A stretch of 64,000 bases of DNA, taken from positions 1 to 64,000 of the forward strand of contig CAJTEA010000009.1 of the NCBI GenBank assembly GCA_910575265.1, in the 5' to 3' direction. The translations under genes and the position numbers were made by a program. The stretch's first letter is position 1; each line of letters begins with the position of its first letter. Positions 1 through 64,000 of this stretch are shown here, in pieces. This DNA comes from Oscillospiraceae bacterium. Lineage in GTDB: Bacteria > Bacillota > Clostridia > Oscillospirales > Oscillospiraceae. The notes under the pieces were generated by a model, which was not told the origin of the DNA, ran no database searches, and was given only the letters and a program-made list of their open reading frames with translations.

Positions 1-2
1 GA

Positions 3-83
3 ATTGCCACCAGATATGACAAGTTAGATGCTTCTTTTCTTGCCTTCGTTTACTTGGCTTCTATTGCTATTTTGTTGATTTAG
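3..83 (+). pseudogene. IS5-like transposase, C-terminal fragment at window edge
   Basis: The reading frame entering from the left edge encodes IATRYDKLDASFLAFVYLAS and a few more hydrophobic residues before TAG. An RYDK motif followed by a short hydrophobic tail is the usual end of IS5-type DDE transposases. Only the last 26 codons are in the window, so it cannot be said whether the gene is complete outside it. Confidence 0.6.
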
Positions 84-167
84 CCTACTCCTCGCTATTT
101 TTCAAACAAGGCCTAATGTTTTCATCGTGGGCATTCATAGCAAGAGCACACGGTCAAATATATAAAA

Positions 168-191
168 AAGCAGCCCGGGCCTGCTCTTTTT
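168..191 (+). terminator. Rho-independent terminator after transposase tail
   Basis: AGCAG and CTGCT arms with complementary inner bases are followed by CTTTTT. It lies about 85 nt after the transposase stop. The remaining bases to 407 are AT-rich and show no gene. Confidence 0.5.
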
Positions 192-407
192 CGCATTTAA
201 CCGCTTAAACTGGTTGAAATTATAATAAAAAGGCACCCGCCTGTAAATTAAATGGTGTGCCTAAAATATATTGCGATTTCACGGAAAATACATTTTTATA
301 TATTTATCATTGTTTTTAGCATATTTCAAGAATATTTAGAGAATTTGTAAAATACTTTGGGCTGTTTTTGTGCTAAATAACGAATCCTATCGTACAAATT
401 TATTTTT

Positions 408-442
408 AATGCGTCTCAATTTGGAGCTGTTGACAAAGTGCC
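408..442 (+). repeat. Left terminal inverted repeat of IS1182 element
   Basis: Begins AATGCGTCTCAA and ends ACAAAGTGCC. It matches the complement of 1902-1936 at 34 of 35 positions. Confidence 0.85.
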
Positions 443-495
443 TGAAATAAAGAGACAAGGGAGATTTCAAGCAAGAAAAAAGATGCCTTTCGGCA

Positions 496-1854
496 TCACA
501 CTGAGTATTTAATCATTCTTTTGAGGTTCAAGGCCGTAGCGGAAAGGAGACAGTGGTCCTCCGCTGCCTCTAAACCTCGCCGCAGGAGACGCGTCAGGTT
601 GTGTCCCCATTTCTGTGCGGCAAAAGTACCCTCACACCAGATCTGCCGCTGCTTCAGTGCCTCCCGGTAATCCGGCTCCCATCGCCTGGAGAAATGTTCT
701 TGAACAACCGTCTTGAAATAACTGTCCTGGAGCTTTCTGGCGCCGGCCTTGTCCGTCTCATTCAGACATTTCTGCCGCAAAGGACAGCTGCCGCAGTCTT
801 TCTTTTCCGCCCAGTATTCCCAGAACAGCCCACTGCCGCTTCGATACAGCCGCTTGCGCCGCAGTTCTTTCCCGTTAGGGCACAAGTATACGTCCCGCTG
901 TTCGTTATAGGTGAATGCATCCCGCTTCAGTTCAGCTTTCGTGCGGTCATGGGCGGGCTGTGGCACGACAAAGAAGTCGATGCCCAGTTCTTCCAGCGCT
1001 CGGTGTGCCAGGGGGAAGTCATAGGCGGAGTCCGCCGCAGCGGCTTGCAGCGGCACAACACTCTTATGGACGTACTCCAACTGCTCCAAATAGGGCCGTG
1101 AGTCATGGACATCCCCCGGCGTCACGGTTACAGCGGTGATGATACCGTGGTCCGGGTCGGTTGTCTGGTGAGACAGATAATAAAAACCGCTGGGCTTGCC
1201 GGGCCGCTTCATGTAGCCCGACTCCGGGTCGGTACTACTCACCTTCTTGTGGGAACGGCGCTTGTCCTTTTTCACCTGCTTTGTACGCTTCGCCCGGCGC
1301 TGCCCTGTCTGCCGTTTCAGCTCCTCCAGTCCCTCCTCCTCATAGGCGTCCAGCCGCTCCCAATAGTTCCCCGCCTCTTCCAGCGCATCTACCTCCTGCT
1401 CCGAGGCCCTGGACGCGTTGGCCTTGACGTGGGTGGAATCCGTCACCGCCAGCCGTCCGCTCACCAGACCTTTTTCCACGCACTGGCGCACCACTTCCTC
1501 AAATAGCCGCCGGAACACCTTCCGAAATGCAGGCTTCCGCCGCCGCAGCTGGCTGATCGTACTGTGGTCTGGCACTCGTTCATCCAAATCTATTCCAAGA
1601 TACCAACGAAACGCATTGCTGTCCGCACACCGTACCTCGATCTGCCGCTCCGAGGGGATGCCGTACAAAAAACCCAGCAACAGGTATTTTACCATTACTA
1701 CCGGGTCTATGGGCGCACGGCCATACCTCCGGCTGTACAAGTGAGCCGTCTCCTCATACACAAACGATAAATCCAGCGCCGCTTCCAATTTCCGCAGAAA
1801 ATGATTTTCAGGTACCAAATCCTCTATCGTTACCATGTGATATTTTAACTGCAT
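496..1854 (-). CDS. IS1182 family transposase
   Basis: This 452-aa DDE transposase catalyses cut-and-paste movement of its own element. The N-terminal part (about residues 1-110) has the family pattern YGRAPIDPVVMVKYLLLGFL and DHSTISQLRRR. The first acid is in VTDSTHVKANAS (about residue 140) and the next in ADSAYD (about 275). A cysteine-rich CGSCPLRQKCL segment near 350-365 and the final CEGTFAAQKWGHNL block carrying the glutamate complete the IS1182 layout. Length is normal for the family. All open frames on the opposite strand here are antisense shadows. Confidence 0.92.
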   Translation of the reverse strand: MQLKYHMVTIEDLVPENHFLRKLEAALDLSFVYEETAHLYSRRYGRAPIDPVVMVKYLLLGFLYGIPSERQIEVRCADSNAFRWYLGIDLDERVPDHSTISQLRRRKPAFRKVFRRLFEEVVRQCVEKGLVSGRLAVTDSTHVKANASRASEQEVDALEEAGNYWERLDAYEEEGLEELKRQTGQRRAKRTKQVKKDKRRSHKKVSSTDPESGYMKRPGKPSGFYYLSHQTTDPDHGIITAVTVTPGDVHDSRPYLEQLEYVHKSVVPLQAAAADSAYDFPLAHRALEELGIDFFVVPQPAHDRTKAELKRDAFTYNEQRDVYLCPNGKELRRKRLYRSGSGLFWEYWAEKKDCGSCPLRQKCLNETDKAGARKLQDSYFKTVVQEHFSRRWEPDYREALKQRQIWCEGTFAAQKWGHNLTRLLRRGLEAAEDHCLLSATALNLKRMIKYSV

Positions 1855-1901
1855 TTCCTCGCCCCCCTGCTCTAATTATACCATATTTCGAGCGATTTGG
1901 G

Positions 1902-1936
1902 GGCACTTTGTCAACAGCTCCAATTTGAGACGCATT
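1902..1936 (-). repeat. Right terminal inverted repeat of IS1182 element
   Basis: Complement of the left end with one A/T difference. It lies just upstream of the transposase start, so the gene's promoter probably overlaps this end. Confidence 0.85.
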
Positions 1937-2069
1937 TCGACACTCTGGAACTATCTTACTCTGCAAATAATTTTTACAGGACTTACCATTCCGTTTGCCT
2001 TTGTTGCCAGATTAGCGCCCCGCCGGATGGAAGTGCACCGCCCCAGTAAAAACGGACAATAGACAAACG

Positions 2070-2105
2070 CCCCCTGATGTAGGAAAATAGAACTACATCA
2101 GGGGG
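2070..2105 (+). promoter_or_regulatory. Hairpin hiding the IS3 orfA ribosome site
   Basis: Perfect 13-bp arms (2070-2082 and 2093-2105) enclose a 10-nt loop. The 3' arm contains AGGGGG, the ribosome-binding site for the ATG at 2114. When the region is transcribed from outside, the fold would mask this site. Such masking is known for several insertion sequences as protection against read-through expression; that role here is inference. Confidence 0.6.
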
Positions 2106-2113
2106 TGTAACTT

Positions 2114-2880
2114 ATGGCGAGGAAATATCAGCATACAATGGAGCTGCCTCAAATCAAAGAGATGCTGGCACAGGGGATGACGCGGAAACAGGTGGAGGAT
2201 GCGCTGGGGCTGAGTGGATATAGGCCGGTACATGCGCTGCTGAGGCGGGAACGTAAGAAAGAAATACAAGGCATATCAAAGCGACGTGGCCGTAAACCAG
2301 CGAAAACACTTGCGGAGTACAAACATGAAAACAAGCGGCTGAAGATGGAAAACGAATTATTGCGGGTGATGAAGAAGTACGGCTTATTGGCGGAAATCCG
2401 CCGAGCCAGAAAGTGGGTCCAGATGGAAGAACAGACTCACAAATATAAGAATTTACTAAATCGGGAATTCCAGGCGGATCATCCTAACCGGAAATGGGTC
2501 ACAGATATTTCTTATATCCACACTAAACAGTAAGCCTGGTGTTGGATACCATACGGCTTGCGAAGAGAAAAGAAAAAGTGGGCGCTGGGAGATTGCGGCT
2601 CCACAGCGACCAAGGTAGTCAGTACACATCCCAAGCATACTTTGACCTGACTAAAGAATATGGCATTACACCCTCAATGTCAAGACGAGGAAACTGTTAT
2701 GACAACGCAATGGCGGAAAAATTCTTCTCCATTCTCAAGACAGAGTGTATTTACCGCCAAAAAACAAAATCTTTCCAGCAAGCCAGGGAGCTCATAGATG
2801 AATTTATCCACTTTTATAATTATGAACGTATCCAGTTGAAAACTGGAGAGACGCCGCTTGCGCGATGCCTCTCCGCTTAA
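2114..2880 (+). pseudogene. IS3 transposase orfA/orfB, internally deleted
   Basis: Codons 2114-2533 encode an orfA-like helix-turn-helix and a leucine-zipper stretch (ENKRLKMENELLR) that runs straight into orfB sequence (YGLLAEIRRARKW, then KWVTDISYIHTKQ with the first catalytic Asp). A stop follows. A second frame (2536-2880) resumes with LVLDTIRLA, HSDQGSQYTS (second Asp) and DNAMAEKFFSILK (Glu). Compared with intact IS3 proteins the orfA/orfB border and about 28 residues after HTKQ are missing, and the second loss shifts the frame. The protein cannot be active. Confidence 0.85.
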
Positions 2881-3104
2881 AACTTCATTCTTCCTACCCA
2901 GGTCCCTTTTTGTGCTGTCCGCGCGACCTGGGGCGGTGCGCACAGACCCACCGGGCGGTTTGCATTGTATAGTTTACTGTATCTGCATCGTATAGTATAA
3001 CTCCATGGCCTCAGTTTCCCCAGGCGGGGGACGAGCTTTTTTTCTTTTGCCGTCGTGCGGCAGTTTTTCAAATATTGGCTATATGGCAGTTTCCCGATCT
3101 GTTA

Positions 3105-3404
3105 TTACTGCAAAAAATTGAGAACCAGGGCAAGGGCGACAATCCCCAGCATCATCAGCACCAGCGCCACGCTGATTACTGTGGACATGATATTGACGGC
3201 GCTCCGGCTTTCCTCGCTCTTTACGCAGATCACGGAGAGCAGGAGGCCCGTCAGCGCAAAGGCAATGTTGCAGATTGCCCAAATCATGCGTACTCCATCC
3301 GGCAGGGTGATTTTCAGAAATACCGGGACAAGGGTTGCCAGCGGCAGCAGACTGACGATCAGCGCCGCCAGACTGAGCTTTTGAAGCTTTTTTGTGACTT
3401 CCAT
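3105..3404 (-). CDS. Small membrane protein of ABC operon
   Basis: This 99-aa protein has three hydrophobic stretches (about residues 10-32, 38-60 and 70-97) and no domain I recognise. It is the last gene of a four-gene minus-strand operon, 4 nt after an ABC permease, so it may be an accessory membrane subunit of that exporter. The start at 3404 follows an AGGTAATCG-type ribosome site that overlaps the upstream gene's end. Downstream, 2947-3104 holds two copies of TGCATNGTATAGT (2961 and 2984) and no gene. Confidence 0.7.
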   Translation of the reverse strand: MEVTKKLQKLSLAALIVSLLPLATLVPVFLKITLPDGVRMIWAICNIAFALTGLLLSVICVKSEESRSAVNIMSTVISVALVLMMLGIVALALVLNFLQ

Positions 3405-3408
3405 ACGA

Positions 3409-4173
3409 TTACCTCATTTCCTTTTTTCCAAATTGTGTGATTGACAGAGCAAGCAGAACAGCGAATACAGCGATTGCACAGGGCAGAAACGGCATCAATG
3501 CAAATGCGGCATCAGAGGTTTCCGCCGTAAAATTGTGCAGAGAACAGGACACCAAATAGCCGCTGTAACAGTAGGGATAAGCAATCCAGAGCGGCGTGTT
3601 GGCGACCAGAATACCGGGGATCACCAGCAGCAGGTTCAGCCCCACGGAAAGCAGCGGCTTTTCAAATAACACCGTGATTGCCCACATTGCCGCCAAACAT
3701 GGGAGCATCGTCAGAAACAGCCCCGCGCACCATTTCAGAAGATAGAGAACGGGCAATGTTTCCGTAATACCCATTGTGGAAGTAGCCAGCATACCAACAA
3801 CTACGAACACCGCCAGAAAGACAACCATTTCCATGAACAGATAAAACATCAGGACACAAAACTTTGCCAGGGAGAGAGCTTTCCGGCTCACCGGCAGGGC
3901 CAGCATTTTCAGGATGCCATTGTTCTGCGTTTCCCGCCCCGCAATCATCACGCATACCACGATCATGCTGAACGGCAGCAGATAGTAGGCGTAGACCAGG
4001 GCGCTTTGAATAAACATAGCAGGCCATGCGTTGGTGTACTCCGGCGTGAAGTACCGGCTTAACGCCGCTACCCCGGAGGCTACTACCAGCAGCGGGGCAA
4101 TAAAAATCAGCGGAACGATCTTTGAGCGTTTCACTTTCATAAACTCAATGCCGAGCAAATTGAAAAAGTTCAT
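3409..4173 (-). CDS. ABC-2 permease, lantibiotic-protection type (second)
   Basis: A 254-aa integral membrane protein with about six hydrophobic segments and a charged cytoplasmic start (MNFFNLLGIEFMKVKRSK). Size and pattern match the LanE/LanG (MutE/EpiE, CprB/CprC) permeases that pair with a BcrA-like ATPase to expel lantibiotics or other cell-wall-active peptides from the membrane. It lies 12 nt after the sister permease and is presumably translated from the same message. Assignment to the protection family rests on size, gene order and the neighbouring two-component genes, so the substrate is inference. Confidence 0.8.
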   Translation of the reverse strand: MNFFNLLGIEFMKVKRSKIVPLIFIAPLLVVASGVAALSRYFTPEYTNAWPAMFIQSALVYAYYLLPFSMIVVCVMIAGRETQNNGILKMLALPVSRKALSLAKFCVLMFYLFMEMVVFLAVFVVVGMLATSTMGITETLPVLYLLKWCAGLFLTMLPCLAAMWAITVLFEKPLLSVGLNLLLVIPGILVANTPLWIAYPYCYSGYLVSCSLHNFTAETSDAAFALMPFLPCAIAVFAVLLALSITQFGKKEMR

Positions 4174-4185
4174 ACGGCTCCTCCC

Positions 4186-4911
4186 TTACTCATAGCGCAG
4201 ATTTTTTGCCATCCACAGCCCAAGGCCAAGGAAAAGGAGCGTTTCGACCAGAGCAAACAGCACCACCAGCATATCGGGTTGTGCGCTCATAGCCACCGCA
4301 GGCTTGAACATCACAATGAACGGATGCACCATCAAGACCGCCGCGGCTGACGATGCCAGGGCCATCCCGCTTAAAAAACCGGCCACTCCCACGCCAAGGG
4401 GAACCCACATATTTTCAAAGCGGGAGGAGATCAGCACCATAAAGGACAGCACCGGCATGGATGTGATGAACGAATAGGCCGTAAAGCGGAGCAGCGTTCC
4501 CATTTCAAATGTCCCTTGGGGCAGATCGCTCATTCCGATTTTCATAAGCGCCAGATTTTCCAGAGTCACCGCCACAAAGAGCATGACGGTCAAGATCAGG
4601 AATTTGCAGAGATACATCCCCGGTACGCTCATGGGAAGCATATACATCTTCTTGATTGCGCTGCCCTTGAACTCCATGTTGTAGACCATACAGGCCGCGA
4701 CAACGATACCAAACAGGTTCAGTATCATAATCATACCGTAAAGCTGGGTCAGCAGTACGTCCATCGGGGCCAGCGGAAGATTGAGCAGCGTATCTTTTCG
4801 GACAAGGAAGTTGACAAAGGCATAGGCCGCGCCTAAAATACCTACAGCCAGCAGCACCGGGATTACCCCTGTCCGTTTCTCTTTCCGCAGTTCGATCACA
4901 AGCGCCCTCAT
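4186..4911 (-). CDS. ABC-2 permease, lantibiotic-protection type (first)
   Basis: A 241-aa membrane protein with about six transmembrane segments and a short basic N-terminus (MRALVIELRKEKRTG). Its start overlaps the ATPase stop by 4 nt, showing translational coupling. Together with the next permease it would form the membrane half of a LanFEG-type exporter. The two permeases are similar in size but not obviously near-identical, as is usual for LanE and LanG. Confidence 0.8.
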   Translation of the reverse strand: MRALVIELRKEKRTGVIPVLLAVGILGAAYAFVNFLVRKDTLLNLPLAPMDVLLTQLYGMIMILNLFGIVVAACMVYNMEFKGSAIKKMYMLPMSVPGMYLCKFLILTVMLFVAVTLENLALMKIGMSDLPQGTFEMGTLLRFTAYSFITSMPVLSFMVLISSRFENMWVPLGVGVAGFLSGMALASSAAAVLMVHPFIVMFKPAVAMSAQPDMLVVLFALVETLLFLGLGLWMAKNLRYE

Positions 4912-5678
4912 AGCTTTGCCCTCTGCTTTCTGGCGGCGTTGTCTTGCTCTACGATGGAGAGGAACACATCTTCCAGGTTATCGGCGGACATTCCCGCCTG
5001 CCTCGCGCCGTGCCGCAGATCATCCAAGCTGCCCTCAAACAGCAGCCGCCCATGATTGAGGATACCGATGTCGTCCGCCATCAGCTCAATTTCCGACAGC
5101 ATATGAGAGGAAATGAGGATGGTACAGTCGTACAGATCAGGCAGGGATTTTACCAGATTGCGAATTTCATGGATGCCAGAGGGGTCAAGGCCGTTGGTCG
5201 GTTCATCCAGAATGAGGATAGGCGGACGGCCCAGCAGCGCCCCGGCGAGGCCAAGCCGCTGTTTCATACCCAGGGAATACTTCTTTGCGAGGCGATCTCC
5301 AAATTCGGACAGCCCCACCAGCTCCAAGGCGTCCTCCACGGTGTTTTGACCCAGGCCCAAAATCCGGCGTATCACATCCAGATTTTCCCGGCCCGTCAGG
5401 TTGGCGTAGAACGAGGGGGCCTCAATGAAAGAGCCAATCTCCCGCAAGATTTTCAGCCGGTCATTTGGAAAGTGTTTTCCATCAATGGTGAAGCTGCCCT
5501 TTGTGGGGGCGGTCAGCCCCAGGAGCATCTTCATGGTGGTGGATTTGCCCGCTCCATTGGGGCCGAGAAAGCCGTAAATACTACCCCTGCGGACGTGAAT
5601 AGACACATTGTTGACCGAGGTAAAATTTTTGTATTTCTTCGTCAACTGCTCTGTGGCGATGATATAGTCCATAGACAC
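4908..5678 (-). CDS. ABC transporter ATPase, BcrA/LanF-like
   Basis: A 256-aa nucleotide-binding subunit that powers the two permeases downstream. Walker A GPNGAGKST is at residues 39-47, the signature SLGMKQR near 137-143 and Walker B ILILDEPTNGLDP near 155-167, followed by the switch histidine in SSHMLSE. The C-terminal tail (DNLEDVFLSIVEQ) is typical of drug and lantibiotic export ATPases. First gene of the operon, with AAAGGAGATG upstream of the ATG; direct repeats at 5711-5749 are the likely control site. Confidence 0.9.
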   Translation of the reverse strand: MSMDYIIATEQLTKKYKNFTSVNNVSIHVRRGSIYGFLGPNGAGKSTTMKMLLGLTAPTKGSFTIDGKHFPNDRLKILREIGSFIEAPSFYANLTGRENLDVIRRILGLGQNTVEDALELVGLSEFGDRLAKKYSLGMKQRLGLAGALLGRPPILILDEPTNGLDPSGIHEIRNLVKSLPDLYDCTILISSHMLSEIELMADDIGILNHGRLLFEGSLDDLRHGARQAGMSADNLEDVFLSIVEQDNAARKQRAKL

Positions 5679-5702
5679 ATCTCCTTTCTGCCCCTATGGT
5701 AC

Positions 5703-5749
5703 AGTATCAACCTGACTTCTACATTCTCTTGTCCTTACTTTTACCTTAC
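5703..5749 (-). promoter_or_regulatory. Direct repeats and -10 before ABC operon
   Basis: Read on the minus strand, GTAAGG occurs at 5749-5744 and 5738-5733 and a one-mismatch copy GTCAGG at 5716-5711. Starts are 11 and 22 nt apart, that is, on one face of the helix. GATACT (5708-5703) follows as a possible -10. The spacing is typical of OmpR-family response regulators, so the regulator at 6631 is the natural candidate. Confidence 0.5.
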
Positions 5750-5764
5750 TTTTTCATAATGGCG

Positions 5765-5793
5765 TTCACAAAGCGGGTGGGCCGTGTTATAAT
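5765..5793 (+). promoter_or_regulatory. Promoter of unknown gene / RR / MPE / HK operon
   Basis: TTCACA (5765-5770), a 17-nt spacer and TATAAT (5788-5793) lie 48 nt before the ATG at 5842. Divergent from the ABC operon. Confidence 0.7.
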
Positions 5794-5841
5794 CAAGTTG
5801 CAAGTTGACAAATCGGAGTTAATAATAAGGAGGAGACTGAA

Positions 5842-6546
5842 ATGCCGGAATTGTACAATATACCACTCACCTACAGAGAAGGTACGTACCGTGTGATTGA
5901 TTTTAGTAAGGACATTGACAGAGATGGCGTTATCTCCTTTGACTATGACACACAGTATCAAATGCTTGAATATGACATTCCTGTTGGGAAAGAGCGGCGT
6001 GAGATGACTCTGTACAGCGTACCGGAGGATGAATTCATTCGGACGCTGCGTGCCGTCTATGACAAGGATGGAACACTTCAGAAGATCACAGCTGTGCTTG
6101 AGGGCTGCGAAACACTTTTATACATCCGCTATGAAAGCGAGGAGGATGCTAAGGAGAAAATTCGGAAATTTGCTATCCGAAATGCAGATGTCATAATCGA
6201 GCAGATTCAACAATGCACAGATGCTATAGCAAGGCTTTTTATCGACTACTACTGTGACAGCGATAACATGGATTACCATGCAGTGGTTGGCACTGCGGCG
6301 CAAATGGAGGAGGTAAGACAGAAAGGGCTTTATGAGGATTCCTGCGACTATTCCGGCAACTACTCGTCTGAATATATGGAAGGCGACGATAGGATGCTGA
6401 TTACGATGGTGCGCTGTGCCGAGGGGCATCCGTCAGAAAATTTTCGGTATGCCATAGAAATCATGTCGCAGCATATTGAGAAATATGCTTTGGAAGCGTT
6501 ACACAAGACGGAGGATTTCAAATTTATCTGTGCGGAATATGATTAA
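5842..6546 (+). CDS. Hypothetical protein, 234 aa, acidic and soluble
   Basis: I do not recognise a family. The protein has no signal peptide or membrane segment, is rich in Asp, Glu and Tyr, and looks like a mixed alpha/beta N-terminal part (residues 1-100) followed by a mainly helical part. A GGAGGAGA ribosome site precedes the ATG. It is the first gene of a plus-strand group that continues with a response regulator 84 nt later, and it is divergent from the peptide exporter, so a role in the same stress response is possible but unproven. Confidence 0.65.
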   Translation: MPELYNIPLTYREGTYRVIDFSKDIDRDGVISFDYDTQYQMLEYDIPVGKERREMTLYSVPEDEFIRTLRAVYDKDGTLQKITAVLEGCETLLYIRYESEEDAKEKIRKFAIRNADVIIEQIQQCTDAIARLFIDYYCDSDNMDYHAVVGTAAQMEEVRQKGLYEDSCDYSGNYSSEYMEGDDRMLITMVRCAEGHPSENFRYAIEIMSQHIEKYALEALHKTEDFKFICAEYD

Positions 6547-6630
6547 GAAACGAGTGAAAATAGCGGAAAGAAAAGTGTTATCATGCGTGAGAAATGATAT
6601 CAATTTTCCGTTTATTGGGGAGACACTACG

Positions 6631-7332
6631 ATGGACAATTCTTTTTTACACAGCAAAAAGCTCCTGCTGGTCGATGACGAGCCGGAGCTTTTGAAAATGG
6701 TATCAGCTATTTTAACGGACGAGGGCTTTCAGCGCCTTGTGACCGCCGACAATATGAAAGAGGGAATTGCCGCCGCTAAAGCGGAAAAACCTGATCTGGC
6801 GATTTTGGATGTGATGCTCCCGGACGGCGACGGCTTTTCCCTGATGGAGCAGATCCGCGCGTGGACGGATATTCCCGTGGTTTTTCTGACGGCCCGTGAC
6901 GAGGCTGCGGACAAGCTGGCGGGACTGGGCCTTGGAGCGGACGATTATATCGCGAAGCCCTTTCTGCCCCAGGAATTTCTGTTGCGGGTTTACGCCGTTC
7001 TGCGCCGGTGCTACAAAGAGGACGCAACCGTTTTGAAGCTGGATGGCTGTACAGTGGATTTCAGCCGGGCAGAAGTGGACAAGAGCGGTCAGATACTCCC
7101 TTTGACAGCGATGGAGCATAGGTTGCTGGAAACTCTGGCGAAGAATGAGGGCCGCATTGTGACCGTGGACACGCTTTGCGAGGCTCTATGGGGCGACAAT
7201 CCTTTTGGCTATGAAAACAGCTTGAACGCCCATGTGCGGCGTGTCCGGGAGAAAATCGAGGCAGACCCGTCCAAGCCAGTCTCCCTGCTGACAGTCAAAG
7301 GGCTGGGCTATAAGCTACTGGCAAGGAAATAA
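6631..7332 (+). CDS. OmpR-family response regulator
   Basis: A 233-aa DNA-binding regulator. The receiver domain (about 10-122) has the acidic pair D15-D16, phospho-acceptor D60 in LAILDVMLPDGDG, the switch Thr in FLTARD and K109 in IAKPF. A winged-helix domain follows (about 135-232) with the family motif NSLNAHVRRVREKIE and GLGYKLL. The cognate kinase is at 8243, unusually separated by a phosphoesterase gene. The probable targets are the GTAAGG repeats in front of the divergent ABC operon. The start at 6631 is preceded by GGGGAGA. Confidence 0.93.
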   Translation: MDNSFLHSKKLLLVDDEPELLKMVSAILTDEGFQRLVTADNMKEGIAAAKAEKPDLAILDVMLPDGDGFSLMEQIRAWTDIPVVFLTARDEAADKLAGLGLGADDYIAKPFLPQEFLLRVYAVLRRCYKEDATVLKLDGCTVDFSRAEVDKSGQILPLTAMEHRLLETLAKNEGRIVTVDTLCEALWGDNPFGYENSLNAHVRRVREKIEADPSKPVSLLTVKGLGYKLLARK

Positions 7333-7355
7333 TGCGTGGGAGATAAACAAGGGCC

Positions 7356-8219
7356 ATGAAAAAAAGCCATTCCAAAACACATTTGCTTTTCTATGTCCTG
7401 ATAACAATGCTGCTTGCCTTGATCGTATGGACGATTTGGGGAAATACAGCGTTAATGGCAAATTCAATTACTCTTTCCGGCAATCAGATACCCTCGGAGT
7501 TTTCCGGGTTTAGAATTGCACAGGTTTCTGATCTGCATAACGCTGAATTTGGAGAAGAAAACTCGCATTTATTAAACAGCCTTTCCGAAAGCAAGCCGGA
7601 TATGATTGTAATAACGGGCGATTTGGTAGACGCACATCATACGAACATAGATGTTGCTCTTTCTTTTGCTGAAAAGGCGGTTCAAATTGCGCCGGTCTAT
7701 TATGTGACGGGCAATCACGAAGCCAGCCTGTCACGGTACAGTGAGCTTAAAACAGGACTTGAAGCCGCTGGCGTGATCGTTCTTGAGGACAAAGCAATAC
7801 AGCTTGAACACAACGGCGGTATTGTCACTTTGATGGGGCTTTCAGACCCTAATTTTACAATTAAAAGTAATATCTTCGATGAAGTCCCCGCTATGATAAG
7901 CACCAAGTTGAATGAACTGATGGAAAATAAGGCTGGCTATACGATTTTGCTTTCACACAGGCCGGAATTGTTTGATACCTATGTAAGCTGCGGCGTCGAT
8001 TTAGTTTTAAGCGGTCATGCACACGGCGGGCAATTTCGGTTGCCACTGATCGGCGGGCTGGTTGCTCCCAATCAGGGATTTTTCCCAAAGTACGATGCTG
8101 GCCTATATTCAGACGGCGGCACAAATATGGTTGTCAGCCGTGGCCTTGGAAACAGTATCATACCGCTTCGTTTCAATAATCGGCCTGAAATCGTATTAGT
8201 AGAGCTTACGGCAGATTGA
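7356..8219 (+). CDS. Membrane-anchored metallophosphoesterase, YkuE-like
   Basis: A 287-aa calcineurin-type phosphoesterase. After one N-terminal membrane segment (about 8-27) come the metal motifs in order: QVSDLHN, ITGDLVDAHH, YVTGNHEA, SHRPE and GHAHGGQ. The catalytic domain should face outside the cell. Related YkuE/LpxH-like enzymes hydrolyse phosphate esters of envelope components; the substrate here is unknown. Its place between a response regulator and the kinase next to a peptide exporter suggests a cell-envelope job. It is 23 nt after the regulator. Confidence 0.85.
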   Translation: MKKSHSKTHLLFYVLITMLLALIVWTIWGNTALMANSITLSGNQIPSEFSGFRIAQVSDLHNAEFGEENSHLLNSLSESKPDMIVITGDLVDAHHTNIDVALSFAEKAVQIAPVYYVTGNHEASLSRYSELKTGLEAAGVIVLEDKAIQLEHNGGIVTLMGLSDPNFTIKSNIFDEVPAMISTKLNELMENKAGYTILLSHRPELFDTYVSCGVDLVLSGHAHGGQFRLPLIGGLVAPNQGFFPKYDAGLYSDGGTNMVVSRGLGNSIIPLRFNNRPEIVLVELTAD

Positions 8220-8242
8220 CAAGCAAAGGGGTGAAATAACCG

Positions 8243-9616
8243 ATGAAAGCATTTGGAACATATATCTCAAAATATCTTCTCTCCTTTTTTGTCTTTGCGC
8301 TGGTTCTCCTGCTTGTCAACATTCTGGCGTTTGCCTTGACGTTCGGGGGTATCGTATTCAGGGAATACGGTTCGGCATCACCGGCAAATATGTTAGAGGC
8401 CGTAGCCGCTGATCTGTCGGCATCCGGCATATCGGAAGAAAGGCTGCAAGAGTTAAACCGTAATCAGATTTGGGCTATGCTATTGGACGCGAGCGGACAC
8501 TGTATCTGGGAGTCATCTTTGCCAGAGGAAATACCGACACAGTACACCATTCAGGATGTGGCCGTGTTCTCGAAAGGCTATCTGCAAGACTACCCTGTTT
8601 TTGCGCGGAACATGGCAGATGGTCTATTGGTATTGGGCTACCCAAAAAACAGCTTTATGAAGCTGACAGGAAACTATTTCCCAATACGGGCGATCAGGAT
8701 TTTCCCGTTCTTTGTAAGCGGCATTCTGGCAATAGACATCGTGCTTCTGTTTTTGGTCTACTACTTCTCAAAACGAAAAATTGCAAAAAATACGGAGCCG
8801 ATCATGGCCTCTATTAAAACACTGTCCACCGGCAAACCTGTTGATTTGTCCATTCGAGGCGAGTTGTCAGAAATTGCGGATAGCGTCAATCAGGCGTCCC
8901 AGGTGTTGAGCCGGCAAAACCAGGCCCGCGCCAACTGGATCAGCGGCGTTTCTCACGACATCCGCACGCCACTCGCTATGATTATGGGATATGCCCAGCG
9001 GATTGCCGGAGATCACGAGGCCAATGGAAATATTCGGCGGGAAGCGGAGATCATCCGGGCGCAGAGCGCAAAAATCAAAGACTTGGTGCAGGACTTGAAT
9101 TTGGTATCGCAGTTGGAATATGAAATGCAGCCGCTCCATAAAGAGCCGGTACGCCTGTCCAAATTACTGCGCTCCTATGCAGCGGATTTGCTCAATGCAG
9201 GTATCAGTGAGAAACATTCGGTCGAGGTTGAAATTTCTTCCGAAGCGGAAACCGCAGTTATAGACTGTGACGCCCGTTTGATTTCGCGGGCTATCGGTAA
9301 CTTGGCGCAGAACAGCATCAACCACAATCCGCAGGGGTGCGATATTTCTTTGTCCCTTGTCTGTTCACCGGAAGATGTTTCAATCACGGTTGCGGACAAT
9401 GGCGTGGGTATGTCCGCTGAAAAATTGCGGGAGTTGGAAGAAAAGCCACACTATATGGAAAGCACCGATGAACGGCTGGACTTGCGGCATGGGTTGGGGC
9501 TTTTGCTTGTAAGGCAGATTGTGGAGGCGCATGGTGGGGTGATGAAAATTGAAAGTGTACCGCAAAGCGGATATAAAACAATTTTGACATTTCGCTTATT
9601 GTGTTCTCTCAAGTGA
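8243..9616 (+). CDS. Sensor histidine kinase of peptide-response system
   Basis: A 457-aa membrane kinase. Two membrane segments (about 9-35 and 152-175) bracket an extracellular domain of roughly 115 residues, then a HAMP-like linker. The phospho-accepting H238 lies in GVSHDIRTPL, with the N box near N353-N357 (RAIGNLAQNSINHNP), DNGVGM at 385-390 and GLGLLLVRQIV near the end. It pairs with the regulator at 6631. The arrangement resembles the CprK/CprR type of lantibiotic sensing, which is my inference from context. Confidence 0.9.
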   Translation: MKAFGTYISKYLLSFFVFALVLLLVNILAFALTFGGIVFREYGSASPANMLEAVAADLSASGISEERLQELNRNQIWAMLLDASGHCIWESSLPEEIPTQYTIQDVAVFSKGYLQDYPVFARNMADGLLVLGYPKNSFMKLTGNYFPIRAIRIFPFFVSGILAIDIVLLFLVYYFSKRKIAKNTEPIMASIKTLSTGKPVDLSIRGELSEIADSVNQASQVLSRQNQARANWISGVSHDIRTPLAMIMGYAQRIAGDHEANGNIRREAEIIRAQSAKIKDLVQDLNLVSQLEYEMQPLHKEPVRLSKLLRSYAADLLNAGISEKHSVEVEISSEAETAVIDCDARLISRAIGNLAQNSINHNPQGCDISLSLVCSPEDVSITVADNGVGMSAEKLRELEEKPHYMESTDERLDLRHGLGLLLVRQIVEAHGGVMKIESVPQSGYKTILTFRLLCSLK

Positions 9617-9762
9617 TGTCACTCTCAATAATCATAAATGTCTGTTTCTGGTGGTTGTTTTGTTTCTCAAAAACGCTTTGAGAGCAGGATGGAGAAAAGG
9701 GAAAACGCTAACGTAGCAAGCATAGGAATGCTATCCTCCATGCCAGCGGGTATCGGCATTAA

Positions 9763-10050
9763 AGAGAGCGAGATATAGAGATTTGGCGTACGTCAGAAAA
9801 GACCATCGAAAAAAGTCAACGGTACTATGCTCATCGCTGGAAAATTGAGGCCATGTTCAAGCGGCAAACAATGTATTTGGGCCTCAAATCCTTTATGATC
9901 CGTTCCGCTAAAGCGATTGACCTCCCGCTCATCATCCTACCGTTGGCACAGTTCTTTTTTGCTGTCCTTTCCAGTTTCCTCTTGCCTTTAGGTCAGGGCA
10001 TTCGAAGCTTTAGGGCTCTTTACGCGCACTTTTTGATTTTGCTCATTTAG
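9763..10050 (+). pseudogene. IS4-like transposase, C-terminal fragment
   Basis: An open frame with no start codon at its left end encodes SQRYYAHRWKIEAMFKR followed by YLGLKSFMIRSAKAID and a hydrophobic tail. A YxxRWKIE...F glutamate motif followed by YLGL is typical of the end of IS4-type DDE transposases. The N-terminal part and the first two acids are absent. The stretch 9617-9762 before it has a weak CTCAAA/TTTGAG hairpin and no gene. Confidence 0.6.
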
Positions 10051-10062
10051 AGTTCATACAAA

Positions 10063-10094
10063 CATCCACCCATCCTGCACAGGACGGGTGGATG
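10063..10094 (-). terminator. Terminator of the 12.9-10.1 kb two-component operon
   Basis: CATCCACCC (10063-10071) and GGGTGGATG (10086-10094) form a 9-bp stem just after the kinase stop. The following minus-strand bases, TTTGTATG, are only partly T-rich. Confidence 0.6.
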
Positions 10095-10099
10095 CCACA

Positions 10100-12184
10100 T
10101 TAATTTGCCTGGGGTAAGATAACGATGGCCTTGAACAGGTCGCCATCTACGGCCAGGTCGAAGGAGCCGCCCTGAAGCTCGGTGAGGGACCGGGCGATGG
10201 AAAGTCCCAAACCGGACCCCTCGGTGGACCGGGATTCCTCCCCCCGGACAAAGCGTTCCATCAGCCGCTCGGCGGGGACGTTCAGCGGCTCCCGGGAGAC
10301 ATTCTTCACCGACAGAGCCACCTGTCCCTTCCCCCGCTCCAGGTCCAGGTAGACCCGGGTGCCCTCCATGGCGTACTTGGAGCAGTTGGACAGCAGGTTG
10401 TCGATAACCCGCCACAGGTGACGGCCATCGGCGTACACCCAGGTTTCCCCCTCGGGAAGGTTGGTTACCAGGGCGAGCTTCCGGTCGTTCAGCTTCTCCT
10501 CCCATTCCCCCAGGGCCTGGTCAATGAGCTGAGACATGCCGATCTTCTCCCGCACCACCGACAGCACCCCTGTGGACGCCTTGGAGGCCTCCACCAGGTC
10601 CTCGGTGAGCTTTTTCAGCCGCAGGGACTTCCGGTCCAGCACCTCGATATACTCCGCCGCTTTGGGGTCGGTCTGGTCGGTGGATTTGAGAAGGTTCACA
10701 TAATTGATGATGGAGGTAAGGGGCGTCTTCAAATCGTGGGAGACGTTGGTAATCAGCTCCGCCTTGAACCGCTCGCTCTTCATTTTCTCATCCACCGCCG
10801 CGGACAGCCCGGCGGAGATGTTGTTCAGATCCTCCGCCTGGAGGCGCAGGTCGTAGGGCATGCGGCGGGTGTCGATCTGATACTCCAAATCGCCTCCGGC
10901 GATGGTTTTGGTGCCCTGGCGCAGGCGGTAGTAGCCATAGGCCCACCATGCCAGAAACAGCGCCAGGGTCAGCTGCAAGCAGAGATACATAAACATAAAC
11001 GCACCGTTATAGACTCCCTCCATAACCAGGAAGAAGGTCACTATCACATAGGCTCCAAAGCCCAGCACGATTTTCCAGGTAAAGGGCAGGAAATGAACAA
11101 AGTCATGGATGGTCCTCACCATCCATGTGACCACCCTGCACAGCAGGGTGGTTTTTCCCAGACAGCCCGCTTTGAGCCGGACAGCCAGGGTGCGCAGCAG
11201 CAGGGCGGCGCACCCCACCCCGGCGGCAAAAAAGGCTCCGGCTCCCATCACGCCCAGCTTGTAAAAGGCGTTGAAATCCCTATTCATAATGGAGTAGACA
11301 TTCGCCGCTCCCCAGTAGAGCCGCTCCGCCGTCCAGATAAAGCAGGCAACCAGACAGACCTCGGCAGCGATCACAACCGCGGCGTACAGATCAAAGAATA
11401 TCCGCTCCTGCCATGTGGTGACGGCCCCCTCCGTTCCCGCCCCGCGTCCGGCGGTCCAGAGCACCCAGACCAGGGCCAGCAGGGTGAGCGCCCCCAGGCT
11501 CAAAAAACCGGTGAGGTACTGATCAAAGGCCGCCCGGTCCATGTTCCACATTCTCCAGATTTGGCTGAACTCGTCCTGAATTGAATCGTCAATCTTTTCC
11601 GGCACCCCGTACTCCAGCACCAGCTGCAGCGGCTCGGCTTCGGTCTCCGGACTGAGTCCCGCAGTGGGAGGATCAGAATATCCTTCACCCGTTTCCGGGT
11701 CATAGTAGTATGCGTTCTCATAGATATCCCCGTCCCAAAGCTCAAAGGAGAAGTAGTGCACATTCTGGACCGCCCGGATCATGGCCTCGTTGTCGTTGAG
11801 GTTGGTACCCAGAAGGGTCTGCCCGTTGTCGGTGAGCACTCGGAAACGGAACCAGGTGTTCTGCCGGGAAAACCGCTCCTCCACCTGGGCCCGCTCCTCC
11901 CGCAGGGCCTCCGCGTCAGCGTAGGCCAGGGGACTGGCGGTCCCCTCCTCCATCTGCCGCTCCAGCCGCTCCAGCTGCTGGGACAGCCTGATCCCCACCA
12001 CCAGCTCCCGCTGGCGGTTGTCCACAGCGCTGTAGTACCGGGAGGAGCCCTGCCAGCTGTCGTCGGCCACCGATCCAAAGCTGAGCACCGCCCACACCCC
12101 AAAGATCCCCGTCCCAAAGGCGGCGGCCAGCAGAACGGCCCAGGCGCACAGCTTGGCGATGGTATTGCCTTGCAGCTTTTTCAC
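10100..12184 (-). CDS. Large multi-pass sensor histidine kinase
   Basis: A 694-aa kinase, about twice the common size. Membrane segments are visible near 12-34, 225-245, 264-284, 310-332, 371-391 and 395-416, with a long extracellular region (35-224) between the first two. H483 lies in NVSHDLKTPLTS, followed by N-box RVIDNLLSNCSKYA and GSGLGLSIARSL; the DxGxG box is poorly conserved (VKNVSREPLN). It starts with GTG 2 nt after the regulator stop. No transporter is adjacent, so the signal cannot be guessed. Confidence 0.88.
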   Translation of the reverse strand: MKKLQGNTIAKLCAWAVLLAAAFGTGIFGVWAVLSFGSVADDSWQGSSRYYSAVDNRQRELVVGIRLSQQLERLERQMEEGTASPLAYADAEALREERAQVEERFSRQNTWFRFRVLTDNGQTLLGTNLNDNEAMIRAVQNVHYFSFELWDGDIYENAYYYDPETGEGYSDPPTAGLSPETEAEPLQLVLEYGVPEKIDDSIQDEFSQIWRMWNMDRAAFDQYLTGFLSLGALTLLALVWVLWTAGRGAGTEGAVTTWQERIFFDLYAAVVIAAEVCLVACFIWTAERLYWGAANVYSIMNRDFNAFYKLGVMGAGAFFAAGVGCAALLLRTLAVRLKAGCLGKTTLLCRVVTWMVRTIHDFVHFLPFTWKIVLGFGAYVIVTFFLVMEGVYNGAFMFMYLCLQLTLALFLAWWAYGYYRLRQGTKTIAGGDLEYQIDTRRMPYDLRLQAEDLNNISAGLSAAVDEKMKSERFKAELITNVSHDLKTPLTSIINYVNLLKSTDQTDPKAAEYIEVLDRKSLRLKKLTEDLVEASKASTGVLSVVREKIGMSQLIDQALGEWEEKLNDRKLALVTNLPEGETWVYADGRHLWRVIDNLLSNCSKYAMEGTRVYLDLERGKGQVALSVKNVSREPLNVPAERLMERFVRGEESRSTEGSGLGLSIARSLTELQGGSFDLAVDGDLFKAIVILPQAN

Positions 12185-12186
12185 AG

Positions 12187-12879
12187 CTACGCCCCCTTCT
12201 CAATCTTGTAGCCCAGCCCCCAGACCACCTTTAAATACCGGGGCTCGGCGGGGTTGATCTCGATTTTCTCCCGCAGGTGGCGGATGTGAACGGCCACCGT
12301 GTTCTCCGATCCGTAAGCCGGGTCGTTCCACACCTGCTCGTAAATCTGGGCGGAGGAGAATACCTGCCCCGGGTGGGACAGCAGCAGCTTGAGAATGTTG
12401 TACTCGATGGGGGTGAGGTTGATGGGCTCGCCGTCCACCGTGACCACCTTGGCCCCGTCGTCCATGGCGATGGGACCGGCGGTAATCAGGCCGGGGCCCT
12501 TCTCCGCGCCCCCCAGGGCGGTGTACCGCCGCAGCTGAGACTTCACCCGGGCGATAACCTCCAGGGGGTTGAAGGGCTTGGTGATATAGTCATCCGCACC
12601 GATGTTCAGCCCCAGAATTTTGTCCGTGTCCTCGCTCTTGGCGGTGAGCAGGATGATGGGCACGTTGCTCCCCTCCCGCAGCTTGGCTGTGGCCCGCATG
12701 CCGTCCAGCTCGGGCATCATGATATCCATCAGGATCAGATGAATCTCATGGGTCTCCGCCGCCCGGATGGCCTCCTTGCCGTTGTAGGCCTTGATGGTCT
12801 GATAGCCCTCGCTGGTAAGATAGATGTCCAGCGCGGACACAATATCCTTATCGTCGTCGCAGATCAGGATGGTGTACAT
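12187..12879 (-). CDS. OmpR-family response regulator
   Basis: A 230-aa regulator with receiver residues D8-D10, phospho-acceptor D52 in MDIMMPELDG and K101 in ITKPF, then a winged helix ending GLGYKIEKGA. I chose the ATG at 12879 because GGAGGAGAGG stands 7 nt upstream; an open extension to 12918 lacks a ribosome site. It forms an operon with the kinase that follows. A near-perfect palindrome (12952-12968) lies 73 nt upstream. Confidence 0.93.
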   Translation of the reverse strand: MYTILICDDDKDIVSALDIYLTSEGYQTIKAYNGKEAIRAAETHEIHLILMDIMMPELDGMRATAKLREGSNVPIILLTAKSEDTDKILGLNIGADDYITKPFNPLEVIARVKSQLRRYTALGGAEKGPGLITAGPIAMDDGAKVVTVDGEPINLTPIEYNILKLLLSHPGQVFSSAQIYEQVWNDPAYGSENTVAVHIRHLREKIEINPAEPRYLKVVWGLGYKIEKGA

Positions 12880-12951
12880 GGGCCTCTCCTCCCCTGTCTT
12901 TTTTCTGTAGCATAGCATATCACAGACAATTTAAATCGCAAGTGGGAAAAT

Positions 12952-12968
12952 ATTAAGAAGTTCTTAAT
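12952..12968. promoter_or_regulatory. 17-bp palindrome upstream of response regulator
   Basis: ATTAAGAA-G-TTCTTAAT is a perfect inverted repeat in the intergenic region upstream of the regulator gene. It could be an autoregulatory operator. It is short and AT-rich, so chance is not excluded. Confidence 0.35.
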
Positions 12969-12991
12969 TCGAACGCTGTAACAAAAATCAA

Positions 12992-13019
12992 CGGCGGTTT
13001 TGATTTCTCAAAACCGCCG
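12992..13019 (-). terminator. Strong terminator after DUF4358 lipoprotein gene
   Basis: A perfect 12-bp stem (12992-13003 with 13008-13019) and TTTC loop. On the minus strand it is followed by TTGATTTTTGTT. Downstream of the stop at 13088. Confidence 0.8.
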
Positions 13020-13087
13020 CTTCCGCTCCACGAAAATCAGCCTCTGTATTCACAGCCTCAAACAATCGTCCGGGCGGGGCTTTGACA

Positions 13088-13573
13088 TTATCCAACCGCG
13101 CTTTTGGCGGCCTCCAGGTCGTTGGCCACCACCAGCAGAACGGTCTCTCCCCGCCGGTCAATCCAGGCGTTTTCCAGCTTGGAAACCTCGGCGGGACGGT
13201 AATCCCGGTTGGCGCTGATCTGGCCGGTGATATAGCCGTCCAAAGCGCTTACCGCGGCCTCCGCCTTGTCCGCGTCGGTGAAGCTCAGCACCGCCGCCTC
13301 CTCGCAGGTGGCCCCGGCGGAGCGCAGCACGGCGCATTCCTTCAGATCCTCCCGGGTCAAGTTATGCTCCGCCAGCTTATACAGCAGGAACGCGGTGTCC
13401 GCGTCCAGCTCTTCCAGGTCATACAGGTCGGCGGTGAAGGCCCCCGCCTCGCTGATTTTCGTCACATCGCCGGCGGCGTAAAGGGGCGGGGCGTCGTTTT
13501 GCCCCCCGCCGCCGCAGGCGGCCAGCCCCAGCGCCAGCGTCAGGGCCAGCGCCACAGTCAAAATCCGTCTCAT
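13088..13573 (-). CDS. DUF4358-type lipoprotein
   Basis: A 161-aa protein with a lipoprotein signal (LALGLAACGGG, Cys at residue 20). It resembles the DUF4358 lipoproteins of Clostridia, whose function is unknown. Its start overlaps the stop of the SGNH hydrolase by 4 nt, so the two are co-translated and both act outside the membrane. A strong terminator follows. Confidence 0.7.
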   Translation of the reverse strand: MRRILTVALALTLALGLAACGGGGQNDAPPLYAAGDVTKISEAGAFTADLYDLEELDADTAFLLYKLAEHNLTREDLKECAVLRSAGATCEEAAVLSFTDADKAEAAVSALDGYITGQISANRDYRPAEVSKLENAWIDRRGETVLLVVANDLEAAKSAVG

Positions 13574-14514
13574 CCTTGTCCACTCCCATCCGCAGCTGTT
13601 GTCTCCGGTTCAGCCGGCTCCACAGGGGGAGGGCCGTCCGGATAAAGGGTGTCGAACTCCACCGTGTGGGTCTTGAGATAGGCCAGCCACCGCTGGCAGG
13701 CGTCCTTTTTCAGGTGAACTCCGTCCCGGCTGTCCTCTTCGGGGAGGGAACCGTTCTCATCCACAAATTCGGAGTACAGGTCCAGATAGACCACCCGCTT
13801 CTCCTCCGCCGCCTGCCGCAGCAGATCGTTGTATACCCGCAGGTGGTCGTTCTTCAGATAGTCCCGGCCGGTGGCCGCTGTATACTGCGCCTCGTTCAGC
13901 GGGATCAGCCCCTGGATATAAATCACCGCGTTGGGCTGGACGCGACGGATCTCATCGATGGCGCCGCAGTAGCTCCGGTAGAAGCCATTGTCGTCGTTAT
14001 AGCCCAGCTCGTTGATGCCCAGGGAGATGTAAACCTTGCCGTATTCCTTCAAAGCCAGGGCCTCCAGCAGGGTGTACCGCTCCTCGCCGATGGTCAGGGC
14101 CTTCCGGTCGGCCAGCCTAAAGATGGACAGGCCGTTGGAGGTCAGATTTTCACCGGTTCCAATGCCGCTGTAGAGCAAAAAGCCGTCGGTGCGGGAGTCG
14201 CCCACAAAGGCGGCGTCCGCAAAATAGCTGTTGTCCACCTCCTCAGCCTGGGGAACAGGCTGTGAAAAGTCGTAAGAAGGGGCAGGGGGCTCGTCGGGTA
14301 CATCCGGCTCCGGAGGAACGCTTTGGTCCGGAGATGAGGCGCTGCCAGCGCCCGGCTGACTGGACGCGGAAGCCGACGGCACACCGCCCTCCGGGTCCCG
14401 AAAGAAAAAGACAGCCGCCGCGGCCAGGGCCAGCAGCGCCAGGACGGAGATCATCCATATCGCTTTCCCATTCCGGGACGGGTCCGCGCGCCGCCCTTGA
14501 TATCTGCCGAGCAT
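13570..14514 (-). CDS. SGNH/GDSL-family hydrolase, membrane anchored
   Basis: A 314-aa protein with one membrane anchor (about 19-37), a Pro/Ser-rich linker (45-85) and an extracellular esterase-like domain. The nucleophile Ser is in FVGDSRTDG (105-111), the Asn block in ISLGINELG and the catalytic Asp/His pair in DSRDGVHLKKD. Related proteins act on acylated envelope sugars; the substrate here is not known. It is the first gene of a two-gene operon with the lipoprotein at 13088. Confidence 0.8.
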   Translation of the reverse strand: MLGRYQGRRADPSRNGKAIWMISVLALLALAAAAVFFFRDPEGGVPSASASSQPGAGSASSPDQSVPPEPDVPDEPPAPSYDFSQPVPQAEEVDNSYFADAAFVGDSRTDGFLLYSGIGTGENLTSNGLSIFRLADRKALTIGEERYTLLEALALKEYGKVYISLGINELGYNDDNGFYRSYCGAIDEIRRVQPNAVIYIQGLIPLNEAQYTAATGRDYLKNDHLRVYNDLLRQAAEEKRVVYLDLYSEFVDENGSLPEEDSRDGVHLKKDACQRWLAYLKTHTVEFDTLYPDGPPPVEPAEPETTAADGSGQG

Positions 14515-14668
14515 AAAAAAACCACCTCCAAACCGGACGCCTATTCCAATCAGGTTCCGGTCAAAGTTTGTCGAAAGTCCGCCTATTCAGGATAGCACTT
14601 TTCCTACAAAATTCAAGTGGCAAATTGGTTACAATTTTACTACAAATTGCATCTTCTTTTGCGGAAAT

Positions 14669-14692
14669 GCCCCCGGCCAAAAGGCCGGGGGC
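14669..14692 (-). terminator. Terminator after degV
   Basis: A perfect 10-bp GC stem (GCCCCCGGCC with GGCCGGGGGC) and AAAA loop immediately after the stop at 14700. The T-tract is short. Confidence 0.65.
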
Positions 14693-14699
14693 AAAAGGG

Positions 14700-15599
14700 T
14701 TACCGTTCCGTGCGGCGGAGCAGTCCCACGCCGATGGGAGTGGGGCCGGTGTGAACGCCGATGGTCACTCCGATTTGATAGGGACGTTTTACGTCAGGGC
14801 GGTCCTGCCCCAGAGCCAGCAGATCCTCATATACGGCCCGCGCGAAGGTCCGGTGCTCCTCCTGATCCAGTCCGAAGCCGGTAGCCAGCCGGTAGTCCGC
14901 CAGCTGGATGTTTTCCCGCTTCAGGTGGCGGAGAAACAGCTCCCGAACCTTGGCCAGAGACTTTTTCCGTCCTTGGGCGATGCCGTCGGAAACAAGCCCG
15001 GCGTCCTTGTAGCCGATGAGGGGCTTTACCTTCAGCAGCGTTCCGGTGGCCGCGGCCGCCCGGCCGACGCGGCCGCCGTGGCGCAGATACTCCAGGTCGC
15101 TGGTGGTGAAAAAAATGCGCCCGGTGGCGGGCAGAGGCCGCAGCCGTTCCACCGCCTCCTCCAGCGTAAAGCCCGCGTCCCGGAGGGCGGCAGCCTCCTC
15201 CACAAACAGTCCCTGGAGTACAGTGGCCAGAGCGGAGTCCAGCACCTCGATCCTGGCGCCGGGGAACTCCTCCCTCACTTCCTCCGCCGCGTTCAGCGCC
15301 GACTGATAGGAGCCGCTGAAGCTGGCGTTCAGGCAGACGCACAGAACCGGCGTCCCCTGTGCCGCCAGGGGACGGAACGCCTCCAGATAGTCCTCCAGGG
15401 TTGGCATGGAGGTTTTGGGGAAAACCCCGGGTGCGTCCGCCATGCGCTGATAAAATTCATGGGTGGAAATATCCTGTTCCTCCCGGTAGTAGACCTCGTC
15501 CCCGATGGACACATAGAAGGATACCATGGTAACGCCCAGACGTTCCGCCTCCGCCCGCCCCAGATCGCAGGAGCTGTCGCTGACAATGTGGAATTTCAT
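14700..15599 (-). CDS. DegV family fatty-acid-binding protein
   Basis: A 299-aa protein beginning MKFHIVSDSSCDLG, the standard DegV start, and containing TSMPTLEDYLE, the SGSYQSALNAAEEV segment and a C-terminal domain with GRKKSLAKVREL. DegV/FakB proteins bind a fatty acid and present it to the FakA kinase for incorporation into phospholipid. The ATG at 15599 follows TAAGGAGAGG; an open extension to 15704 has no ribosome site. It appears to be a single-gene unit with its own terminator. Confidence 0.9.
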   Translation of the reverse strand: MKFHIVSDSSCDLGRAEAERLGVTMVSFYVSIGDEVYYREEQDISTHEFYQRMADAPGVFPKTSMPTLEDYLEAFRPLAAQGTPVLCVCLNASFSGSYQSALNAAEEVREEFPGARIEVLDSALATVLQGLFVEEAAALRDAGFTLEEAVERLRPLPATGRIFFTTSDLEYLRHGGRVGRAAAATGTLLKVKPLIGYKDAGLVSDGIAQGRKKSLAKVRELFLRHLKRENIQLADYRLATGFGLDQEEHRTFARAVYEDLLALGQDRPDVKRPYQIGVTIGVHTGPTPIGVGLLRRTER

Positions 15600-15827
15600 A
15601 TTCCTCTCCTTACTTTTCGTAACCCATCGCTCAAAACGGGTTGTGACCGGGTCCGGCCCGGTGGGTATTAGCGTAATTATAGCGTAATACGGCCAAAAAC
15701 TCAACCACTATTTTGATGGATCGGACTGGAGACATCAGCGCCGCCGGGTCCATCCCCGCTCAGGCCGCGGAACAGCTTTATCCCGGGCTGTCAGGCGGCG
15801 TTTCTCATCAGCGCGGCGCGGAATTTT

Positions 15828-16520
15828 TTATCGCTCCGGCATCTTGAAGTCCGCGAGCGCCCTGTTCAGATAATCGTTGAATGGCTTCATCCGGCAAAAT
15901 ACTTCAGCCGCTTTGTCCAGAAACGCCTCGCTATCCATAAGCTCCGCGTCCTGAACCGGATATTCCAGATACCAGCTCTTATATTTCAGATACTCAGCCT
16001 GCGGATGGTCTTTGTCATATCCGGCGGGTACCTTTTTCAGCGTCGTGCCGCCCACTGTGAAACATTCCCGGAAGGAGGGAGCTGTGATGATCGCCGTCCA
16101 CTCGTCTCCATGTGCCGCAATATAGTCCCGTACCATCCGAGTGGCGTCTTTAAACAGATCGGCAAACAGGCCGCCGCCCAGGAAGGACTGGCCGCCCGGC
16201 TTGAGCATCAGGTAATAGCCCACCGGGACAGGCAGTTTGCCCATAGACGAAATATGGGCCCGAAAAGCCGGGTTGTAGGGGGATTTATCGTGACTGAACC
16301 GGGTGTCCCGCGCCAGCTTGAAGGTCAGCTCCCCGGGCCCGCGGCCAAGAACACCGCTGTCAAATTCCCCGATTCGGAACATCAGGCCCTGTATCAGCTC
16401 CTCAAACCGTGCGTTGGCCGCCCGGTAGTCGGCCTTGTGGGCGTGGTACCACTCCCGGTTGTTGTTCGCGCTCAAATCCGCCAGATAGCTTAATATCATC
16501 TCCATATCCATTCGCTCCAC
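15828..16520 (-). CDS. DUF2461 family protein
   Basis: A 230-aa protein with the family hallmarks YLADLSANNNREWYHAHKADY at the start, LARDTRFSHDKSPYNPAFRAHIS in the middle (shown in full positions 65-90) and GYYLMLKPGGQSFLGGGLF. DUF2461 proteins are widespread and have no established biochemical role. The gene starts 4 nt after the sigma-factor stop, so the two are likely co-transcribed. Between its stop and degV (15600-15827) I see no gene. Confidence 0.85.
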   Translation of the reverse strand: MERMDMEMILSYLADLSANNNREWYHAHKADYRAANARFEELIQGLMFRIGEFDSGVLGRGPGELTFKLARDTRFSHDKSPYNPAFRAHISSMGKLPVPVGYYLMLKPGGQSFLGGGLFADLFKDATRMVRDYIAAHGDEWTAIITAPSFRECFTVGGTTLKKVPAGYDKDHPQAEYLKYKSWYLEYPVQDAELMDSEAFLDKAAEVFCRMKPFNDYLNRALADFKMPER

Positions 16521-16524
16521 CTCC

Positions 16525-17370
16525 CTACGCTTCCGTGACCGTGGAAAAGGCCGGTCCGTTCAGAAAGTCCCGAAGCATCTGTTTCAGACGGGCTGTGGAC
16601 TGGTAGGTCCGGCAGAAGGAAAACTGCTGAGAGTAACCGTCGATTTCCTCCATCGCCGCGGTTACCTCCACCGCGGTATCGTCAGGTCTGGCTGTTGTAA
16701 AGTCCAGCCGGTCGGGGGCGACGCGGTGGTTCCGGATGGCGTAATTAACCCGGTCGGCGCAATGGCAGCTTCCCTTTCCGTACTCGCCGCAGTACTCGGA
16801 CAGAAAGTCCGCCATCCTTTTCCGCGCCCGGGACAACCGCTGGCGGTAGGCCTCCGGCGTGATACCCAGAATGTCCCCCGCGACGCGGCTGTCCACACGG
16901 AACATGGTGCCCAGAATAAAGACGCACCGGCTCTCCGGGTCCAGGCACTGGAGCATGACATTGGTACAGGACAGCTTTAATTCCTCGGCCAGAATGGCCT
17001 TTTCCACATTCTGAGTCAGGTCCGGCACATCCTGAATCTTCCCATTCCGGATGTCGTCCCCATAAAATTCAAAGCTCAACGGGAACCGGGCAAACATGTG
17101 TTTCCTGTAGTTCTTGAGATAGTTTACCGCGACGCGGAATACCCAGGTGGTGAACGCGCTCTCCCCTTTAAAAGAGGACAGGTGGGTCATCACCTTTAAA
17201 AGGATGTCCTGGGACGCGTCCTCCGCGTCATGAAACGTGCCCAGCATCCGCAGGGACAGGTTGAACACCAGGTCCCGCACTCCCGCCAGCACGGTCTCCA
17301 GCGCGGCCTTGTCCCCCGCGGTGGCCTGCTCGATTAAGATGGACAGCTCCTGATTCTCTTTTGTGTTCAT
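16525..17370 (-). CDS. ECF-type sigma factor with Cys-rich C-terminal extension
   Basis: A 281-aa sigma factor. Region 2 is seen in LSLRMLGTFHDAEDASQDILL and FTTWVFRVAVNYLKN, region 4 in SRVAGDILGITPEAYRQRLSRARKRM. A tail of about 90 residues follows, starting CGEYGKGSCHCADRVNYAIR, resembling sigma factors that carry a built-in regulatory or metal-binding extension instead of a separate anti-sigma. The ATG at 17370 follows AGGAGGTG; the open extension to 17607 reads through a tRNA and its terminator and is not coding. Confidence 0.85.
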   Translation of the reverse strand: MNTKENQELSILIEQATAGDKAALETVLAGVRDLVFNLSLRMLGTFHDAEDASQDILLKVMTHLSSFKGESAFTTWVFRVAVNYLKNYRKHMFARFPLSFEFYGDDIRNGKIQDVPDLTQNVEKAILAEELKLSCTNVMLQCLDPESRCVFILGTMFRVDSRVAGDILGITPEAYRQRLSRARKRMADFLSEYCGEYGKGSCHCADRVNYAIRNHRVAPDRLDFTTARPDDTAVEVTAAMEEIDGYSQQFSFCRTYQSTARLKQMLRDFLNGPAFSTVTEA

Positions 17371-17491
17371 ATAAACACCTCCTGTTGAATTAGACCATGC
17401 TGAATCCGATCTGTGACAAAATTGGGAGGAAGAGTTGATTGTCAGCTCAAGCATGGATTCAATCGTAAGACACAGCTTTATGGAATAAGAA

Positions 17492-17522
17492 AATCCCCGC
17501 ATTCGTAACGAATACGGGGATT
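17492..17522 (-). terminator. Terminator after tRNA-Leu
   Basis: Arms 17492-17505 and 17509-17522 pair with one G-T or mismatch, and TTTTCTT follows on the minus strand. It sits directly after the tRNA 3' end. Confidence 0.8.
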
Positions 17523-17526
17523 CCAT

Positions 17527-17613
17527 TGGTGCGCGAGGCGGGAGTCGAACCCGCACGCCCTTGCGAGCACTGGCACCTGAAGCCAGCGAGTCTACCAATT
17601 CCACCACTCGCGC
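17527..17613 (-). tRNA. tRNA-Leu (anticodon CAG)
   Basis: An 87-nt tRNA including an encoded CCA. The acceptor stem is GCGCGAG with CTCGCGC, the T loop is GTTCGACTC, and the long variable arm (TGCTCGCAAGGGCGT) marks a class II tRNA. The anticodon stem CTGGC/GCCAG encloses TTCAGGT, giving anticodon CAG, which reads CUG. It has its own promoter and terminator. Confidence 0.95.
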
Positions 17614-17642
17614 ATTGAGTGGCGCTCATCAGCGCAAGAAAG

Positions 17643-17671
17643 ATATTACCACACTCCGCCCCCGGTGTCAA
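17643..17671 (-). promoter_or_regulatory. Promoter of tRNA-Leu
   Basis: On the minus strand TTGACA (17671-17666), 17 nt, TAATAT (17648-17643), about 30 nt before the tRNA. Confidence 0.8.
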
Positions 17672-17715
17672 CACTTTTCGCAAAATTTTTCATTTCTTTT
17701 TTCCACGGTTGGGTA

Positions 17716-17745
17716 TTGACAGGGAGTTGGAGGTTTTGTTATACT
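17716..17745 (+). promoter_or_regulatory. Promoter of lar-nik operon
   Basis: A consensus TTGACA (17716-17721) and TATACT (17740-17745) with an 18-nt spacer. Transcription should start near 17752, 2 nt before the first helix of the leader. Confidence 0.85.
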
Positions 17746-17751
17746 GAGTGC

Positions 17752-17880
17752 GCGGCAGGAAGCTGCGGGGAGGCCAGAAGGCCGTTGAAAACACAGATGG
17801 AACGAAATATACAGGACAATCGCCCGGCGCGGAAGCTCGGGGGTCTGCCAGAAGGCATACCAGTTTGGTGTGCTTTTTTT
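17752..17880 (+). ncRNA. Switch-like leader RNA of nickel-pincer operon, class unknown
   Basis: A roughly 130-nt leader between the promoter and larE. Three competing helices can be drawn. P1 pairs GGCAGG (17754-17759) with TCTGCC (17844-17849). An antiterminator pairs GGTCTGCC (17842-17849) with GGCATACC (17854-17861) around an AGAA loop, with one mismatch. A terminator pairs GCATACC (17855-17861) with GGTGTGC (17867-17873) and is followed by seven T. P1 would block the antiterminator and so favour termination. This is the layout of a transcriptional OFF riboswitch. I do not recognise a known class; nickel or the cofactor is a guess based on the downstream genes. Confidence 0.6.
17852..17880 (+). 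terminator. Leader attenuator upstream of larE
   Basis: GCATACC-AGTTT-GGTGTGC followed by TTTTTTT ends 22 nt before the larE start codon and after the operon promoter, so it can only act as a conditional terminator. Confidence 0.8.
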
Positions 17881-17902
17881 GTTGTCCGGGAGGGTGCCAG
17901 CC

Positions 17903-18658
17903 GTGACCTTGGAACAATTTTTTTCACAGAATCCCCGAGCCGCCATAGCCTTTTCCGGCGGTGTGGACTCCGCCTTTCTGCTGTGGGCAGGGATAGAGGC
18001 GGGGGCTGAGGCGCGGCCTTACTTTGTTAAAACTCCCTTCCAGCCCCAATTTGAGCTGGAGGACGCCCAGCGGCTGTGTACGCGGCTGGGGGCGGAGCTG
18101 ATCGTGGTGGAGTTTGATATTCTATCCGACCCGGCGGTGGCCGCCAACCCGGCGGACCGCTGCTACCACTGCAAAAAACGGCTGTTTTCCTTACTGCGGG
18201 AGCGGGCGGCGGCGGACGGCTTCTCCCTGCTGCTGGACGGCACCAACGCCTCGGACGACGCGGGGGACCGCCCCGGTACGCGGGCCCTGCGGGAGCTGGA
18301 GGTCCGTTCTCCCCTGCGGGAGTGCGGGCTGACCAAAGAGATGATCCGGGCGCGGTCCAAACAGGCCGGACTGTTCACCTGGGACAAACCCTCCTACGCC
18401 TGTCTGGCTACCCGGGCGCCCACCGGACAGACCATTACCCGGGAGGCTCTGGAGAAGGTGGAACGGGGTGAGGCGCTGCTGTCCGGGTTGGGGTTCCGGG
18501 ACTTTCGCCTGCGGCTGACAGCGGGCGGGTGCAGGCTCCAGGTGACAGAGGAGCAGTTTTCACTGGTCCAGCGGTATCGGGAGGACATTTTAACCGGGCT
18601 GGCCCCCCTGTTTTCGGAAATTGTGTTAGATTTAAAGCCCCGAATCCCCATAGACTGA
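17903..18658 (+). CDS. larE: LarE, ATP-dependent sacrificial sulfur transferase
   Basis: LarE adenylates the carboxylates of the nickel-pincer precursor and donates sulfur from its own cysteine, becoming dehydroalanine. The PP-loop SGGVDS is at residues 18-23, and the sacrificial cysteine is conserved as C167 in KPSYACLATR; CYHCKK (87-92) is a further family feature. I chose GTG at 17903 because GGGAGGGTG stands 8 nt upstream; the open frame to 17870 begins inside the leader terminator. Length is 251 aa, normal. First gene of an eight-gene operon. Confidence 0.93.
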   Translation: MTLEQFFSQNPRAAIAFSGGVDSAFLLWAGIEAGAEARPYFVKTPFQPQFELEDAQRLCTRLGAELIVVEFDILSDPAVAANPADRCYHCKKRLFSLLRERAAADGFSLLLDGTNASDDAGDRPGTRALRELEVRSPLRECGLTKEMIRARSKQAGLFTWDKPSYACLATRAPTGQTITREALEKVERGEALLSGLGFRDFRLRLTAGGCRLQVTEEQFSLVQRYREDILTGLAPLFSEIVLDLKPRIPID

Positions 18659-18674
18659 GGAGGTTGACACAACA

Positions 18675-19433
18675 ATGGACAACCGGCACGATATTTTACA
18701 GCTCCTGCGCCAGGTGGCCGACGGCTCCGCAACCCCGGAGGAGGCGCTGTCCCGGCTGAAGCGGGCGCCCTTTGAGGACCTGGGCTACGCCAAGGTGGAC
18801 TTTCACCGGGGGGTGCGCCAGGGGGCGGCGGAGGTCATTTACGGAGCGGGCAAGACCCCGGAGCAGATCGCCGGTATCGCCGCCGCCATGGGAAAGCGGA
18901 GCTGTAAAAACGTCCTGATTACCCGCCTGAGCCCCCAGGCGGCGGAGCTGGTGGGGAAAACCGTCCCCTTGGACTACCACCCCATCCCAAAGCTGGCGGT
19001 CGCCTATCCAGGGGAGCGGAACGCTTTGGGCCACATCGTTGTGGCCACTGGCGGAACCAGCGATATGGCGGTGGCGGAGGAGGCCGCCCTCACCGCCGAG
19101 GTGCTGGGCAACCGGGTCACCCGGCTGTACGACGTGGGGGTGGCCGGCCTGCACCGGCTGTTGTCCAACCTGGAGCCGCTGATGAGCGCCCGGTGTGTGG
19201 TGGTGGTGGCCGGGATGGAGGGGGCGCTGGCCTCGGTCATCGGCGGGCTGGTGGACTGCCCCGTGGTCGCCGTGCCCACCAGTGTGGGCTACGGGGCCAA
19301 CTTCGGCGGCCTGTCCGCCCTGCTCGCCATGCTCAACTCCTGCGCCTCCGGATGCGGCGTGGTAAACATCGACAACGGCTTTGGAGCCGGATATCTGGCC
19401 AGTATGATCAATCAGATGGAGGGATTGGAATGA
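18675..19433 (+). CDS. larB: LarB, pyridinium dicarboxylate synthase
   Basis: LarB carboxylates and hydrolyses nicotinic acid adenine dinucleotide to give the dicarboxylated precursor of the nickel-pincer cofactor. The 252-aa protein has the family N-terminus (LRQVADGSATPEEAL) and a PurE-like C-terminal domain with VATGGTSDMAVAEEA and GYGANFGGLSALLAMLNSC. AGGAGG precedes the ATG at 18675, 16 nt after larE. Its stop overlaps the larC start in an ATGA. Confidence 0.93.
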   Translation: MDNRHDILQLLRQVADGSATPEEALSRLKRAPFEDLGYAKVDFHRGVRQGAAEVIYGAGKTPEQIAGIAAAMGKRSCKNVLITRLSPQAAELVGKTVPLDYHPIPKLAVAYPGERNALGHIVVATGGTSDMAVAEEAALTAEVLGNRVTRLYDVGVAGLHRLLSNLEPLMSARCVVVVAGMEGALASVIGGLVDCPVVAVPTSVGYGANFGGLSALLAMLNSCASGCGVVNIDNGFGAGYLASMINQMEGLE

Positions 19434-20644
19434 AAACCTTATATTTGGAATGCGATATGGGGGCGGCGGGGGATATGCTCATGGCCGCCCTGTACGAGCT
19501 GCTGAGCGAGGACCAGCGGAAAACCTTTCTGGATATGATGAACCGTCTCGGCCTGCCCGGAGTGGAGGTTACCCCGGTGCCCGCGAAGACGGGCGGCATT
19601 GCGGGCACTCATATGAGGGTGACGGTCCACGGCCACGAGGAGCACGAGCACCACCATGACCATGACTGCGAACACCACCACCATCACCATCACGCCACGC
19701 CGGGACACATCGGAGAGATAATCGACGGCCTGTCCATGCCCCGAGAGGCAAAAGAGAGGGCCCGACAGGTCTATGACGCCATCGCCCAGGCCGAGGCTCA
19801 GGCCCACGGCTGTGAGGTGGGGGACGTCCACTACCACGAGGTGGGAGCGCTGGACGCGGTGGCCGACGTCACTGGCGTGTGCTGCGCCCTGTATCTTCTG
19901 GCCCCGGATCAAATTTGCGCCTCCCCGGTCCATGTGGGCAGCGGAACGGTGAAATGCGCCCATGGCGTTATGCCCGTCCCGACTCCGGCCACCGCCGCGC
20001 TGCTCACCGGAATCCCCGCTTACGGCGGGACCATTCAGGGCGAGCTGTGCACCCCCACTGGGGCGGCGCTGCTCAAGTGCCTTGTCCAGAGCTTCGGCCC
20101 CATGCCCGCCATGGTCACGGAGAAGATTGGCTATGGCGTAGGGACCAAGGAGTTTGCACAGGCCAACTGCGTCCGGGCTTTCCTGGGGGAGAGCGGCCAG
20201 GGGGCCAACGGGGAGATTGTGGAGCTGGTGTGCAACCTTGACGACATGTCTCCCGAGGCCCTGGCCTTCGCCTGCTCCCGCCTGCTGGAGCTGGGGGCGC
20301 TGGACGTATACACCACCCCCGGAACCATGAAGAAGGGCCGGTCAGGCCATGTGCTCACCGTCCTGTGCGGCCCGGATCAGGAGGGGGAGCTGGCCCGGCA
20401 CATCCTGGCCCAGACCACCACCAACGGCCTGCGCTCCCGCCGGTGCGGAAAGTATTTCCTCACCCCCGGCGCGGAACAGGTACAGACCCAGTGGGGCCCG
20501 GTACGGGTGAAGCTGGCCCAGGGATACGGCGTGTCCCATGTGAAGCCCGAATTTGAGGACGCGGCCGCCCTGGCCCGGGAAAACAATCTGCCCATTCAGA
20601 CCGTATTAGAGGACGCGTTGGAGCGTTGGGAGAGTCAAACATGA
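19430..20644 (+). CDS. larC: LarC, nickel-pincer cofactor nickel insertase
   Basis: LarC inserts nickel into the sulfur-modified precursor in a CTP-dependent reaction. The 404-aa protein begins MKTLYLECDMGAAGDMLMAA, has the conserved VHYHEVGALDAVADVTG and KCAHGVMPVPTPATAALL blocks, and a histidine-rich loop at about 67-88 (seven His in a row) suited to holding nickel. No programmed frameshift is seen between the two halves, so it is a single continuous frame. The start at 19430 overlaps the larB stop (ATGA); the longer open frame from 19193 is antiphase to larB. Confidence 0.93.
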   Translation: MKTLYLECDMGAAGDMLMAALYELLSEDQRKTFLDMMNRLGLPGVEVTPVPAKTGGIAGTHMRVTVHGHEEHEHHHDHDCEHHHHHHHATPGHIGEIIDGLSMPREAKERARQVYDAIAQAEAQAHGCEVGDVHYHEVGALDAVADVTGVCCALYLLAPDQICASPVHVGSGTVKCAHGVMPVPTPATAALLTGIPAYGGTIQGELCTPTGAALLKCLVQSFGPMPAMVTEKIGYGVGTKEFAQANCVRAFLGESGQGANGEIVELVCNLDDMSPEALAFACSRLLELGALDVYTTPGTMKKGRSGHVLTVLCGPDQEGELARHILAQTTTNGLRSRRCGKYFLTPGAEQVQTQWGPVRVKLAQGYGVSHVKPEFEDAAALARENNLPIQTVLEDALERWESQT

Positions 20645-22197
20645 AAAAGACAGCTCTTTTCCTTCTGGCCCTCCTCCTGCTCGCCTCCTGCGGAAGGCGG
20701 AACGAGGGCCAGTTCACCTCAGAGCCGGGGATATCCAAGCCGCTGACTGTGGTCATGCCCCCCACCTCAGAGCCGGAAGCCGGCTTCGACCCCGCCTTTG
20801 GCTGGGGGGCGGGGGAACATGTCCATGAGCCGCTGATCCAGTCCACCCTGACGGTGACCAATCCCGACCTGACCATCGGCTATGATCTGGCCACCGGCAT
20901 GGAGGCCAGCGAGGACAGCCTGACCTGGACGGTCACCCTCCGGGACGATGTGAAATTTACCGACGGAGAGCCGCTCACCGCCGAAGATGTGGCCTTCACT
21001 TACAATACAGTGAAAAGCACCAGCTCAGTCAGCGACTTCACCATGCTGGACTACGCCGAGGCGGTGGATGAGACCACCGTGGTCTTTCATATGACCCGGC
21101 CCTTCTCCATCTGGCCCTACACCATGGCTATCACAGGCATTGTGCCCGAACACGCCTATGATCCGGCCACCTATGGCTCCAACCCCATCGGTTCAGGCCG
21201 GTACGTCCTGAAGCAGTGGGACCGGGGCCAGCAGGTTATTCTGGAGTACAACCTGGACTACTACGGCCAGCAGCCCCGGATGGAAAAGGTGACCATCCTG
21301 TTCATGGAGGAGGACGCCGCCTTTCTGGCCGTCCAGGCGGGGCAGGCGGATGTGGCCTACACCTCCGCCACCTATTCCGACCAGAGCGTGGACGGCTACT
21401 CCCTGCTGTCCGTCCAGACGGTGGACAACCGGGGGATCAACCTGCCTGTCTGGAACAACGATTTTACCGCCGACCCGCTGGTCCGCCGCGCCATGAACTT
21501 AGGCGTGGACCGGCAGGCTGTAATCGACCACGTCCTCAACGGCTACGGCACCCCAGCTTACAGCGTGTGCGACAGAATGCCCTGGTGGAACAGCGCCGCC
21601 GCTGAGGTATCCAACGCCCCGGAACAGTCAAAAGCCCTGCTGGATCAGGCCGGCTGGCTTCCCGGGCCGAACGGGGTCCGGGAAAGGGACGGGGTTCGGG
21701 CCTCGCTCACCATCCACTACGCCGCCGGAGACTCGGCGCGCCAGGGGATCGCCGCCGAGCTGGCAAACCAGTTCCAGGAGCTGGGCATTGAGACGGACAT
21801 CAAGGGGGTGGGCTGGGACACCGCCTACACAGACGCCCTCAGCAATCCCCTGGTCTGGGGCTGGGGGGCCCATACCCCCATGGAGCTGTACAACATCTAT
21901 CACACCGCCCCCGGCTCGGACAGCGCCCTGTACTCTCCCTACGCCAACCAGAGCGCGGACGAGCTGATGGACGCGGCCCTGGCCTGCCCCGACCTGGAGG
22001 AATCCTACGCTCTGTGGCGGCAGGCCCAGGAGGAGATCGCCGCCGATGTGCCCTGGGTGTGGCTGGTGAACGTGGACCACCTGTACTGGGTCCGGGACGG
22101 CCTGGAGGTGGCGGAGCAGAAGATCCACCCCCACGGCCACGGGTGGTCCATCGTCAACAACGTGGATCAATGGAGCTGGGAATGGGACATCGGCTGA
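20641..22197 (+). CDS. Nickel/peptide ABC transporter substrate-binding lipoprotein
   Basis: A 518-aa family 5 solute-binding protein, exported and lipid-anchored (LLLLASCGRR, Cys17). The DDVKFTDGEPLTAEDVAFTYN motif region (about 101-121) and NPIGSGRYVL are typical of NikA/DppA-type proteins. Family 5 proteins bind peptides or metal chelates. Nickel is inferred because the gene overlaps larC by 4 nt and heads a complete five-gene importer in the same operon. The start at 20641 is preceded by GGAGAG. Confidence 0.85.
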   Translation: MKKTALFLLALLLLASCGRRNEGQFTSEPGISKPLTVVMPPTSEPEAGFDPAFGWGAGEHVHEPLIQSTLTVTNPDLTIGYDLATGMEASEDSLTWTVTLRDDVKFTDGEPLTAEDVAFTYNTVKSTSSVSDFTMLDYAEAVDETTVVFHMTRPFSIWPYTMAITGIVPEHAYDPATYGSNPIGSGRYVLKQWDRGQQVILEYNLDYYGQQPRMEKVTILFMEEDAAFLAVQAGQADVAYTSATYSDQSVDGYSLLSVQTVDNRGINLPVWNNDFTADPLVRRAMNLGVDRQAVIDHVLNGYGTPAYSVCDRMPWWNSAAAEVSNAPEQSKALLDQAGWLPGPNGVRERDGVRASLTIHYAAGDSARQGIAAELANQFQELGIETDIKGVGWDTAYTDALSNPLVWGWGAHTPMELYNIYHTAPGSDSALYSPYANQSADELMDAALACPDLEESYALWRQAQEEIAADVPWVWLVNVDHLYWVRDGLEVAEQKIHPHGHGWSIVNNVDQWSWEWDIG

Positions 22198-23168
22198 GAT
22201 TTACGGCGAGAAAGCTGGCGCGCATGGTCCTGCTTCTGCTGGGGGTGAGCCTGACCGCCTTTCTGCTGATGAACGCCTCCCCGCTGGACCCCCTCCAGAC
22301 CAACGTGGGCCAGGCGGCGCTGGGGGCCATGTCCCCGGAACAGATCGCCAGACTGGAAGAGTACTGGGGGGTGAACACCCCGGCGGCGGAGCGGTATCTC
22401 CGTTGGCTGGGGGACGCCCTCCGGGGGGATTTTGGAATCTCCCTGCTCTACCGCCAGCCGGTGCTGGAGGTGATCGGCCAGCGGCTTTCCAACTCGTTGT
22501 GGCTGATGGCCTCCGCCTGGGTGCTGTCTGGAGCGCTGGGACTGGCCCTGGGTGTGCTGGCGGGGACCCGCCGGGGGCGGTGGCCGGACAGGCTGGTCCG
22601 GGGATACTGCCTGGTGATCTCCAGCACCCCCTCCTTCTGGCTGGCCCTGCTGCTGTTGATGGTTTTTTCCGTGTGGCTGGGAATACTGCCCATCGGTCTG
22701 GCCGTCCCCATCGGCGCGGAACACGCCGGCGTCACACTGCTTCAGCGGCTTCGCCACGCTATTTTGCCCGCGCTTACCCTGTCTGTCACCGGCGTGGCGA
22801 ATATCGCCCTCCACACCCGGGAGAAAACAGCCGACGTGATGGAGCGCGATTACATCCTCTTCGCCCGGGCCAGAGGGGAAACCGCCATTGTCCGCCGCCA
22901 TGTGCTGCGCAACGTGGCCCTGCCCGCTCTGACTCTGCAATTTGCCTCCATCGGTGAAATCGCGGGCGGCTCTGTGCTGGTGGAACAGGTCTTTTCCTAT
23001 CCCGGCCTGGGTCAGGCGGCGGTCTCCGCCGGACTGGGGAGCGACATGCCCCTTCTGCTGGGCATTACGGTGGTCACCGCCGCTATGGTGTTTGGAGGGA
23101 ATTTGGCCGCCGATCTGCTCTACGGCGTGATTGATCCCCGCATCCGAAGGGGGGCGGCCGGAACATGA
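22182..23168 (+). CDS. NikB-like ABC importer permease
   Basis: A permease of the DppB/NikB type with six membrane segments. It has the N-terminal NASPLDPLQTN extracytoplasmic segment, and the EAA-type cytoplasmic loop RARGETAIVRRHVLRNVALP. I prefer ATG 22182 (328 aa), which has GGAG 6 nt upstream; ATG 22170 is an in-frame alternative with no ribosome site. Either start overlaps the end of the binding-protein gene, indicating coupling. Confidence 0.85.
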   Translation: MGHRLRFTARKLARMVLLLLGVSLTAFLLMNASPLDPLQTNVGQAALGAMSPEQIARLEEYWGVNTPAAERYLRWLGDALRGDFGISLLYRQPVLEVIGQRLSNSLWLMASAWVLSGALGLALGVLAGTRRGRWPDRLVRGYCLVISSTPSFWLALLLLMVFSVWLGILPIGLAVPIGAEHAGVTLLQRLRHAILPALTLSVTGVANIALHTREKTADVMERDYILFARARGETAIVRRHVLRNVALPALTLQFASIGEIAGGSVLVEQVFSYPGLGQAAVSAGLGSDMPLLLGITVVTAAMVFGGNLAADLLYGVIDPRIRRGAAGT

Positions 23169-23983
23169 AAAACCGACGCGGCCGCGCCCTGTTCCTTCTG
23201 CTCATTGCCATAGGGCTGCTGTGCGCTGTCACTGTGGCCGGGGGACTGCTGGCCGGTTCGGCGGAATTTGCCGATTTTTCCCGAAAAAATCTTCCCCCCT
23301 GCCTGGCTTTCCCCTTTGGAACCGACCGGATGGGCCGGGATATGCTGGCGCGCGCCCTGGCCGGACTGTCTCTCAGTATCCGGATCGGCGCGTTTACTGC
23401 CGTAATCAGCGGAGCGGTCGCCCTGCTTTTGGGGACGGCCTCCGCCCTTCTGGGCGGTCCGGTGGACGCGGCCATATCCTGGGTCATCGACCTGGTCATG
23501 GGTGTCCCCCACATCCTGCTTATCATCCTCATCTCCATCGCCTGCGGAAAGGGGACCTTTGGTGTGGTGGCCGGAGTGGCCCTCACCCACTGGCCCTCCC
23601 TGGCAAGGCTGCTCCGGGGGGAGGTGCTCCAGCTGAAACAGGCCCCCTACATTCAAATGGCCCGGCGGCTGGGGGCCTCCTGGGGCAGGGTGCTGTGGGG
23701 CCACTTTCTGCCCCACCTGCTGCCCCAGTTTCTGACGGGGATGATTTTACAGTTCCCCCACGCCATTCTCCATGAGGCCAGCGTCACCTTCCTGGGCTTC
23801 GGCCTGCCGCCGGATCAGCCCGCCATCGGGGTCATTCTGGAGGAGAGCATGGCCTATCTGTCCACCGGTCGGTGGTGGCTGGCCCTGTTCCCGGGGCTGT
23901 CTCTGGCGCTGACGGTGGCGCTGTTTGCCCTGCTGGGGGAGCGGCTGCGCCTGCTGCTGTCCCCCGTCAGGTCCCAGGAATAG
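23165..23983 (+). CDS. NikC-like ABC importer permease
   Basis: A 272-aa permease of the DppC/NikC type, the partner of the preceding permease. FGTDRMGRDMLARALAGLSLS (about 56-76) is the family's periplasm-facing signature, and ARRLGASWGRVLWGHFLPHL is the loop that contacts the ATPases. Its ATG overlaps the upstream stop by 4 nt. Confidence 0.88.
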   Translation: MKNRRGRALFLLLIAIGLLCAVTVAGGLLAGSAEFADFSRKNLPPCLAFPFGTDRMGRDMLARALAGLSLSIRIGAFTAVISGAVALLLGTASALLGGPVDAAISWVIDLVMGVPHILLIILISIACGKGTFGVVAGVALTHWPSLARLLRGEVLQLKQAPYIQMARRLGASWGRVLWGHFLPHLLPQFLTGMILQFPHAILHEASVTFLGFGLPPDQPAIGVILEESMAYLSTGRWWLALFPGLSLALTVALFALLGERLRLLLSPVRSQE

Positions 23984-23992
23984 GAGGGGATT

Positions 23993-24799
23993 ATGGAACC
24001 GATTCTGAACGTCGCGCATCTGTCCGTCACGTTTTCCAGGTATGGCCGGGGCTTCTCCAGGACAAAGCTGTCCGCCATTGAGGACCTGTCCCTCACTGTG
24101 GACCCGGGTCAGGTGGCGGCGGTGGTGGGCTCCAGCGGTTCCGGAAAGAGCCTGCTGGCCCATGCGATTTTTCACATCCTGCCCCCAAACAGCCGGGTGG
24201 AGGGGACCCTTCTCTATGACGGCGCTCCCCTCACCGCCCATCGGGCGGCGGAGCCGCGGGGCCGGGAGCTGGTTCTGATTCCCCAGGGGGTCACATACCT
24301 GGATCCCATGATGAAGGTGGGGCCCCAGGTTTGCCGGGGGAGACGTGACCCCGCCGTCCGCGCCCGCTGCCGGGAGGTGCTGAAGCGCTACGGTCTGGGG
24401 CCTGATGTGGAAGATCTCTATCCCTTCCAGCTGTCCGGCGGGATGGCCCGGCGGGTACTGATCGCCTGCGCCGTCATGGAGCGGCCCCGGCTCATTGTGG
24501 CCGACGAGCCCACCCCCGGCCTGGATGCCCGGACTGCCCAGCGGGTAGTCGGTCACTTCCGGGAGCTGGCCGACCGGGGCGCGGGGGTGCTGCTCATCAC
24601 TCATGACCTGCCGCTGGCCCTGTCTGTCGCCGACAAAATCGTGGTGATGCACGCCGGACAGACTGTAGACGAGATTTCCGCCGATCAGCTTCAATCGGGG
24701 TACGGTCCATCCCACCCATACACCCGCGCCCTGTGGCGGGCCATGCCCCAAAACGGGTTCGCGCCCCCTTCCGGGGATTTGGAGGAGTGGCTGACATGA
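23993..24799 (+). CDS. NikD-like ABC importer ATPase
   Basis: A 268-aa ATPase with Walker A GSSGSGKS (about 43-50), signature LSGGMARRV and Walker B LIVADEPTPGLDA, followed by the switch His in LITHDLPLALS. With the next gene it forms the heterodimeric motor of a nickel/peptide importer. AGGAGGGG lies before the ATG, 9 nt after the permease stop. The C-terminal SHPYTRALWRAMP region is common to Opp/Nik ATPases. Confidence 0.9.
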   Translation: MEPILNVAHLSVTFSRYGRGFSRTKLSAIEDLSLTVDPGQVAAVVGSSGSGKSLLAHAIFHILPPNSRVEGTLLYDGAPLTAHRAAEPRGRELVLIPQGVTYLDPMMKVGPQVCRGRRDPAVRARCREVLKRYGLGPDVEDLYPFQLSGGMARRVLIACAVMERPRLIVADEPTPGLDARTAQRVVGHFRELADRGAGVLLITHDLPLALSVADKIVVMHAGQTVDEISADQLQSGYGPSHPYTRALWRAMPQNGFAPPSGDLEEWLT

Positions 24800-25413
24800 C
24801 TTTGGAAGCAAAAAACCTCACCTTCCGCTACCCGCACGGGGGGAGCGCTCCTGTGCTGGACGGAGTGAGCCTAACCCTGCGCTCCGGGGAGCGGCTGGGT
24901 CTGTCCGCCCCCAGCGGGCGAGGAAAGACCACCCTGTGCAAGCTGCTGGCCGGCTGGGAGAAGCCGGCCAGCGGCCAGGCGCTGCTGGAGGGCGTCCCCG
25001 TCTCTCAATACAGGGGCTTCTGCCCGGTTCAGCTGCTGTGGCAGCACCCGGAGGAGGGGGTGGACCCGCTCCGAACGCTGCGGAGCACCCTGTATGAGGC
25101 CGGACCGGTGGACCGCCGGGTGATCGAGGGCCTGGGTATCCAGGACAGCTGGCTGGAGCGCTACCCCGCGGAGCTGTCCGGCGGGGAGCTCCAGCGCGTC
25201 AGCGTGGCACGGGCTCTGGGGCCGGAGCTGCGTTTTCTGCTGTGCGACGAGGCCTCCGCCATGCTGGACCTGATTACCCAGGTCCGGCTGTGGCGGTTTC
25301 TGCTGGCCCAGGCAGAAGAGCGGGAGCTGGGCCTGCTGGTGGTCAGCCACGACATCTGTCTGCTGGAACAGATCTGCGCCCGGGTACTCACATGGGAGGA
25401 GCTGACCGCATAA
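24796..25413 (+). CDS. NikE-like ABC importer ATPase
   Basis: A 205-aa ATPase, somewhat shorter than typical NikE because the C-terminal substrate-class tail is lacking. It has a Walker A variant PSGRGKTT (about 38-45), LSGGELQRVSVARAL and the degenerate Walker B region FLLCDEASAMLD. The ATG at 24796 overlaps the previous stop (ATGA); the open extension to 24733 is inside that gene. Last gene of the operon. Confidence 0.87.
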   Translation: MTLEAKNLTFRYPHGGSAPVLDGVSLTLRSGERLGLSAPSGRGKTTLCKLLAGWEKPASGQALLEGVPVSQYRGFCPVQLLWQHPEEGVDPLRTLRSTLYEAGPVDRRVIEGLGIQDSWLERYPAELSGGELQRVSVARALGPELRFLLCDEASAMLDLITQVRLWRFLLAQAEERELGLLVVSHDICLLEQICARVLTWEELTA

Positions 25414-25868
25414 AACCGCGGCCCCCTTTTCCCCGGCCATACCGTCTGGCCATATTGATATTGACTCCGCTTTCATCCAGGAAAACCAGACGGGAAGCCT
25501 ATGTTGTTTTCGCAAACCCACTCCATTGTTCTCTCTTTGCCTGCGCGTCGGGGACGCTCCTGTTCGGAAGCGTGGATCATCTTCTTTTATGTTTTTACCG
25601 GTAAATTCCTCGCTTCGTTATGCGGCATCTTTCCCACCTCGCTACTATCTTACCGTATTTCTTCTCTTATTGCTATTTCAGAGAACTGCTCCAGAGGTAG
25701 ATGTCCGCTCTGATAAAATGCTATCAAAATAAAAAAATTACGTCAATGAAAAAATGTTCGCTTGTTTACCGTTCCATTTTGCTCCAGATACCCCGAAACT
25801 GGCTCACGGTCTACTCAAGAGCCATCTTCACGCTTGTAGGATCGATACCGCAGTTTACAATTTATGCC
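25414..25868. other. AT-rich intergenic region, no gene seen
   Basis: About 450 nt follow the nickel operon without a convincing reading frame, RNA or clear terminator. Composition is lower in GC than the flanking operons, which suggests acquired or decayed sequence. Confidence 0.5.
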
Positions 25869-25898
25869 TTGTATTGTCCTCTGGCTTTCCTATATAAT
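25869..25898 (+). promoter_or_regulatory. Promoter of RR-HK operon
   Basis: TTGTAT (25869-25874), 18 nt, TATAAT (25893-25898), 35 nt before the regulator ATG. Confidence 0.6.
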
Positions 25899-25933
25899 TT
25901 GGACTAACGCTACCAAGCTCAGGAGACACAAGT

Positions 25934-26632
25934 ATGGATAAAATTCTATTGCTGGAAGACGATGTGAGTCTGATTGATGGACTGACCTATTCCCTGCGGC
26001 GGCAGGGCTACAAATTAGACGTTGTCCGGACGGTCGCTGAGGCGCTTGCGCTTCTGCCCAACCTCAGCCAGTATGTTCTGCTGCTCCTGGATGTCACTCT
26101 GCCGGACGGAACGGGGTTTGAAGTCTGCGAACGGGTCAGGGCACAAAATCAGCGGATCCCCATTATTTTTCTGACTGCGTCTGACGAAGAAGTCAGCATC
26201 ATCCGCGGCCTGGACAGCGGCGGTGACGACTACATGACCAAGCCGTTCAAACTGGGCGAGCTGTGTTCCCGCATCCGGGCGCTGCTGCGCCGGGCCGGTG
26301 TGGCCAAGCCAGTGCCATCGGAGATGATCCAATGCGGGGACACCCAAATCGACCTTCTGGGAAGCCGGGCCTACCTGGACGGCAAGCCCTTGGATTTGAC
26401 CGGCGCGGAATACCGCCTGCTCTGCCTGCTGGTACGCAACGCCGGCCGCGTTGTTACCCGGGACACCATCCTCAGCGAGCTGTGGGACGACGCCGGGAAT
26501 TATGTGGACGGCAACACCCTGTCTGTCTATGTGCGCCGCCTGCGGGAGAAGGTGGAGACCGATCCCTCCCACCCTCTGCATCTGCTTACGATCCGGGGCT
26601 TTGGCTACCAGTGGAAAGAGGTTTCGCCATGA
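25934..26632 (+). CDS. OmpR-family response regulator of ABC-FtsX module
   Basis: A 232-aa regulator with receiver residues D9-D10, phospho-acceptor D53 in LLDVTLPDGTG and K103 in MTKPF, then a winged helix ending IRGFGYQWKE. AGGAGA precedes the ATG at 25934. Its stop overlaps the kinase start in an ATGA. The direct repeats at 27854-27884, in front of the ABC genes, are its probable target. Confidence 0.93.
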   Translation: MDKILLLEDDVSLIDGLTYSLRRQGYKLDVVRTVAEALALLPNLSQYVLLLLDVTLPDGTGFEVCERVRAQNQRIPIIFLTASDEEVSIIRGLDSGGDDYMTKPFKLGELCSRIRALLRRAGVAKPVPSEMIQCGDTQIDLLGSRAYLDGKPLDLTGAEYRLLCLLVRNAGRVVTRDTILSELWDDAGNYVDGNTLSVYVRRLREKVETDPSHPLHLLTIRGFGYQWKEVSP

Positions 26633-27858
26633 GCTTTTATCAGGACAGGCAGATTAGAACCTATGGACTCTTTCTGGCGTGCATCTCTGTGTGTATTGTC
26701 GGTATGGGGCTGCTGCTGAGTTCGATACAAATGAATTTGGCAAAGGATATCTATCTATCCCGCGGCGAGGCCATAGCGGCCTCCCTTTTAGCGCAGGAAG
26801 TCCCCCACACGGTCATTGCCGCCGCGCTCACAAGTACAGAAATCAGCGAGGAAGGAACAGCTCTGCTCGCCATGGTGGGGGTGGATGCCACAGCCGAAAG
26901 CGGGCTGCTCCCCTTCCACGCGCGGCTCCAACGCTCCAGCTTCACTGCCGCCGCCGGCATGGCCATCCTGCTGGTCACTGCCCTCTTTGCCGGAACCTGG
27001 GTGTTCTTTTCGGCGCGGAAACGCTTGTACTGTCAGGCGGACCAAGCCGTCAGCGGCTATCTTTGCGGGGATTACTCCCAGCACTTGCCCCAAAGCAGCG
27101 AGGGTGCAATTTATCAGATATTTGCCCAGGTGGAACAGCTGGCAACCATGCTCCAGGCCAAAACAGAAACCGAGCATCAGGTGAAGGAATTCCTCAAAAA
27201 ATCTATATCGGACATCTCCCACCAGCTCAAGACGCCCTTGGCTGCCCTTACCATGTATCAGGAGATCATTGCGGATGAACCGGAGCATCCCGATACGGTG
27301 CGGGAGTTTTCCGCCAAAATGTCCGTTTCGCTGAAGCGTATGGAATATCTGATTCAAGCCATGCTGAAAATCACCCGGCTGGATACGGGGAATATCGTGT
27401 TTGAGAAGGACTGCCTCAATGTCGCCGCGCTAGTATCCCAATCCATCCGTGAACTGACGACACGGGCCGAGCACGAGCACAAGCAGATTCTCGTTGACGG
27501 AGATGCCGGACAGCAGCTGGTATGTGACAGGGACTGGACCTGCGAGGCCATCGGCAATATTGTGAAAAACGCTCTGGACCACACCGATCCAGGCGGAACT
27601 GTGCGCATCCATTGGGAGCATACCCCTGCCATGCTGCGTATTTTCATTACAGATAACGGCAGCGGCATCGCTCCGGAGGACATCCACCACATTTTCAAGC
27701 GGTTTTACCGCAGCAAGCGCTCCCTGGACACCCAGGGAATCGGGCTGGGACTCCCCCTGGCGAAGTCGATTATAGAGGGGCAGGGCGGAATTATCGCCGT
27801 GCAGAGCGATCCGGGAACCGGCACAACCTTCACCCTCTCCTTCCTTACAGAACTGTAA
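26629..27858 (+). CDS. Sensor histidine kinase of ABC-FtsX module
   Basis: A 409-aa kinase with two membrane segments (about 13-31 and 107-128) around a short extracellular domain of some 75 residues. H198 lies in SDISHQLKTPL; the N box is in EAIGNIVKNALDHT, then DNGSGI and GIGLGLPLAKSII. I take the ATG at 26629, overlapping the regulator stop; a longer open frame from 26263 is antiphase to the regulator. Its gene ends inside the first operator repeat of the transporter. Confidence 0.92.
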   Translation: MSFYQDRQIRTYGLFLACISVCIVGMGLLLSSIQMNLAKDIYLSRGEAIAASLLAQEVPHTVIAAALTSTEISEEGTALLAMVGVDATAESGLLPFHARLQRSSFTAAAGMAILLVTALFAGTWVFFSARKRLYCQADQAVSGYLCGDYSQHLPQSSEGAIYQIFAQVEQLATMLQAKTETEHQVKEFLKKSISDISHQLKTPLAALTMYQEIIADEPEHPDTVREFSAKMSVSLKRMEYLIQAMLKITRLDTGNIVFEKDCLNVAALVSQSIRELTTRAEHEHKQILVDGDAGQQLVCDRDWTCEAIGNIVKNALDHTDPGGTVRIHWEHTPAMLRIFITDNGSGIAPEDIHHIFKRFYRSKRSLDTQGIGLGLPLAKSIIEGQGGIIAVQSDPGTGTTFTLSFLTEL

Positions 27859-27897
27859 GCTGAAATTCACCTGATTGTAAGCTGCCTCTGCTATACT
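27854..27897 (+). promoter_or_regulatory. Direct-repeat operator and -10 of ABC-FtsX genes
   Basis: TGTAAGCTG occurs at 27854-27862 and again at 27876-27884, exactly 22 nt (two helix turns) apart; the middle register (27865-27873) keeps a weak copy, ATTCACCTG. TATACT at 27892-27897 lies 7 nt after the second copy. An operator in place of a -35 box is typical of OmpR-family activation. The first copy overlaps the kinase stop codon. Confidence 0.65.
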
Positions 27898-27921
27898 CAA
27901 GTTCAAGGAGGCATTTGTGCT

Positions 27922-28617
27922 ATGAAAATTTTGACCGTACAGAACCTGTGTAAGACCTATGGCAAGGGTGAGGCAAGGGTTGACGCCTTGAAAAACGTAT
28001 CCTTCTCCCTGGAAAAGGGAGAATTTGCCGCGGTGGTCGGCGAATCCGGCTCCGGCAAGAGCACCCTGCTCAACTGCATCGGCGCTCTGGACACCCCCAC
28101 TTCCGGCGAAGTCCGGATGGACGGGCAGAACCTGTTCTCCATGGGGGAAGAAAAACGCACCATCTTCCGGCGGCGGAATATCGGCTTCATTTTCCAGTCC
28201 TTTCAGCTTGTCTCCGAGCTGAATGTGGAGCAGAACATCATCTTTCCCCTGCTCTTGGACTATAAGAAACCGAATCCCGACGCTGTCCAGGAGATTCTGG
28301 AGCTGCTGGGCCTGACCTCCCGCCGGAATCACCTGCCCAACCAGCTCTCCGGCGGCCAGCAGCAGCGGGTGGCCATCGGCCGGGCTCTGATTACAAAGCC
28401 CAAATTGATCCTGGCCGACGAGCCTACAGGAAATCTGGACAGCAAGAACAGCCGCGATGTCATGGAGCTGCTGACCCAGGCGTCCCGGCACTATCAGCAG
28501 ACCATTCTGATGATCACCCACAACCGAAACCTGACCGCTTCCGTGGATCGTGTTTTCCAGGTGGCGGACGGCGTGCTGACGGACTTGGGAGGGGAAGCGA
28601 ATGAAACACTTTCTTGA
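27922..28617 (+). CDS. MacB/BceA-type ABC ATPase
   Basis: A 231-aa ATPase of the LolD/MacB/BceA group. Walker A is GESGSGKST (about 39-47), the signature [15 protein letters not shown] (about 138-152) and Walker [16 protein letters not shown]. These ATPases drive FtsX-type permeases that remove or sense peptides at the membrane. AAGGAGG lies upstream of the ATG. It precedes and overlaps the permease gene by 17 nt. Confidence 0.93.
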
Positions 28618-30961
28618 CCTGATCCCCATCTCAGCAAAGGTACACCGAAAACAGAACCGGATGTCCATCCTCTGCATTATCCTGTCCGTGTTCCTGGTAA
28701 CCACCATTTTCGGCATGGCGGATATGTTTATCCGCAGCCAGATCTTACAGGCCCAGCGGGACGATGGCAGCTGGCATATCGGCCTGAGAAACATCAGCGC
28801 TGAAAACGCGGCGTTGATGGTGGCCCGGCCCGACATCGCGGTGATTTCCCCCTATGGTACTTTGAATTTTGGCGCCAATCTGGGCTATACCATGGGAGGA
28901 AAAGAGGCGGTAATCTTCGGCAGCGAGGAAGCCCTTGTCACGAAGATTTTTCCTGACATGCTGACGGAGGGCGCTTACCCACAGGCAGAGGGCGGCGCGC
29001 TGGTCACAGAAAACGCCAGGGAGATGATGGGGCTTCACATTGGGGACGAGGTAACATTGAACACCCCGGATGGGACTTCACTCCACTATCAGATCACTGG
29101 ATTTGTAGGGAACTCCTCCGGCCTGATGCGCAGCGACGCATATGGAATTTTCCTGTGTATGGAGGACTACCGCGCCATTTATCCCGACGTTGCAGAGGGG
29201 GAACCCTCCGATTTTGACATTATGTACTATGTCCAGTTCTCCCATACCCGGGATATCCAAGGAAACATCAAAAATCTCAAGTCGGCCTTTCAACTGTCAG
29301 ACGGCCAGGTATCCGAAAACACAAAACTGCTGGGCCTGCTGGGGCAGAGCAGGGACAGCTTCATGATGTTCATCTACGCGGCGGCAGGGATTCTCTTCGT
29401 TCTGGTCATGTCAGCAGGGATTCTGATGATCGCCAGCAGCCTGAACAGCAATGTTGCGCAGCGCATGGAATTTTTCGGCCTGATGCGCTGTATTGGGTCA
29501 ACGCCCAGACAGGTCATGCGGATGGTGCGCAGGGAAGCGCTCGGCTGGTGCCGCTTCGCGATCCCCGCCGGTGTGGCCTTGGGGGTCGTTGTGATATGGG
29601 TCCTGTGCGCCATCCTTCGGTACCTCAGCCCGGGCTACTTCGCGGCAATGCCCGTCTTCGGCCTGAGCCTGCCCAGCGTGGCCGCCGGCGTCCTGGTGGG
29701 ACTGCTGACCGTGATGCTCGCGGCCCGCTCCCCGGCAAAACGCGCCGCAAAGGTCTCGCCGCTGGCCGCGGTTTCCGGCAGCGCGGGCGAAGCCCGGCCT
29801 GTCCGCTCCGCGGCCAATACACAGCTGGCAAAGGTGGATACCGCCCTGGGCATCCATCACGCCGTCTCCAGCTGGAAAAACTATCTGCTCATGACCGGCT
29901 CCTTCGCCTTGAGCATCGTTCTTTTCCTCTCCTTCTCCGTGACCGTTGACTTCATGCGCCACGCTCTGACACCCCTGCAGCCCTGGACCCCGGATTTATC
30001 CATCGTCAGTCCGGACCGCACCTGTTCCGTGGACAGCGCTCTGCTAGAGCGTCTCAATGAAATACCCGCAGTCAAAGCGGCCTATGGGCGGATGTTTGCT
30101 TACGGCGTGCCTATTTCAGGAAGCAGCGCGGTCCAGACAGCCGATCTGATCTCCTACGACACAACCCAGTTCGACTGGGCAGAGGACTATCTGCTGGAAG
30201 GTTCTCTGGAGGCTGCCCAGCAGGCAGCCGGTACCGGTCTGGTGGTGAAGGAGTCAGACAGCACCATAAAGGTCGGGGACACGATAACCATTCTGGCCGA
30301 CGGGACACTTCAGGAAATCGAAATCGTTGGGATACTCTCCGACTGCCCCTTCAGCAACGCCGCCGGTGTCGGGCTCATCATCTGCTCTGAGGACAGTTTC
30401 AGGCAGATGACTGGGCTGACTGATTTCACCGTGATTGATATACAGCTGGTTCGGGGCGCCTCTGACAGTGAGGTCAGCGCGATCCATCAGATGGTGGGCA
30501 CCCAGTACACCTTCTCAGATGAACGGCTGGGAAACAGCAGCACACGGGGCATCTACTACTGCTTCAATCTTTTTGTCTATGGTTTTCTCGTCCTGATTGC
30601 CCTGATTACGATTTTCAATGTGGTCAACAGCATCGCCATGAGTGTCGCTTCCAGAACAAAGCAATATGGCGCGTTCCGTGCCATTGGACTGAGCACCCGG
30701 CAGTTGTCCAAAATGGTAATCGCGGAGGCGGGGGCCTACGCCTTATCAGGCAGCGTGGCCGGTACTGTACTGGGCTTGCTCACCAACAGGCTCCTGTTCG
30801 CCATGCTGATCGGGCAAAAGTGGGGTGAGCCGTGGGGCATTCCCTGGTCTGAGTTAGGGGTCATCCTCCTGATCCTCCTCTTTTCCGTAGCCTTGGCGGT
30901 ATATGGGCCCATAAAACGGATCCACAGCATGACCATTGTTGATACCATTTGCGCACAGTGA
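28601..30961 (+). CDS. FtsX-like ABC permease, 786 aa
   Basis: A large permease with a first membrane segment (about 22-42), an extracellular domain to about residue 245, three membrane segments (about 250-390), a second anchor near 430, a second extracellular domain and three final membrane segments, that is, two FtsX/MacB units in tandem. This architecture occurs in Gram-positive exporters linked to cell-envelope stress and antimicrobial peptides. GGAGGGGAAG precedes the ATG, which lies within the ATPase gene. A strong terminator follows. Confidence 0.88.
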   Translation: MKHFLDLIPISAKVHRKQNRMSILCIILSVFLVTTIFGMADMFIRSQILQAQRDDGSWHIGLRNISAENAALMVARPDIAVISPYGTLNFGANLGYTMGGKEAVIFGSEEALVTKIFPDMLTEGAYPQAEGGALVTENAREMMGLHIGDEVTLNTPDGTSLHYQITGFVGNSSGLMRSDAYGIFLCMEDYRAIYPDVAEGEPSDFDIMYYVQFSHTRDIQGNIKNLKSAFQLSDGQVSENTKLLGLLGQSRDSFMMFIYAAAGILFVLVMSAGILMIASSLNSNVAQRMEFFGLMRCIGSTPRQVMRMVRREALGWCRFAIPAGVALGVVVIWVLCAILRYLSPGYFAAMPVFGLSLPSVAAGVLVGLLTVMLAARSPAKRAAKVSPLAAVSGSAGEARPVRSAANTQLAKVDTALGIHHAVSSWKNYLLMTGSFALSIVLFLSFSVTVDFMRHALTPLQPWTPDLSIVSPDRTCSVDSALLERLNEIPAVKAAYGRMFAYGVPISGSSAVQTADLISYDTTQFDWAEDYLLEGSLEAAQQAAGTGLVVKESDSTIKVGDTITILADGTLQEIEIVGILSDCPFSNAAGVGLIICSEDSFRQMTGLTDFTVIDIQLVRGASDSEVSAIHQMVGTQYTFSDERLGNSSTRGIYYCFNLFVYGFLVLIALITIFNVVNSIAMSVASRTKQYGAFRAIGLSTRQLSKMVIAEAGAYALSGSVAGTVLGLLTNRLLFAMLIGQKWGEPWGIPWSELGVILLILLFSVALAVYGPIKRIHSMTIVDTICAQ

Positions 30962-30969
30962 TATAACAG

Positions 30970-31002
30970 AAGGCAGATAATCCCAAGCCGATTATCTGCC
31001 TT
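30970..31002 (+). terminator. Terminator after FtsX permease, probably bidirectional
   Basis: A 12-bp perfect stem AAGGCAGATAAT with ATTATCTGCCTT around CCCAAGCCG, 8 nt after the permease stop. T-rich on both strands. Confidence 0.85.
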
Positions 31003-31048
31003 TTCAATATGAAAAGCGTCTGCCATCTCATATTCCATTATGTGCGCA

Positions 31049-32654
31049 TTAAGACCAGGCAGGCGACCGGTGTGGATAGGGGAACACACCCAACAGGGTC
31101 CGTACATCCAGGGGGTGCAGTCCAATCGTAGGCTCGTCAAAGACAAAGACGGAGTCCGACTGGGTTTTGCCCATCTCGCTGGCCAGCTTCAGCCGCTGGG
31201 CCTCGCCGCCGGACAGGCTGGGGGTTTCCTCCCCCAGCGTCAGATATCCCAGGCCCAACTCCTTCAGCACCTCCAGCCGCTGGCGGACTAATTTCAAATC
31301 TTCGCAGGTCTCCAGGGCCGCGTTGACGTTCATCGCCATCAGCTCCGGCAGAGAGCAGTCTCCGCGCCTCACCTGATATGCCTCCCGTCCATACCGGGAA
31401 CCGCGGCAATCCGGGCAGGGGATGGTCACATCAGGCAAAAACTGCACATCCAGGTCAATCGTCCCTGTGCCATCGCACACCGGACAGCGCAGCTTTCCGG
31501 TGTTATAGGAGAAATCCCCGGCCTTGAACTCCAGCTCCTTTGCGTCCGGGGTCCTGGTGAAAATTTTCCGCAGCTCGTCATGGACATTGGCGTAAGTGGC
31601 CACCGTGGAGCGGACATTGACGCCGATGGGGGTGGCGTCAATAAGCTTTACCTGACGGATACCCTCCGCCTCCAGCTTCAGGACGTGCTCCGGCAGCGTG
31701 GTCCCACCGGATAACGCTGCCAGTCCGGGAACCAGGCTCTCCAGAATCAGCGTGGTCTTGCCGGAGCCGGACACGCCTGTCACCGCCGTCAGCCGTCCCT
31801 TGGGGATATCCACCGTCAAGGGCTTCACCGTGTGGATGGCAGCAGTGGAGAGGTGTATCCTGCCCAGCGCGAACAGCTCCCCGGCGCGGACTCGGTCCCT
31901 GACATGGATATCCGCCGTCCCGGCCAGGAACGGGCCAATCTGGGACGCCCTGTTTTGGGCAATTTCCGGGATCGTCCCCTGGGCCACCACCTGCCCGCCG
32001 TTGGCCCCCGCCTGGGGGCCCATCTCAATCAGCCAATCCGCCTGGGACAAGATCTGAGTGTCGTGGTCCACCAGAATTACCGAGTTTCCATCCGCCACCA
32101 GATCGCGCATCACGCCGGTCAGTCCCACAATGTTGGAGGGATGCAGGCCGATGGAGGGCTCGTCCAGCACATAGAGCACCCCGGTAGTGCGGTCGCGCAC
32201 CGCCCGGGCCAGCTGCATCCGCTGCCGCTCCCCGGTGGAGAGGGTGGAGGCGGCGCGGTCCAAAGACAGGTAGCCCAGTCCCAGGTCCATCAGCCGTTTG
32301 GCCACAGTCTGGAAGGATTGGCAGATGCTCTCCGCCATGGGACGCATCTCCTCCGGCAGGGAGGCGGGCACTCTGGCCACCCACTCCACCAGCATGGACA
32401 GGGGCATCTGACAGACCTGGTCCAGGGAGATGCCCCGGAGCCTTGGCGGCCTGGGTCATCCGCCTTCTCGTGTAGGTGGACAGGGCCTCCAGATAGCGCC
32501 GGGAGCCCTCGGCGTACAGGACGCCCAGGGCCAGAGAGGACTTCCCGGAACCGGATACCCCGGCGATGGCGACGATCTGATTGAGGGGAACATCCACGTC
32601 GATATTTTTCAGGTTGTGGACCCTCGCCCCACGTACTTTTATGATTTCTGGCAT
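31049..32654 (-). pseudogene. UvrA-like drug-resistance ATPase, deleted and truncated
   Basis: The N-terminal frame from ATG 32654 (AAGGAGGAGA upstream) encodes the UvrA opening [16 protein letters not shown] and Walker [10 protein letters not shown] up to RRRMTQAAK. It then breaks, and the second frame picks up at [20 protein letters not shown]. About 250 residues, including the first zinc-binding region, are missing. The second half keeps [14 protein letters not shown], the second Walker [10 protein letters not shown], and the zinc pairs CPVCDGTG and CPDC. The end is also lost after TIGLHPLDVRTLLGV. A promoter (TTGCGA 32760-32755, TATACT 32736-32731) survives. Short UvrA proteins of this class are linked to antibiotic tolerance. 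Confidence 0.85.
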
Positions 32655-32952
32655 CGCTGTCTCCTCCTTGGTATTCTGGCGCATATGCTGTTCCTCCACA
32701 TACAGCCTGCCGGCAGTCCGAAACACTGTCAGTATAATACCTACCCCAGCACTATCGCAAGACCATATCGCAAACTTAGCCAACGGTTAAGAAGGGGACT
32801 GTCGTGGAATTAAAACTCGGCGCCGGCGGCCAGCAATGAGAAAACACTGTCAGACAGTGAAGCTGAAAGACAATTTTCAAGGATAAAATCAAAAAACTCT
32901 TGACATTCCACAAACCGGAAGGTGTACGATTCACATATGGAGGTAACCTATC

Positions 32953-33033
32953 ATGAATAAAAAACGCTGGGACCTCATCATCCTGGCCTTAGCCGCTGTT
33001 ATTTTAGCCATCACCTTTGTTTTCAATCTCTGA
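32953..33033 (+). CDS. 26-aa hydrophobic peptide upstream of ABC exporter
   Basis: The sequence MNKKRWDLIILALAAVILAI continues with TFVFNL and stop. A GGAGGT site lies 8 nt before the ATG and a positive start is followed by a single membrane helix. It lies 52 nt before the ABC ATPase start, so it may be a small membrane subunit or a leader peptide. I know no family for it. Confidence 0.5.
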   Translation: MNKKRWDLIILALAAVILAITFVFNL

Positions 33034-33085
33034 CCCTACCAAAATACTGACCCTACACAATGCTTCAATCGAAAGGAGACTATTC

Positions 33086-33799
33086 ATGCTTCGCGTTGAA
33101 CACTATTCCAAAACTTACCCAGGCGGTAAAAAAGCGGTGGACAATCTTACCCTTCATGTCCAACCTGGGGAAATTTACGGCTTCATTGGCCACAACGGGG
33201 CTGGCAAGACCACCACCCTGCGGGCGGTGGCGGGGGTGATGGACTTCACCGAAGGGACCATTACCATCGACGGCCATGATATCAAAAAAGACCCGGTTGG
33301 CGCCAAGCGCGTCACCGCCTTTTTGCCGGACAACCCGGACCTCTATGAATTTATGAAGGGTATTGACTACCTCAACTTCATCGCCGACCTGTACGACATC
33401 CCAGCGGGCCAGCGGACCGCCGACATCGGCAAGTACGCCGGGGCCTTTGAGCTGACAGGGAATCTAGGCTCTCCCATCGGCAGCTACTCCCACGGAATGC
33501 GGCAGAAGCTGGCCCTGATCTCAGCCTTCATCCGCCGGCCCAGGCTGCTGATTCTGGACGAGCCCTTTGTGGGCCTGGACCCCGCCGCCGCCCATCTGAT
33601 GAAAGGCTATCTGGCGGAGCTGTGCCAGGGAGGCTCGGCGGTGTTTTTCTCCACCCATGTACTGGAGGTGGCGGAAAAGCTGTGCCACAAAATTGCTATC
33701 ATCAAACACGGGCGGCTGGTAAAATCCGGTCCTACGGCGGAGCTGGTGGGCGATTCCTCCCTGGAGGATGTGTTCCTGGAGCTGGAGGGAGAAAAATGA
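33086..33799 (+). CDS. ABC exporter ATPase
   Basis: A 237-aa ATPase with Walker A GHNGAGKTT (about 37-45), signature SHGMRQKLALI and Walker B LLILDEPFVGLDP, then STHVLEVAEKL. The D-loop and length match the EcsA/YhaQ type that pairs with a large 8-12 segment permease. The ATG at 33086 follows AAAGGAGA; an open extension to 33017 has no ribosome site. It overlaps the permease start by 4 nt. Confidence 0.9.
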   Translation: MLRVEHYSKTYPGGKKAVDNLTLHVQPGEIYGFIGHNGAGKTTTLRAVAGVMDFTEGTITIDGHDIKKDPVGAKRVTAFLPDNPDLYEFMKGIDYLNFIADLYDIPAGQRTADIGKYAGAFELTGNLGSPIGSYSHGMRQKLALISAFIRRPRLLILDEPFVGLDPAAAHLMKGYLAELCQGGSAVFFSTHVLEVAEKLCHKIAIIKHGRLVKSGPTAELVGDSSLEDVFLELEGEK

Positions 33800-35382
33800 A
33801 GAAGTTTCTCACTTTGCTGAAGGTGAGCATCCAGTCTATGCTGCTCTCCTCCACCAATTCCCGGGGCCGCGGCCGGAAAAAGGCGGCCACCGGCCTGGGC
33901 GCTGTCGTTGTCATTGCTGGCCTGGGCCTCTACCTCTCCGGTTTTTACAGCTACATGCTGATGCAGGCGCTGGCCCCCTCGCACATGGAGATATTGGTGT
34001 TCATCTTTATGGGCATGGCCGCCCTGGTGGGCGGACTGCTGTTCACCACCTTCGCCGTCAAGGGCGTGGTGTTTGGCGGGAAGGACAACGACCTGCTGCT
34101 GAGTATGCCGGTGTCCTCCACCCTGCTGATGGCCAGCCGTGTGACAGCCATCTACCTGGAAAACCTGCTGTTCTCCGCCTTTGTGCTGCTCCCCGCCGGG
34201 GTGGTCTGCACAATACTGACCCAGAGCGGCGTGGGGCACAGCCTTCTCTTTTGGGCGCGGCTTGTCATTGCGGCCCTGACCCTCCCCCTGCTGGATACAG
34301 CGCTGTCGGTCCTGCTGGGGGCGCTGGTGGCCTTTCTGTCCGCCAGGGTATCCAAGGGTGCGCTGGGGCAGAACATCGTAACGGGCCTGTTTCTGGTTGT
34401 GGTGTTCTATTTTTCCTTTCACCTTAACCGAATGATTAGCGGCCTTGCCGCCAATGCCGCTGGTATAAAGGACTCCCTTAACTGGGCCGCGCCCCTGCTG
34501 TGGATGGGCGAGGGCATCCTGGGGGACTGGGGCCTGCTGCTGGCCTTTGCCGCCTGCTGTGTCATTCCCTTTGCCTTGGTGGTGTTCGGCTTAGGCCGGG
34601 TCTACCGACAGGCAGTCACAGCCTTCGCCGCCCGATCTGCCCAGAGCAACTATAAGCTCTCCGCCCAATCCGCCTCCAGTCAGAAGAAGGCCCTTTTGCG
34701 GAAGGAGGCCCAGCGGTTTTTTGGCACGCCCATGTACTTCTGGAACGCCGGCCTTGGCCTGATCATGCTGCTGGCCGGCGGAGCGGCCTCCCTGGTGATG
34801 CGGGAAAAGCTGCTTGCCTTTGTTGGTATGGAAGGTTTCCCCCTGCTGCCTATGGCGGCGGCTGTGATCTGCTTCTGCCTGTGTACCTGTCCCATCGCCG
34901 CCCCTTCCGTCAGCCTGGAGGGGAAGTACCTCTGGATTCTGCGGGAGGCTCCCATGCCGGGCAGTACGCTGCTGTGGGTCAAGGTAGGGTTCCAGCTGCT
35001 GCTCACCCTCCCCTGTACCGTAATTGCCGGGGCCTGCATCTCCATCGCGCTGGGATTCCATCTGTGGCAGGGCGCCACGCTTCTGATTGCCACGCTGCTC
35101 TTCGCGGTAGGGCACGCCCTGTTTGGGATGCTGATGGGGCTGACCTTCCCCAAGCTGGACGCGGTCAATGAGACCGTGATCATCAAGCAGTCTCTGGCTG
35201 CCACCCTGGCTATGTTCGTCCCTATGGCGGCGCTGGCCGCGGCGGGCGGGCTGTACTGGCTGGGCAGTCAGATGACGGGCTGGGCCGCGTTGGCCCTCCC
35301 GCTCCTGCTGTTCGCACTGCTGACGGCGGTGTGTGCCGCTGTCCTCTCCAAGCATGGCCCGGTCATGCTCCAGGCACTGTAA
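33796..35382 (+). CDS. Large ABC exporter permease
   Basis: A 528-aa membrane protein with about twelve hydrophobic segments. The cytoplasmic middle region (about 275-305) is rich in Ser, Lys and Ala (NYKLSAQSASSQKKALLRKE), as in the ABC-2 permeases of the YthQ/EcsB-like type in Clostridia. It starts in the ATGA overlap with the ATPase gene; the longer open frame from 33622 is antiphase to that gene. Substrate unknown. Confidence 0.82.
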   Translation: MKKFLTLLKVSIQSMLLSSTNSRGRGRKKAATGLGAVVVIAGLGLYLSGFYSYMLMQALAPSHMEILVFIFMGMAALVGGLLFTTFAVKGVVFGGKDNDLLLSMPVSSTLLMASRVTAIYLENLLFSAFVLLPAGVVCTILTQSGVGHSLLFWARLVIAALTLPLLDTALSVLLGALVAFLSARVSKGALGQNIVTGLFLVVVFYFSFHLNRMISGLAANAAGIKDSLNWAAPLLWMGEGILGDWGLLLAFAACCVIPFALVVFGLGRVYRQAVTAFAARSAQSNYKLSAQSASSQKKALLRKEAQRFFGTPMYFWNAGLGLIMLLAGGAASLVMREKLLAFVGMEGFPLLPMAAAVICFCLCTCPIAAPSVSLEGKYLWILREAPMPGSTLLWVKVGFQLLLTLPCTVIAGACISIALGFHLWQGATLLIATLLFAVGHALFGMLMGLTFPKLDAVNETVIIKQSLAATLAMFVPMAALAAAGGLYWLGSQMTGWAALALPLLLFALLTAVCAAVLSKHGPVMLQAL

Positions 35383-35406
35383 AAGCAAGCCCCGGCGTTC
35401 ACAGAA

Positions 35407-35466
35407 TGAACTGCACCCCATTTGTTAGACAGTATGGTATACTACTAACAAATGGGGTGCAGTTCA
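35407..35466. repeat. 60-nt near-perfect palindrome, MITE-like
   Basis: Perfect 22-bp arms (35407-35428 and 35445-35466) with TG...CA tips surround AGTAT-GGT-ATACT, which is also self-complementary, so nearly the whole 60 nt can fold on itself. It lies 24 nt after the permease stop and reaches into a decayed anti-sigma gene. TG...CA ends with TGAACTGCACCCCA resemble IS3 tips, so it may be a miniature derivative. No target duplication is visible. Confidence 0.6.
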
Positions 35467-35854
35467 GCCCCGCCTTTGGTATATTCCACAAAGGTTGTTT
35501 CCCCTATAATCTCCGCTGTACCGGCGATGATCGACGCGATGGTCTTGACCACGTCCGCCCGCTCGATCCGCTGGACTGCCAGCTGGAGGCGCAGCCCGCC
35601 CGATTCCCACTCGGCGTTGAAGTAGACCTGCCCCATGTCTACAGTTACTTTCTCAGGGACAACCTCAGGCGGCTGGCTGATGTCGGGGGGCCAACAACCG
35701 GTCCAGTCAGTGCGGGCCCGATGGGGCCGCGTGTATCGAACACCGCGGCGGCAACGATCAGTACCGCGAAGCAGGCGGCCACAGCGCCATAGCGCCTCAA
35801 TGCCGCTCCAAGGGGTTTTCCCAGCGTTTTTTCTTCCGCCTCTTGAATATACAC
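35460..35854 (-). pseudogene. Decayed anti-sigma-like membrane protein gene
   Basis: Two out-of-phase pieces remain. One (about 35854-35700) has EKTLGKPLGAALRRYGAVAA followed by a membrane segment, as in the membrane proteins that follow many clostridial ECF sigma genes. The other (35636-35470) has VYFNAEWESGGLRLQLAVQR and EDVVKT-like ADVVKTIASII, resembling a DUF4367-type end. The middle and the phase are lost. The 60-nt palindrome touches its 3' end. Confidence 0.5.
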
Positions 35855-36160
35855 CTCTTCTCCTGATTCAATGTGCCAAGGAATATGTTCAGCAGTTCCC
35901 CAAGCTCTCGGCCGTCAAAGGCGGGCTGGGCCGCGGAATCCGGGATACAGGTCTCCAGCTCGTTGGTCAGTTCCACCACCTCCGCCCGACGCTTCTGGGC
36001 TGTTTTCCACTCCAGCTTTCCATAAGCGGCAAACCGGCACATTTCCGCGAGGAACGCAAAGAAATGTATGGGCCGCTGGGGTGGGATGGAGTTCCAGGCC
36101 GGCAGATAGGTGTCGTTGACGCTCTCCCATGTTGTCGCAATATCTGATTGACAACGGAAT
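35835..36160 (-). pseudogene. Decayed ECF sigma factor gene
   Basis: The minus frame contains ESVNDTYLPAWNSIPPQRP, the usual region 2 of a common clostridial ECF sigma, then AQKRRAEVVELTNELETCIP and ELGELLNIFLGTLNQEKRC, the start of the region 4 part. Both the beginning and the DNA-binding helix-turn-helix are absent; sequence passes abruptly into the anti-sigma-like fragment in another frame. It was probably a sigma/anti-sigma pair before deletion. Confidence 0.65.
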
Positions 36161-36289
36161 AGGTCCAATCACCTATGTAAGAAGTATGTCCTGGCGGTTA
36201 CTCGGAACATCACAGACTGAAACCGCCGGAATCCGAACCAGTCGGGCTCATTGGTGATATGAGCGCTGTAAGTGGCGCTGTGGGTCACA

Positions 36290-36736
36290 TCATTCGGCTT
36301 CCGTCCCCCAACGCTTAAAGACGACGATTTCAGCATCAGAGCCATAGCCGCTGTACTCAGATACCATAAGGTATTGTTCGTCAGCGACGATCCCATAGCT
36401 CCTGTCGCTGCCCTGTTTGGGAAGTTGATACCCCAGATAAATCTTGTCATCATCCCAAAATTTCATGATTTCACCGCTTGGCAGTGTGTACGCAATGTTG
36501 ATTACAGAGCCCTTCAAGGCGTAGAGTTCCGTCACCGGCGGCATATCTGGAATGCCAAGATCGTTGAACGCCGCCATCAGCTTGTCCTTCAGCTCCCGCA
36601 ATGCGTTCCCACCTTTCCGGCAGCACCCCGCAACAAGGCACGGCCTCCCAAAGGGAGCACCGTTGGTTTCCGTACAGCCTGCACAGGCGCTGGTGAACTC
36701 ACACTTCGTACAATCAGCTCCACAAATAGATCCCAC
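36290..36736 (-). CDS. DUF3795-like cysteine-rich protein
   Basis: A 148-aa soluble protein. The start has a cluster of cysteines, CGADCTKCEFTSACAGCTE and PCLVAGCCRK, typical of DUF3795 proteins, which may bind metal or an iron-sulfur cluster. The C-terminal half (about 60-148) has no motif I know. I chose GTG at 36736 because TGGAGGAAAAATC precedes it; the ATG at 36790 upstream has no ribosome site. Confidence 0.7.
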   Translation of the reverse strand: MGSICGADCTKCEFTSACAGCTETNGAPFGRPCLVAGCCRKGGNALRELKDKLMAAFNDLGIPDMPPVTELYALKGSVINIAYTLPSGEIMKFWDDDKIYLGYQLPKQGSDRSYGIVADEQYLMVSEYSGYGSDAEIVVFKRWGTEAE

Positions 36737-36819
36737 GATTTTTCCTCCATAGTTTGATTTGTTTTTTACCGGATACTTATATTTTAACAAAGAAATATGA
36801 ACACCTTATGTCAAGGTTT

Positions 36820-37428
36820 TTAACCCCATAAACTGATTTGCTCTGCCACAGGCTTTTCTTCAAAGGTTTGCAGATAGGAGAATATCCGCTCCTTCAATCC
36901 CGGAAACATCCGGTCCAGTTGCGCGTAAAAGTATTCCCGGTTGCCCTCCCGCAGTGTAAGCCCCATACCGAAACAGAGCACTCCGTAGACCTTCGCCTGG
37001 ATGCACAGGTTCAGGATACCTGATATGTTTTCCTCGGTATCGTTAATCCAAGGCAGGATTGGCGCCAACCACACCACTGTGGGGATGCCTGCATCACGCA
37101 GCTGCTTCAAAACCTCAAACCGCTCTCTGGTGGTACAGACATTGGGTTCGATCTTCCTGCACAGTGCCTCGTCGCAGGTAGTCAGGGTCATCTGTACCAC
37201 GCACTTGGCCCGTTTATTGATCTTTTCAAGCAGGTCGATGTCCCGGAGGATCCGATTGGACTTGGTGATAAGGGTAGCCCCGAAGCCATGTTCATATATG
37301 AGAGCGAGGGCCTGCCGGACGTGTCCCAGCTCCAGCTCCAGTGGAATGTAGGGGTCGGTCATGGCGCCCATACCGATCATACATCTGCGGCGCTTCCGCC
37401 TCGTCTGATCAGTCTCTATATTTTTCAT
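36820..37428 (-). pseudogene. Radical SAM (SPL-type) protein lacking its iron-sulfur motif
   Basis: The 203-codon frame contains IGMGAMTDPYIPLELELGHV, ITKSNRILRDIDLLE, VQMTLTT and VVWLAPILPWINDTEENI, the middle and end of spore-photoproduct-lyase-like radical SAM proteins. The N-terminal part that should carry CxxxCxxC is missing and is replaced by the end of the WYL regulator gene, overlapping by 20 nt. Without the cluster it cannot cleave SAM. A GGGAGAG before ATG 37428 may allow translation of the remnant. Confidence 0.75.
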
Positions 37429-38302
37429 AGATAGCTCTCCCAAGCTCCGCCAGCATGGGCCGCAGCTCCACCGGTTCCAAAACCTCTATTTCACTTCCAA
37501 AGGTCAACAGATATCTGGTCAGCCATTCATCCACCGGCATCCATACTGTCACAAGCAGCGCCCCGTCCGCACGTTTCACGGTCTCCGGATTGAACTCGTC
37601 ATAAATCCGATAAGCCAGCGATTCTGGAAAGCGCAGGACGATTTTCTCATTATCGAACTGTGAGAAGTCTGTTTTGGGCGGGGGCGGATAAGATGAAAAC
37701 TGATCTTCCAGCATCTCAAGCTCCAGAATGCGGGTCAGTTTGAAGGTGCGGTAATCCTGCTTTTCCACACAGAACGCCTTCAGGTACCATGCCCTTGATT
37801 TATAGGAGAGCTTCAAGGGGTGTACGACCCGGTGGTTAATGGAACCGTTGGCGTGGGCGTAGGTGATACGCACGCTTCCGCGATGGATCACCGCTGTCTT
37901 CAGCCGCTCAAATTTCTCGTTATCGCTCCCCTCGCCGCCCCAGCGGGAGAAGTCCACCTCCAGCCAGCTCTCTGTACTGACATCAAATAGCGCGGAAAGT
38001 TTATTCAAGGTATCCCTGTCCTGAACGCCAACTGTACCGCCAATGCTTTGCAGGGCCGCAAGGATCTCCTGTTTCTCTGCCTCAGATAAGACGGTCCGAT
38101 CCAGGACAAAGCTGTCCAGCAGACGAACGCCGCCGGTCCGGCCGGTCTCCGTGTAGACGGGGATCCCCGCCGCGCTCAGGGCATCAATATCCCGGTAGAT
38201 GGTCCGGTCCGATACCTCAAACTTCTCCGCCAGCTCATGGGCAGTGGCCTGCCCCTTTTCCAGCAGGTAGTAAACAATTTTGAACAGCCTGCTCTCCCGC
38301 AT
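37409..38302 (-). CDS. YafY-type transcriptional regulator (HTH-WYL)
   Basis: A 297-aa regulator. The N-terminal winged helix (about 1-60) has LAEKFEVSDRTIYRDIDALS; the WYL domain (about 135-205) has HPLKLSYKSRAWYLKAFC, and the WCX domain follows. WYL domains bind nucleic acid or nucleotide ligands and often control defence or DNA-damage genes. The open frame looks intact. Its own targets cannot be read from this window because both neighbours are truncated. Confidence 0.88.
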   Translation of the reverse strand: MRESRLFKIVYYLLEKGQATAHELAEKFEVSDRTIYRDIDALSAAGIPVYTETGRTGGVRLLDSFVLDRTVLSEAEKQEILAALQSIGGTVGVQDRDTLNKLSALFDVSTESWLEVDFSRWGGEGSDNEKFERLKTAVIHRGSVRITYAHANGSINHRVVHPLKLSYKSRAWYLKAFCVEKQDYRTFKLTRILELEMLEDQFSSYPPPPKTDFSQFDNEKIVLRFPESLAYRIYDEFNPETVKRADGALLVTVWMPVDEWLTRYLLTFGSEIEVLEPVELRPMLAELGRAIYEKYRD

Positions 38303-38435
38303 CAGTCATCACCTCTTGGGCGCAGTATAACACAAAAAACTGGACACCGGAAGTCAAGGTTTTTCTACTTCTCAAATATGATTATGTTTGTATTGTTCCG
38401 ACATCTGAATTATACTATGGTCAGGAGGGGTCGAT

Positions 38436-38600
38436 ATGGACTACCTGACTGCCACAGAATTCTCTAAAAAGTGGAGTATCACCAGCCGCATGGTCGCCCG
38501 GTACTGTGAGACGGGAAGAATTGTTGGCGCTCACATAAAGGGAAAAACCTGGCTGATACCTGCCAGCGCGGAAAAACCGCTGGACCAGCGCTGCAAAAAG
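38436..38600 (+). pseudogene. Helix-turn-helix gene, N-terminal fragment
   Basis: The first 55 or so codons encode a complete small helix-turn-helix (YLTATEFSKKWSITSRMV and GRIVGAHIKGKTWLIPASAE KPLDQR), of the kind found at the front of Fic or other DNA-binding proteins in Firmicutes. AGGAGGGG precedes the ATG. After that the frame runs on to 38882 but only as antisense of the genes below, so the rest of the original gene is gone. Confidence 0.6.
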
Positions 38601-38671
38601 CAAACGGTCAAAACAATCGTACCAGCAGGCGGTTCGCTGGAATCCAGTGGGGAGGCCGAGACTTATCATAC

Positions 38672-38804
38672 TAACATATCGCTCAACAAGGTCAATATAG
38701 CTCTCGCCAACCTGAACGAAATGCGTGGTAATGGCGTGCCGGGCATAAACCTTTCCGTTGGCTTGGATCAAAACATCCTTTCCCACGTTTGCGTGAAACT
38801 CCAT
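38672..38804 (-). pseudogene. CofE-like (gamma-glutamyl ligase type) gene, N-terminal fragment
   Basis: The frame starting at ATG 38804, in a TGATG overlap with the vanY stop, encodes MEFHANVGKDVLIQANGKVY followed by ARHAITTHFVQVGESYIDLV. This matches the opening of the F420-0:gamma-glutamyl-ligase-like proteins of Firmicutes. About 44 codons survive; the frame then enters sequence antisense to the helix-turn-helix fragment. A deletion has joined two converging genes. Confidence 0.55.
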
Positions 38805-39703
38805 CAGGACGCCCCCTCTAAATATTCCTCCAGGCAGACGCCCAGGGAATGGATCTGCTCCGCGTCCTCGTGCCCCACATAGCGGTAATGCCAGGGCTCA
38901 TAGATGATACCGGTGATCTCGCTTTTTTCATTGGGGTAACGGAGGATGAATCCATATTCCCAGCAATGCTCCATCAGCCACTTCTGCACAGCCGTGCTCT
39001 CCTGGGATTCATCCAGGTGCTGGTTGTTAATGTCCACAATATCCACCGCCAGCCCCAGCTGATGCTCGCTGGTGCCGGGGACTGCCACAGACTTTCCCGC
39101 TTCCACCGCGACGTCAGCTTCAGAGTATCCCTGGGCTATCAGGCGGCTGACTTCGTTCTGGAACAACTTCTCCTGGTATTCCTGTGTACGGTAGGCGGAG
39201 CAGATCACCGGGGACAGGCCATCCGCCCGGCAGGCATCCATCATCGCCTGCAAGTCCGGATAGCACCGGCTATCCACGGAAAGCCCATTCTTCAATTCCG
39301 TCAGTGAAAGGGTATAGTCTGCCGGCAGCGAGTTCCAGGGATTCACCAAAATCAGATTCCAACTGTCCTTGTCCGGAGCGGATGCTCTGGGGCTGCCAGA
39401 AGCCGCTGGCGGTACAGACCCAGGCTGCTGTTGATCATCGGTTATCGGCTCAGGCACCAGCAGCGAGAAGTTCGGCTCGGTCTGGGGCAGGACGTTGGCG
39501 CGATAAGAGGTGTTCTCTGCCGTCAGCGTCTTGTCTCCCTGAGCGGAAGCATCCGGTTTGAATCCCACAACGCAGACCGCAAGCAAAAGGCACAGCGCTG
39601 TGGCGGGGAGGAAACACCTCCTCAGCAAGGCGTTTTGTCTGCGTCCGCACCCGCGAGCACGCTGGCCGCCAGGCCGCCGTACCGTCAATTCTCTTTGGTT
39701 CAT
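38804..39703 (-). CDS. VanY-like D-Ala-D-Ala carboxypeptidase
   Basis: A 299-aa peptidase of family M15B with an N-terminal membrane anchor (about 30-48) and a linker of some 60 residues. The zinc and catalytic residues are in GTSEHQLGLAVDI (H214, D221) and EPWHYRYVG (E269, H272); SAYRTQEYQEKLF is also conserved. VanY-type enzymes remove the terminal D-Ala of peptidoglycan precursors. Its place behind a VanRS-like pair points to control by cell-wall stress. AAGGTGC precedes the ATG. Confidence 0.88.
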   Translation of the reverse strand: MNQRELTVRRPGGQRARGCGRRQNALLRRCFLPATALCLLLAVCVVGFKPDASAQGDKTLTAENTSYRANVLPQTEPNFSLLVPEPITDDQQQPGSVPPAASGSPRASAPDKDSWNLILVNPWNSLPADYTLSLTELKNGLSVDSRCYPDLQAMMDACRADGLSPVICSAYRTQEYQEKLFQNEVSRLIAQGYSEADVAVEAGKSVAVPGTSEHQLGLAVDIVDINNQHLDESQESTAVQKWLMEHCWEYGFILRYPNEKSEITGIIYEPWHYRYVGHEDAEQIHSLGVCLEEYLEGAS

Positions 39704-39793
39704 GATAAAGCACCTTCTTTGTTTGAGATGCTTTCATCATAGCGGGCAGATTGAAAGAACCGTTAACGTTCCGGCAACGAAACCGCATCATTT

Positions 39794-40504
39794 TTAATTA
39801 AATGTTGTTACGCCGTCAAGCATTTTTAGTTCCAGCTCACAAAGCGCAAGCCCGTCCTGCAAATCAGCCCCCAAAGAAAACTGGAACACCACGCCTTCCG
39901 AGTCCAGTTCCTGTGAATCCTCCTTCACACTGATAATCTCCATCCCATAGTAATCCTGAAGGAATGTGTTCCAGTTTGCAAACAGAGCATGGGCGGCCTC
40001 TGTGTCCTTGGGCGTAGGGCTGCTCACCACAAGCTCCACCGCCTTACCAGTCGCATCGTCTATCAGGAACAGATATAAATCCCGCCTATCGCCGCTCCAA
40101 TAGCAGTTCCAGACAAGCGCGGAGCTGCCGTCCTCCCCAATGAGAAGAATCGGCTCCGCCCAACTCTCCTTGTCTTGAATCCTGTCTATCGTACCCGAAG
40201 CCAGCAGACCGTAGGCTTCCAGCTCCGCTACCGCTGCCATAGCGGCCTCGACCGCCTCCTGTGCGGTGAGCTTTGTTTCCTCCTCCCAGGGGATACTATT
40301 ACAGTTTCCGGAACTCAGGCGCAGAACCGTACTGACTCCGACCTCCTGCTGCAGTTTCAAATTGACGGTGCTCAGAGGAAACTCTTCCTGAAGACCACTG
40401 ATTCGATTGTCCTGTACCCAGGAAACAGCAAAGGGCATCGCCGCACCGGCGGCGATTAACAGGAAGGTGAGCAGCGGAAGGATATACTGCTTGACCCTTT
40501 TCAT
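39794..40504 (-). CDS. Hypothetical membrane-anchored protein in VanRS-VanY operon
   Basis: A 236-aa protein with one N-terminal membrane segment (about 8-28) and an extracellular domain of roughly 200 residues, acidic and without recognised motifs. The start overlaps the kinase stop (ATGA), so it is translated with the kinase. The position between kinase and carboxypeptidase suggests a helper or sensor role in the same response. The 90 nt before vanY contain a possible -10 (TATGAT). Confidence 0.7.
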   Translation of the reverse strand: MKRVKQYILPLLTFLLIAAGAAMPFAVSWVQDNRISGLQEEFPLSTVNLKLQQEVGVSTVLRLSSGNCNSIPWEEETKLTAQEAVEAAMAAVAELEAYGLLASGTIDRIQDKESWAEPILLIGEDGSSALVWNCYWSGDRRDLYLFLIDDATGKAVELVVSSPTPKDTEAAHALFANWNTFLQDYYGMEIISVKEDSQELDSEGVVFQFSLGADLQDGLALCELELKMLDGVTTFN

Positions 40505-41934
40505 CGCCGGCCTCCTCTCAGCTCCACTGTAACACAGGCGCCGCCTTCCGGCCGATTTTCAAACCGGATACCGCCGCGGTGAAGTTCGGCAATCTCCCGG
40601 CACAGGGACAGTCCCAGACCGAAACCACCCTGTGCCCGGGACCGGGCCTTATCCACCCGGTAGAAGGCTTCTGTCAGATGCTCCAGCGCCTGGGGTGGGA
40701 TCCCCCGGCCACTGTCCAGGACATGGATGAGGCAGCCGTCCGCCAGCATCTCCTGCCGAAACTGTATTTCCCCGCCCTGCTCTATGGCCTTCTGTGCGTT
40801 GTCTGCCAGGTTCAAGAGCAGGGACCAGACCAAGTCTGCATCCATCAGGCAGGCCCCCGCCTTGCATACGCAGGACAGACGAATCCCTTTGGCGGCGTAC
40901 AGCGGCCGCAGTCTCTCTACCAGCGCCTCAATCAGTTCCGCCGGAGAGACTTTGGCGAAGGGCAGGTCATGCCGTTTCAGGACCAGGAGCTCCAACAGCT
41001 TGTGTGACAGGCTCTCCAGCCGTTTTCCCTCCGAATACAGGTAGTCCGCGGCCTCCAACTGCTCTTCCGGGGTCAACGTCCCGCTACGCAGCAGCTCCGC
41101 GTAGCCAATCAAGGAGGTCATAGGCGTTTTCATCTCATGGGCGAAGCTGCCGGTGAACTGCTCCTGCCGCTCCATCGCCTGGTGCAGCTCCTCCACAGCC
41201 CGGTTCAGCTCGGAGACGGTCTGCTCCATCTTTTCCGCCATGGTGTTGAAGTCCGTGGATACGGCTCCGATTTCGTCATTGGAGCGGACCCGCACCCGGC
41301 TGGCAAAGTTGCCTGCCGCAATGGCCCGTGAGGCACGGGAGAGCCCGCCCAGCGGGGCGGTCAGCAGCCGGGACACCGTGTAGGACAGCGCCGCGCATAG
41401 AACACACATCAGGAAAAATACCTGGAGATAGGTGCGCTGCTGGGCCTGCCGGGCTGTGTATAGGGTAGAGACATCATGGCTGGTCGTGAGATAGAGGACA
41501 TCTCCATTGGTCTCGACTGCCCCGGAAAAGACCAGAAAGCGCGCCCCGGCCCCGTTGTCCAGCATACGGAACAGGCAGACGCCAGGCGCCGGAGCCTCAA
41601 TGGCCCAGGCGTTCTGGATAAACGGTGACCGCGTTCCTCTGCTTTCATACAACACTTCCTCTCCGGTAGACAGCCGCAGGTCCGACCAGGAGGCGCTGTT
41701 CTGCTGGTACAGCTGCTCCATGGTCTTGACGATCGCGTCCCGATCCAGGTAGGCGTCCATACTGTTGACGATCTGCAGGGTGCCCCAGGCCATGCGGTAG
41801 TCGCCCAGAGCCGCCGCCTTCTCCCGCTCCAGAGAGTCCTCAAAGGACTCGGAAATCAGCAGGCTGCCACCCGCTCCGAACAGGACGGCCAGCACCGCCA
41901 GCATACACAGGGTCATCTTCAAATGGAACTTCAC
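40501..41934 (-). CDS. Sensor histidine kinase, VanS-like position
   Basis: A 477-aa kinase with membrane segments near 8-28 and 169-188 around a 140-residue extracellular domain, a HAMP domain (about 189-242), H266 in SFAHEMKTPMTSL and ATP-binding motifs NLADNAQKAI, DSGRGI and GFGLGLSLCREI. It begins with GTG at 41934, overlapping the regulator stop (GTGA); the open frame to 42063 is antiphase to the regulator. It controls, by context, the carboxypeptidase operon. Confidence 0.9.
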   Translation of the reverse strand: MKFHLKMTLCMLAVLAVLFGAGGSLLISESFEDSLEREKAAALGDYRMAWGTLQIVNSMDAYLDRDAIVKTMEQLYQQNSASWSDLRLSTGEEVLYESRGTRSPFIQNAWAIEAPAPGVCLFRMLDNGAGARFLVFSGAVETNGDVLYLTTSHDVSTLYTARQAQQRTYLQVFFLMCVLCAALSYTVSRLLTAPLGGLSRASRAIAAGNFASRVRVRSNDEIGAVSTDFNTMAEKMEQTVSELNRAVEELHQAMERQEQFTGSFAHEMKTPMTSLIGYAELLRSGTLTPEEQLEAADYLYSEGKRLESLSHKLLELLVLKRHDLPFAKVSPAELIEALVERLRPLYAAKGIRLSCVCKAGACLMDADLVWSLLLNLADNAQKAIEQGGEIQFRQEMLADGCLIHVLDSGRGIPPQALEHLTEAFYRVDKARSRAQGGFGLGLSLCREIAELHRGGIRFENRPEGGACVTVELRGGRR

Positions 41935-42590
41935 GGATCCACCTCCAGCCGGTAGCCGATCTTGTTTACCGCGCGAAGGCAGGTTTCCCATCCGGTCTTT
42001 TTGCGCAGCCGCTGGATATGGATGTCTACCGCCTTGCTTCCAAAGGGATACGGTTCGCCCCATACCCGCTCGTAGATGGTCTCCCGATATAGGGCGCGGC
42101 GGGGGTTTCGGGCGAAGAGGAGCAGCAGCTCATACTCCGTTTTGGTCAGGCTGATCTCTGCCTCGTCCCGCCATACCTGCATGGATCTGGTGTCGATTTT
42201 CAGCCCGCCAATCTCCAGTACCATGTCCGTCTTCTGATACCGGCGCAGGACTACATCGACGCGGGCCAGCAGTTCTATGACCTCAAAGGGCTTGACGATA
42301 TAGTCCTCCGCCCCCAGCTTCAGGCCCTTTACCCGGTCTTTGACCGCCGATTTCGCCGTCAGGAAGATGACCGGGACCTTCATTGGACGGATGTACTCCA
42401 TCAGCTCAAAGCCGTCAATCTCCGGGAGCATCACATCCAGCAAAATCAGGTCATAGTGATGATCCACCAGCAGGTCCGCCGCGGCCGCGCCGTCAAAAGC
42501 GCAGGTACAGTGGCAGCCCTCCTTGGTCAGACTGAGACGGATCAGGTTAGAGATGGGCTTTTCATCCTCTACAATTAAAACTTGGAGCAA
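41931..42590 (-). CDS. OmpR-family response regulator, VanR-like position
   Basis: A 219-aa regulator with E9/D8 acidic pocket, phospho-acceptor D52 in LLDVMLPEIDG and K100 in IVKPF, then a winged helix ending VNKIGYRLEVDP. I chose a TTG start at 42590 because AAAGGAGG stands 7 nt upstream and LQVLIVEDE is the normal start of the family; the ATG at 42641 has no ribosome site. First gene of the four-gene operon ending with vanY. Confidence 0.9.
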   Translation of the reverse strand: MLQVLIVEDEKPISNLIRLSLTKEGCHCTCAFDGAAAADLLVDHHYDLILLDVMLPEIDGFELMEYIRPMKVPVIFLTAKSAVKDRVKGLKLGAEDYIVKPFEVIELLARVDVVLRRYQKTDMVLEIGGLKIDTRSMQVWRDEAEISLTKTEYELLLLFARNPRRALYRETIYERVWGEPYPFGSKAVDIHIQRLRKKTGWETCLRAVNKIGYRLEVDP

Positions 42591-42667
42591 GATAAATCCT
42601 CCTTTGTCAAAATAGATCGCGTATAGAGCAAGCCACAACAATATCAGTAAGCCGCTGAAGCCGCTGT

Positions 42668-42841
42668 TCAGTATAGCCGCGAATCCTCATAGGTCCACCA
42701 TTTCCTTTGACATCGCTCCCGGCGGGCCCATGGCGCACACGGCGGCGGCATATTGGCGCAGTCGTTCACGGTAACATAGTTGGTAATGTTATGGACCAAG
42801 GGAGATTTCTGACGGATATTCTCAAAAATCGGTTCAAACAT
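42668..42841 (-). pseudogene. thiM: thiM (hydroxyethylthiazole kinase), truncated
   Basis: From ATG 42841 the frame encodes [20 protein letters not shown] followed by YVTVNDCAN, the exact opening of ThiM. After codon 31 it shifts to unrelated residues and stops at 42668. Another frame at the junction reads AAVCAMG, like the ThiM C-terminal helix, so most of the gene (about 230 codons) has been removed. The protein should phosphorylate hydroxyethylthiazole in thiamine salvage. A functional-looking TPP riboswitch still lies upstream. Confidence 0.8.
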
Positions 42842-42871
42842 GGTTTTCTACTCCCTTTCTCTGATTGGCAA

Positions 42872-42907
42872 CAAAAAACAGGGGGCGTCTGAATACGATG
42901 CCCCCTG
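42872..42907 (-). terminator. Expression-platform terminator of TPP riboswitch
   Basis: An 11-bp stem (42879-42889 with 42897-42907) headed by CAGGGGGC/GCCCCCTG, followed by TTTTTTG on the minus strand, between aptamer and thiM start. Confidence 0.85.
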
Positions 42908-42910
42908 AAA

Positions 42911-43014
42911 AAAGTAGCGCTTCCTACGATTTCCTCCGGCGGCATTATCCGCATCAGGTTCAAGGGTCGAAGGTCTACCTTCCTCTCAGCCTGTCACACA
43001 AGCTCCCCTGCTAT
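42911..43014 (-). ncRNA. TPP riboswitch (thi element)
   Basis: On the minus strand the aptamer has the P2/J motif GGCTGAGAGG, the P3 region, and then TTGAACCTGATGCGGATAAT with GCCGCCGGAGGAA, matching the conserved TPP-binding core (CTGAGA and ACCTGA...GGATAATGCC). Binding of thiamine pyrophosphate should favour the adjacent terminator and shut off thiM. The RNA looks complete although its gene is truncated. Confidence 0.93.
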
Positions 43015-43026
43015 GTTGTTTTCCAC

Positions 43027-43055
43027 ATTGTAATGCAATTCTTTTCCAGTGTCAA
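43027..43055 (-). promoter_or_regulatory. Promoter of TPP riboswitch/thiM
   Basis: TTGACA (43055-43050), 17 nt, TACAAT (43032-43027) on the minus strand, about 7 nt before the expected transcript start. Confidence 0.8.
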
Positions 43056-43144
43056 TTATATTTTTCTTGGCTGAACGTAAAAACGGATCACTATCGTTCC
43101 ATACATCCAATCATAGCCAAAGCAGGTTTTCCACTAAAAGGTAT

Positions 43145-44164
43145 TTAGATTGAATATCCCCCTTGCTTTTTCCGCTGTGTAAAAAGCAAAACGTACAGCG
43201 CAGGCCATACCACACAATGAATAGACAGTATGCCGGCATCTTTGATTGCCGCGCCTGTGTTTCCGGCGGACAGGGCCATAATGCCGTCGAAGGCGGGCTG
43301 GGATGGGACGAGATTGCAGAGGACCGCCGACAGCCCGCTGACCCCAATCAGAGCGCATAAAATGGGCACCGCGATAAATACCAGCATGATGATCTTGATA
43401 TAGACCACACCGATCATCAGGCCCTCGGAGAGCTTGCCGGTAAACAGTCCGATCAGCGCCGCCACAAAGGACGACAGAAGAATCAGGGCCAGCATTAGTC
43501 CCCAATGGTTCCAGGACAGCTGAAAGCAAATACACGCCGTTATGATAGACGAAAGACTTCCAAAGAGAAATCCCACTACAACTTTCTGTAAAATGTACTG
43601 GCAGGGCGTCATAGGCAGTATCTCGTTGACAAACGCCACGCCGTCCTCTTTTTCGGAAATGATGTTCATGGCGTTGAACGTACAGCCCATAAACATAGCC
43701 ACGATCAGCACGGCGGGGATGAAAATGTCTTGAAAGTTTTCCAAAATATCAGGCCGATCCAACACCTGGACTTCTGTTTGTTCAGCGTTTTCTTGCCGCT
43801 CATAGAGGGTGGGCAGGGTAGCCGCCGCCTGCCGGAAAATCTCCAGCTCGTCCCCGCTGATTGCGGTTTTGAGGCTGTCTCCGTCTGCTTTTACGCCAAT
43901 CACATTGGTAGACGGTTCGTTGATGGCGGCGGTCAGTTCTTCCTGTGTCCCATAAGCTGTCACCGGCCCGTACCGCTCCAGCCATGTGATTGTCTGCGGG
44001 GGCAGGTCGTTTTTCAGTACGCCGAAGTGCAGTTCTCCCAGGCTGGACATATCAATGGAGCCCATGAAATTCAGCGCCACGGCGACCAGGATGGGCAGCA
44101 GGAATGTCATCAGGCAGAATTTATCCCGCAGGACACTTTTTAGCTGATATTTCAAGCCTTTCAC
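43145..44164 (-). CDS. ABC-2 type permease
   Basis: A 339-aa membrane protein: one N-terminal segment (about 17-37), an extracellular domain of about 120 residues, then five membrane segments (about 150-330). This is the NatB/YhaP-like layout of ABC-2 exporters. It is the last gene of the small ORF-ATPase-permease-permease operon and is 3 nt after its partner permease. Substrate not evident; the regulatory genes upstream suggest a peptide or envelope-active compound. Confidence 0.82.
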   Translation of the reverse strand: MKGLKYQLKSVLRDKFCLMTFLLPILVAVALNFMGSIDMSSLGELHFGVLKNDLPPQTITWLERYGPVTAYGTQEELTAAINEPSTNVIGVKADGDSLKTAISGDELEIFRQAAATLPTLYERQENAEQTEVQVLDRPDILENFQDIFIPAVLIVAMFMGCTFNAMNIISEKEDGVAFVNEILPMTPCQYILQKVVVGFLFGSLSSIITACICFQLSWNHWGLMLALILLSSFVAALIGLFTGKLSEGLMIGVVYIKIIMLVFIAVPILCALIGVSGLSAVLCNLVPSQPAFDGIMALSAGNTGAAIKDAGILSIHCVVWPALYVLLFTQRKKQGGYSI

Positions 44165-44167
44165 CCC

Positions 44168-45160
44168 TCACCCCTCCTTTCCGATTTCCCGATGGAACGC
44201 AAGCCGCACCACCAGGAACAGCAGCGCGATCACACCGGCAGCGCCGGCATAATAGGCAGGGGAAATGTCTGTTCCGAAATAGGCATTTTTCAGGCCCATA
44301 TAGACGTGATAGAACGGATGATAGCCGATCCAGTCAAATTTGATGGAGGTGTTGGCCGACAGGAACACCGGGGTAGCAGCAAAAATGGCGATCACCAGGT
44401 AGGCCAGCGTAAACTGACGGAAATCTTTCAGCAGCAGGGCGCAGAGCAAACCCAATAAGGCCATCATCAGGGACAGGATGGCCGTCTGGAGCAGGACCGC
44501 AGGCAGCACCGCCGCCCCATCCGCAAGCCCTACGTTCAGCAGAGTGAGCAGCACCGCAAAGGCCAGATCAGAGAGCAGGAACACCGCCAGCTTGGACAGG
44601 AGAAACAAATCTTTTCGCACCGGGAGAATGGCGTGGACACGAATGACCCCCATGCCCTTTTCCTTGAACAGTACGGCGGCGATGCCCAAAAATCCCACAG
44701 CGGCCAGCTCAAAAAACAGCAGTTCACAGGTGATCTCTTTCCTCGCCTTTTGTTCCGGCGTGTTTGTACCCAGTACCGCCGGAGCGTGGCTGTCCGAAGG
44801 CCGCAGCAGGGACAGGGCGTAGTCGGCCCGGTGGCGGTCAACGTGTTCCGCCCCCTTGTAGAGTACCACCCGCACACCCCCGGCGCTGGCGTCCAGCCCC
44901 ACGCCGTTGGCGTCGGAGAGCAGGGTGGCGTCCATATCCTCCATAGAGGAAACAATCTGCACCAGGGGCGATTTTTCCGTCTGTATCCCGGTAGGGTCAT
45001 ACAGATACACGTTGTAGGGCGGCATCTGCATGAAGCGGATATAGCCCAGGTTCACATAGGCCGTATAGAGGACCAGAAAGCCAAGTGCCATCAAGAAAAA
45101 TTTCCCCGACACCAGCATCCGGCAGTCCTTTTTGAACAGGGCGCAAAAGCTTTTTCCCAT
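44168..45160 (-). CDS. ABC-2 type permease
   Basis: A 330-aa permease with the same layout as its neighbour: a membrane segment near 20-40, a soluble outer domain (about 45-150) and five or six membrane segments. The start codon overlaps the ATPase stop. The two permeases probably form a heterodimer. Confidence 0.82.
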   Translation of the reverse strand: MGKSFCALFKKDCRMLVSGKFFLMALGFLVLYTAYVNLGYIRFMQMPPYNVYLYDPTGIQTEKSPLVQIVSSMEDMDATLLSDANGVGLDASAGGVRVVLYKGAEHVDRHRADYALSLLRPSDSHAPAVLGTNTPEQKARKEITCELLFFELAAVGFLGIAAVLFKEKGMGVIRVHAILPVRKDLFLLSKLAVFLLSDLAFAVLLTLLNVGLADGAAVLPAVLLQTAILSLMMALLGLLCALLLKDFRQFTLAYLVIAIFAATPVFLSANTSIKFDWIGYHPFYHVYMGLKNAYFGTDISPAYYAGAAGVIALLFLVVRLAFHREIGKEG

Positions 45161-46008
45161 CAGGACAGCCCCCTCCCTGTGTACTGGATGAACATATCCT
45201 CCAAGGTTGGCTCCTGGGAGTGGATGCTGATAATCTCGTCGTGGGCAAAGGGAATGCCCGCCTCCAACTCCGGTGCCTCAATGGTTTTTGTCTCCCGCTG
45301 TCCCCGGTACAGGTAGTCGACGACCACCCGGTGGCTGCTGTTTTTCTCCTTCAGACGCTTGGGCGTATCCAGGGCTACCAAATTTCCGTTGGAAATGAAC
45401 GCCACCCGGTCGCACAGCAAATCAGCATCCACCATGTTATGGGTGGTGACGAACACCGTCGTCCCCTTTTTTCGCTCCTGCTCAATGATCTTCCGGAACA
45501 GCACCGCCCCGGAGGGGTCCAGGCCGCTGGTGGGTTCGTCCAGAAACAACAGACGGGGGTTGCTTACCAGCGCCCGGGCCATGCTCACCCGCTGGCGCAT
45601 TCCCTTGGAGTAGGAGGACACCGGCTTTTTCAGAAAGTCCGGCTTAAATTCCAGCGCATCCAGCAGCTCCCTCACATCCCGCCGCTGCTCCCTGGGGTAG
45701 AAAGAGGCGAAGTAGTTCAGATTATCCACGGCGCTCAAATTGGCGTACAGGTAGGGAAACTCAAACAGGACGCCGATCTTCTGAAAAAATTCCTGGCCGT
45801 GGAGGTTGGAAATGTCCTGCCCGAACAGGGAAACCTTACCACCGTGGCCTTTTAATATCCCGGTGAGTATCTTTTGCGTTGTGGACTTCCCGGAGCCGTT
45901 GGGCCCCAGAAAGCCGAAAATCTCCCCGTCCTCCACGGTGAAGTCCAGGCCGTGGAGGGCCTGCTTGTCTTTGCCATAGGAGAACGTCAGGTTTTTAACC
46001 TCGATCAC
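45160..46008 (-). CDS. ABC exporter ATPase
   Basis: A 282-aa ATPase with Walker A GPNGSGKST (about 36-44), signature YSKGMRQRVSMARAL and Walker B LLFLDEPTSGLDP, then TTHNMVDADLL. The extra C-terminal region of about 60 residues is seen in Nat/drug-export ATPases. It starts with GTG at 46008, overlapping the stop of a 48-codon gene (GTGA), so it depends on translation of that small gene. Confidence 0.9.
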   Translation of the reverse strand: MIEVKNLTFSYGKDKQALHGLDFTVEDGEIFGFLGPNGSGKSTTQKILTGILKGHGGKVSLFGQDISNLHGQEFFQKIGVLFEFPYLYANLSAVDNLNYFASFYPREQRRDVRELLDALEFKPDFLKKPVSSYSKGMRQRVSMARALVSNPRLLFLDEPTSGLDPSGAVLFRKIIEQERKKGTTVFVTTHNMVDADLLCDRVAFISNGNLVALDTPKRLKEKNSSHRVVVDYLYRGQRETKTIEAPELEAGIPFAHDEIISIHSQEPTLEDMFIQYTGRGLS

Positions 46009-46151
46009 TCGTCGTCACCCCACTTTCCACGCTGATCTTTTCCCTGCTGGCGCTTGGTCCACCACTTCATGAACTTGATCTTGAAGGGGATGGAGATGAC
46101 AAGCACCGCCCCAATCACCAGCCACCAGTACCACTGCAATCCTAAGAACAT
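46005..46151 (-). CDS. 48-aa membrane protein heading ABC operon
   Basis: The frame MFLGLQWYWWLVIGAVLVIS continues IPFKIKFMKWW and a basic-acidic tail ending GDDE. It has one membrane helix (about 8-24) and a cytoplasmic tail. AAGGAGGG precedes the ATG and its TGA overlaps the GTG of the ATPase, strong evidence that it is real. It lies directly downstream of the 11-nt repeats. Probable small subunit of the exporter; no family recognised. Confidence 0.75.
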   Translation of the reverse strand: MFLGLQWYWWLVIGAVLVISIPFKIKFMKWWTKRQQGKDQRGKWGDDE

Positions 46152-46195
46152 AAAAAACCCTCCTTACTTGTGATAAGGAGAGTTTAGATGGCCAG

Positions 46196-46235
46196 TGTGA
46201 AATTCGTGTGAGGCCGCTGTGAAATCCGTGTGAAA
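46196..46235 (-). promoter_or_regulatory. Four 11-nt direct repeats before ABC operon
   Basis: On the minus strand TTTCACA occurs at 46235-46229, 46224-46218, CCTCACA at 46213-46207 and TTTCACA at 46202-46196, each exactly 11 nt from the next. A possible -10, TAAACT, follows about 9 nt after the last copy. TTTCACA at 11-nt spacing resembles the PhoP-box type of OmpR-family sites. The kinase stop codon touches the first repeat. Confidence 0.75.
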
Positions 46236-47264
46236 TTATTCTGTGACAGGGATGGAGAACCAGAACCGCACCCCATCCGCCCGGTTTTCCGCACTGTAGG
46301 GCAGATTCTGCATGGACAGGATCTGTGCCACAATAGACAGCCCCAGCCCGGAGCCGCTGTACTGCGCACCGCTGTCCCGGTAGAATTTTGTCCAGATTTT
46401 AGGCAGGTCGTTTTCCGGAATGGGCCTGCCCTGATTGAAAATGGAGAAATGCAGCGTCTCATCGTCTGCTGTCAATTCCAGCCGCAAAACGCCGCCGGGG
46501 GATACATTTTTCCTGGCATTGACCATGAAGTTCTCCAAAACCTGCTCCATGCGCCGCCGGTCTGTCCACACAAAAGCCTTTTGCTCCGGCAGCTCATATT
46601 GCAGTTCAAAGTCGGTGTCCGGGGCGTCGATCAAAAGCCGCCCGGCTACTGTTTCCGCCAGCTCTACAAAGTCAAACCGGGAAATGTTCAGACTTGCGGC
46701 CCCGCTCTCCAATGCCGACAAGTCCAGCAGGGTCACGATCAGGCCATTCATGCGCTCCACTTCGGAAACGATCACTTGGGCGTATTTCTGCTTTTTGGCC
46801 TCATCCGCTTCGTCTTGCAGGCCTTCGGCATAAGCCCGAATGATACCCAGCGGGGTTTTCATTTCATGGGACAGGCTGTCCACCAGCTCCTTGCGCTCGG
46901 CCAGCGAGCTTTCCAGGCGGGCGAGTGTCTGCTGAAGGTTGTCCGCCATCGTATTCAGGCTGGCAGACAGTTCCCCAAATTCATCGGTTGAAGCAAGGTC
47001 GCAGGGGGAAGAAAAGTCCAGTCCGGCCATACGCTTCGCAGAGGTGTTCAGCTTGGAAATCGGCTTTGTGATGAAGCGGCCCATTAAAAAGTCGATTCCA
47101 AGCACCAGCAGAAAAACAAACCCCAGCCAGATCAAGAAAGAAACGTCCTCGCTGACAGGCAGTCCAGTGGACAGGATATAGGAAAATATCAACGCAACTC
47201 CCGCCAACTTGGAGAGCATTACAATCTTTTTCCGCACGGTGCGCAGGGAAAACAGCTCTTTCAT
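46236..47264 (-). CDS. Intramembrane-sensing histidine kinase
   Basis: A 342-aa kinase whose two membrane segments (about 18-33 and 42-60) are joined by a loop of only about 8 residues, then HAMP (61-112) and H133 in SLSHEMKTPLG. The ATP-binding domain has LENFMVNARKNV, FNQGRPI in place of the usual DNGxG box, and GSGLGLSIVAQI. Kinases with almost no outer domain often take their signal from a neighbouring ABC transporter, as BceS does. It overlaps the regulator stop by 4 nt. Confidence 0.9.
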   Translation of the reverse strand: MKELFSLRTVRKKIVMLSKLAGVALIFSYILSTGLPVSEDVSFLIWLGFVFLLVLGIDFLMGRFITKPISKLNTSAKRMAGLDFSSPCDLASTDEFGELSASLNTMADNLQQTLARLESSLAERKELVDSLSHEMKTPLGIIRAYAEGLQDEADEAKKQKYAQVIVSEVERMNGLIVTLLDLSALESGAASLNISRFDFVELAETVAGRLLIDAPDTDFELQYELPEQKAFVWTDRRRMEQVLENFMVNARKNVSPGGVLRLELTADDETLHFSIFNQGRPIPENDLPKIWTKFYRDSGAQYSGSGLGLSIVAQILSMQNLPYSAENRADGVRFWFSIPVTE

Positions 47265-47929
47265 GGCGTTACCTCAAATTTGTAGCCGGAGCGGATCAGT
47301 GTGACGATATGCCGCCCCTCGTCCCCCAGCTTTTGCCGCAGGGTCTTGATGTGGGTGTCCACGGTGCGGGTTGTTCCCTCGAAATCATAGCCCCAAACAC
47401 GGTTCAAAAGCTGCTCTCGGTTGAATATCTGCCCAGGGTTTGCCATCAGAAAGGCGAGTAGCTCATACTCCTTATGGGTCAAAGTAATCTCCTGACCGTC
47501 CAGATAGACCTTGTGCGCGTTGGGGTGGAGCATGATTTTTCCGGCGGTGATCGCTCCGGCAGAAGCGGGGGAGGAGCGGCGCAGCAGGGCGTTCACCTTT
47601 GCCAGCAGTACCTTGGGGCTGAATGGCTTTGTCATATAGTCGTCCGCACCGTAATCGTAGCCTTTCAGTTTATCGTCCTCCCCGCTTTTTGCTGTGAGCA
47701 TGATAATGGGCATATCGCTCATTTCCCGCGCCATCTCGCAGACGGAGAAGCCGTCCAAATGGGGCATCATCACGTCCAGGATCATCAAATCCATAGGATG
47801 ATTTTTCAGCGTAACGAGGGCGTCTATGCCATCGTCAGCGGTAAAGCAGGTATGCCCGCCCTTTCGCATATAGTCCGTGATGATGTCCCGCATGGCTGTT
47901 TCATCTTCGACAATCAGGATATTTGCCAT
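47261..47929 (-). CDS. OmpR-family response regulator
   Basis: A 222-aa regulator with E8-D9, phospho-acceptor D52 in ILDVMMPHLDG and K101 in MTKPF; the winged helix has TRTVDTHIKTLRQKLG and ends IRSGYKFEVTP. It is first in an operon with the intramembrane kinase. The 11-nt repeats just after the kinase gene are its likely target, which would make the exporter inducible. The ATG at 47929 follows GAGGGGAG. Confidence 0.93.
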   Translation of the reverse strand: MANILIVEDETAMRDIITDYMRKGGHTCFTADDGIDALVTLKNHPMDLMILDVMMPHLDGFSVCEMAREMSDMPIIMLTAKSGEDDKLKGYDYGADDYMTKPFSPKVLLAKVNALLRRSSPASAGAITAGKIMLHPNAHKVYLDGQEITLTHKEYELLAFLMANPGQIFNREQLLNRVWGYDFEGTTRTVDTHIKTLRQKLGDEGRHIVTLIRSGYKFEVTP

Positions 47930-47969
47930 AGTGCTCCCCTCGTCCCCGTAAATTTATGTGACAGCCCTG

Positions 47970-47998
47970 ATTATATTTCAAATGAAGCAAAAAGGCAA
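47970..47998 (-). promoter_or_regulatory. Promoter of RR-HK operon
   Basis: TTGCCT (47998-47993), 17 nt, TATAAT (47975-47970) on the minus strand, 41 nt before the ATG. Confidence 0.7.
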
Positions 47999-48120
47999 GA
48001 GACCATCAACGCCACATAAAGTGGGCTGCCCATTTGTGGGGACAGCCCGCTTCTAATCTCTATACATATCCGGCAAAAGGTGATAAAATAGAGTCACGCC
48101 TAAGAAATTGGAGGTCCGCA

Positions 48121-49827
48121 ATGAAAACAAGTGAAGAACTGCGCACCAGCCTGCGTGCCATCGACTGCGGAAGCTACCCTGCCTATAAATCTCTGGCGGG
48201 AAGCTGGTCTTTCGGTAAATACATGTTGCATATCGAACACGTCCAGGGCGATCCCTTCGCCGCGCCGTCCCAACTCAGCGTGACGGTGGACAGCCGGACA
48301 GCGGGTTTCCCCGCCGTCTGCTGGGAGGCCTCCTGGAACCGCACCGCCTTGGAGGACTATCTTCTCCGGCGCTTTGGCCGTCAAGCGGGGCGGTTCTCCC
48401 GCCAGGCCAAGGGCTCCGGAAAGAGCGGGGTGCTGGCAGTGACCATCCCCGGCCAGGAGGTGCTGGAGCGGACGGACTGTGAGGCGCGCTCCGGGCGCGT
48501 CACCCTGCGCTTTGAGGTGGGATTTCCTGCCAACGGGCGGACGATCAACGCCCGGGAATTGGAGAAGATCCTGTTTGATTTCCTCCCCGTCTGCGTGGAA
48601 CAGGGCCTCCTGTACGCCAGCACACCGAAGGAGGAAGTTGCGAAAGTCATTGCCCTGGCGGAGGACCAGCACTTTATCCGTACGGAGCTGGCCAAGCGGG
48701 GGCTGGCGGCCTTCGTGGCAGACGGCTCCATTCTCCCCAGGGAGAGCGGAGCCTCAGACCGGCCCATGAAGGACGCAGTGCCCTTCATGGCCCCAGACGA
48801 TCTGGCGATGACACTGGAACTGCCCCATCTGGGACTTGTCCGGGGTATGGGCATCCGCCGGGGGATCACCCTGATCGCCGGCGGGGGCTATCATGGCAAG
48901 TCCACCCTGCTGAAAGCGCTGGAGCGGGGCGTCTACGACCACATCGCCGGGGACGGACGGGAGTATGTCATTACCGACGCCACCGCCATGAAGATCCGGG
49001 CGGAGGACGGCCGGAAGGTGACGGATACGGACATCTCCCTGTTCATCAACCATTTGCCCAGTGGCCGGGATACCGCCCGCTTCTCTACCTTGGATGCCAG
49101 CGGCAGCACCTCCCAGGCCGCCAACATCACCGAGGCCTTGGAGTCCGGGAGCCGGCTGCTGCTGATGGACGAGGACACCTCCGCCTCCAACTTCATGGTC
49201 CGGGACGAGCTGATGCAGGCGGTAATCGCCCGGGAGCAGGAACCTATCACTCCCTTCCTGGAACGGGCGCTGGACCTGTGGGAGAAAGCGGGGATATCCC
49301 TGATCCTGGTAGTGGGGAGCTGCGGAGCCTACTTCCATATCGCCAGCCGGGTCATCCAGATGGATGCCTACCATACCAGGGATATCACCGCCCAAGCTAA
49401 GGCGGCACTGGTGGGCCGGCCTGTCCCCAGCCTGTCCGCGCCGAAGTTTCATCTGCCCAGTGGCGGACGGGTTGTTGACCTGTCTGGCACTCACCAGACA
49501 CGAAAGAACTACCGGGGCAATGGCTGCCGGCAAGAGCGGCTGAAGGTCAAGCGGTTCGGGAAAACCGCCTTCTCCGTAGGGGACCAGGAACTGGATCTGC
49601 GCTATGTGGAGCAGCTGGTGGATGCCGGGCAGACTCTGGCTCTGGCTTACATGGTGCGCTACGCACGGGAGCATCTGGCGGGACAGTCTGTGGAAGAAAT
49701 TTCAGCAGCGCTGCTGCGGCTGATGGAGTCAGAGGGCCTGGGAGCTGTCTGCGGCAATGCGGTTGTTCCCGCCGGCCTGACGCTGCCCCGGCTCCAGGAG
49801 ATTTTTGCGTGCTTCAATCGGTACTGA
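48121..49827 (+). CDS. ABC-class ATPase (PF09818-like)
   Basis: A 568-aa soluble ATPase of the 'predicted ATPase of the ABC class' group. Walker A is GGGYHGKST (254-262) and Walker B RLLLMDEDTSASNF (about 348-361); an N-terminal accessory domain (1-230) and a C-terminal domain flank it. A relative in trypanosomes binds RNA, but the bacterial role is unknown. The ATG at 48121 follows TGGAGG; an open extension to 48034 crosses the promoter region, where TGATAAAAT at 48081 could be a -10. Confidence 0.85.
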   Translation: MKTSEELRTSLRAIDCGSYPAYKSLAGSWSFGKYMLHIEHVQGDPFAAPSQLSVTVDSRTAGFPAVCWEASWNRTALEDYLLRRFGRQAGRFSRQAKGSGKSGVLAVTIPGQEVLERTDCEARSGRVTLRFEVGFPANGRTINARELEKILFDFLPVCVEQGLLYASTPKEEVAKVIALAEDQHFIRTELAKRGLAAFVADGSILPRESGASDRPMKDAVPFMAPDDLAMTLELPHLGLVRGMGIRRGITLIAGGGYHGKSTLLKALERGVYDHIAGDGREYVITDATAMKIRAEDGRKVTDTDISLFINHLPSGRDTARFSTLDASGSTSQAANITEALESGSRLLLMDEDTSASNFMVRDELMQAVIAREQEPITPFLERALDLWEKAGISLILVVGSCGAYFHIASRVIQMDAYHTRDITAQAKAALVGRPVPSLSAPKFHLPSGGRVVDLSGTHQTRKNYRGNGCRQERLKVKRFGKTAFSVGDQELDLRYVEQLVDAGQTLALAYMVRYAREHLAGQSVEEISAALLRLMESEGLGAVCGNAVVPAGLTLPRLQEIFACFNRY

Positions 49828-49941
49828 TACAGGCGGCAGCAAATTTCACGTTGAAAACCATACAATCGCTGGCAGATATTTTCTGCCATGAGCGCTTCCG
49901 GCAAGCACTCTCCTCGGTCGTTCGTCACAGTGATTTCCCCG

Positions 49942-50026
49942 CTCCGACATGTAGCTGGCACCCAGTGGGGCTACAAGAAGTACATGAATATGAAGCACTT
50001 AGAGGCTACCCTGGACGATGTCTCTA
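49942..50026 (+). pseudogene. IS256 transposase, extreme C-terminal fragment
   Basis: The frame reads LRHVAGTQWGYKKYMNMKHL and EATLDDVS, the end of an IS256-family transposase. Nothing of the gene precedes it. Its first 42 nt match, in inverted orientation with three differences, the end of the IS256 fragment at 59756. Bases 49828-49941 before it show no gene. Confidence 0.8.
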
Positions 50027-50039
50027 CTGCTGGCTCATT

Positions 50040-50519
50040 TTATTCTGCCGGAACAACATCATCTGCGTCAAAGCCACTTAAGCCTAATCCAGTTTTTAGC
50101 GCAGCAGCATTAGAAAAATGATATATCCCAACGGCATATTCTCCCGGCACACCATACTCAACCCGTTGTATTCCCTCTACTCTGAAGCATTTGGAAGTAA
50201 AATAGGTGTCCTCCAACATATTCCCGTAATAGGATGGCAAAGAATCACGAGTAAATTGTCTAACATATGAAAAAAACCAAAACGGATGCTCTTGATTTTC
50301 TATTGGAGCCGCTCGGTATAGCTAAACTTTTGGCCTGTCTTTTCTTTCATACTCGCTGCCGTCTATCGTTTCCAGAATTACAAATTCTGTTCCGCCATAC
50401 CGCTCCGATAACCATGTGAGAACTTCGTCCTTTGTTGCCAACGGTGTAAAGGCACTACAAGCGGACAAAAGCAAACTTGCCAAAAGCATAAGGCGGGCAA
50501 CCCGTTTCCACCTGTTCAT
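50040..50519 (-). pseudogene. Lipoprotein gene interrupted by one amber stop
   Basis: One frame of 159 codons starts at ATG 50519 with a lipoprotein signal (ARLMLLASLLLSACSAFTPL, Cys 21) and ends at 50040. A single in-frame TAG (about 50322-50324) splits it after GSEYERKDRPKV; the frame then continues LYRAAPIENQEHPFWFFSYV without shift. The flanking residues suggest TGG to TAG mutation. No family recognised. The region is AT-rich. Confidence 0.65.
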
Positions 50520-50964
50520 GGTATGCCCTCCAATCTGTGAAGCAACATGACCTCATTATAGCATACACAAGAGAAGACTTCCACTGCTATTGAGCAGTAA
50601 CGCTCAACGAGGCCGGTGGGCAGGATAGTCCCCTCTCGGCCTCGCTCCGTAAGCCGTTACCCTTGCGCCGCGCTCCCGTTCCCGTCCGCGCCGCCCTCCC
50701 GCACTGTCTGGGCGGTTTTGGCGGCGGGCTTTACCTCTTGCCGCCGTTCCCGCACCCTGTACGGGGGCTGTAGTGGTGTTCTGGGCGGTCAATCCGTCCA
50801 GTGTGCGGCGGCTGTGTTCGATGGCGATGGCATGTTCCTCGATCAGCCCATTAGGACTGTTCAGCAACTTCCGGTTCGCTGCGGTGCCAATTAGAAAACC
50901 AAAATGCCTATATTTACATTCAAAATAAAAGTACAGATATCCGTCGGGATATCCGTACTTTTAT
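50520..50964. other. Intergenic region, no supported gene
   Basis: A 264-nt open frame on the minus strand (50604-50867) is arginine-rich, lacks a ribosome site and looks like a GC-bias artefact. I see no RNA gene. The part up to 50600 is AT-rich. Confidence 0.5.
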
Positions 50965-51276
50965 CTATTTAAGCAGTTTAGGATAGTCTGTCTTCCCGTT
51001 TACCACACGATAGATGGTTACCGTATCATCAATGAGCCGGTAAACCGCAACATAGGTCTTTGTCAGCACCAGCTTCCGGTAGTTCAGCGCCGCCAGCTCC
51101 GGATCAGGGTGGATCGGCCCCAGCGTCGAAAAGTCCTGAAGCCGTCCGATCTGTTCACGGATGGAACGATAGATCTCCCTGGCAGACGCCGGGCCGGCCT
51201 GTTCGGCGTGGAACCGGACGATCCCCAGGATGTCCGTCTCCGCCGGATGCAGGTACGCCAGTTTATACCTTGCCAT
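50965..51276 (-). CDS. RelE/ParE-family toxin
   Basis: A 103-aa basic protein with the RelE/ParE fold pattern: YLHPAETDILGIVRFHAEQA, YRSIREQIGRLQDFSTLG and ending YRKLVLTKTYVAVYRLIDDT followed by VTIYRVVNGKTDYPKLL. Toxins of this family either cleave ribosome-bound mRNA or poison gyrase; which applies here is not visible. It overlaps the antitoxin gene by 14 nt. Downstream is a long spacer. Confidence 0.88.
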   Translation of the reverse strand: MARYKLAYLHPAETDILGIVRFHAEQAGPASAREIYRSIREQIGRLQDFSTLGPIHPDPELAALNYRKLVLTKTYVAVYRLIDDTVTIYRVVNGKTDYPKLLK

Positions 51277-51532
51277 TCAGCAGCGCCTCCACCTTGGCGT
51301 CCAGAGCCTCCTGTGTGACAGCCGGTGCCCCAGCCAGACGCGCCGCCTCCACCGCCAGGATGCTTGCCCGGTGCGCCAGCATCTTCTCCCGCTCCTCATA
51401 CGCCTCAATGCTCATATAAACGCCATCGGCCTCGCCCTTGTTGGTGATGAAGATCGGTTCGCCGGACTCACGGGCCAAAAGTGAGATCTGCAAATATTCG
51501 TTGCGCAATGCGGTGGACGGTCTGATTGTCAT
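51263..51532 (-). CDS. Phd/YefM-family antitoxin
   Basis: An 89-aa antitoxin. The N-terminus (STALRNEYLQISLLARESGE and PIFITNKGEADGVYMSIEAY) is the DNA-binding Phd/YefM domain; the C-terminal helix should neutralise the toxin. First gene of the toxin-antitoxin pair, with GGGGGAG before the ATG. Confidence 0.88.
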   Translation of the reverse strand: MTIRPSTALRNEYLQISLLARESGEPIFITNKGEADGVYMSIEAYEEREKMLAHRASILAVEAARLAGAPAVTQEALDAKVEALLNGKV

Positions 51533-51644
51533 ATCTGCTCCCCCCTGTGATTTTTATGCCCTTAGTATATCATCTTCCTGATAGATATGCAATCCCATAA
51601 AGGGGCGATCCGAAACAGCAGGATGAAGCACAGAGAAAAGAGAT

Positions 51645-51992
51645 CTACCGCTCCGTGATGTTCAGCCGCCGCAGGGAGGCTTTCAGCGCAAGAACGGTAT
51701 CGGTGATCAGCTTGACCTCCTCATCACCGCAATCCGCCACCAGCTCCCCCAGCCAGCTGTCCCGCACAGGCCGGGCCTGGGCGACCTCCATACACAGCAG
51801 CTCGTCCATGGAGCAGCCCAGAGCGTTGACAATATCCACCGTGACCTGAAGGCTGGGGATACTGTTGCCGGTCTCAATGTGGCTGATATGCGTGACCCCT
51901 ACCCCAGCGGCCTCCGCCAGCTTCTCCTGCGTCAGTTTTTTCTCCAGGCGTACCGCACGAATGCGCAGCCCAACCGTTTTATAGTCAATCAT
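51645..51992 (-). CDS. XRE-family transcriptional regulator
   Basis: A 115-aa repressor-type protein. The Cro/C1 helix-turn-helix occupies about 8-62 (LTQEKLAEAAGVGVTHISHI ETGNSIPSLQ), followed by a short dimerisation segment. It has an inverted repeat in its own leader (51997-52025), suggesting autoregulation and possible control of the plus-strand promoter at 52028. Confidence 0.87.
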   Translation of the reverse strand: MIDYKTVGLRIRAVRLEKKLTQEKLAEAAGVGVTHISHIETGNSIPSLQVTVDIVNALGCSMDELLCMEVAQARPVRDSWLGELVADCGDEEVKLITDTVLALKASLRRLNITER

Positions 51993-51996
51993 ACCG

Positions 51997-52025
51997 CAAG
52001 TATCCCCCGAATTTTTAGATACTTG
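51997..52025. promoter_or_regulatory. Inverted repeat, candidate XRE operator
   Basis: CAAGTATC (51997-52004) and GATACTTG (52018-52025), 8-bp arms, 13-nt spacer, between the XRE start and the divergent promoter. Confidence 0.5.
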
Positions 52026-52027
52026 TA

Positions 52028-52056
52028 TTGTAAGTGCAACTTGGCTATGTTATGAT
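52028..52056 (+). promoter_or_regulatory. Promoter divergent from XRE gene
   Basis: TTGTAA (52028-52033), 17 nt, TATGAT (52051-52056), 46 nt before the broken SLOG gene. Confidence 0.6.
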
Positions 52057-52101
52057 GATCTATAAGCGCAACAGACTTTACAGGCATAGTTACGGAGAAA
52101 A

Positions 52102-52362
52102 ATGAGTACCTGCTTTTTCATTGGTCACCGGGATGCTCCGGACAGCATACTCCCCTCCCTGTCCGCCGCGATAGAGGCACGCATCACGGAGGATGGCGTG
52201 GATCAGTTTGTAGTCGCAATTACGGAAGGTTTGACTCACTGGCGGCACAGGCCGTCCGGAAGGCGAAGAAGCAGCGCCCTCGCTGAATACCCGACACCAC
52301 CATCGTCCCAGGCTTTGACCTGGACGAACCCAGCAAACTCAACACGCCATAGGTGCGCATAA
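52102..52362 (+). pseudogene. SLOG-family gene, frameshifted and truncated
   Basis: The start, STCFFIGHRDAPDSILPSLS then AAIEARITEDGVDQFVV, is the opening of DUF1273/SLOG-type proteins that bind nucleotide-like ligands. The frame then shifts: the +1 frame continues NYGRFDSLAAQAVRKAKKQR, the expected next segment. A further piece (IVPGFDLDEPSKLNTP) ends at 52348 in another frame. The gene is broken and short. AGGAGA-like sequence is weak before the ATG. Confidence 0.65.
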
Positions 52363-52471
52363 CTCCCCCCTTAACCCCGCAAATCTTAACTTTTCGCCCT
52401 ATTTGCCGATAATAGATAAGAGGTTATATACCTGAACCATGCCCAGATTCCGGGAAGGGGAGGGACTGCCA

Positions 52472-53059
52472 ATGCTGGTCTATTATCTGCAAATGCTCGA
52501 CACGCCGGAGGAAAAAGTGCGGTTTGAGCAGATTTATCTGAAATACCGGGGCCTCATGTACCATGTGGCGGAGGACATCCTGCACAACCGCCAGGACGCG
52601 GAGGACGCGGCGCATAACGCTTTTTTGCGAATCATCAAAAAATTTTTCAGGTTTCAGAACACTCCGGCAAAGGATCTGGCCCCGCAGGTTGCGGTCATCG
52701 CCAGAAATGAAGCCATTTCGCTCCAGAGGAAGCAGAAAGGAGAAGCTCCGCTGGAGGATTGGGATGGCCTTGCCGAGCCGTCGGAGTCCATCAGCGACTA
52801 CCATGCGCTGGTGGACAGCTTTGCCCGGCTTCCCCGGACCTACCGGGCCGTCATGGAGATGAAACTGCTGTCCGGCTACTCCGATGGAGAGATCGCCGCC
52901 AAGCTGGGCCTGAGTAAAACGGCGGTCAGTACCCGGATCAGCCGGGGACGCCGGCTTCTGCGGGATATTGTGGAGCGGGAGTTGATCCAGTTGTTGACGG
53001 TGCGTTGGGCGGCGTCGGCTGTGCCGGTGAACACTGTGAGGTTGGACCCGAAGCCGTAG
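52472..53059 (+). CDS. ECF-type sigma factor, altered C-terminus
   Basis: A sigma factor with region 2 (MYHVAEDILHNRQDAEDAAH) and region 4 (SGYSDGEIAAKLGLSKTAVS TRISRGRRLL). The natural sequence seems to stop near DIVERE (about 52983); the remaining 25 codons are antisense of a CAP-domain fragment. Both functional regions are retained, so it may still work. ATG 52472 follows GGGGAGG; ATG 52439 has no ribosome site. The usual anti-sigma partner gene is missing. Confidence 0.75.
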   Translation: MLVYYLQMLDTPEEKVRFEQIYLKYRGLMYHVAEDILHNRQDAEDAAHNAFLRIIKKFFRFQNTPAKDLAPQVAVIARNEAISLQRKQKGEAPLEDWDGLAEPSESISDYHALVDSFARLPRTYRAVMEMKLLSGYSDGEIAAKLGLSKTAVSTRISRGRRLLRDIVERELIQLLTVRWAASAVPVNTVRLDPKP

Positions 53060-53306
53060 GGGTAGCCGGCGTCGACAGTGGCCTGCCCCTCCTCTGGAGC
53101 GTGATGCCAGGTGTATCGCCGGTTGGAGCAGACTTGAGCAGCATTCATCAAAGATTCACTGACTGGCAGCTCCGGCACCCCGTTGTCCTTTCGGGTCTGG
53201 TTGATGAGGCGGATCATCTCCCGCCGTATCTCCAGGTTGTCTATCAGACCGGTGTTGTCCCCGCTGGCAGGTGCTTCCGGCGCGGCGGGGGCTGCGGAGC
53301 CAACTG
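52984..53306 (-). pseudogene. CAP/SCP-domain protein, internal fragment
   Basis: The minus frame reads IDNLEIRREMIRLINQTRKD NGVPELPVSESLMNAAQ, then RRYTWHHAPEEG and TVNNWINS, the front two thirds of a CAP (cysteine-rich secretory/SCP) domain. Both the signal region and the end are missing: upstream it abuts the 173-aa gene and downstream it merges into the sigma-factor gene in opposite orientation. Confidence 0.65.
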
Positions 53307-53312
53307 TCAGTA

Positions 53313-53834
53313 TTACGGTCCCACGTTCTCCAGCGCTATAGGATACCCACTTGATAAAACTGAACCTGAATCACCAGAAATCATGAAATACAGTTTTTCA
53401 ATTTCATCATCTTTTAGGGTGCGTTCACTTTCGTCCAATGAATAGCTTTCCTGAAGATAAGACATCATCACATCAATACAATCCGTACGATTTTCAAGTT
53501 CTCGTAAGCCATTGAAGCGTCTTCTGACTGTTTCATATCCAATTTGAATTGTATCAAAAGCGTACATTTCTACCATAAATGGGTAGTCAATCACGGTTTG
53601 AAACAATGCATCTGTAGTCATATTATGCAGGATTTTTTCTGGAATTTGGCAAGCCTCTCTTAGGGCAACAACATTTTCAAGATCGATCCACTCCTGAGTA
53701 TCAGGGAGGATTGGATACTCATAGGGAGTATCAATTGTGTACTGTGGGTCGGCATTTTCAGTCTCACCTATCGTTGCTACGAATAAACATGCGATAAGCA
53801 ATAAAAAAGGTGCAATTTTCCACCTTCTTCTCAT
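53313..53834 (-). CDS. Hypothetical secreted protein
   Basis: A 173-aa protein with a signal peptide (about 1-22) and a soluble domain containing CQIPEKILHNMTTDALFQTV followed by IDYPFMVEMYAF and FNGLRELENRTD. This pattern recurs in uncharacterised secreted proteins of gut Clostridia; no function is known. Base composition is more AT-rich than the neighbours, a sign of transfer. The end (SGYPIALENVGP) abuts the CAP fragment and could itself be altered. The stretch 53835-53994 has no gene. Confidence 0.6.
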   Translation of the reverse strand: MRRRWKIAPFLLLIACLFVATIGETENADPQYTIDTPYEYPILPDTQEWIDLENVVALREACQIPEKILHNMTTDALFQTVIDYPFMVEMYAFDTIQIGYETVRRRFNGLRELENRTDCIDVMMSYLQESYSLDESERTLKDDEIEKLYFMISGDSGSVLSSGYPIALENVGP

Positions 53835-53994
53835 TTCATCCTACCTCCTCAATAAAAATTATTACACTTATATATTGTTAAAATCATATTATAAACTTAT
53901 ACAAATGTCAATTATATAAGTTTCCAATGCGAAAATTTGTTATTTTTCACAAATTCAAACAGCTTTCCCTAGCCGAAGAACCGCTATATCTGTT

Positions 53995-55230
53995 TTATAG
54001 TTCCAACTGCCGGAACACCTGTTTAGACACCAGGGCCACCAGCGCGGCCAGCGCCGCCGCCCCCAGCAGGACGGCCCAGGGGGGCAGGCTGTCGAACAGC
54101 GCCCCGTATGCCGCCTGACCCAGGGGAGAGGCGCAGTTGGCCATCGCCTGGATGCAGGCGATTACCTTACCCAACAGCTGTCCCGGCACCTGAGCCTGGA
54201 CCAGCGTGAGCAGGACGATGGTAAACAGGGTGGCCGCGGCCATGGTGGTCAGAGCCATGGCGGTAAGAATCCAATAGCTGGCGATTTCGGGCACACTGGG
54301 CAGCATCGCCAGCCCCATCACCCCCGCCATTCCAGAGCAGAGCAGCAGAAATTGGGACCCATGCCGGGGCTTCAACCGACTTCCCAGCACACCCGCCAGC
54401 ATCCCACCCAAAAGTCCGCCCAGACCCATCGCCCCCTGGGTCAGGCCCAAGTAGGCGTCGCTCATGCCAAGCACTCCGGCAATCAGTCCGGGAACCCCTA
54501 CAATCAGCGCCGCCGACATGAGCAGATTGAACGCGGCCAGCACCAACGTCACCGACAGAAACACAGGACGCTCTTTGGAGATGTACTTCCAGCTCTCCCC
54601 CAGGTCTTTTGCCACTGTGGCCAGCACCCCCTCGGAACGGGGACGCCTCTCATGGGGAATCCGAATAAAAATTTCCATCACCGCCGAGCAGAAGAAGCAC
54701 ACCCCGCCGATGGCCAGAATGGGTCCCAGGCCCCACAGTCCGAAGATGATCCCGCCCAGGACAGGTCCCAGCAGATTTGCCAGGGTGTTCACCATGTTGA
54801 TGACAGCGTTGCCCTGGGTGAGGCGCTCCGGAGGCAAAAGCAGGGGCAGGCTGGCCTGGACGGCGGGCTGATAGGCCCCGGCGATGGCGTAGAGGAGCAT
54901 TAGTGTCCCAATAATCAGCGGAATCAGGGGGGCTTTCCCCCACAGCAGGCAGTAGCACAGGGTCAGTCCGGCGGTGAGGAAATCCAGAATTACCATAACG
55001 TTCCGCTTGTTCACCCGGTCCGCCGCCGCGCCGCCGATGGGGCCCATGAGCAGCATGGGGACGAAGGAACAGGCATTCACCGCGCCGAACAGGGTGAGGG
55101 AGCCGGTCTCCCGCAGCAGATACAGAGGCAGGGCAAAGTGGAGGATGGCGTTTCCAAACAGGGAGATGATCTGTCCGATGACCACCAGGGTGAAGTCCCG
55201 GGTAAACAGGGCGCTTTTTTGTGTTTTCAT
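53995..55230 (-). CDS. MFS transporter
   Basis: A 411-aa major-facilitator protein with twelve membrane segments. The loop after segment 2 reads GPIGGAAADRVNKRNVMVIL, the family signature for drug-efflux-type members, and segment 5-6 has LANLLGPVLGG. It follows a tetR gene and has its own operator, so it is probably an inducible efflux pump. ATG 55230 follows GAAAGGAG. Confidence 0.88.
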   Translation of the reverse strand: MKTQKSALFTRDFTLVVIGQIISLFGNAILHFALPLYLLRETGSLTLFGAVNACSFVPMLLMGPIGGAAADRVNKRNVMVILDFLTAGLTLCYCLLWGKAPLIPLIIGTLMLLYAIAGAYQPAVQASLPLLLPPERLTQGNAVINMVNTLANLLGPVLGGIIFGLWGLGPILAIGGVCFFCSAVMEIFIRIPHERRPRSEGVLATVAKDLGESWKYISKERPVFLSVTLVLAAFNLLMSAALIVGVPGLIAGVLGMSDAYLGLTQGAMGLGGLLGGMLAGVLGSRLKPRHGSQFLLLCSGMAGVMGLAMLPSVPEIASYWILTAMALTTMAAATLFTIVLLTLVQAQVPGQLLGKVIACIQAMANCASPLGQAAYGALFDSLPPWAVLLGAAALAALVALVSKQVFRQLEL

Positions 55231-55251
55231 AGAGATACTCCTTTCGTATTA

Positions 55252-55268
55252 AAACCGACCGTCGGTTT
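55252..55268. promoter_or_regulatory. TetR operator before MFS gene
   Basis: AAACCGA-CCG-TCGGTTT, 22 nt before the MFS start. On the minus strand it contains ACCGACGGTC, nearly identical to ACCAACGGTC in the operator at 55962. Confidence 0.75.
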
Positions 55269-55286
55269 GTATAATACTCAAATAAA

Positions 55287-55304
55287 ACTGCCCCACGGGC
55301 AGCT
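55287..55304 (-). terminator. Short terminator after tetR
   Basis: CTGCCC-GTG-GGGCAG followed by TTTTATTT on the minus strand, 5 nt after the tetR stop. Suggests separate messages for tetR and the transporter. Confidence 0.55.
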
Positions 55305-55308
55305 TTAT

Positions 55309-55944
55309 TTATGTCCGGCAAAACTCCGCCATAGCGTCAATTAGGTCCCCGTCCAGCAGCTCAAAGCCATACTGACGGGTAAACTGGTTGAAGAAGGCGC
55401 ACCGGAGCCGGACCTGCTCCGGGGTGCTGGGCCGAAGGATAGGGTGGAGCCACAGGTCGGACAGAAGCAGCAGTACCTCAGACAGCTCCTCCGGGTGGTC
55501 GGTGTGGATGGAGCCGTCGGCGATGCCCTCCTTCAGAATGGGGAGGATATAATCCGGGGCGGCCTCCCCCAGAATGCTCTGCATCTGGAGGGCCATAAAC
55601 TTGGGATTCTCAATGAGGAAGGGTAGAATGTGGAGAATTTTCCCCTGGAAAGACAGCTCTATAGAGGTGCGAAACAGCTCCCGCAGCTTCTCCGCCCCGG
55701 TGGGACCCTTTTTGTCCCGGATTTCCGCCAGGACGGCGCTGTTGAAGTCACCCATCCGGTCTACCACGGCGATGAGGATGGCCTCCTTGGAGGCAAAGTG
55801 GTGGTAGATGGCCCCCTTGGACAGGCGGGTGGCGTCGATGATGTCCTGTAGAGTGGTTTTGTCGTAGCCCTTTTGGAGAAAGAGGGTGGACGCGGTGTCC
55901 AGAATGAGCTGTATGGTCTGCTCCGGGTGCTTGTTCCGGGCCAT
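55309..55944 (-). CDS. TetR-family repressor
   Basis: A 211-aa repressor. The N-terminal helix-turn-helix (about 9-55) reads ILDTASTLFLQKGYDKTTLQ, DATRLSKGAIYHHFASKEAI; the rest is the ligand-binding helical domain. I take ATG 55944 with GAGGGG upstream; the open extension to 56013 covers the promoter and operator. It probably represses itself and the downstream MFS gene through the two matching operators. Confidence 0.9.
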   Translation of the reverse strand: MARNKHPEQTIQLILDTASTLFLQKGYDKTTLQDIIDATRLSKGAIYHHFASKEAILIAVVDRMGDFNSAVLAEIRDKKGPTGAEKLRELFRTSIELSFQGKILHILPFLIENPKFMALQMQSILGEAAPDYILPILKEGIADGSIHTDHPEELSEVLLLLSDLWLHPILRPSTPEQVRLRCAFFNQFTRQYGFELLDGDLIDAMAEFCRT

Positions 55945-55961
55945 AGGGGCCCCTCCTCTCG

Positions 55962-56013
55962 AATACAGACCAACGGTCTGTATTATTCTAGCATAACGCC
56001 GGGACGCTGTCAA
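55962..56013 (-). promoter_or_regulatory. tetR promoter with overlapping operator
   Basis: On the minus strand TTGACA (56013-56008), 17 nt, TAGAAT (55990-55985). The operator AATACAGACC-AAC-GGTCTGTATT (55962-55984) begins right after the -10, ideal for autorepression. Confidence 0.85.
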
Positions 56014-57206
56014 CTTAAACTTGCCACAAACTGCCGCGCCACCCGGGGGGTGCGCCCGGCGTGGCGGATTTCCCAGGTCATGGCCTGGGCGTGGAGGTCC
56101 GACCGGTCCATGGAAACCCCCGCCTGGGCGGCGAGATGATCCACCAGGGCCAGATAGTCCGCCTTGTTCATGGTCAGGTAGGGGACGCGCAGGCCGAACC
56201 GCTCGGCCAGGGCGGTTTTTTCCGAAATGGTCTCAAAGGTGTCCACCTCGTCCCCCGCCCGGTCAGCGAAGGTCTGCCGCACCAGGTGGCGGCGGTTGGA
56301 GGTGGCGCAGACGCACATGTTCGCGGGCCGCTTCTCCAGGGTGCCCTCCAGAATGGTTTTCATGGAGGAGTAGGTCCGGTCGTCCTGGTCAAAGGCCAAA
56401 TCGTCGATGAACAGAATAAACTTCTGCCTCCGGCCCGCCAGGGAACGGATCAGGTCGGGCATACCGGTGAGGTTCTCCTTCTCCACCTCGATGAGACGCA
56501 GGTCCTCCATACCGGGCAGGTAGAGCATGGACTTCACCGTGGCAGACTTGCCGGTACCGCCGTCGCCAAAGAGCAGGACGTTGTTGGCCTGCCGCCCCGC
56601 CAGCATGAGCCGGGTATTCCGCTCCACCATGCCCCGCTGGTGCTCGTAGCCCAGCAGGTCCTCCGGTTTGGGGCAGTCCGGGTCGGCCACCGGCACCAGC
56701 TGGCCGTCCTCCCACAGGAAGGCCCGGTACCTGGCGAACTGGCCCGCCCCGTGGTCCCGGTAAAACCGGGTGACCGAGTCGAAGTCGAAGGGCGCCGCCG
56801 CCCGCCAACGGGGCAGGCCGGCCAGTACGGGGGCAAACTCGTTGCCCAGCAGCGGCTTCATGGCGTCGATAAAGCGGTCGCAGTCGGTCTGGGCCAGCAG
56901 GACCAGGGTGTCAATGTCCCGCCGGGCGGCGTTTTCCAGGGCGGGGTCGGAGCCGCCCCGGTCAATGAGCCGGGAGTAGGAATTCTCTGTGTACCGCAGC
57001 TGGTCCCACAGCCAGTCGCCGATCCCCTCATAGCCGTCAGCCCGCAGGACGTAGAAGCGGGAGGCGTAGCACTCCAGGGCCTCCTCCCCGTTTTTTTCGT
57101 GGAGGGCGTCCAGCAGCTCCCGGATTCCGGCAAAAAGAGGCTGGTCGGTCAGCTCCCGGCAGACGGAAATGCCCCGCAGGGCGGCCCGCAACGCGTTCAG
57201 TTCCAT
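56010..57206 (-). CDS. DUF815-type AAA+ ATPase
   Basis: A 398-aa ATP-binding protein. Walker A is GDGGTGKS (214-221), Walker B FILFIDDLAFDQ (about 263-274), with CATSNRRHLVRQTFADR after it as the sensor region. The N-terminal 190 residues are a helical domain found in this family. DUF815 ATPases resemble DnaA/DnaC-like loaders, but their target is unknown. The tetR -35 box overlaps its stop codon. GGAGATTGCT precedes the ATG. Confidence 0.85.
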   Translation of the reverse strand: MELNALRAALRGISVCRELTDQPLFAGIRELLDALHEKNGEEALECYASRFYVLRADGYEGIGDWLWDQLRYTENSYSRLIDRGGSDPALENAARRDIDTLVLLAQTDCDRFIDAMKPLLGNEFAPVLAGLPRWRAAAPFDFDSVTRFYRDHGAGQFARYRAFLWEDGQLVPVADPDCPKPEDLLGYEHQRGMVERNTRLMLAGRQANNVLLFGDGGTGKSATVKSMLYLPGMEDLRLIEVEKENLTGMPDLIRSLAGRRQKFILFIDDLAFDQDDRTYSSMKTILEGTLEKRPANMCVCATSNRRHLVRQTFADRAGDEVDTFETISEKTALAERFGLRVPYLTMNKADYLALVDHLAAQAGVSMDRSDLHAQAMTWEIRHAGRTPRVARQFVASLS

Positions 57207-57257
57207 AGCAATCTCCTTCGTTTGGCGTTTTTTCCATTTTACCGGGTAAAAGCGGCC

Positions 57258-57286
57258 TTGTCAACGGTCAAGAGACATGATAGAAT
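57258..57286 (+). promoter_or_regulatory. Promoter of dus-sigma-antisigma group
   Basis: TTGTCA (57258-57263), 17 nt, TAGAAT (57281-57286), 29 nt before the dus ATG. Confidence 0.75.
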
Positions 57287-57314
57287 GGGAAAAATAGTTT
57301 GATGTGAGGTAACT

Positions 57315-58286
57315 ATGGTCACCATTGGAGGAATTGAGATCAAAACGCCCCTGGCTTTGGGTCCCATGGCGGGGGTGACAGATATGGCCTTTCGCGCCAT
57401 CTGCCGGGAGCAGGGGGCGGGGCTGACCTGTACCGAGATGGTCAGCGCCAAGGCGCTGTGTTATCAGGACAGGAAGTCCATCCCTCTTTTAAAGATGGGA
57501 GAGAACGAGACCCCCGCCGCCGCCCAGATTTTCGGCAGCGACCCGGTTTGCATGGAGGAGGGGGCGGCCATTGCCCGCGAGGTGTCCGGAGCGGACATCA
57601 TCGACATCAACATGGGCTGTCCCGTCCCGAAGGTGGCCAACTCCGGGGACGGTTCCGGGCTGATGAAGAACCCGGACCTGGCCGTCAAGGTGGCCGAGGC
57701 CGTCATCCGGGGGGCGAAATGTCCGGTAACAGTCAAATTTCGGCTGGGCTGGGACAAGGGCTCTATCAACTGTGTGGAGTTCGCCAGGGCGATGGAGGAG
57801 GCCGGCGCGGCGGCGGTGGCGGTCCACGGACGCACCAAGGTGCAGATGTACTCCGGAACCGCCAACTGGGACTGGATCCGGGAGGTCAAAAAGGCGGTGA
57901 AGATCCCCGTCATCGCCAACGGGGATGTGTTCAAGGGGACCGACGCCCCCCGGATTTTAAAATACACCGGGGCGGACATGGCCATGATCGGACGGGGCGT
58001 GTTCGGCAACCCCTGGCTGTTTGCCCAGTGCGGAGCCGCCCTGAACGGGGAGCCCATCCCGGACATCCCTCCCCTCGCGGAGCGGTGCGACACCGCCGTC
58101 CGCCAGTTTGAGATGGCCGCCGCCAACAAGGGAGAGAAGATCGCCTGCCTGGAGGCCCGGAAGCAGTACGCCTGGTATCTCAAGGGGGTGCCTCACGCGG
58201 GGTACTATAAGGAGCAGATTGTAAAAATTACAACTCTGGAGGATGTCTACCGGGTGACGGCGGGCATCAAACGGGATTTGTGCTAG
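57315..58286 (+). CDS. dusB: tRNA-dihydrouridine synthase
   Basis: A 323-aa flavoenzyme that reduces uridines in the tRNA D-loop. It has the FMN-binding start TPLALGPMAGVTDMAFR, catalytic Cys102 in INMGCPVPKVANSGDGSGLM (positions 98-117), VKFRLGWD and VHGRTKVQMYSG, and ends with the helical tRNA-binding domain. Best fit is DusB-like, the usual Firmicutes enzyme. TGAGGTAACT precedes the ATG. The sigma gene follows after 17 nt. Confidence 0.92.
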   Translation: MVTIGGIEIKTPLALGPMAGVTDMAFRAICREQGAGLTCTEMVSAKALCYQDRKSIPLLKMGENETPAAAQIFGSDPVCMEEGAAIAREVSGADIIDINMGCPVPKVANSGDGSGLMKNPDLAVKVAEAVIRGAKCPVTVKFRLGWDKGSINCVEFARAMEEAGAAAVAVHGRTKVQMYSGTANWDWIREVKKAVKIPVIANGDVFKGTDAPRILKYTGADMAMIGRGVFGNPWLFAQCGAALNGEPIPDIPPLAERCDTAVRQFEMAAANKGEKIACLEARKQYAWYLKGVPHAGYYKEQIVKITTLEDVYRVTAGIKRDLC

Positions 58287-58303
58287 AAAAGAGGTGAGTC
58301 CTT

Positions 58304-58927
58304 GTGACCGACCTGGAACGAAGGGCGAAGCAGGGCGACCAGAGCGCCTTTGAGCAGCTGGTTTTGGACAATCAAAACAAAGTCTATTCCCTGGCCCTGC
58401 GGCTGACCGGCGACCGGGAGGCGGCGGCGGACCTGGCCCAGGAGGCCTTTGTGAAGGCGTGGCAGGGGCTGAGGTCCTTTCAGGGGGAGAGCAGCTTCGC
58501 CACCTGGGTATACCGGCTGACCACAAATGTGTGCATCGACTATCTTCGAAAGCAGAAGCGGCGGGAGGCGGTGGAGCCGGCGGTGTCGCTGGATGACACC
58601 GAAAGCGGCTGGGCCGAGCCCGCCGACTGGGAGCAGGACCCCCAGCGCCAGCTGGAGCGGTCAGAGCGGGGAAAAGCCCTGGCCCGGGGACTGGAACAGC
58701 TGCCCGGCTGGCAGCGGCGGGTGCTGGTGCTGCGGGAGCTGTCCGGGCTGAGCTATCAGGAGATCGGCGCGGCGCTGGACCTGGACCTGGGGACGGTGAA
58801 GTCCCGCATTTCCCGCGCCAGAATCTCCCTGCGAAAAATTTTGCTGGAGGACGGGAACTTTTTTGAGTACGCGCCGTCTAAACCAGCAAAGGACAACGCG
58901 GAGGGAGGTGAAGCCCGTGACCTGTGA
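58304..58927 (+). CDS. ECF sigma factor, SigW/RpoE type
   Basis: A 207-aa sigma factor. Region 2 is LALRLTGDREAAADLAQEAF and STFATWVYRLTTN-like ESSFATWVYRLTTNVCIDYL; region 4 is LSGLSYQEIGAALDLDLGTV followed by KSRISRARISLRK. It starts with GTG at 58304 with GAGGTGAG 6 nt upstream. The following gene encodes its membrane anti-sigma factor and overlaps it by 11 nt. It probably responds to envelope stress. Confidence 0.92.
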   Translation: MTDLERRAKQGDQSAFEQLVLDNQNKVYSLALRLTGDREAAADLAQEAFVKAWQGLRSFQGESSFATWVYRLTTNVCIDYLRKQKRREAVEPAVSLDDTESGWAEPADWEQDPQRQLERSERGKALARGLEQLPGWQRRVLVLRELSGLSYQEIGAALDLDLGTVKSRISRARISLRKILLEDGNFFEYAPSKPAKDNAEGGEARDL

Positions 58928-59663
58928 CAAGTATTTTGAACTGCTTTCCGCCCGGCTGGACGGCCCCTTGACCGTGGAGGAGGAGCGAGAGCTGGAGGCC
59001 CATCTAGTGGCCTGCCCGGGCTGCCAGGCAGCGGAAGCGCGGCTGGCCGCGCTCCGATCCGGTTTCGCTGAGCTGGAGGATATTCCGGCCCCCGAGGGCT
59101 TCGCCCAGGGCGTGATGGACCGCATCCGGAAGGAAAAAACAGTCATTCCCCTGTTCAAGCGGCCCCAGTTCAGGGCCGTAGTCGGGCTGGCCGCCTGTCT
59201 GGCGCTGGCGGTGGGGCTGTACAGCACGGCGCGCCTTCCGCGCAGAGAGGCGGACAAGGGGGAATTTGACCTGGTAACGCGGGGATTCAGTAAGAGCGCT
59301 TTATCCGGAGATACAGAGAACGACCTGCAAATCGCCGCCTACTCGGATTCAAACGCGTTGACGGGGAACGCGGAATATGGCGCGCAGAAGTCCGTTCCCA
59401 ACGATACCTATGACGGCGCCGCCGCTATCCCGGCTACCCCCATGGTCAACACCGATATCCTGACCCTGGACCGTATGCCCGAAGGCGGATGGGAGCTGAT
59501 TTCCCCGGAGACACCCGTCTCTTCAGAAGGTGTGTTCGTCTCGGCGGAGCTGTTTGAGGAGATCGAACAGCTGGCCGTGGAGCAAGGAATTACCACCTCC
59601 ATCACCACCAGCGGGGAGGAGGCGGAGGAGTTCGTCATCGTTGTGCTGGAGGAAATCGAATAG
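58917..59663 (+). CDS. Zinc-finger anti-sigma factor
   Basis: A 248-aa anti-sigma protein. The N-terminal zf-HC2 domain has CDKYFELLSARLDG and HLVACPGC (H29, C33, C36), which binds the partner sigma factor. A membrane segment follows at about 90-110 and an extracellular Ala/Thr/Ser-rich domain of about 135 residues completes it. The GTG at 58917 is preceded by GGAGGTGA and lies within the sigma gene. A strong terminator ends the group. Confidence 0.88.
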   Translation: MTCDKYFELLSARLDGPLTVEEERELEAHLVACPGCQAAEARLAALRSGFAELEDIPAPEGFAQGVMDRIRKEKTVIPLFKRPQFRAVVGLAACLALAVGLYSTARLPRREADKGEFDLVTRGFSKSALSGDTENDLQIAAYSDSNALTGNAEYGAQKSVPNDTYDGAAAIPATPMVNTDILTLDRMPEGGWELISPETPVSSEGVFVSAELFEEIEQLAVEQGITTSITTSGEEAEEFVIVVLEEIE

Positions 59664-59672
59664 CGCAAAATC

Positions 59673-59704
59673 AGCTCTCCGCTCTGAGCGGAGGGCTTTT
59701 TTTA
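59673..59704 (+). terminator. Terminator after anti-sigma gene
   Basis: AGCTCTCCGC with GCGGAGGGCT around TCTGA, followed by a run of seven T. Confidence 0.9.
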
Positions 59705-59755
59705 ATTCCGGCCAAAATCCCGCCCAACTAAGAATCATGGAAGAGGGTTCCCCAA

Positions 59756-60421
59756 TTATTGAAACTGCCGGTTTTTGAATTCCGCGATAAACCGGATGCC
59801 CCAGATGGGGAACAGACCGTGGATGTACTTCTTGTTGCCCCACTGTGTGCCAGCTACATGGCGGAGCCTGGCACAGACCAGCATCAAAGCAGAATTGCCA
59901 TCCGGGAAGCAACCCACTACTCTGGCGCGGCGGCGGATCTCCCGGTTGAGGCGTTCCATGACATTGTTGGCGCGGATACGAGTCCAGTGTTCGCTGGGAA
60001 AGTCGCAATAGGTCAGCGTCTCTTCAATGCCGTCTTCTACCTTCTTTGCGGCCTCGCTCAGCTTCATGGTACGAAGCTTCTCCACCACAGATTCAGCCTT
60101 CTCCCGAGCAGCTTTTTTGCTCTCTTGGGCGTGGATTGCCTTAAGCATCTTAGTCACCAGCTTGACTCCGTCCAGGCCGCGGCCTCGCAGCCACTGGAAG
60201 AAGCTGACCCAACTGGCCTTGTCCTCTTTCATATCCTCAGCGGCGCCTAAAACCTCACGGTATCCGTCCTCATTTACCGCAATCGCCACCAGAACGGCTA
60301 CATTCTCATACTCTCCTCCCCAGTTCCGCCGCAGATAGATCCCGTCCACATAGACATACGGATAGTGTCCGCCCTGTAAAGGCCGGTTGCGCCAATCCTC
60401 AATGTGGACATACGCTTTCAA
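59756..60421 (-). pseudogene. IS256 transposase, internally deleted
   Basis: The frame contains KAYVHIEDWRNRPLQGGHYP, YVYVDGIYLRR, VLGAAEDMKEDKASWVSFFQ and WLRGRGLDGVKL, then jumps to VTKMLKAIHAQESKK. The roughly 45 residues between, with the second catalytic Asp in the usual GDKCLGM, are gone without loss of frame. The beginning of the gene is missing and the end after GTQWGNKKY is replaced by unrelated residues. It cannot be active. Confidence 0.85.
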
Positions 60422-60433
60422 AAGAGACTCCCT

Positions 60434-61195
60434 TCAGGCGGGGCACATGGAGCGTAACATCGCCGGAGGTGGTGGTAAGGTTTCGGCTGTAGTGACCACT
60501 ACGGTACCCCCGGCGAGCCTCATTCCGCTCATACTGGCCTGCTCCAGCTTGCGGTGAAAATCCCGGCTGGTATATTGAAAGCCTCTGTCACTGTGAAACA
60601 GGGGATGTGCGTCAGGATTGGCTTTTACCGCCTTGTCAAAGATTTTGAATACCAGTGGGTTATCGTTGCTGTCACCGACCACGGCGGCTACAATACGCCT
60701 GTCATATAGGTCTAAAATCGCGCTGAGATAGATTTTATGAACGGCAGCACCTTCGTACCACTTGAATTCGGTTACATCGGTAAGCCACTTTTCATTTGGC
60801 TTGTCCGCATGGAATTGGCGGTTCAGCAAGTTCTCCGCAACATATTGAGGATTTTTCGCCCGCCTGGTACACCCTTGATTCGCATACTTGATGGTGGACT
60901 TGATATCCTTTATCCGGCAGATGCGCAGCACCCGTTTGTCATTGACATGGATACCGTGATCGTGCAGTAGATCATCGTTGATCCGGCGATACCCTTTATC
61001 CGGATTTTGGGAATGGATATGTTCGATTTTTTCAGCAAGCCTCTGATTTTCCAAGGTTCTTTGACTCAGTTTTCCGGAAGCCCACTTATGATAGGCCGAG
61101 CGCGCCACATGGAGCAGCTTGCAGGACATTTCAATGGGATACCCATAGAGCTCATGGCATTTTTGAATGACTTTGTAAACGGACTGCTGTCTCAC
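60434..61195 (-). pseudogene. IS3-family orfB, C-terminally truncated
   Basis: The N-terminal HTH_21 region (KGYRRINDDLLHDHGIHV) and two catalytic Asp blocks (LTDVTEFK and HSDRGFQYTS) are present. After LEQASM the frame runs into 27 unrelated residues, so the glutamate block that completes the DDE triad is lost. It overlaps orfA by 4 nt, keeping the start signal for translation. The truncation point abuts the IS256 fragment. Confidence 0.85.
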
Positions 61196-61524
61196 TTGGG
61201 AGAGGCACTCCCCCCTTCTATCCCGTTCAATTTTTTTAGCAGCGTGTTCTCCATTTCCGCCAGATACAGCTTATGCTTCAACTGCTTGATCTCGATCTGT
61301 GCTTCCTCCAGTTCTGTACGCGGCGTCTGGTCTTTCTTCCGCCGGCCCCGCCGATCCTCCAGACCCGCTTCACCCAATTCCTCAAATCGTAGTGTCCATG
61401 TGCGAACCTGCTGGTAGCTCACCTGATATTTTTGCGCGATCTCTCCGTAGTTCTTCCCTGATGCGATACACTCCTTTGCTATCTGAACCCGCTCCTCCTG
61501 GGTCGTTGTCCTGCCTTGCTTCAT
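61192..61524 (-). CDS. IS3-family orfA (helix-turn-helix protein)
   Basis: A 110-aa protein with a helix-turn-helix (RVQIAKECIASGKNYGEIAQ, KYQVSYQQVRTWTLRFEELG) and a leucine-zipper-like helix (LEEAQIEIKQLKHKLYLAEM) at the end. It would bind the element ends together with orfB. This frame is complete, but orfB next to it is broken, so the element is not autonomous. GGAGGCGG precedes the ATG. Confidence 0.88.
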   Translation of the reverse strand: MKQGRTTTQEERVQIAKECIASGKNYGEIAQKYQVSYQQVRTWTLRFEELGEAGLEDRRGRRKKDQTPRTELEEAQIEIKQLKHKLYLAEMENTLLKKLNGIEGGSASPK

Positions 61525-61589
61525 GTAGCTTCCGCCTCCTGAATACTTTTTCCAGATAAATAATCCCTCACCGCATTCAGCTTCGTTTC

Positions 61590-61993
61590 CGGCAGTACTG
61601 GCGGCTATTGTTTTTGCCCTTCGGAGAGAGCTGGCCCTGCTGGACGTGATTACGCTGGGGAAGGATCAGGCCATTAACCTGGGCGTGGATTATGACCGCT
61701 GCGTCCGCCGCCTGCTACTGGGGGTCACGCTGTGCATTGCTGTGGCTACCGCCATGGTTGGCCCCATCTCCTTTCTTGGCCTCATCATCGCCAACCTGTC
61801 CCGGCAGCTATTGAAAACCTATCGCCACACTCAGTTAATCCTCGGCTCCGCTTTGTTCGGCATGATCGTATTAGTGGGTGGCCAGCTCCTTGTGGAACAC
61901 GCCTACTCTTATACGATCCCGGTCAGCGTGTTTATCACAGTGGGCGGCGGAGTGTATTTCCTCTATCTACTTCTTACCAACAGGAGGACTTGA
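61590..61993 (+). pseudogene. FecCD-type siderophore permease, C-terminal fragment
   Basis: The frame contains LRRELALLDVITLGKDQAIN, LGVDYDRCVRRLLLGVTL, MVGPISFLGLIIANLSRQLL and ending YFLYLLLTNRRT, the last 125 or so residues of a FecCD permease with its final four membrane segments. The first 200 residues have been cut off by the IS3 element. Without it the remaining ATPase and binding protein lack this permease half. Confidence 0.85.
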
Positions 61994-61995
61994 CC

Positions 61996-62748
61996 ATGCA
62001 GGTAAAAGATTTGACAAAGCGGTACGATGGGAAAGCGGTGGTAAACGAGGTCAGCTTTGCCATTCCAAAAGGGAAAGTGATTTCTTTGATCGGCCCCAAC
62101 GGAGCGGGAAAGTCAACCGTCATGGGCATCATCTCCCGGCTGATCGCACGGGACGGCGGAATGGTGGACTTTGAAGGCTCGGATATTGGAAAATGGAAAA
62201 GCCGGGAGTTGTCCAAGCGGCTGGCCATCCTGACGCAGACCAACAATATCCAGATGAAGCTGACTGTGCGGGAGCTGGTGACCTTTGGACGCTTCCCCTA
62301 TTCCGGGGGGCGGACCACGGCGGAGGACCAGGAGATCATTGACCGGGCCATCTCTTACATGGAATTGGGGGCCTTTGAGGATCAGTTTATTGACGAGCTT
62401 TCCAGCGGCCAGCGCCAGCGGGCGTATATTGCCATGGTGATTGCCCAGGACACGGAATATGTCCTGTTGGATGAGCCGACCAACAATCTGGATATTTACC
62501 ACGCCACCAACATGATGAAAATCGTCCGTCGCCTCTGTGATGAACTGGGCAAGACGGTGATTTTAGTGCTGCACGAGATCAACTATGCGGCATTCTATTC
62601 TGATTATATCTGTGCGTTTAAGGACGGCAGGATTGCCAAGTTCGGCACGGTAAAGGAGGTGATGACCAAGGAAAATCTATCCCAGGTGTACGGCGTGGAC
62701 TTTGAGATCATGGAGATCGCGGGCCGTCCGCTGTCCATCTATTATTAA
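61996..62748 (+). CDS. Ferric-siderophore ABC transporter ATPase
   Basis: A 250-aa FecE/YclP-type ATPase with Walker A GPNGAGKS (33-40), LSSGQRQRAYIAMVI (about 134-148) and Walker B YVLLDEPTNNLDI, then VLHEINYAAFYSD. It powers import of iron chelates. AGGAGG lies before the ATG at 61996, 2 nt after the permease stop; the longer open frame from 61732 is antiphase to the permease. Order permease-ATPase-binding protein matches YclOPQ. Confidence 0.9.
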   Translation: MQVKDLTKRYDGKAVVNEVSFAIPKGKVISLIGPNGAGKSTVMGIISRLIARDGGMVDFEGSDIGKWKSRELSKRLAILTQTNNIQMKLTVRELVTFGRFPYSGGRTTAEDQEIIDRAISYMELGAFEDQFIDELSSGQRQRAYIAMVIAQDTEYVLLDEPTNNLDIYHATNMMKIVRRLCDELGKTVILVLHEINYAAFYSDYICAFKDGRIAKFGTVKEVMTKENLSQVYGVDFEIMEIAGRPLSIYY

Positions 62749-62793
62749 GCCCCCATATTTTTCGGTACTTTTATGAAAAAGGAGAATTACACC

Positions 62794-63831
62794 ATGAAAA
62801 AATTGATGTCTCTGTTCCTCGCCGCCATGCTTGTGCTTGGCCTCGCCGCTTGCGCCGGACAGACCGGCGGCACACCTGATACGAACCAGCAGGAGAGCAG
62901 TACGGCCCCGGTTTCCGATCAATCGACTCCCCCTGGAAATCCCTCGACTCCTGCCGCTCCTGAAACCATCACCATCACCAGCCTGAACGGCAACCGGGAA
63001 CCTGCGGAACTGGAGGTCCCCTATGACCCGCAGCGCATCGCCATTCTGGATATGGCAAGCCTGGATATTCTGGACGCGCTGGGTGTGGGGGATCGGGTGG
63101 TTGGCTCCGCCTCCACCCGCCTGGACTATCTGCAAAGCTATGTGACGGGTGATGATATTGCCAACCTTGGCACCATCAAGGAAGCCGATTTAGAGGCGGT
63201 CATGGCCTGTGAACCTGATGTGATTTTCATCGGCGGGCGTCTTAGCAAATCCTATGACGCGCTCAGTGAGATCGCGCCCGTGGTTTATCTGGCTACCGAC
63301 AGCAGCCTTGGCGTGGTGGAGTCTGTCCGTAAAAATGCCGCCACGATTGCTTCCATGTTTGGCCTGGAAGATCAGGTGGCAACGCTGATGGGCGGATTTG
63401 ACAGCCGTATCAAAACGCTGAAAGCCTTTGCCGAGGGCAAGAACGCCATTGTGGGCCTGTGTACCAGCGGCGGCTTCAACGTCCTGGGCAACGATGGCCG
63501 CTGCTCCATCATCGGCGTGGAGATCGGATTTGAAAATGTGGGCGTGGATGCCAACATTGACACCTCTACCCACGGAAATGAGGCGTCTTTTGAGTTCATC
63601 GTTGACAAAAACCCAGGGTACATCTTTGTGATGGATCGTGACGCTGCCATCGCAACAGAGGGCGCTCAACTCGCCCAGGAGATCATGGAAAATGAGCTGG
63701 TTATGGGAACGGATGCTTACCAAAACGGGAACATCGTTTATCTGGCCCATCCTGCCGTGTGGTATACCGCCGAGGGCGGCATTACCGCACTGGATTTGAT
63801 GCTCAGTGATCTGGAAAGCACTCTGCTGTAA
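62794..63831 (+). CDS. Siderophore-binding lipoprotein, YclQ/FatB-like
   Basis: A 345-aa lipoprotein (LGLAACAGQ, Cys20) with a Thr/Ser/Pro-rich linker (about 21-55) and a periplasmic-binding fold: YDPQRIAILDMASLDILDAL, VIFIGGRLSKSYDAL, and ending YTAEGGITALDLML. It matches the YclQ/FatB proteins that bind catecholate-type ferric siderophores. I chose ATG 62794 with AAGGAG 8 nt upstream; ATG 62773 would place that site inside the gene. Confidence 0.88.
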   Translation: MKKLMSLFLAAMLVLGLAACAGQTGGTPDTNQQESSTAPVSDQSTPPGNPSTPAAPETITITSLNGNREPAELEVPYDPQRIAILDMASLDILDALGVGDRVVGSASTRLDYLQSYVTGDDIANLGTIKEADLEAVMACEPDVIFIGGRLSKSYDALSEIAPVVYLATDSSLGVVESVRKNAATIASMFGLEDQVATLMGGFDSRIKTLKAFAEGKNAIVGLCTSGGFNVLGNDGRCSIIGVEIGFENVGVDANIDTSTHGNEASFEFIVDKNPGYIFVMDRDAAIATEGAQLAQEIMENELVMGTDAYQNGNIVYLAHPAVWYTAEGGITALDLMLSDLESTLL

Positions 63832-63839
63832 CAAAATCA

Positions 63840-63873
63840 AGGGGTGCCGGTGTGAATCTACGCCGGCACTCCT
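63840..63873 (+). terminator. Terminator after siderophore operon
   Basis: AGGGGTGCCGG and CCGGCACTCCT form an 11-bp stem with one G-T pair; GTTAAATT follows. The stretch 63874-63922 has no gene. Confidence 0.65.
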
Positions 63874-63922
63874 GTTAAATTATCTGGCTTGTTATAGATG
63901 AAACTGGACATATACCGGCTGC

Positions 63923-64000
63923 TTATGTTTCCAATCTAAGAGGGTCGATCACGATGATCTCCCGGCCCATCTTCTGCGCATAGCGCACAGTCGCCGCCGT
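63923..64000 (-). CDS. C-terminal end of a gene running off the window
   Basis: The minus frame reads TAATVRYAQKMGREIIVIDP and LRLET before TAA. A pattern of T(V)RYAxxxGREIIxIDP is seen at the end of SLOG/DprA-like nucleotide-binding proteins, but 25 residues are too few to be sure. No complete domain can be described. Confidence 0.5.
   Translation of the reverse strand, partial: TAATVRYAQKMGREIIVIDPLRLET

Follow-up and report, generated by a model that had tools for sequence, protein, structure and literature searches.

The guanidine-II (mini-ykkC) riboswitch consists of tandem hairpins with conserved short ACGR loops closed by C-G pairs, the NiCo riboswitch is known from positions before exporter genes, and LarR of Lactiplantibacillus plantarum is a DNA-binding regulator which co-regulates synthesis of the nickel-pincer nucleotide (NPN) and nickel import. 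The RNA targets of ANTAR-domain antiterminators consist of two hairpins, the second of which is embedded in a terminator, and according to two reports these proteins need hexaloops with A1 and G4, Met172 of EutV being thought to exclude smaller loops (PMC3369931, PMC8934654). Among transporters, the Pfam family PF12822 also holds the queuosine transporter QrtT, and the queuosine enzyme QueK is described as a nucleoside hydrolase and not a kinase (PMC11130926). A description of the element presented here, of any RNA controlling NPN genes, or of an NPN transporter was not found in the open-access literature that was searched.

The window, i.e., the whole stretch of 64,000 nucleotides of DNA that was analysed, contains a lar operon whose leader (17751-17880) is a real, conserved attenuator built as an array of short hairpins with the common loop motif C-[A(N)GAA]-G (Table 1). 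Four such hairpins were located, H1 and H2 forming a first pair and H3 and H4 a second one after a gap of about 40 nt between H2 and H3, and an intrinsic terminator uses the 3' arm of H4 as its own 5' arm. The folding energy of the window leader was unremarkable when taken alone (z = -1.04), and the evidence for the leader is thus comparative. A covariance model of H1-H2, designated R2, matched 17751-17785 with 42.4 bits, one row of the model coming from this very site, and gave only a weak match of 16.2 bits on the H3 region (17823-17859), which is under a chance-level match at 25012. The search against Rfam 15 returned no match in the window leader, either at the gathering threshold or at E <= 10, and two additional sets of leaders, from 17 and 19 loci, gave none either, in agreement with the suggestion of an earlier first-pass annotation of this DNA that the leader belongs to no known class. 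The proposal in the same annotation that a switch-like leader governs nickel-pincer genes was supported; larE, larB and larC, downstream of it, all scored above curated cut-offs. Elsewhere in the window, a tRNA gene (RF00005, 17530-17613, minus strand) and the lar leader are oriented divergently, a sequence resembling a promoter being located on the minus strand at 17671-17643, and a TPP riboswitch (RF00059) was found at 42914-43019 on the minus strand with 64 bits.

Table 1. Features of the lar leader and of the operon downstream of it
Feature	Position	Strand	Evidence and remarks
Sigma-70-type promoter, TTGACA - 18 nt - TATACT, TG ahead of the -10 box	17716..17745	+	11/12 consensus positions
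Hairpin H1, CGCGGC-[AGGAA]-GCTGCG	17751..17767	+	Starts at predicted transcription start; covariation
Hairpin H2, GGCC-[AGAA]-GGCC	17772..17783	+	4 nt after H1, completes first hairpin pair; alignment, covariation
Hairpin H3, CCCG...C-[GGAA]-G...CGGG	about 17823..17841	+	Inner C-G pair 17830-17835, opens second pair; alignment, pair counts
Hairpin H4 (antiterminator), UGCC-[AGAA]-GGCA	17846..17857	+	Alignment, pair counts, overlap with terminator
Intrinsic terminator, GGCATACC / GGTGTGC(U) plus seven T	17854..17880	+	Arms 17854-17861 and 17867-17873; T-run 17874-17880
larE, sacrificial sulfur transferase of NPN synthesis	17903..18658	+	Start GTG 17903; TIGR00268, 228 bits (cut-off 150)
larB	18675..19433	+	NF033503, 278 bits (cut-off 175)
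larC, exact start unsettled	19430..20644	+	TIGR00299 and NF052512, above cut-off
nikA-like substrate-binding lipoprotein, approximate start	20641..22197	+	Top NCBIfam match nickel_nikA, 137 bits, under cut-off (393)
nikBCDE-like permeases and ATPases, nickel/peptide-type importer	22170..25413	+	Nik and Opp families, all under curated cut-offs

To compare the leader with those of relatives, larE was searched for in 60 genomes and a match was obtained in 26, of which 22 were within the genus. At 21 of these 22 genus loci, hairpins with such loops were found within 260 nt upstream of larE, and at the remaining one the element heads a nik-lar operon and is located 5.5 kb upstream. The four-hairpin form was observed in 14 genus leaders, the window's own counted, and the other seven were variants, in which loops like ACGAA occur, while no array was found at the four larE loci which represent other families within the order. 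The consensus promoter reported by the first-pass annotation has the same layout throughout this close group, since TTGACN and TATACT at a spacing of 17-18 nt were present in all 14 leaders, with H1 starting 6-8 nt downstream of the -10 box in every case. Across 13 aligned leaders, the four hairpins had 94.3% of cells paired and 13 compensatory cells in comparison to 5.8 in shuffles. In the leader omitted from the alignment (L002, 1115-1292), about 58 nt spanning the H2-H3 spacer and H3 are duplicated in tandem. The terminator before larE, which had likewise been read from the window, retained its eight inner pairs in all 13 aligned leaders, so that no close relative in the alignment has lost it.

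The fold drawn in the first-pass annotation fared less uniformly. It consisted of a long-range helix P1 (GGCAGG at 17754 with TCTGCC at 17844), an antiterminator and the terminator, and it contained none of the hairpins H1, H2 and H3. The two P1 strands are complementary in the window, yet none of the six pairs showed a compensatory change in 13 leaders, and the covariation score of 0.122 did not rise above the 0.136 obtained in shuffles; covariation was the very property on which that annotation had staked the helix. One aptamer of about 95 nt with P1 as its closing helix is thus unsupported, and P1 was rejected. The letters assigned to P1 are instead part of the local hairpin H1 and of H4. 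For the antiterminator, the core TGCC-AGAA-GGCA (17846-17857) was retained with 96.2% of cells paired, and the outer GGTC/TACC extension had to be given up, being mismatched in the window and not conserved. In the same way, the mutual exclusion of antiterminator and terminator stands, because they have a strand in common, and the part of P1 as a third partner falls with its missing covariation.

Beyond the genus, 80 larE loci were scanned, many of them from Lachnospiraceae or Oscillospiraceae and one from Acidaminococcus, and 77 had at least 200 nt upstream. The results showed that at least two such hairpins were located within 330 nt upstream of larE at 25 of the 77 loci, and at least three at 13 of them; four of the 25 (L035-L038) appear to have been counted already in the genus set. 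For at least two hairpins, 100 dinucleotide shuffles gave a mean of 0.03 and a maximum of 1, and none of 80 stretches within coding sequence qualified. The array was not found in the other 52 upstream regions, in some of which larE is not the first gene. A small ORF separates the element from larE in Acidaminococcus provencensis (L091, about 7027-8000). When 24 diverse H1-H2 pairs were aligned, compensatory change was observed at 9 of the 10 stem pairs, with 81 compensatory cells in comparison to 25.5 in shuffles and a covariation score of 0.851 in comparison to 0.207, and the loop letters A(N)GAA (ANGAA in the 5-nt loop and NGAA in the 4-nt loop) and the closing C-G pair were almost invariant. 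The percentage of paired cells in these 24 rows, 96.7%, is inflated because the row-selection rule demands stems, and the shuffle test on the 77 larE upstream regions is the fairer control.

The overlap between hairpins and terminator seen in the window recurs in most of these leaders. Among 38 leaders bearing H1-H2, 35 have an intrinsic terminator that overlaps, with its 5' arm, another hairpin of this loop type farther downstream, the count being confined to the leader so that hairpins in coding sequence were not taken as terminators. Among the three exceptions, L080 has a hairpin with an internal loop which was rejected by the scoring script, and no terminator was found in L187 and L189, where the ribosome-binding site is probably the controlled part, by way of a hairpin. 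Many leaders outside the close group have an additional NGAA hairpin at the tip of the terminator, and the number and spacing of hairpins differ among leaders. An expression platform with mutually exclusive hairpins is thus present, and since the conserved loop lies on the hairpin which excludes the terminator, whatever binds it should turn the genes ON. The anatomy therefore speaks against the OFF switch that had been proposed earlier for this leader.

The genes which follow the element were collected with the R2 model. In 40 relatives, the 17 best R2 places (E <= 0.0015), nine of which came from outside the rows of the model, were located before larE in 13 cases, before nik of a nik-lar operon in one, before an ECF S-component in two and before a FecCD operon in one. 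Ten R2 places were inspected individually, and two of them (L177 and L178) were real, while the eight weaker ones (L179-L186) were in apparent coding sequence with no terminator. The scan of 393 genomes of the class, in which 17 candidates were scored per genome and the number of finds is thus a lower bound, gave at least four finds beyond G000, comprising S-components of the same family in three more families and a place in G329 (E 4.5e-4) with no array or clear gene. A search of the same 393 genomes with a pattern of the last hairpin, ATACCANGAAGGTAT, gave 36 matches in comparison to 14 for the reversed pattern. The S-component genes had been located independently by protein search, and 23 of the 36 matches were directly upstream of one of them. 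Another match, in G357, heads an operon read as a cbiM-like gene, two further transport genes, larE, larB and larC; of the other 12, one is accompanied by a partner hairpin at the end of a contig (G448), and seven among those inspected were without a partner. In a set of 30 pattern loci, a second hairpin of at least 5 pairs was present upstream at 13 of 21 S-component loci in comparison to 0 of 7 chance loci. The element thus precedes NPN synthesis genes and S-component genes, and larA was not under it at the 22 loci searched (20 larA loci and two operons of S-component and larA), none of which gave an R2 match. We infer that the element marks a regulon for NPN supply, acting on synthesis where larEBC exist and on salvage elsewhere, so that, of the earlier suggestion that this RNA senses a metal or cofactor, the link to NPN is supported. 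The FecCD operon under the element (L145, 4216-7944, in G050) encodes a permease, an ATPase and a binding protein together with a SAM methyltransferase and may be another cofactor importer.

The distribution of the S-component family in comparison to that of LarA and LarE bears on what is imported. The family (PF12822) was present in 153 of the 393 genomes, and its genes adjoin genes for a protein of uridine-kinase fold. Of 44 genomes with LarA and without LarE, 36 had it, in comparison to 14 of 44 genomes with both, and the gene abuts larA in two genomes (L271 and L272), neither with an R2 match. The element was observed at 11 of the 30 best S-component loci, and no known riboswitch was found before the S-components that are free of the element. 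The genomes with an S-component (G005) and with the FecCD operon (G050) under the element have a strong LarA and no LarE above cut-off, unlike G001, in which no strong LarA match was found. On the other side of the distribution, no match to PF09861 (LarA) was obtained in G000 at E <= 0.001 despite its larEBC genes, and none in 14 close-group genomes at E <= 1e-10. About 15% of analysed genomes have larBCE without larA (PMC11796402), and a close group without LarA is thus a known kind of case and no contradiction. Weak PF09861 matches (profile 145-194) recurred in many genomes in proteins of about 380 residues, which, as a guess, are perhaps DUF362-like. In L204 (2015-3067) and its relatives, the kinase has, fused to its N-terminus, a domain of about 170 residues with the motif YPxMQIQDMxKLIYQNEFAGGH and no Pfam match, and a structure search with the whole fusion gave a confident identity for the kinase half only.

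Taken as a whole, we consider it moderately probable that the element represents a new family of cis-regulatory RNA whose loops are read by a trans-acting factor and which controls NPN supply. The element is built of two to four short hairpins with C-[A(N)GAA]-G loops, usually in adjacent pairs (5-nt ANGAA, about 3 nt, 4-nt NGAA), with one set near the start of the transcript; the last hairpin shares a strand with the terminator, whose place is probably taken in two leaders by a hairpin at the ribosome-binding site. The loops would be recognised on the emerging RNA by a factor acting in trans, most probably an RNA-binding protein; the first pair would load the factor, and the last hairpin, when held by it, would block the terminator (ON), which would form when the factor is absent (OFF). 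Since binding would turn on a supply regulon, the factor would have to be active when the product is short, presumably during a shortage of NPN or nickel. In organisms that make NPN the element would control larEBC and nickel import, and in LarE-less organisms its target would be an ECF S-component, frequently accompanied by a nucleoside kinase, and a pincer nucleoside would be imported and re-phosphorylated there. The conserved hairpins, their covariation, their overlap with the terminator, the genes downstream and the co-occurrence are thereby observed, and the factor, its protein nature, its signal and the cargo of the S-component are inferred. Counting against this reading are the lack of a canonical LarA in the close group and in about half of the S-component genomes, the larA loci without an R2 match, and the S-component and larE loci at which the element was not seen. 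The more specific reading, to which we give somewhat less than even credence, is that this dedicated NPN control RNA serves a salvage route of S-component and uridine-kinase-like protein in LarE-less gut Clostridia, in which the dephosphorylated pincer cofactor would be taken up and re-phosphorylated for LarA, i.e., a cross-fed cofactor placed under antitermination by an RNA-binding protein.

A small-molecule riboswitch, in which a metabolite such as NPN or a pincer precursor would bind directly to the paired hairpins and no protein would be involved, was judged unlikely. The regulon does fit a single cofactor, tandem small hairpins can form an aptamer as in guanidine-II, and no common reader protein was found, the ANTAR domain being missing from 6 of 22 genomes. 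However, conservation is confined to the loops and the closing pair while the number and spacing of hairpins vary by leader, which favours repeated protein-binding sites over a small ligand, and binding would stabilise the terminator-excluding hairpin and switch the genes ON, whereas a product normally shuts its supply pathway off.

It is less likely still that the S-component imports other cargo, for instance some other nucleoside vitamin or a precursor of queuosine, and that the genes under the element have a signal other than NPN in common. This possibility draws on the size of the family, on the inclusion of QrtT in PF12822 and on LarA (E <= 1e-10), which is missing from 76 of the 153 S-component genomes, and part of the family may thus carry something else. 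It is countered by the leader which S-components have in common with larEBC, by larA being contiguous in two genomes and by the enrichment among genomes with LarA and without LarE. Queuosine salvage as the role of S-component and kinase was lowered because QueK is a hydrolase.

Direct sensing of Ni2+ by the RNA is very improbable. Nickel importers do lie downstream, and the cbiM-like/lar operon of G357 is of the same kind, and nickel was favoured at first as the direct signal; this view lost weight when nik and cbiM-like genes following the element turned out to adjoin lar genes or to share a run with them, so that nickel is not an independent link, and direct binding would switch import ON with the metal, with no match to a metal riboswitch in Rfam. 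That the element is the target of the genome's ANTAR-domain antiterminator is scarcely credible, in spite of the two-hairpin architecture with the second hairpin in the terminator and the one ANTAR protein encoded in G000, and is largely refuted. The loops have 5 and 4 nt in place of the A1/G4 hexaloops, and the domain was not found in 6 of 22 genomes; of these six, G349 is 99% complete and another genome 81%, and completeness values are lacking for three.

If the favoured reading of a loop-read antitermination element holds, the element provides an unbiased handle on the control and transport of NPN, as it predicts NPN-supply genes and names a candidate transporter and a candidate kinase. It also bears on the function of LarA in organisms without LarE, and it points to an RNA-binding antiterminator for which a defined bait of 35 nt is at hand.

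The element can thus be placed among the systems described. With the ANTAR dual-hexaloop antiterminators of the eut, nas and ami leaders, where binding of the ANTAR protein turns expression ON, it has in common small hairpins whose loop letters are conserved and of which the later one overlaps the terminator, and it differs in having 5-nt and 4-nt A(N)GAA loops, often in two pairs, instead of A1/G4 hexaloops. It resembles guanidine-II in its tandem, C-G-closed, short-loop hairpins and is distinguished from it by the A(N)GAA loops, the lack of an Rfam match and other downstream genes. Both the NiCo riboswitch and the element are linked to nickel genes, the element being located before genes of cofactor synthesis and import and having no Rfam match. 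The S-component linked to the element belongs to the same Pfam family (PF12822) as the QrtT/QueT ECF S-components, and its neighbours are instead a nucleoside kinase or larA and not known queuosine salvage genes. The same co-regulation of NPN synthesis and nickel import is achieved by LarR, which binds DNA, whereas the element described here is a leader RNA.
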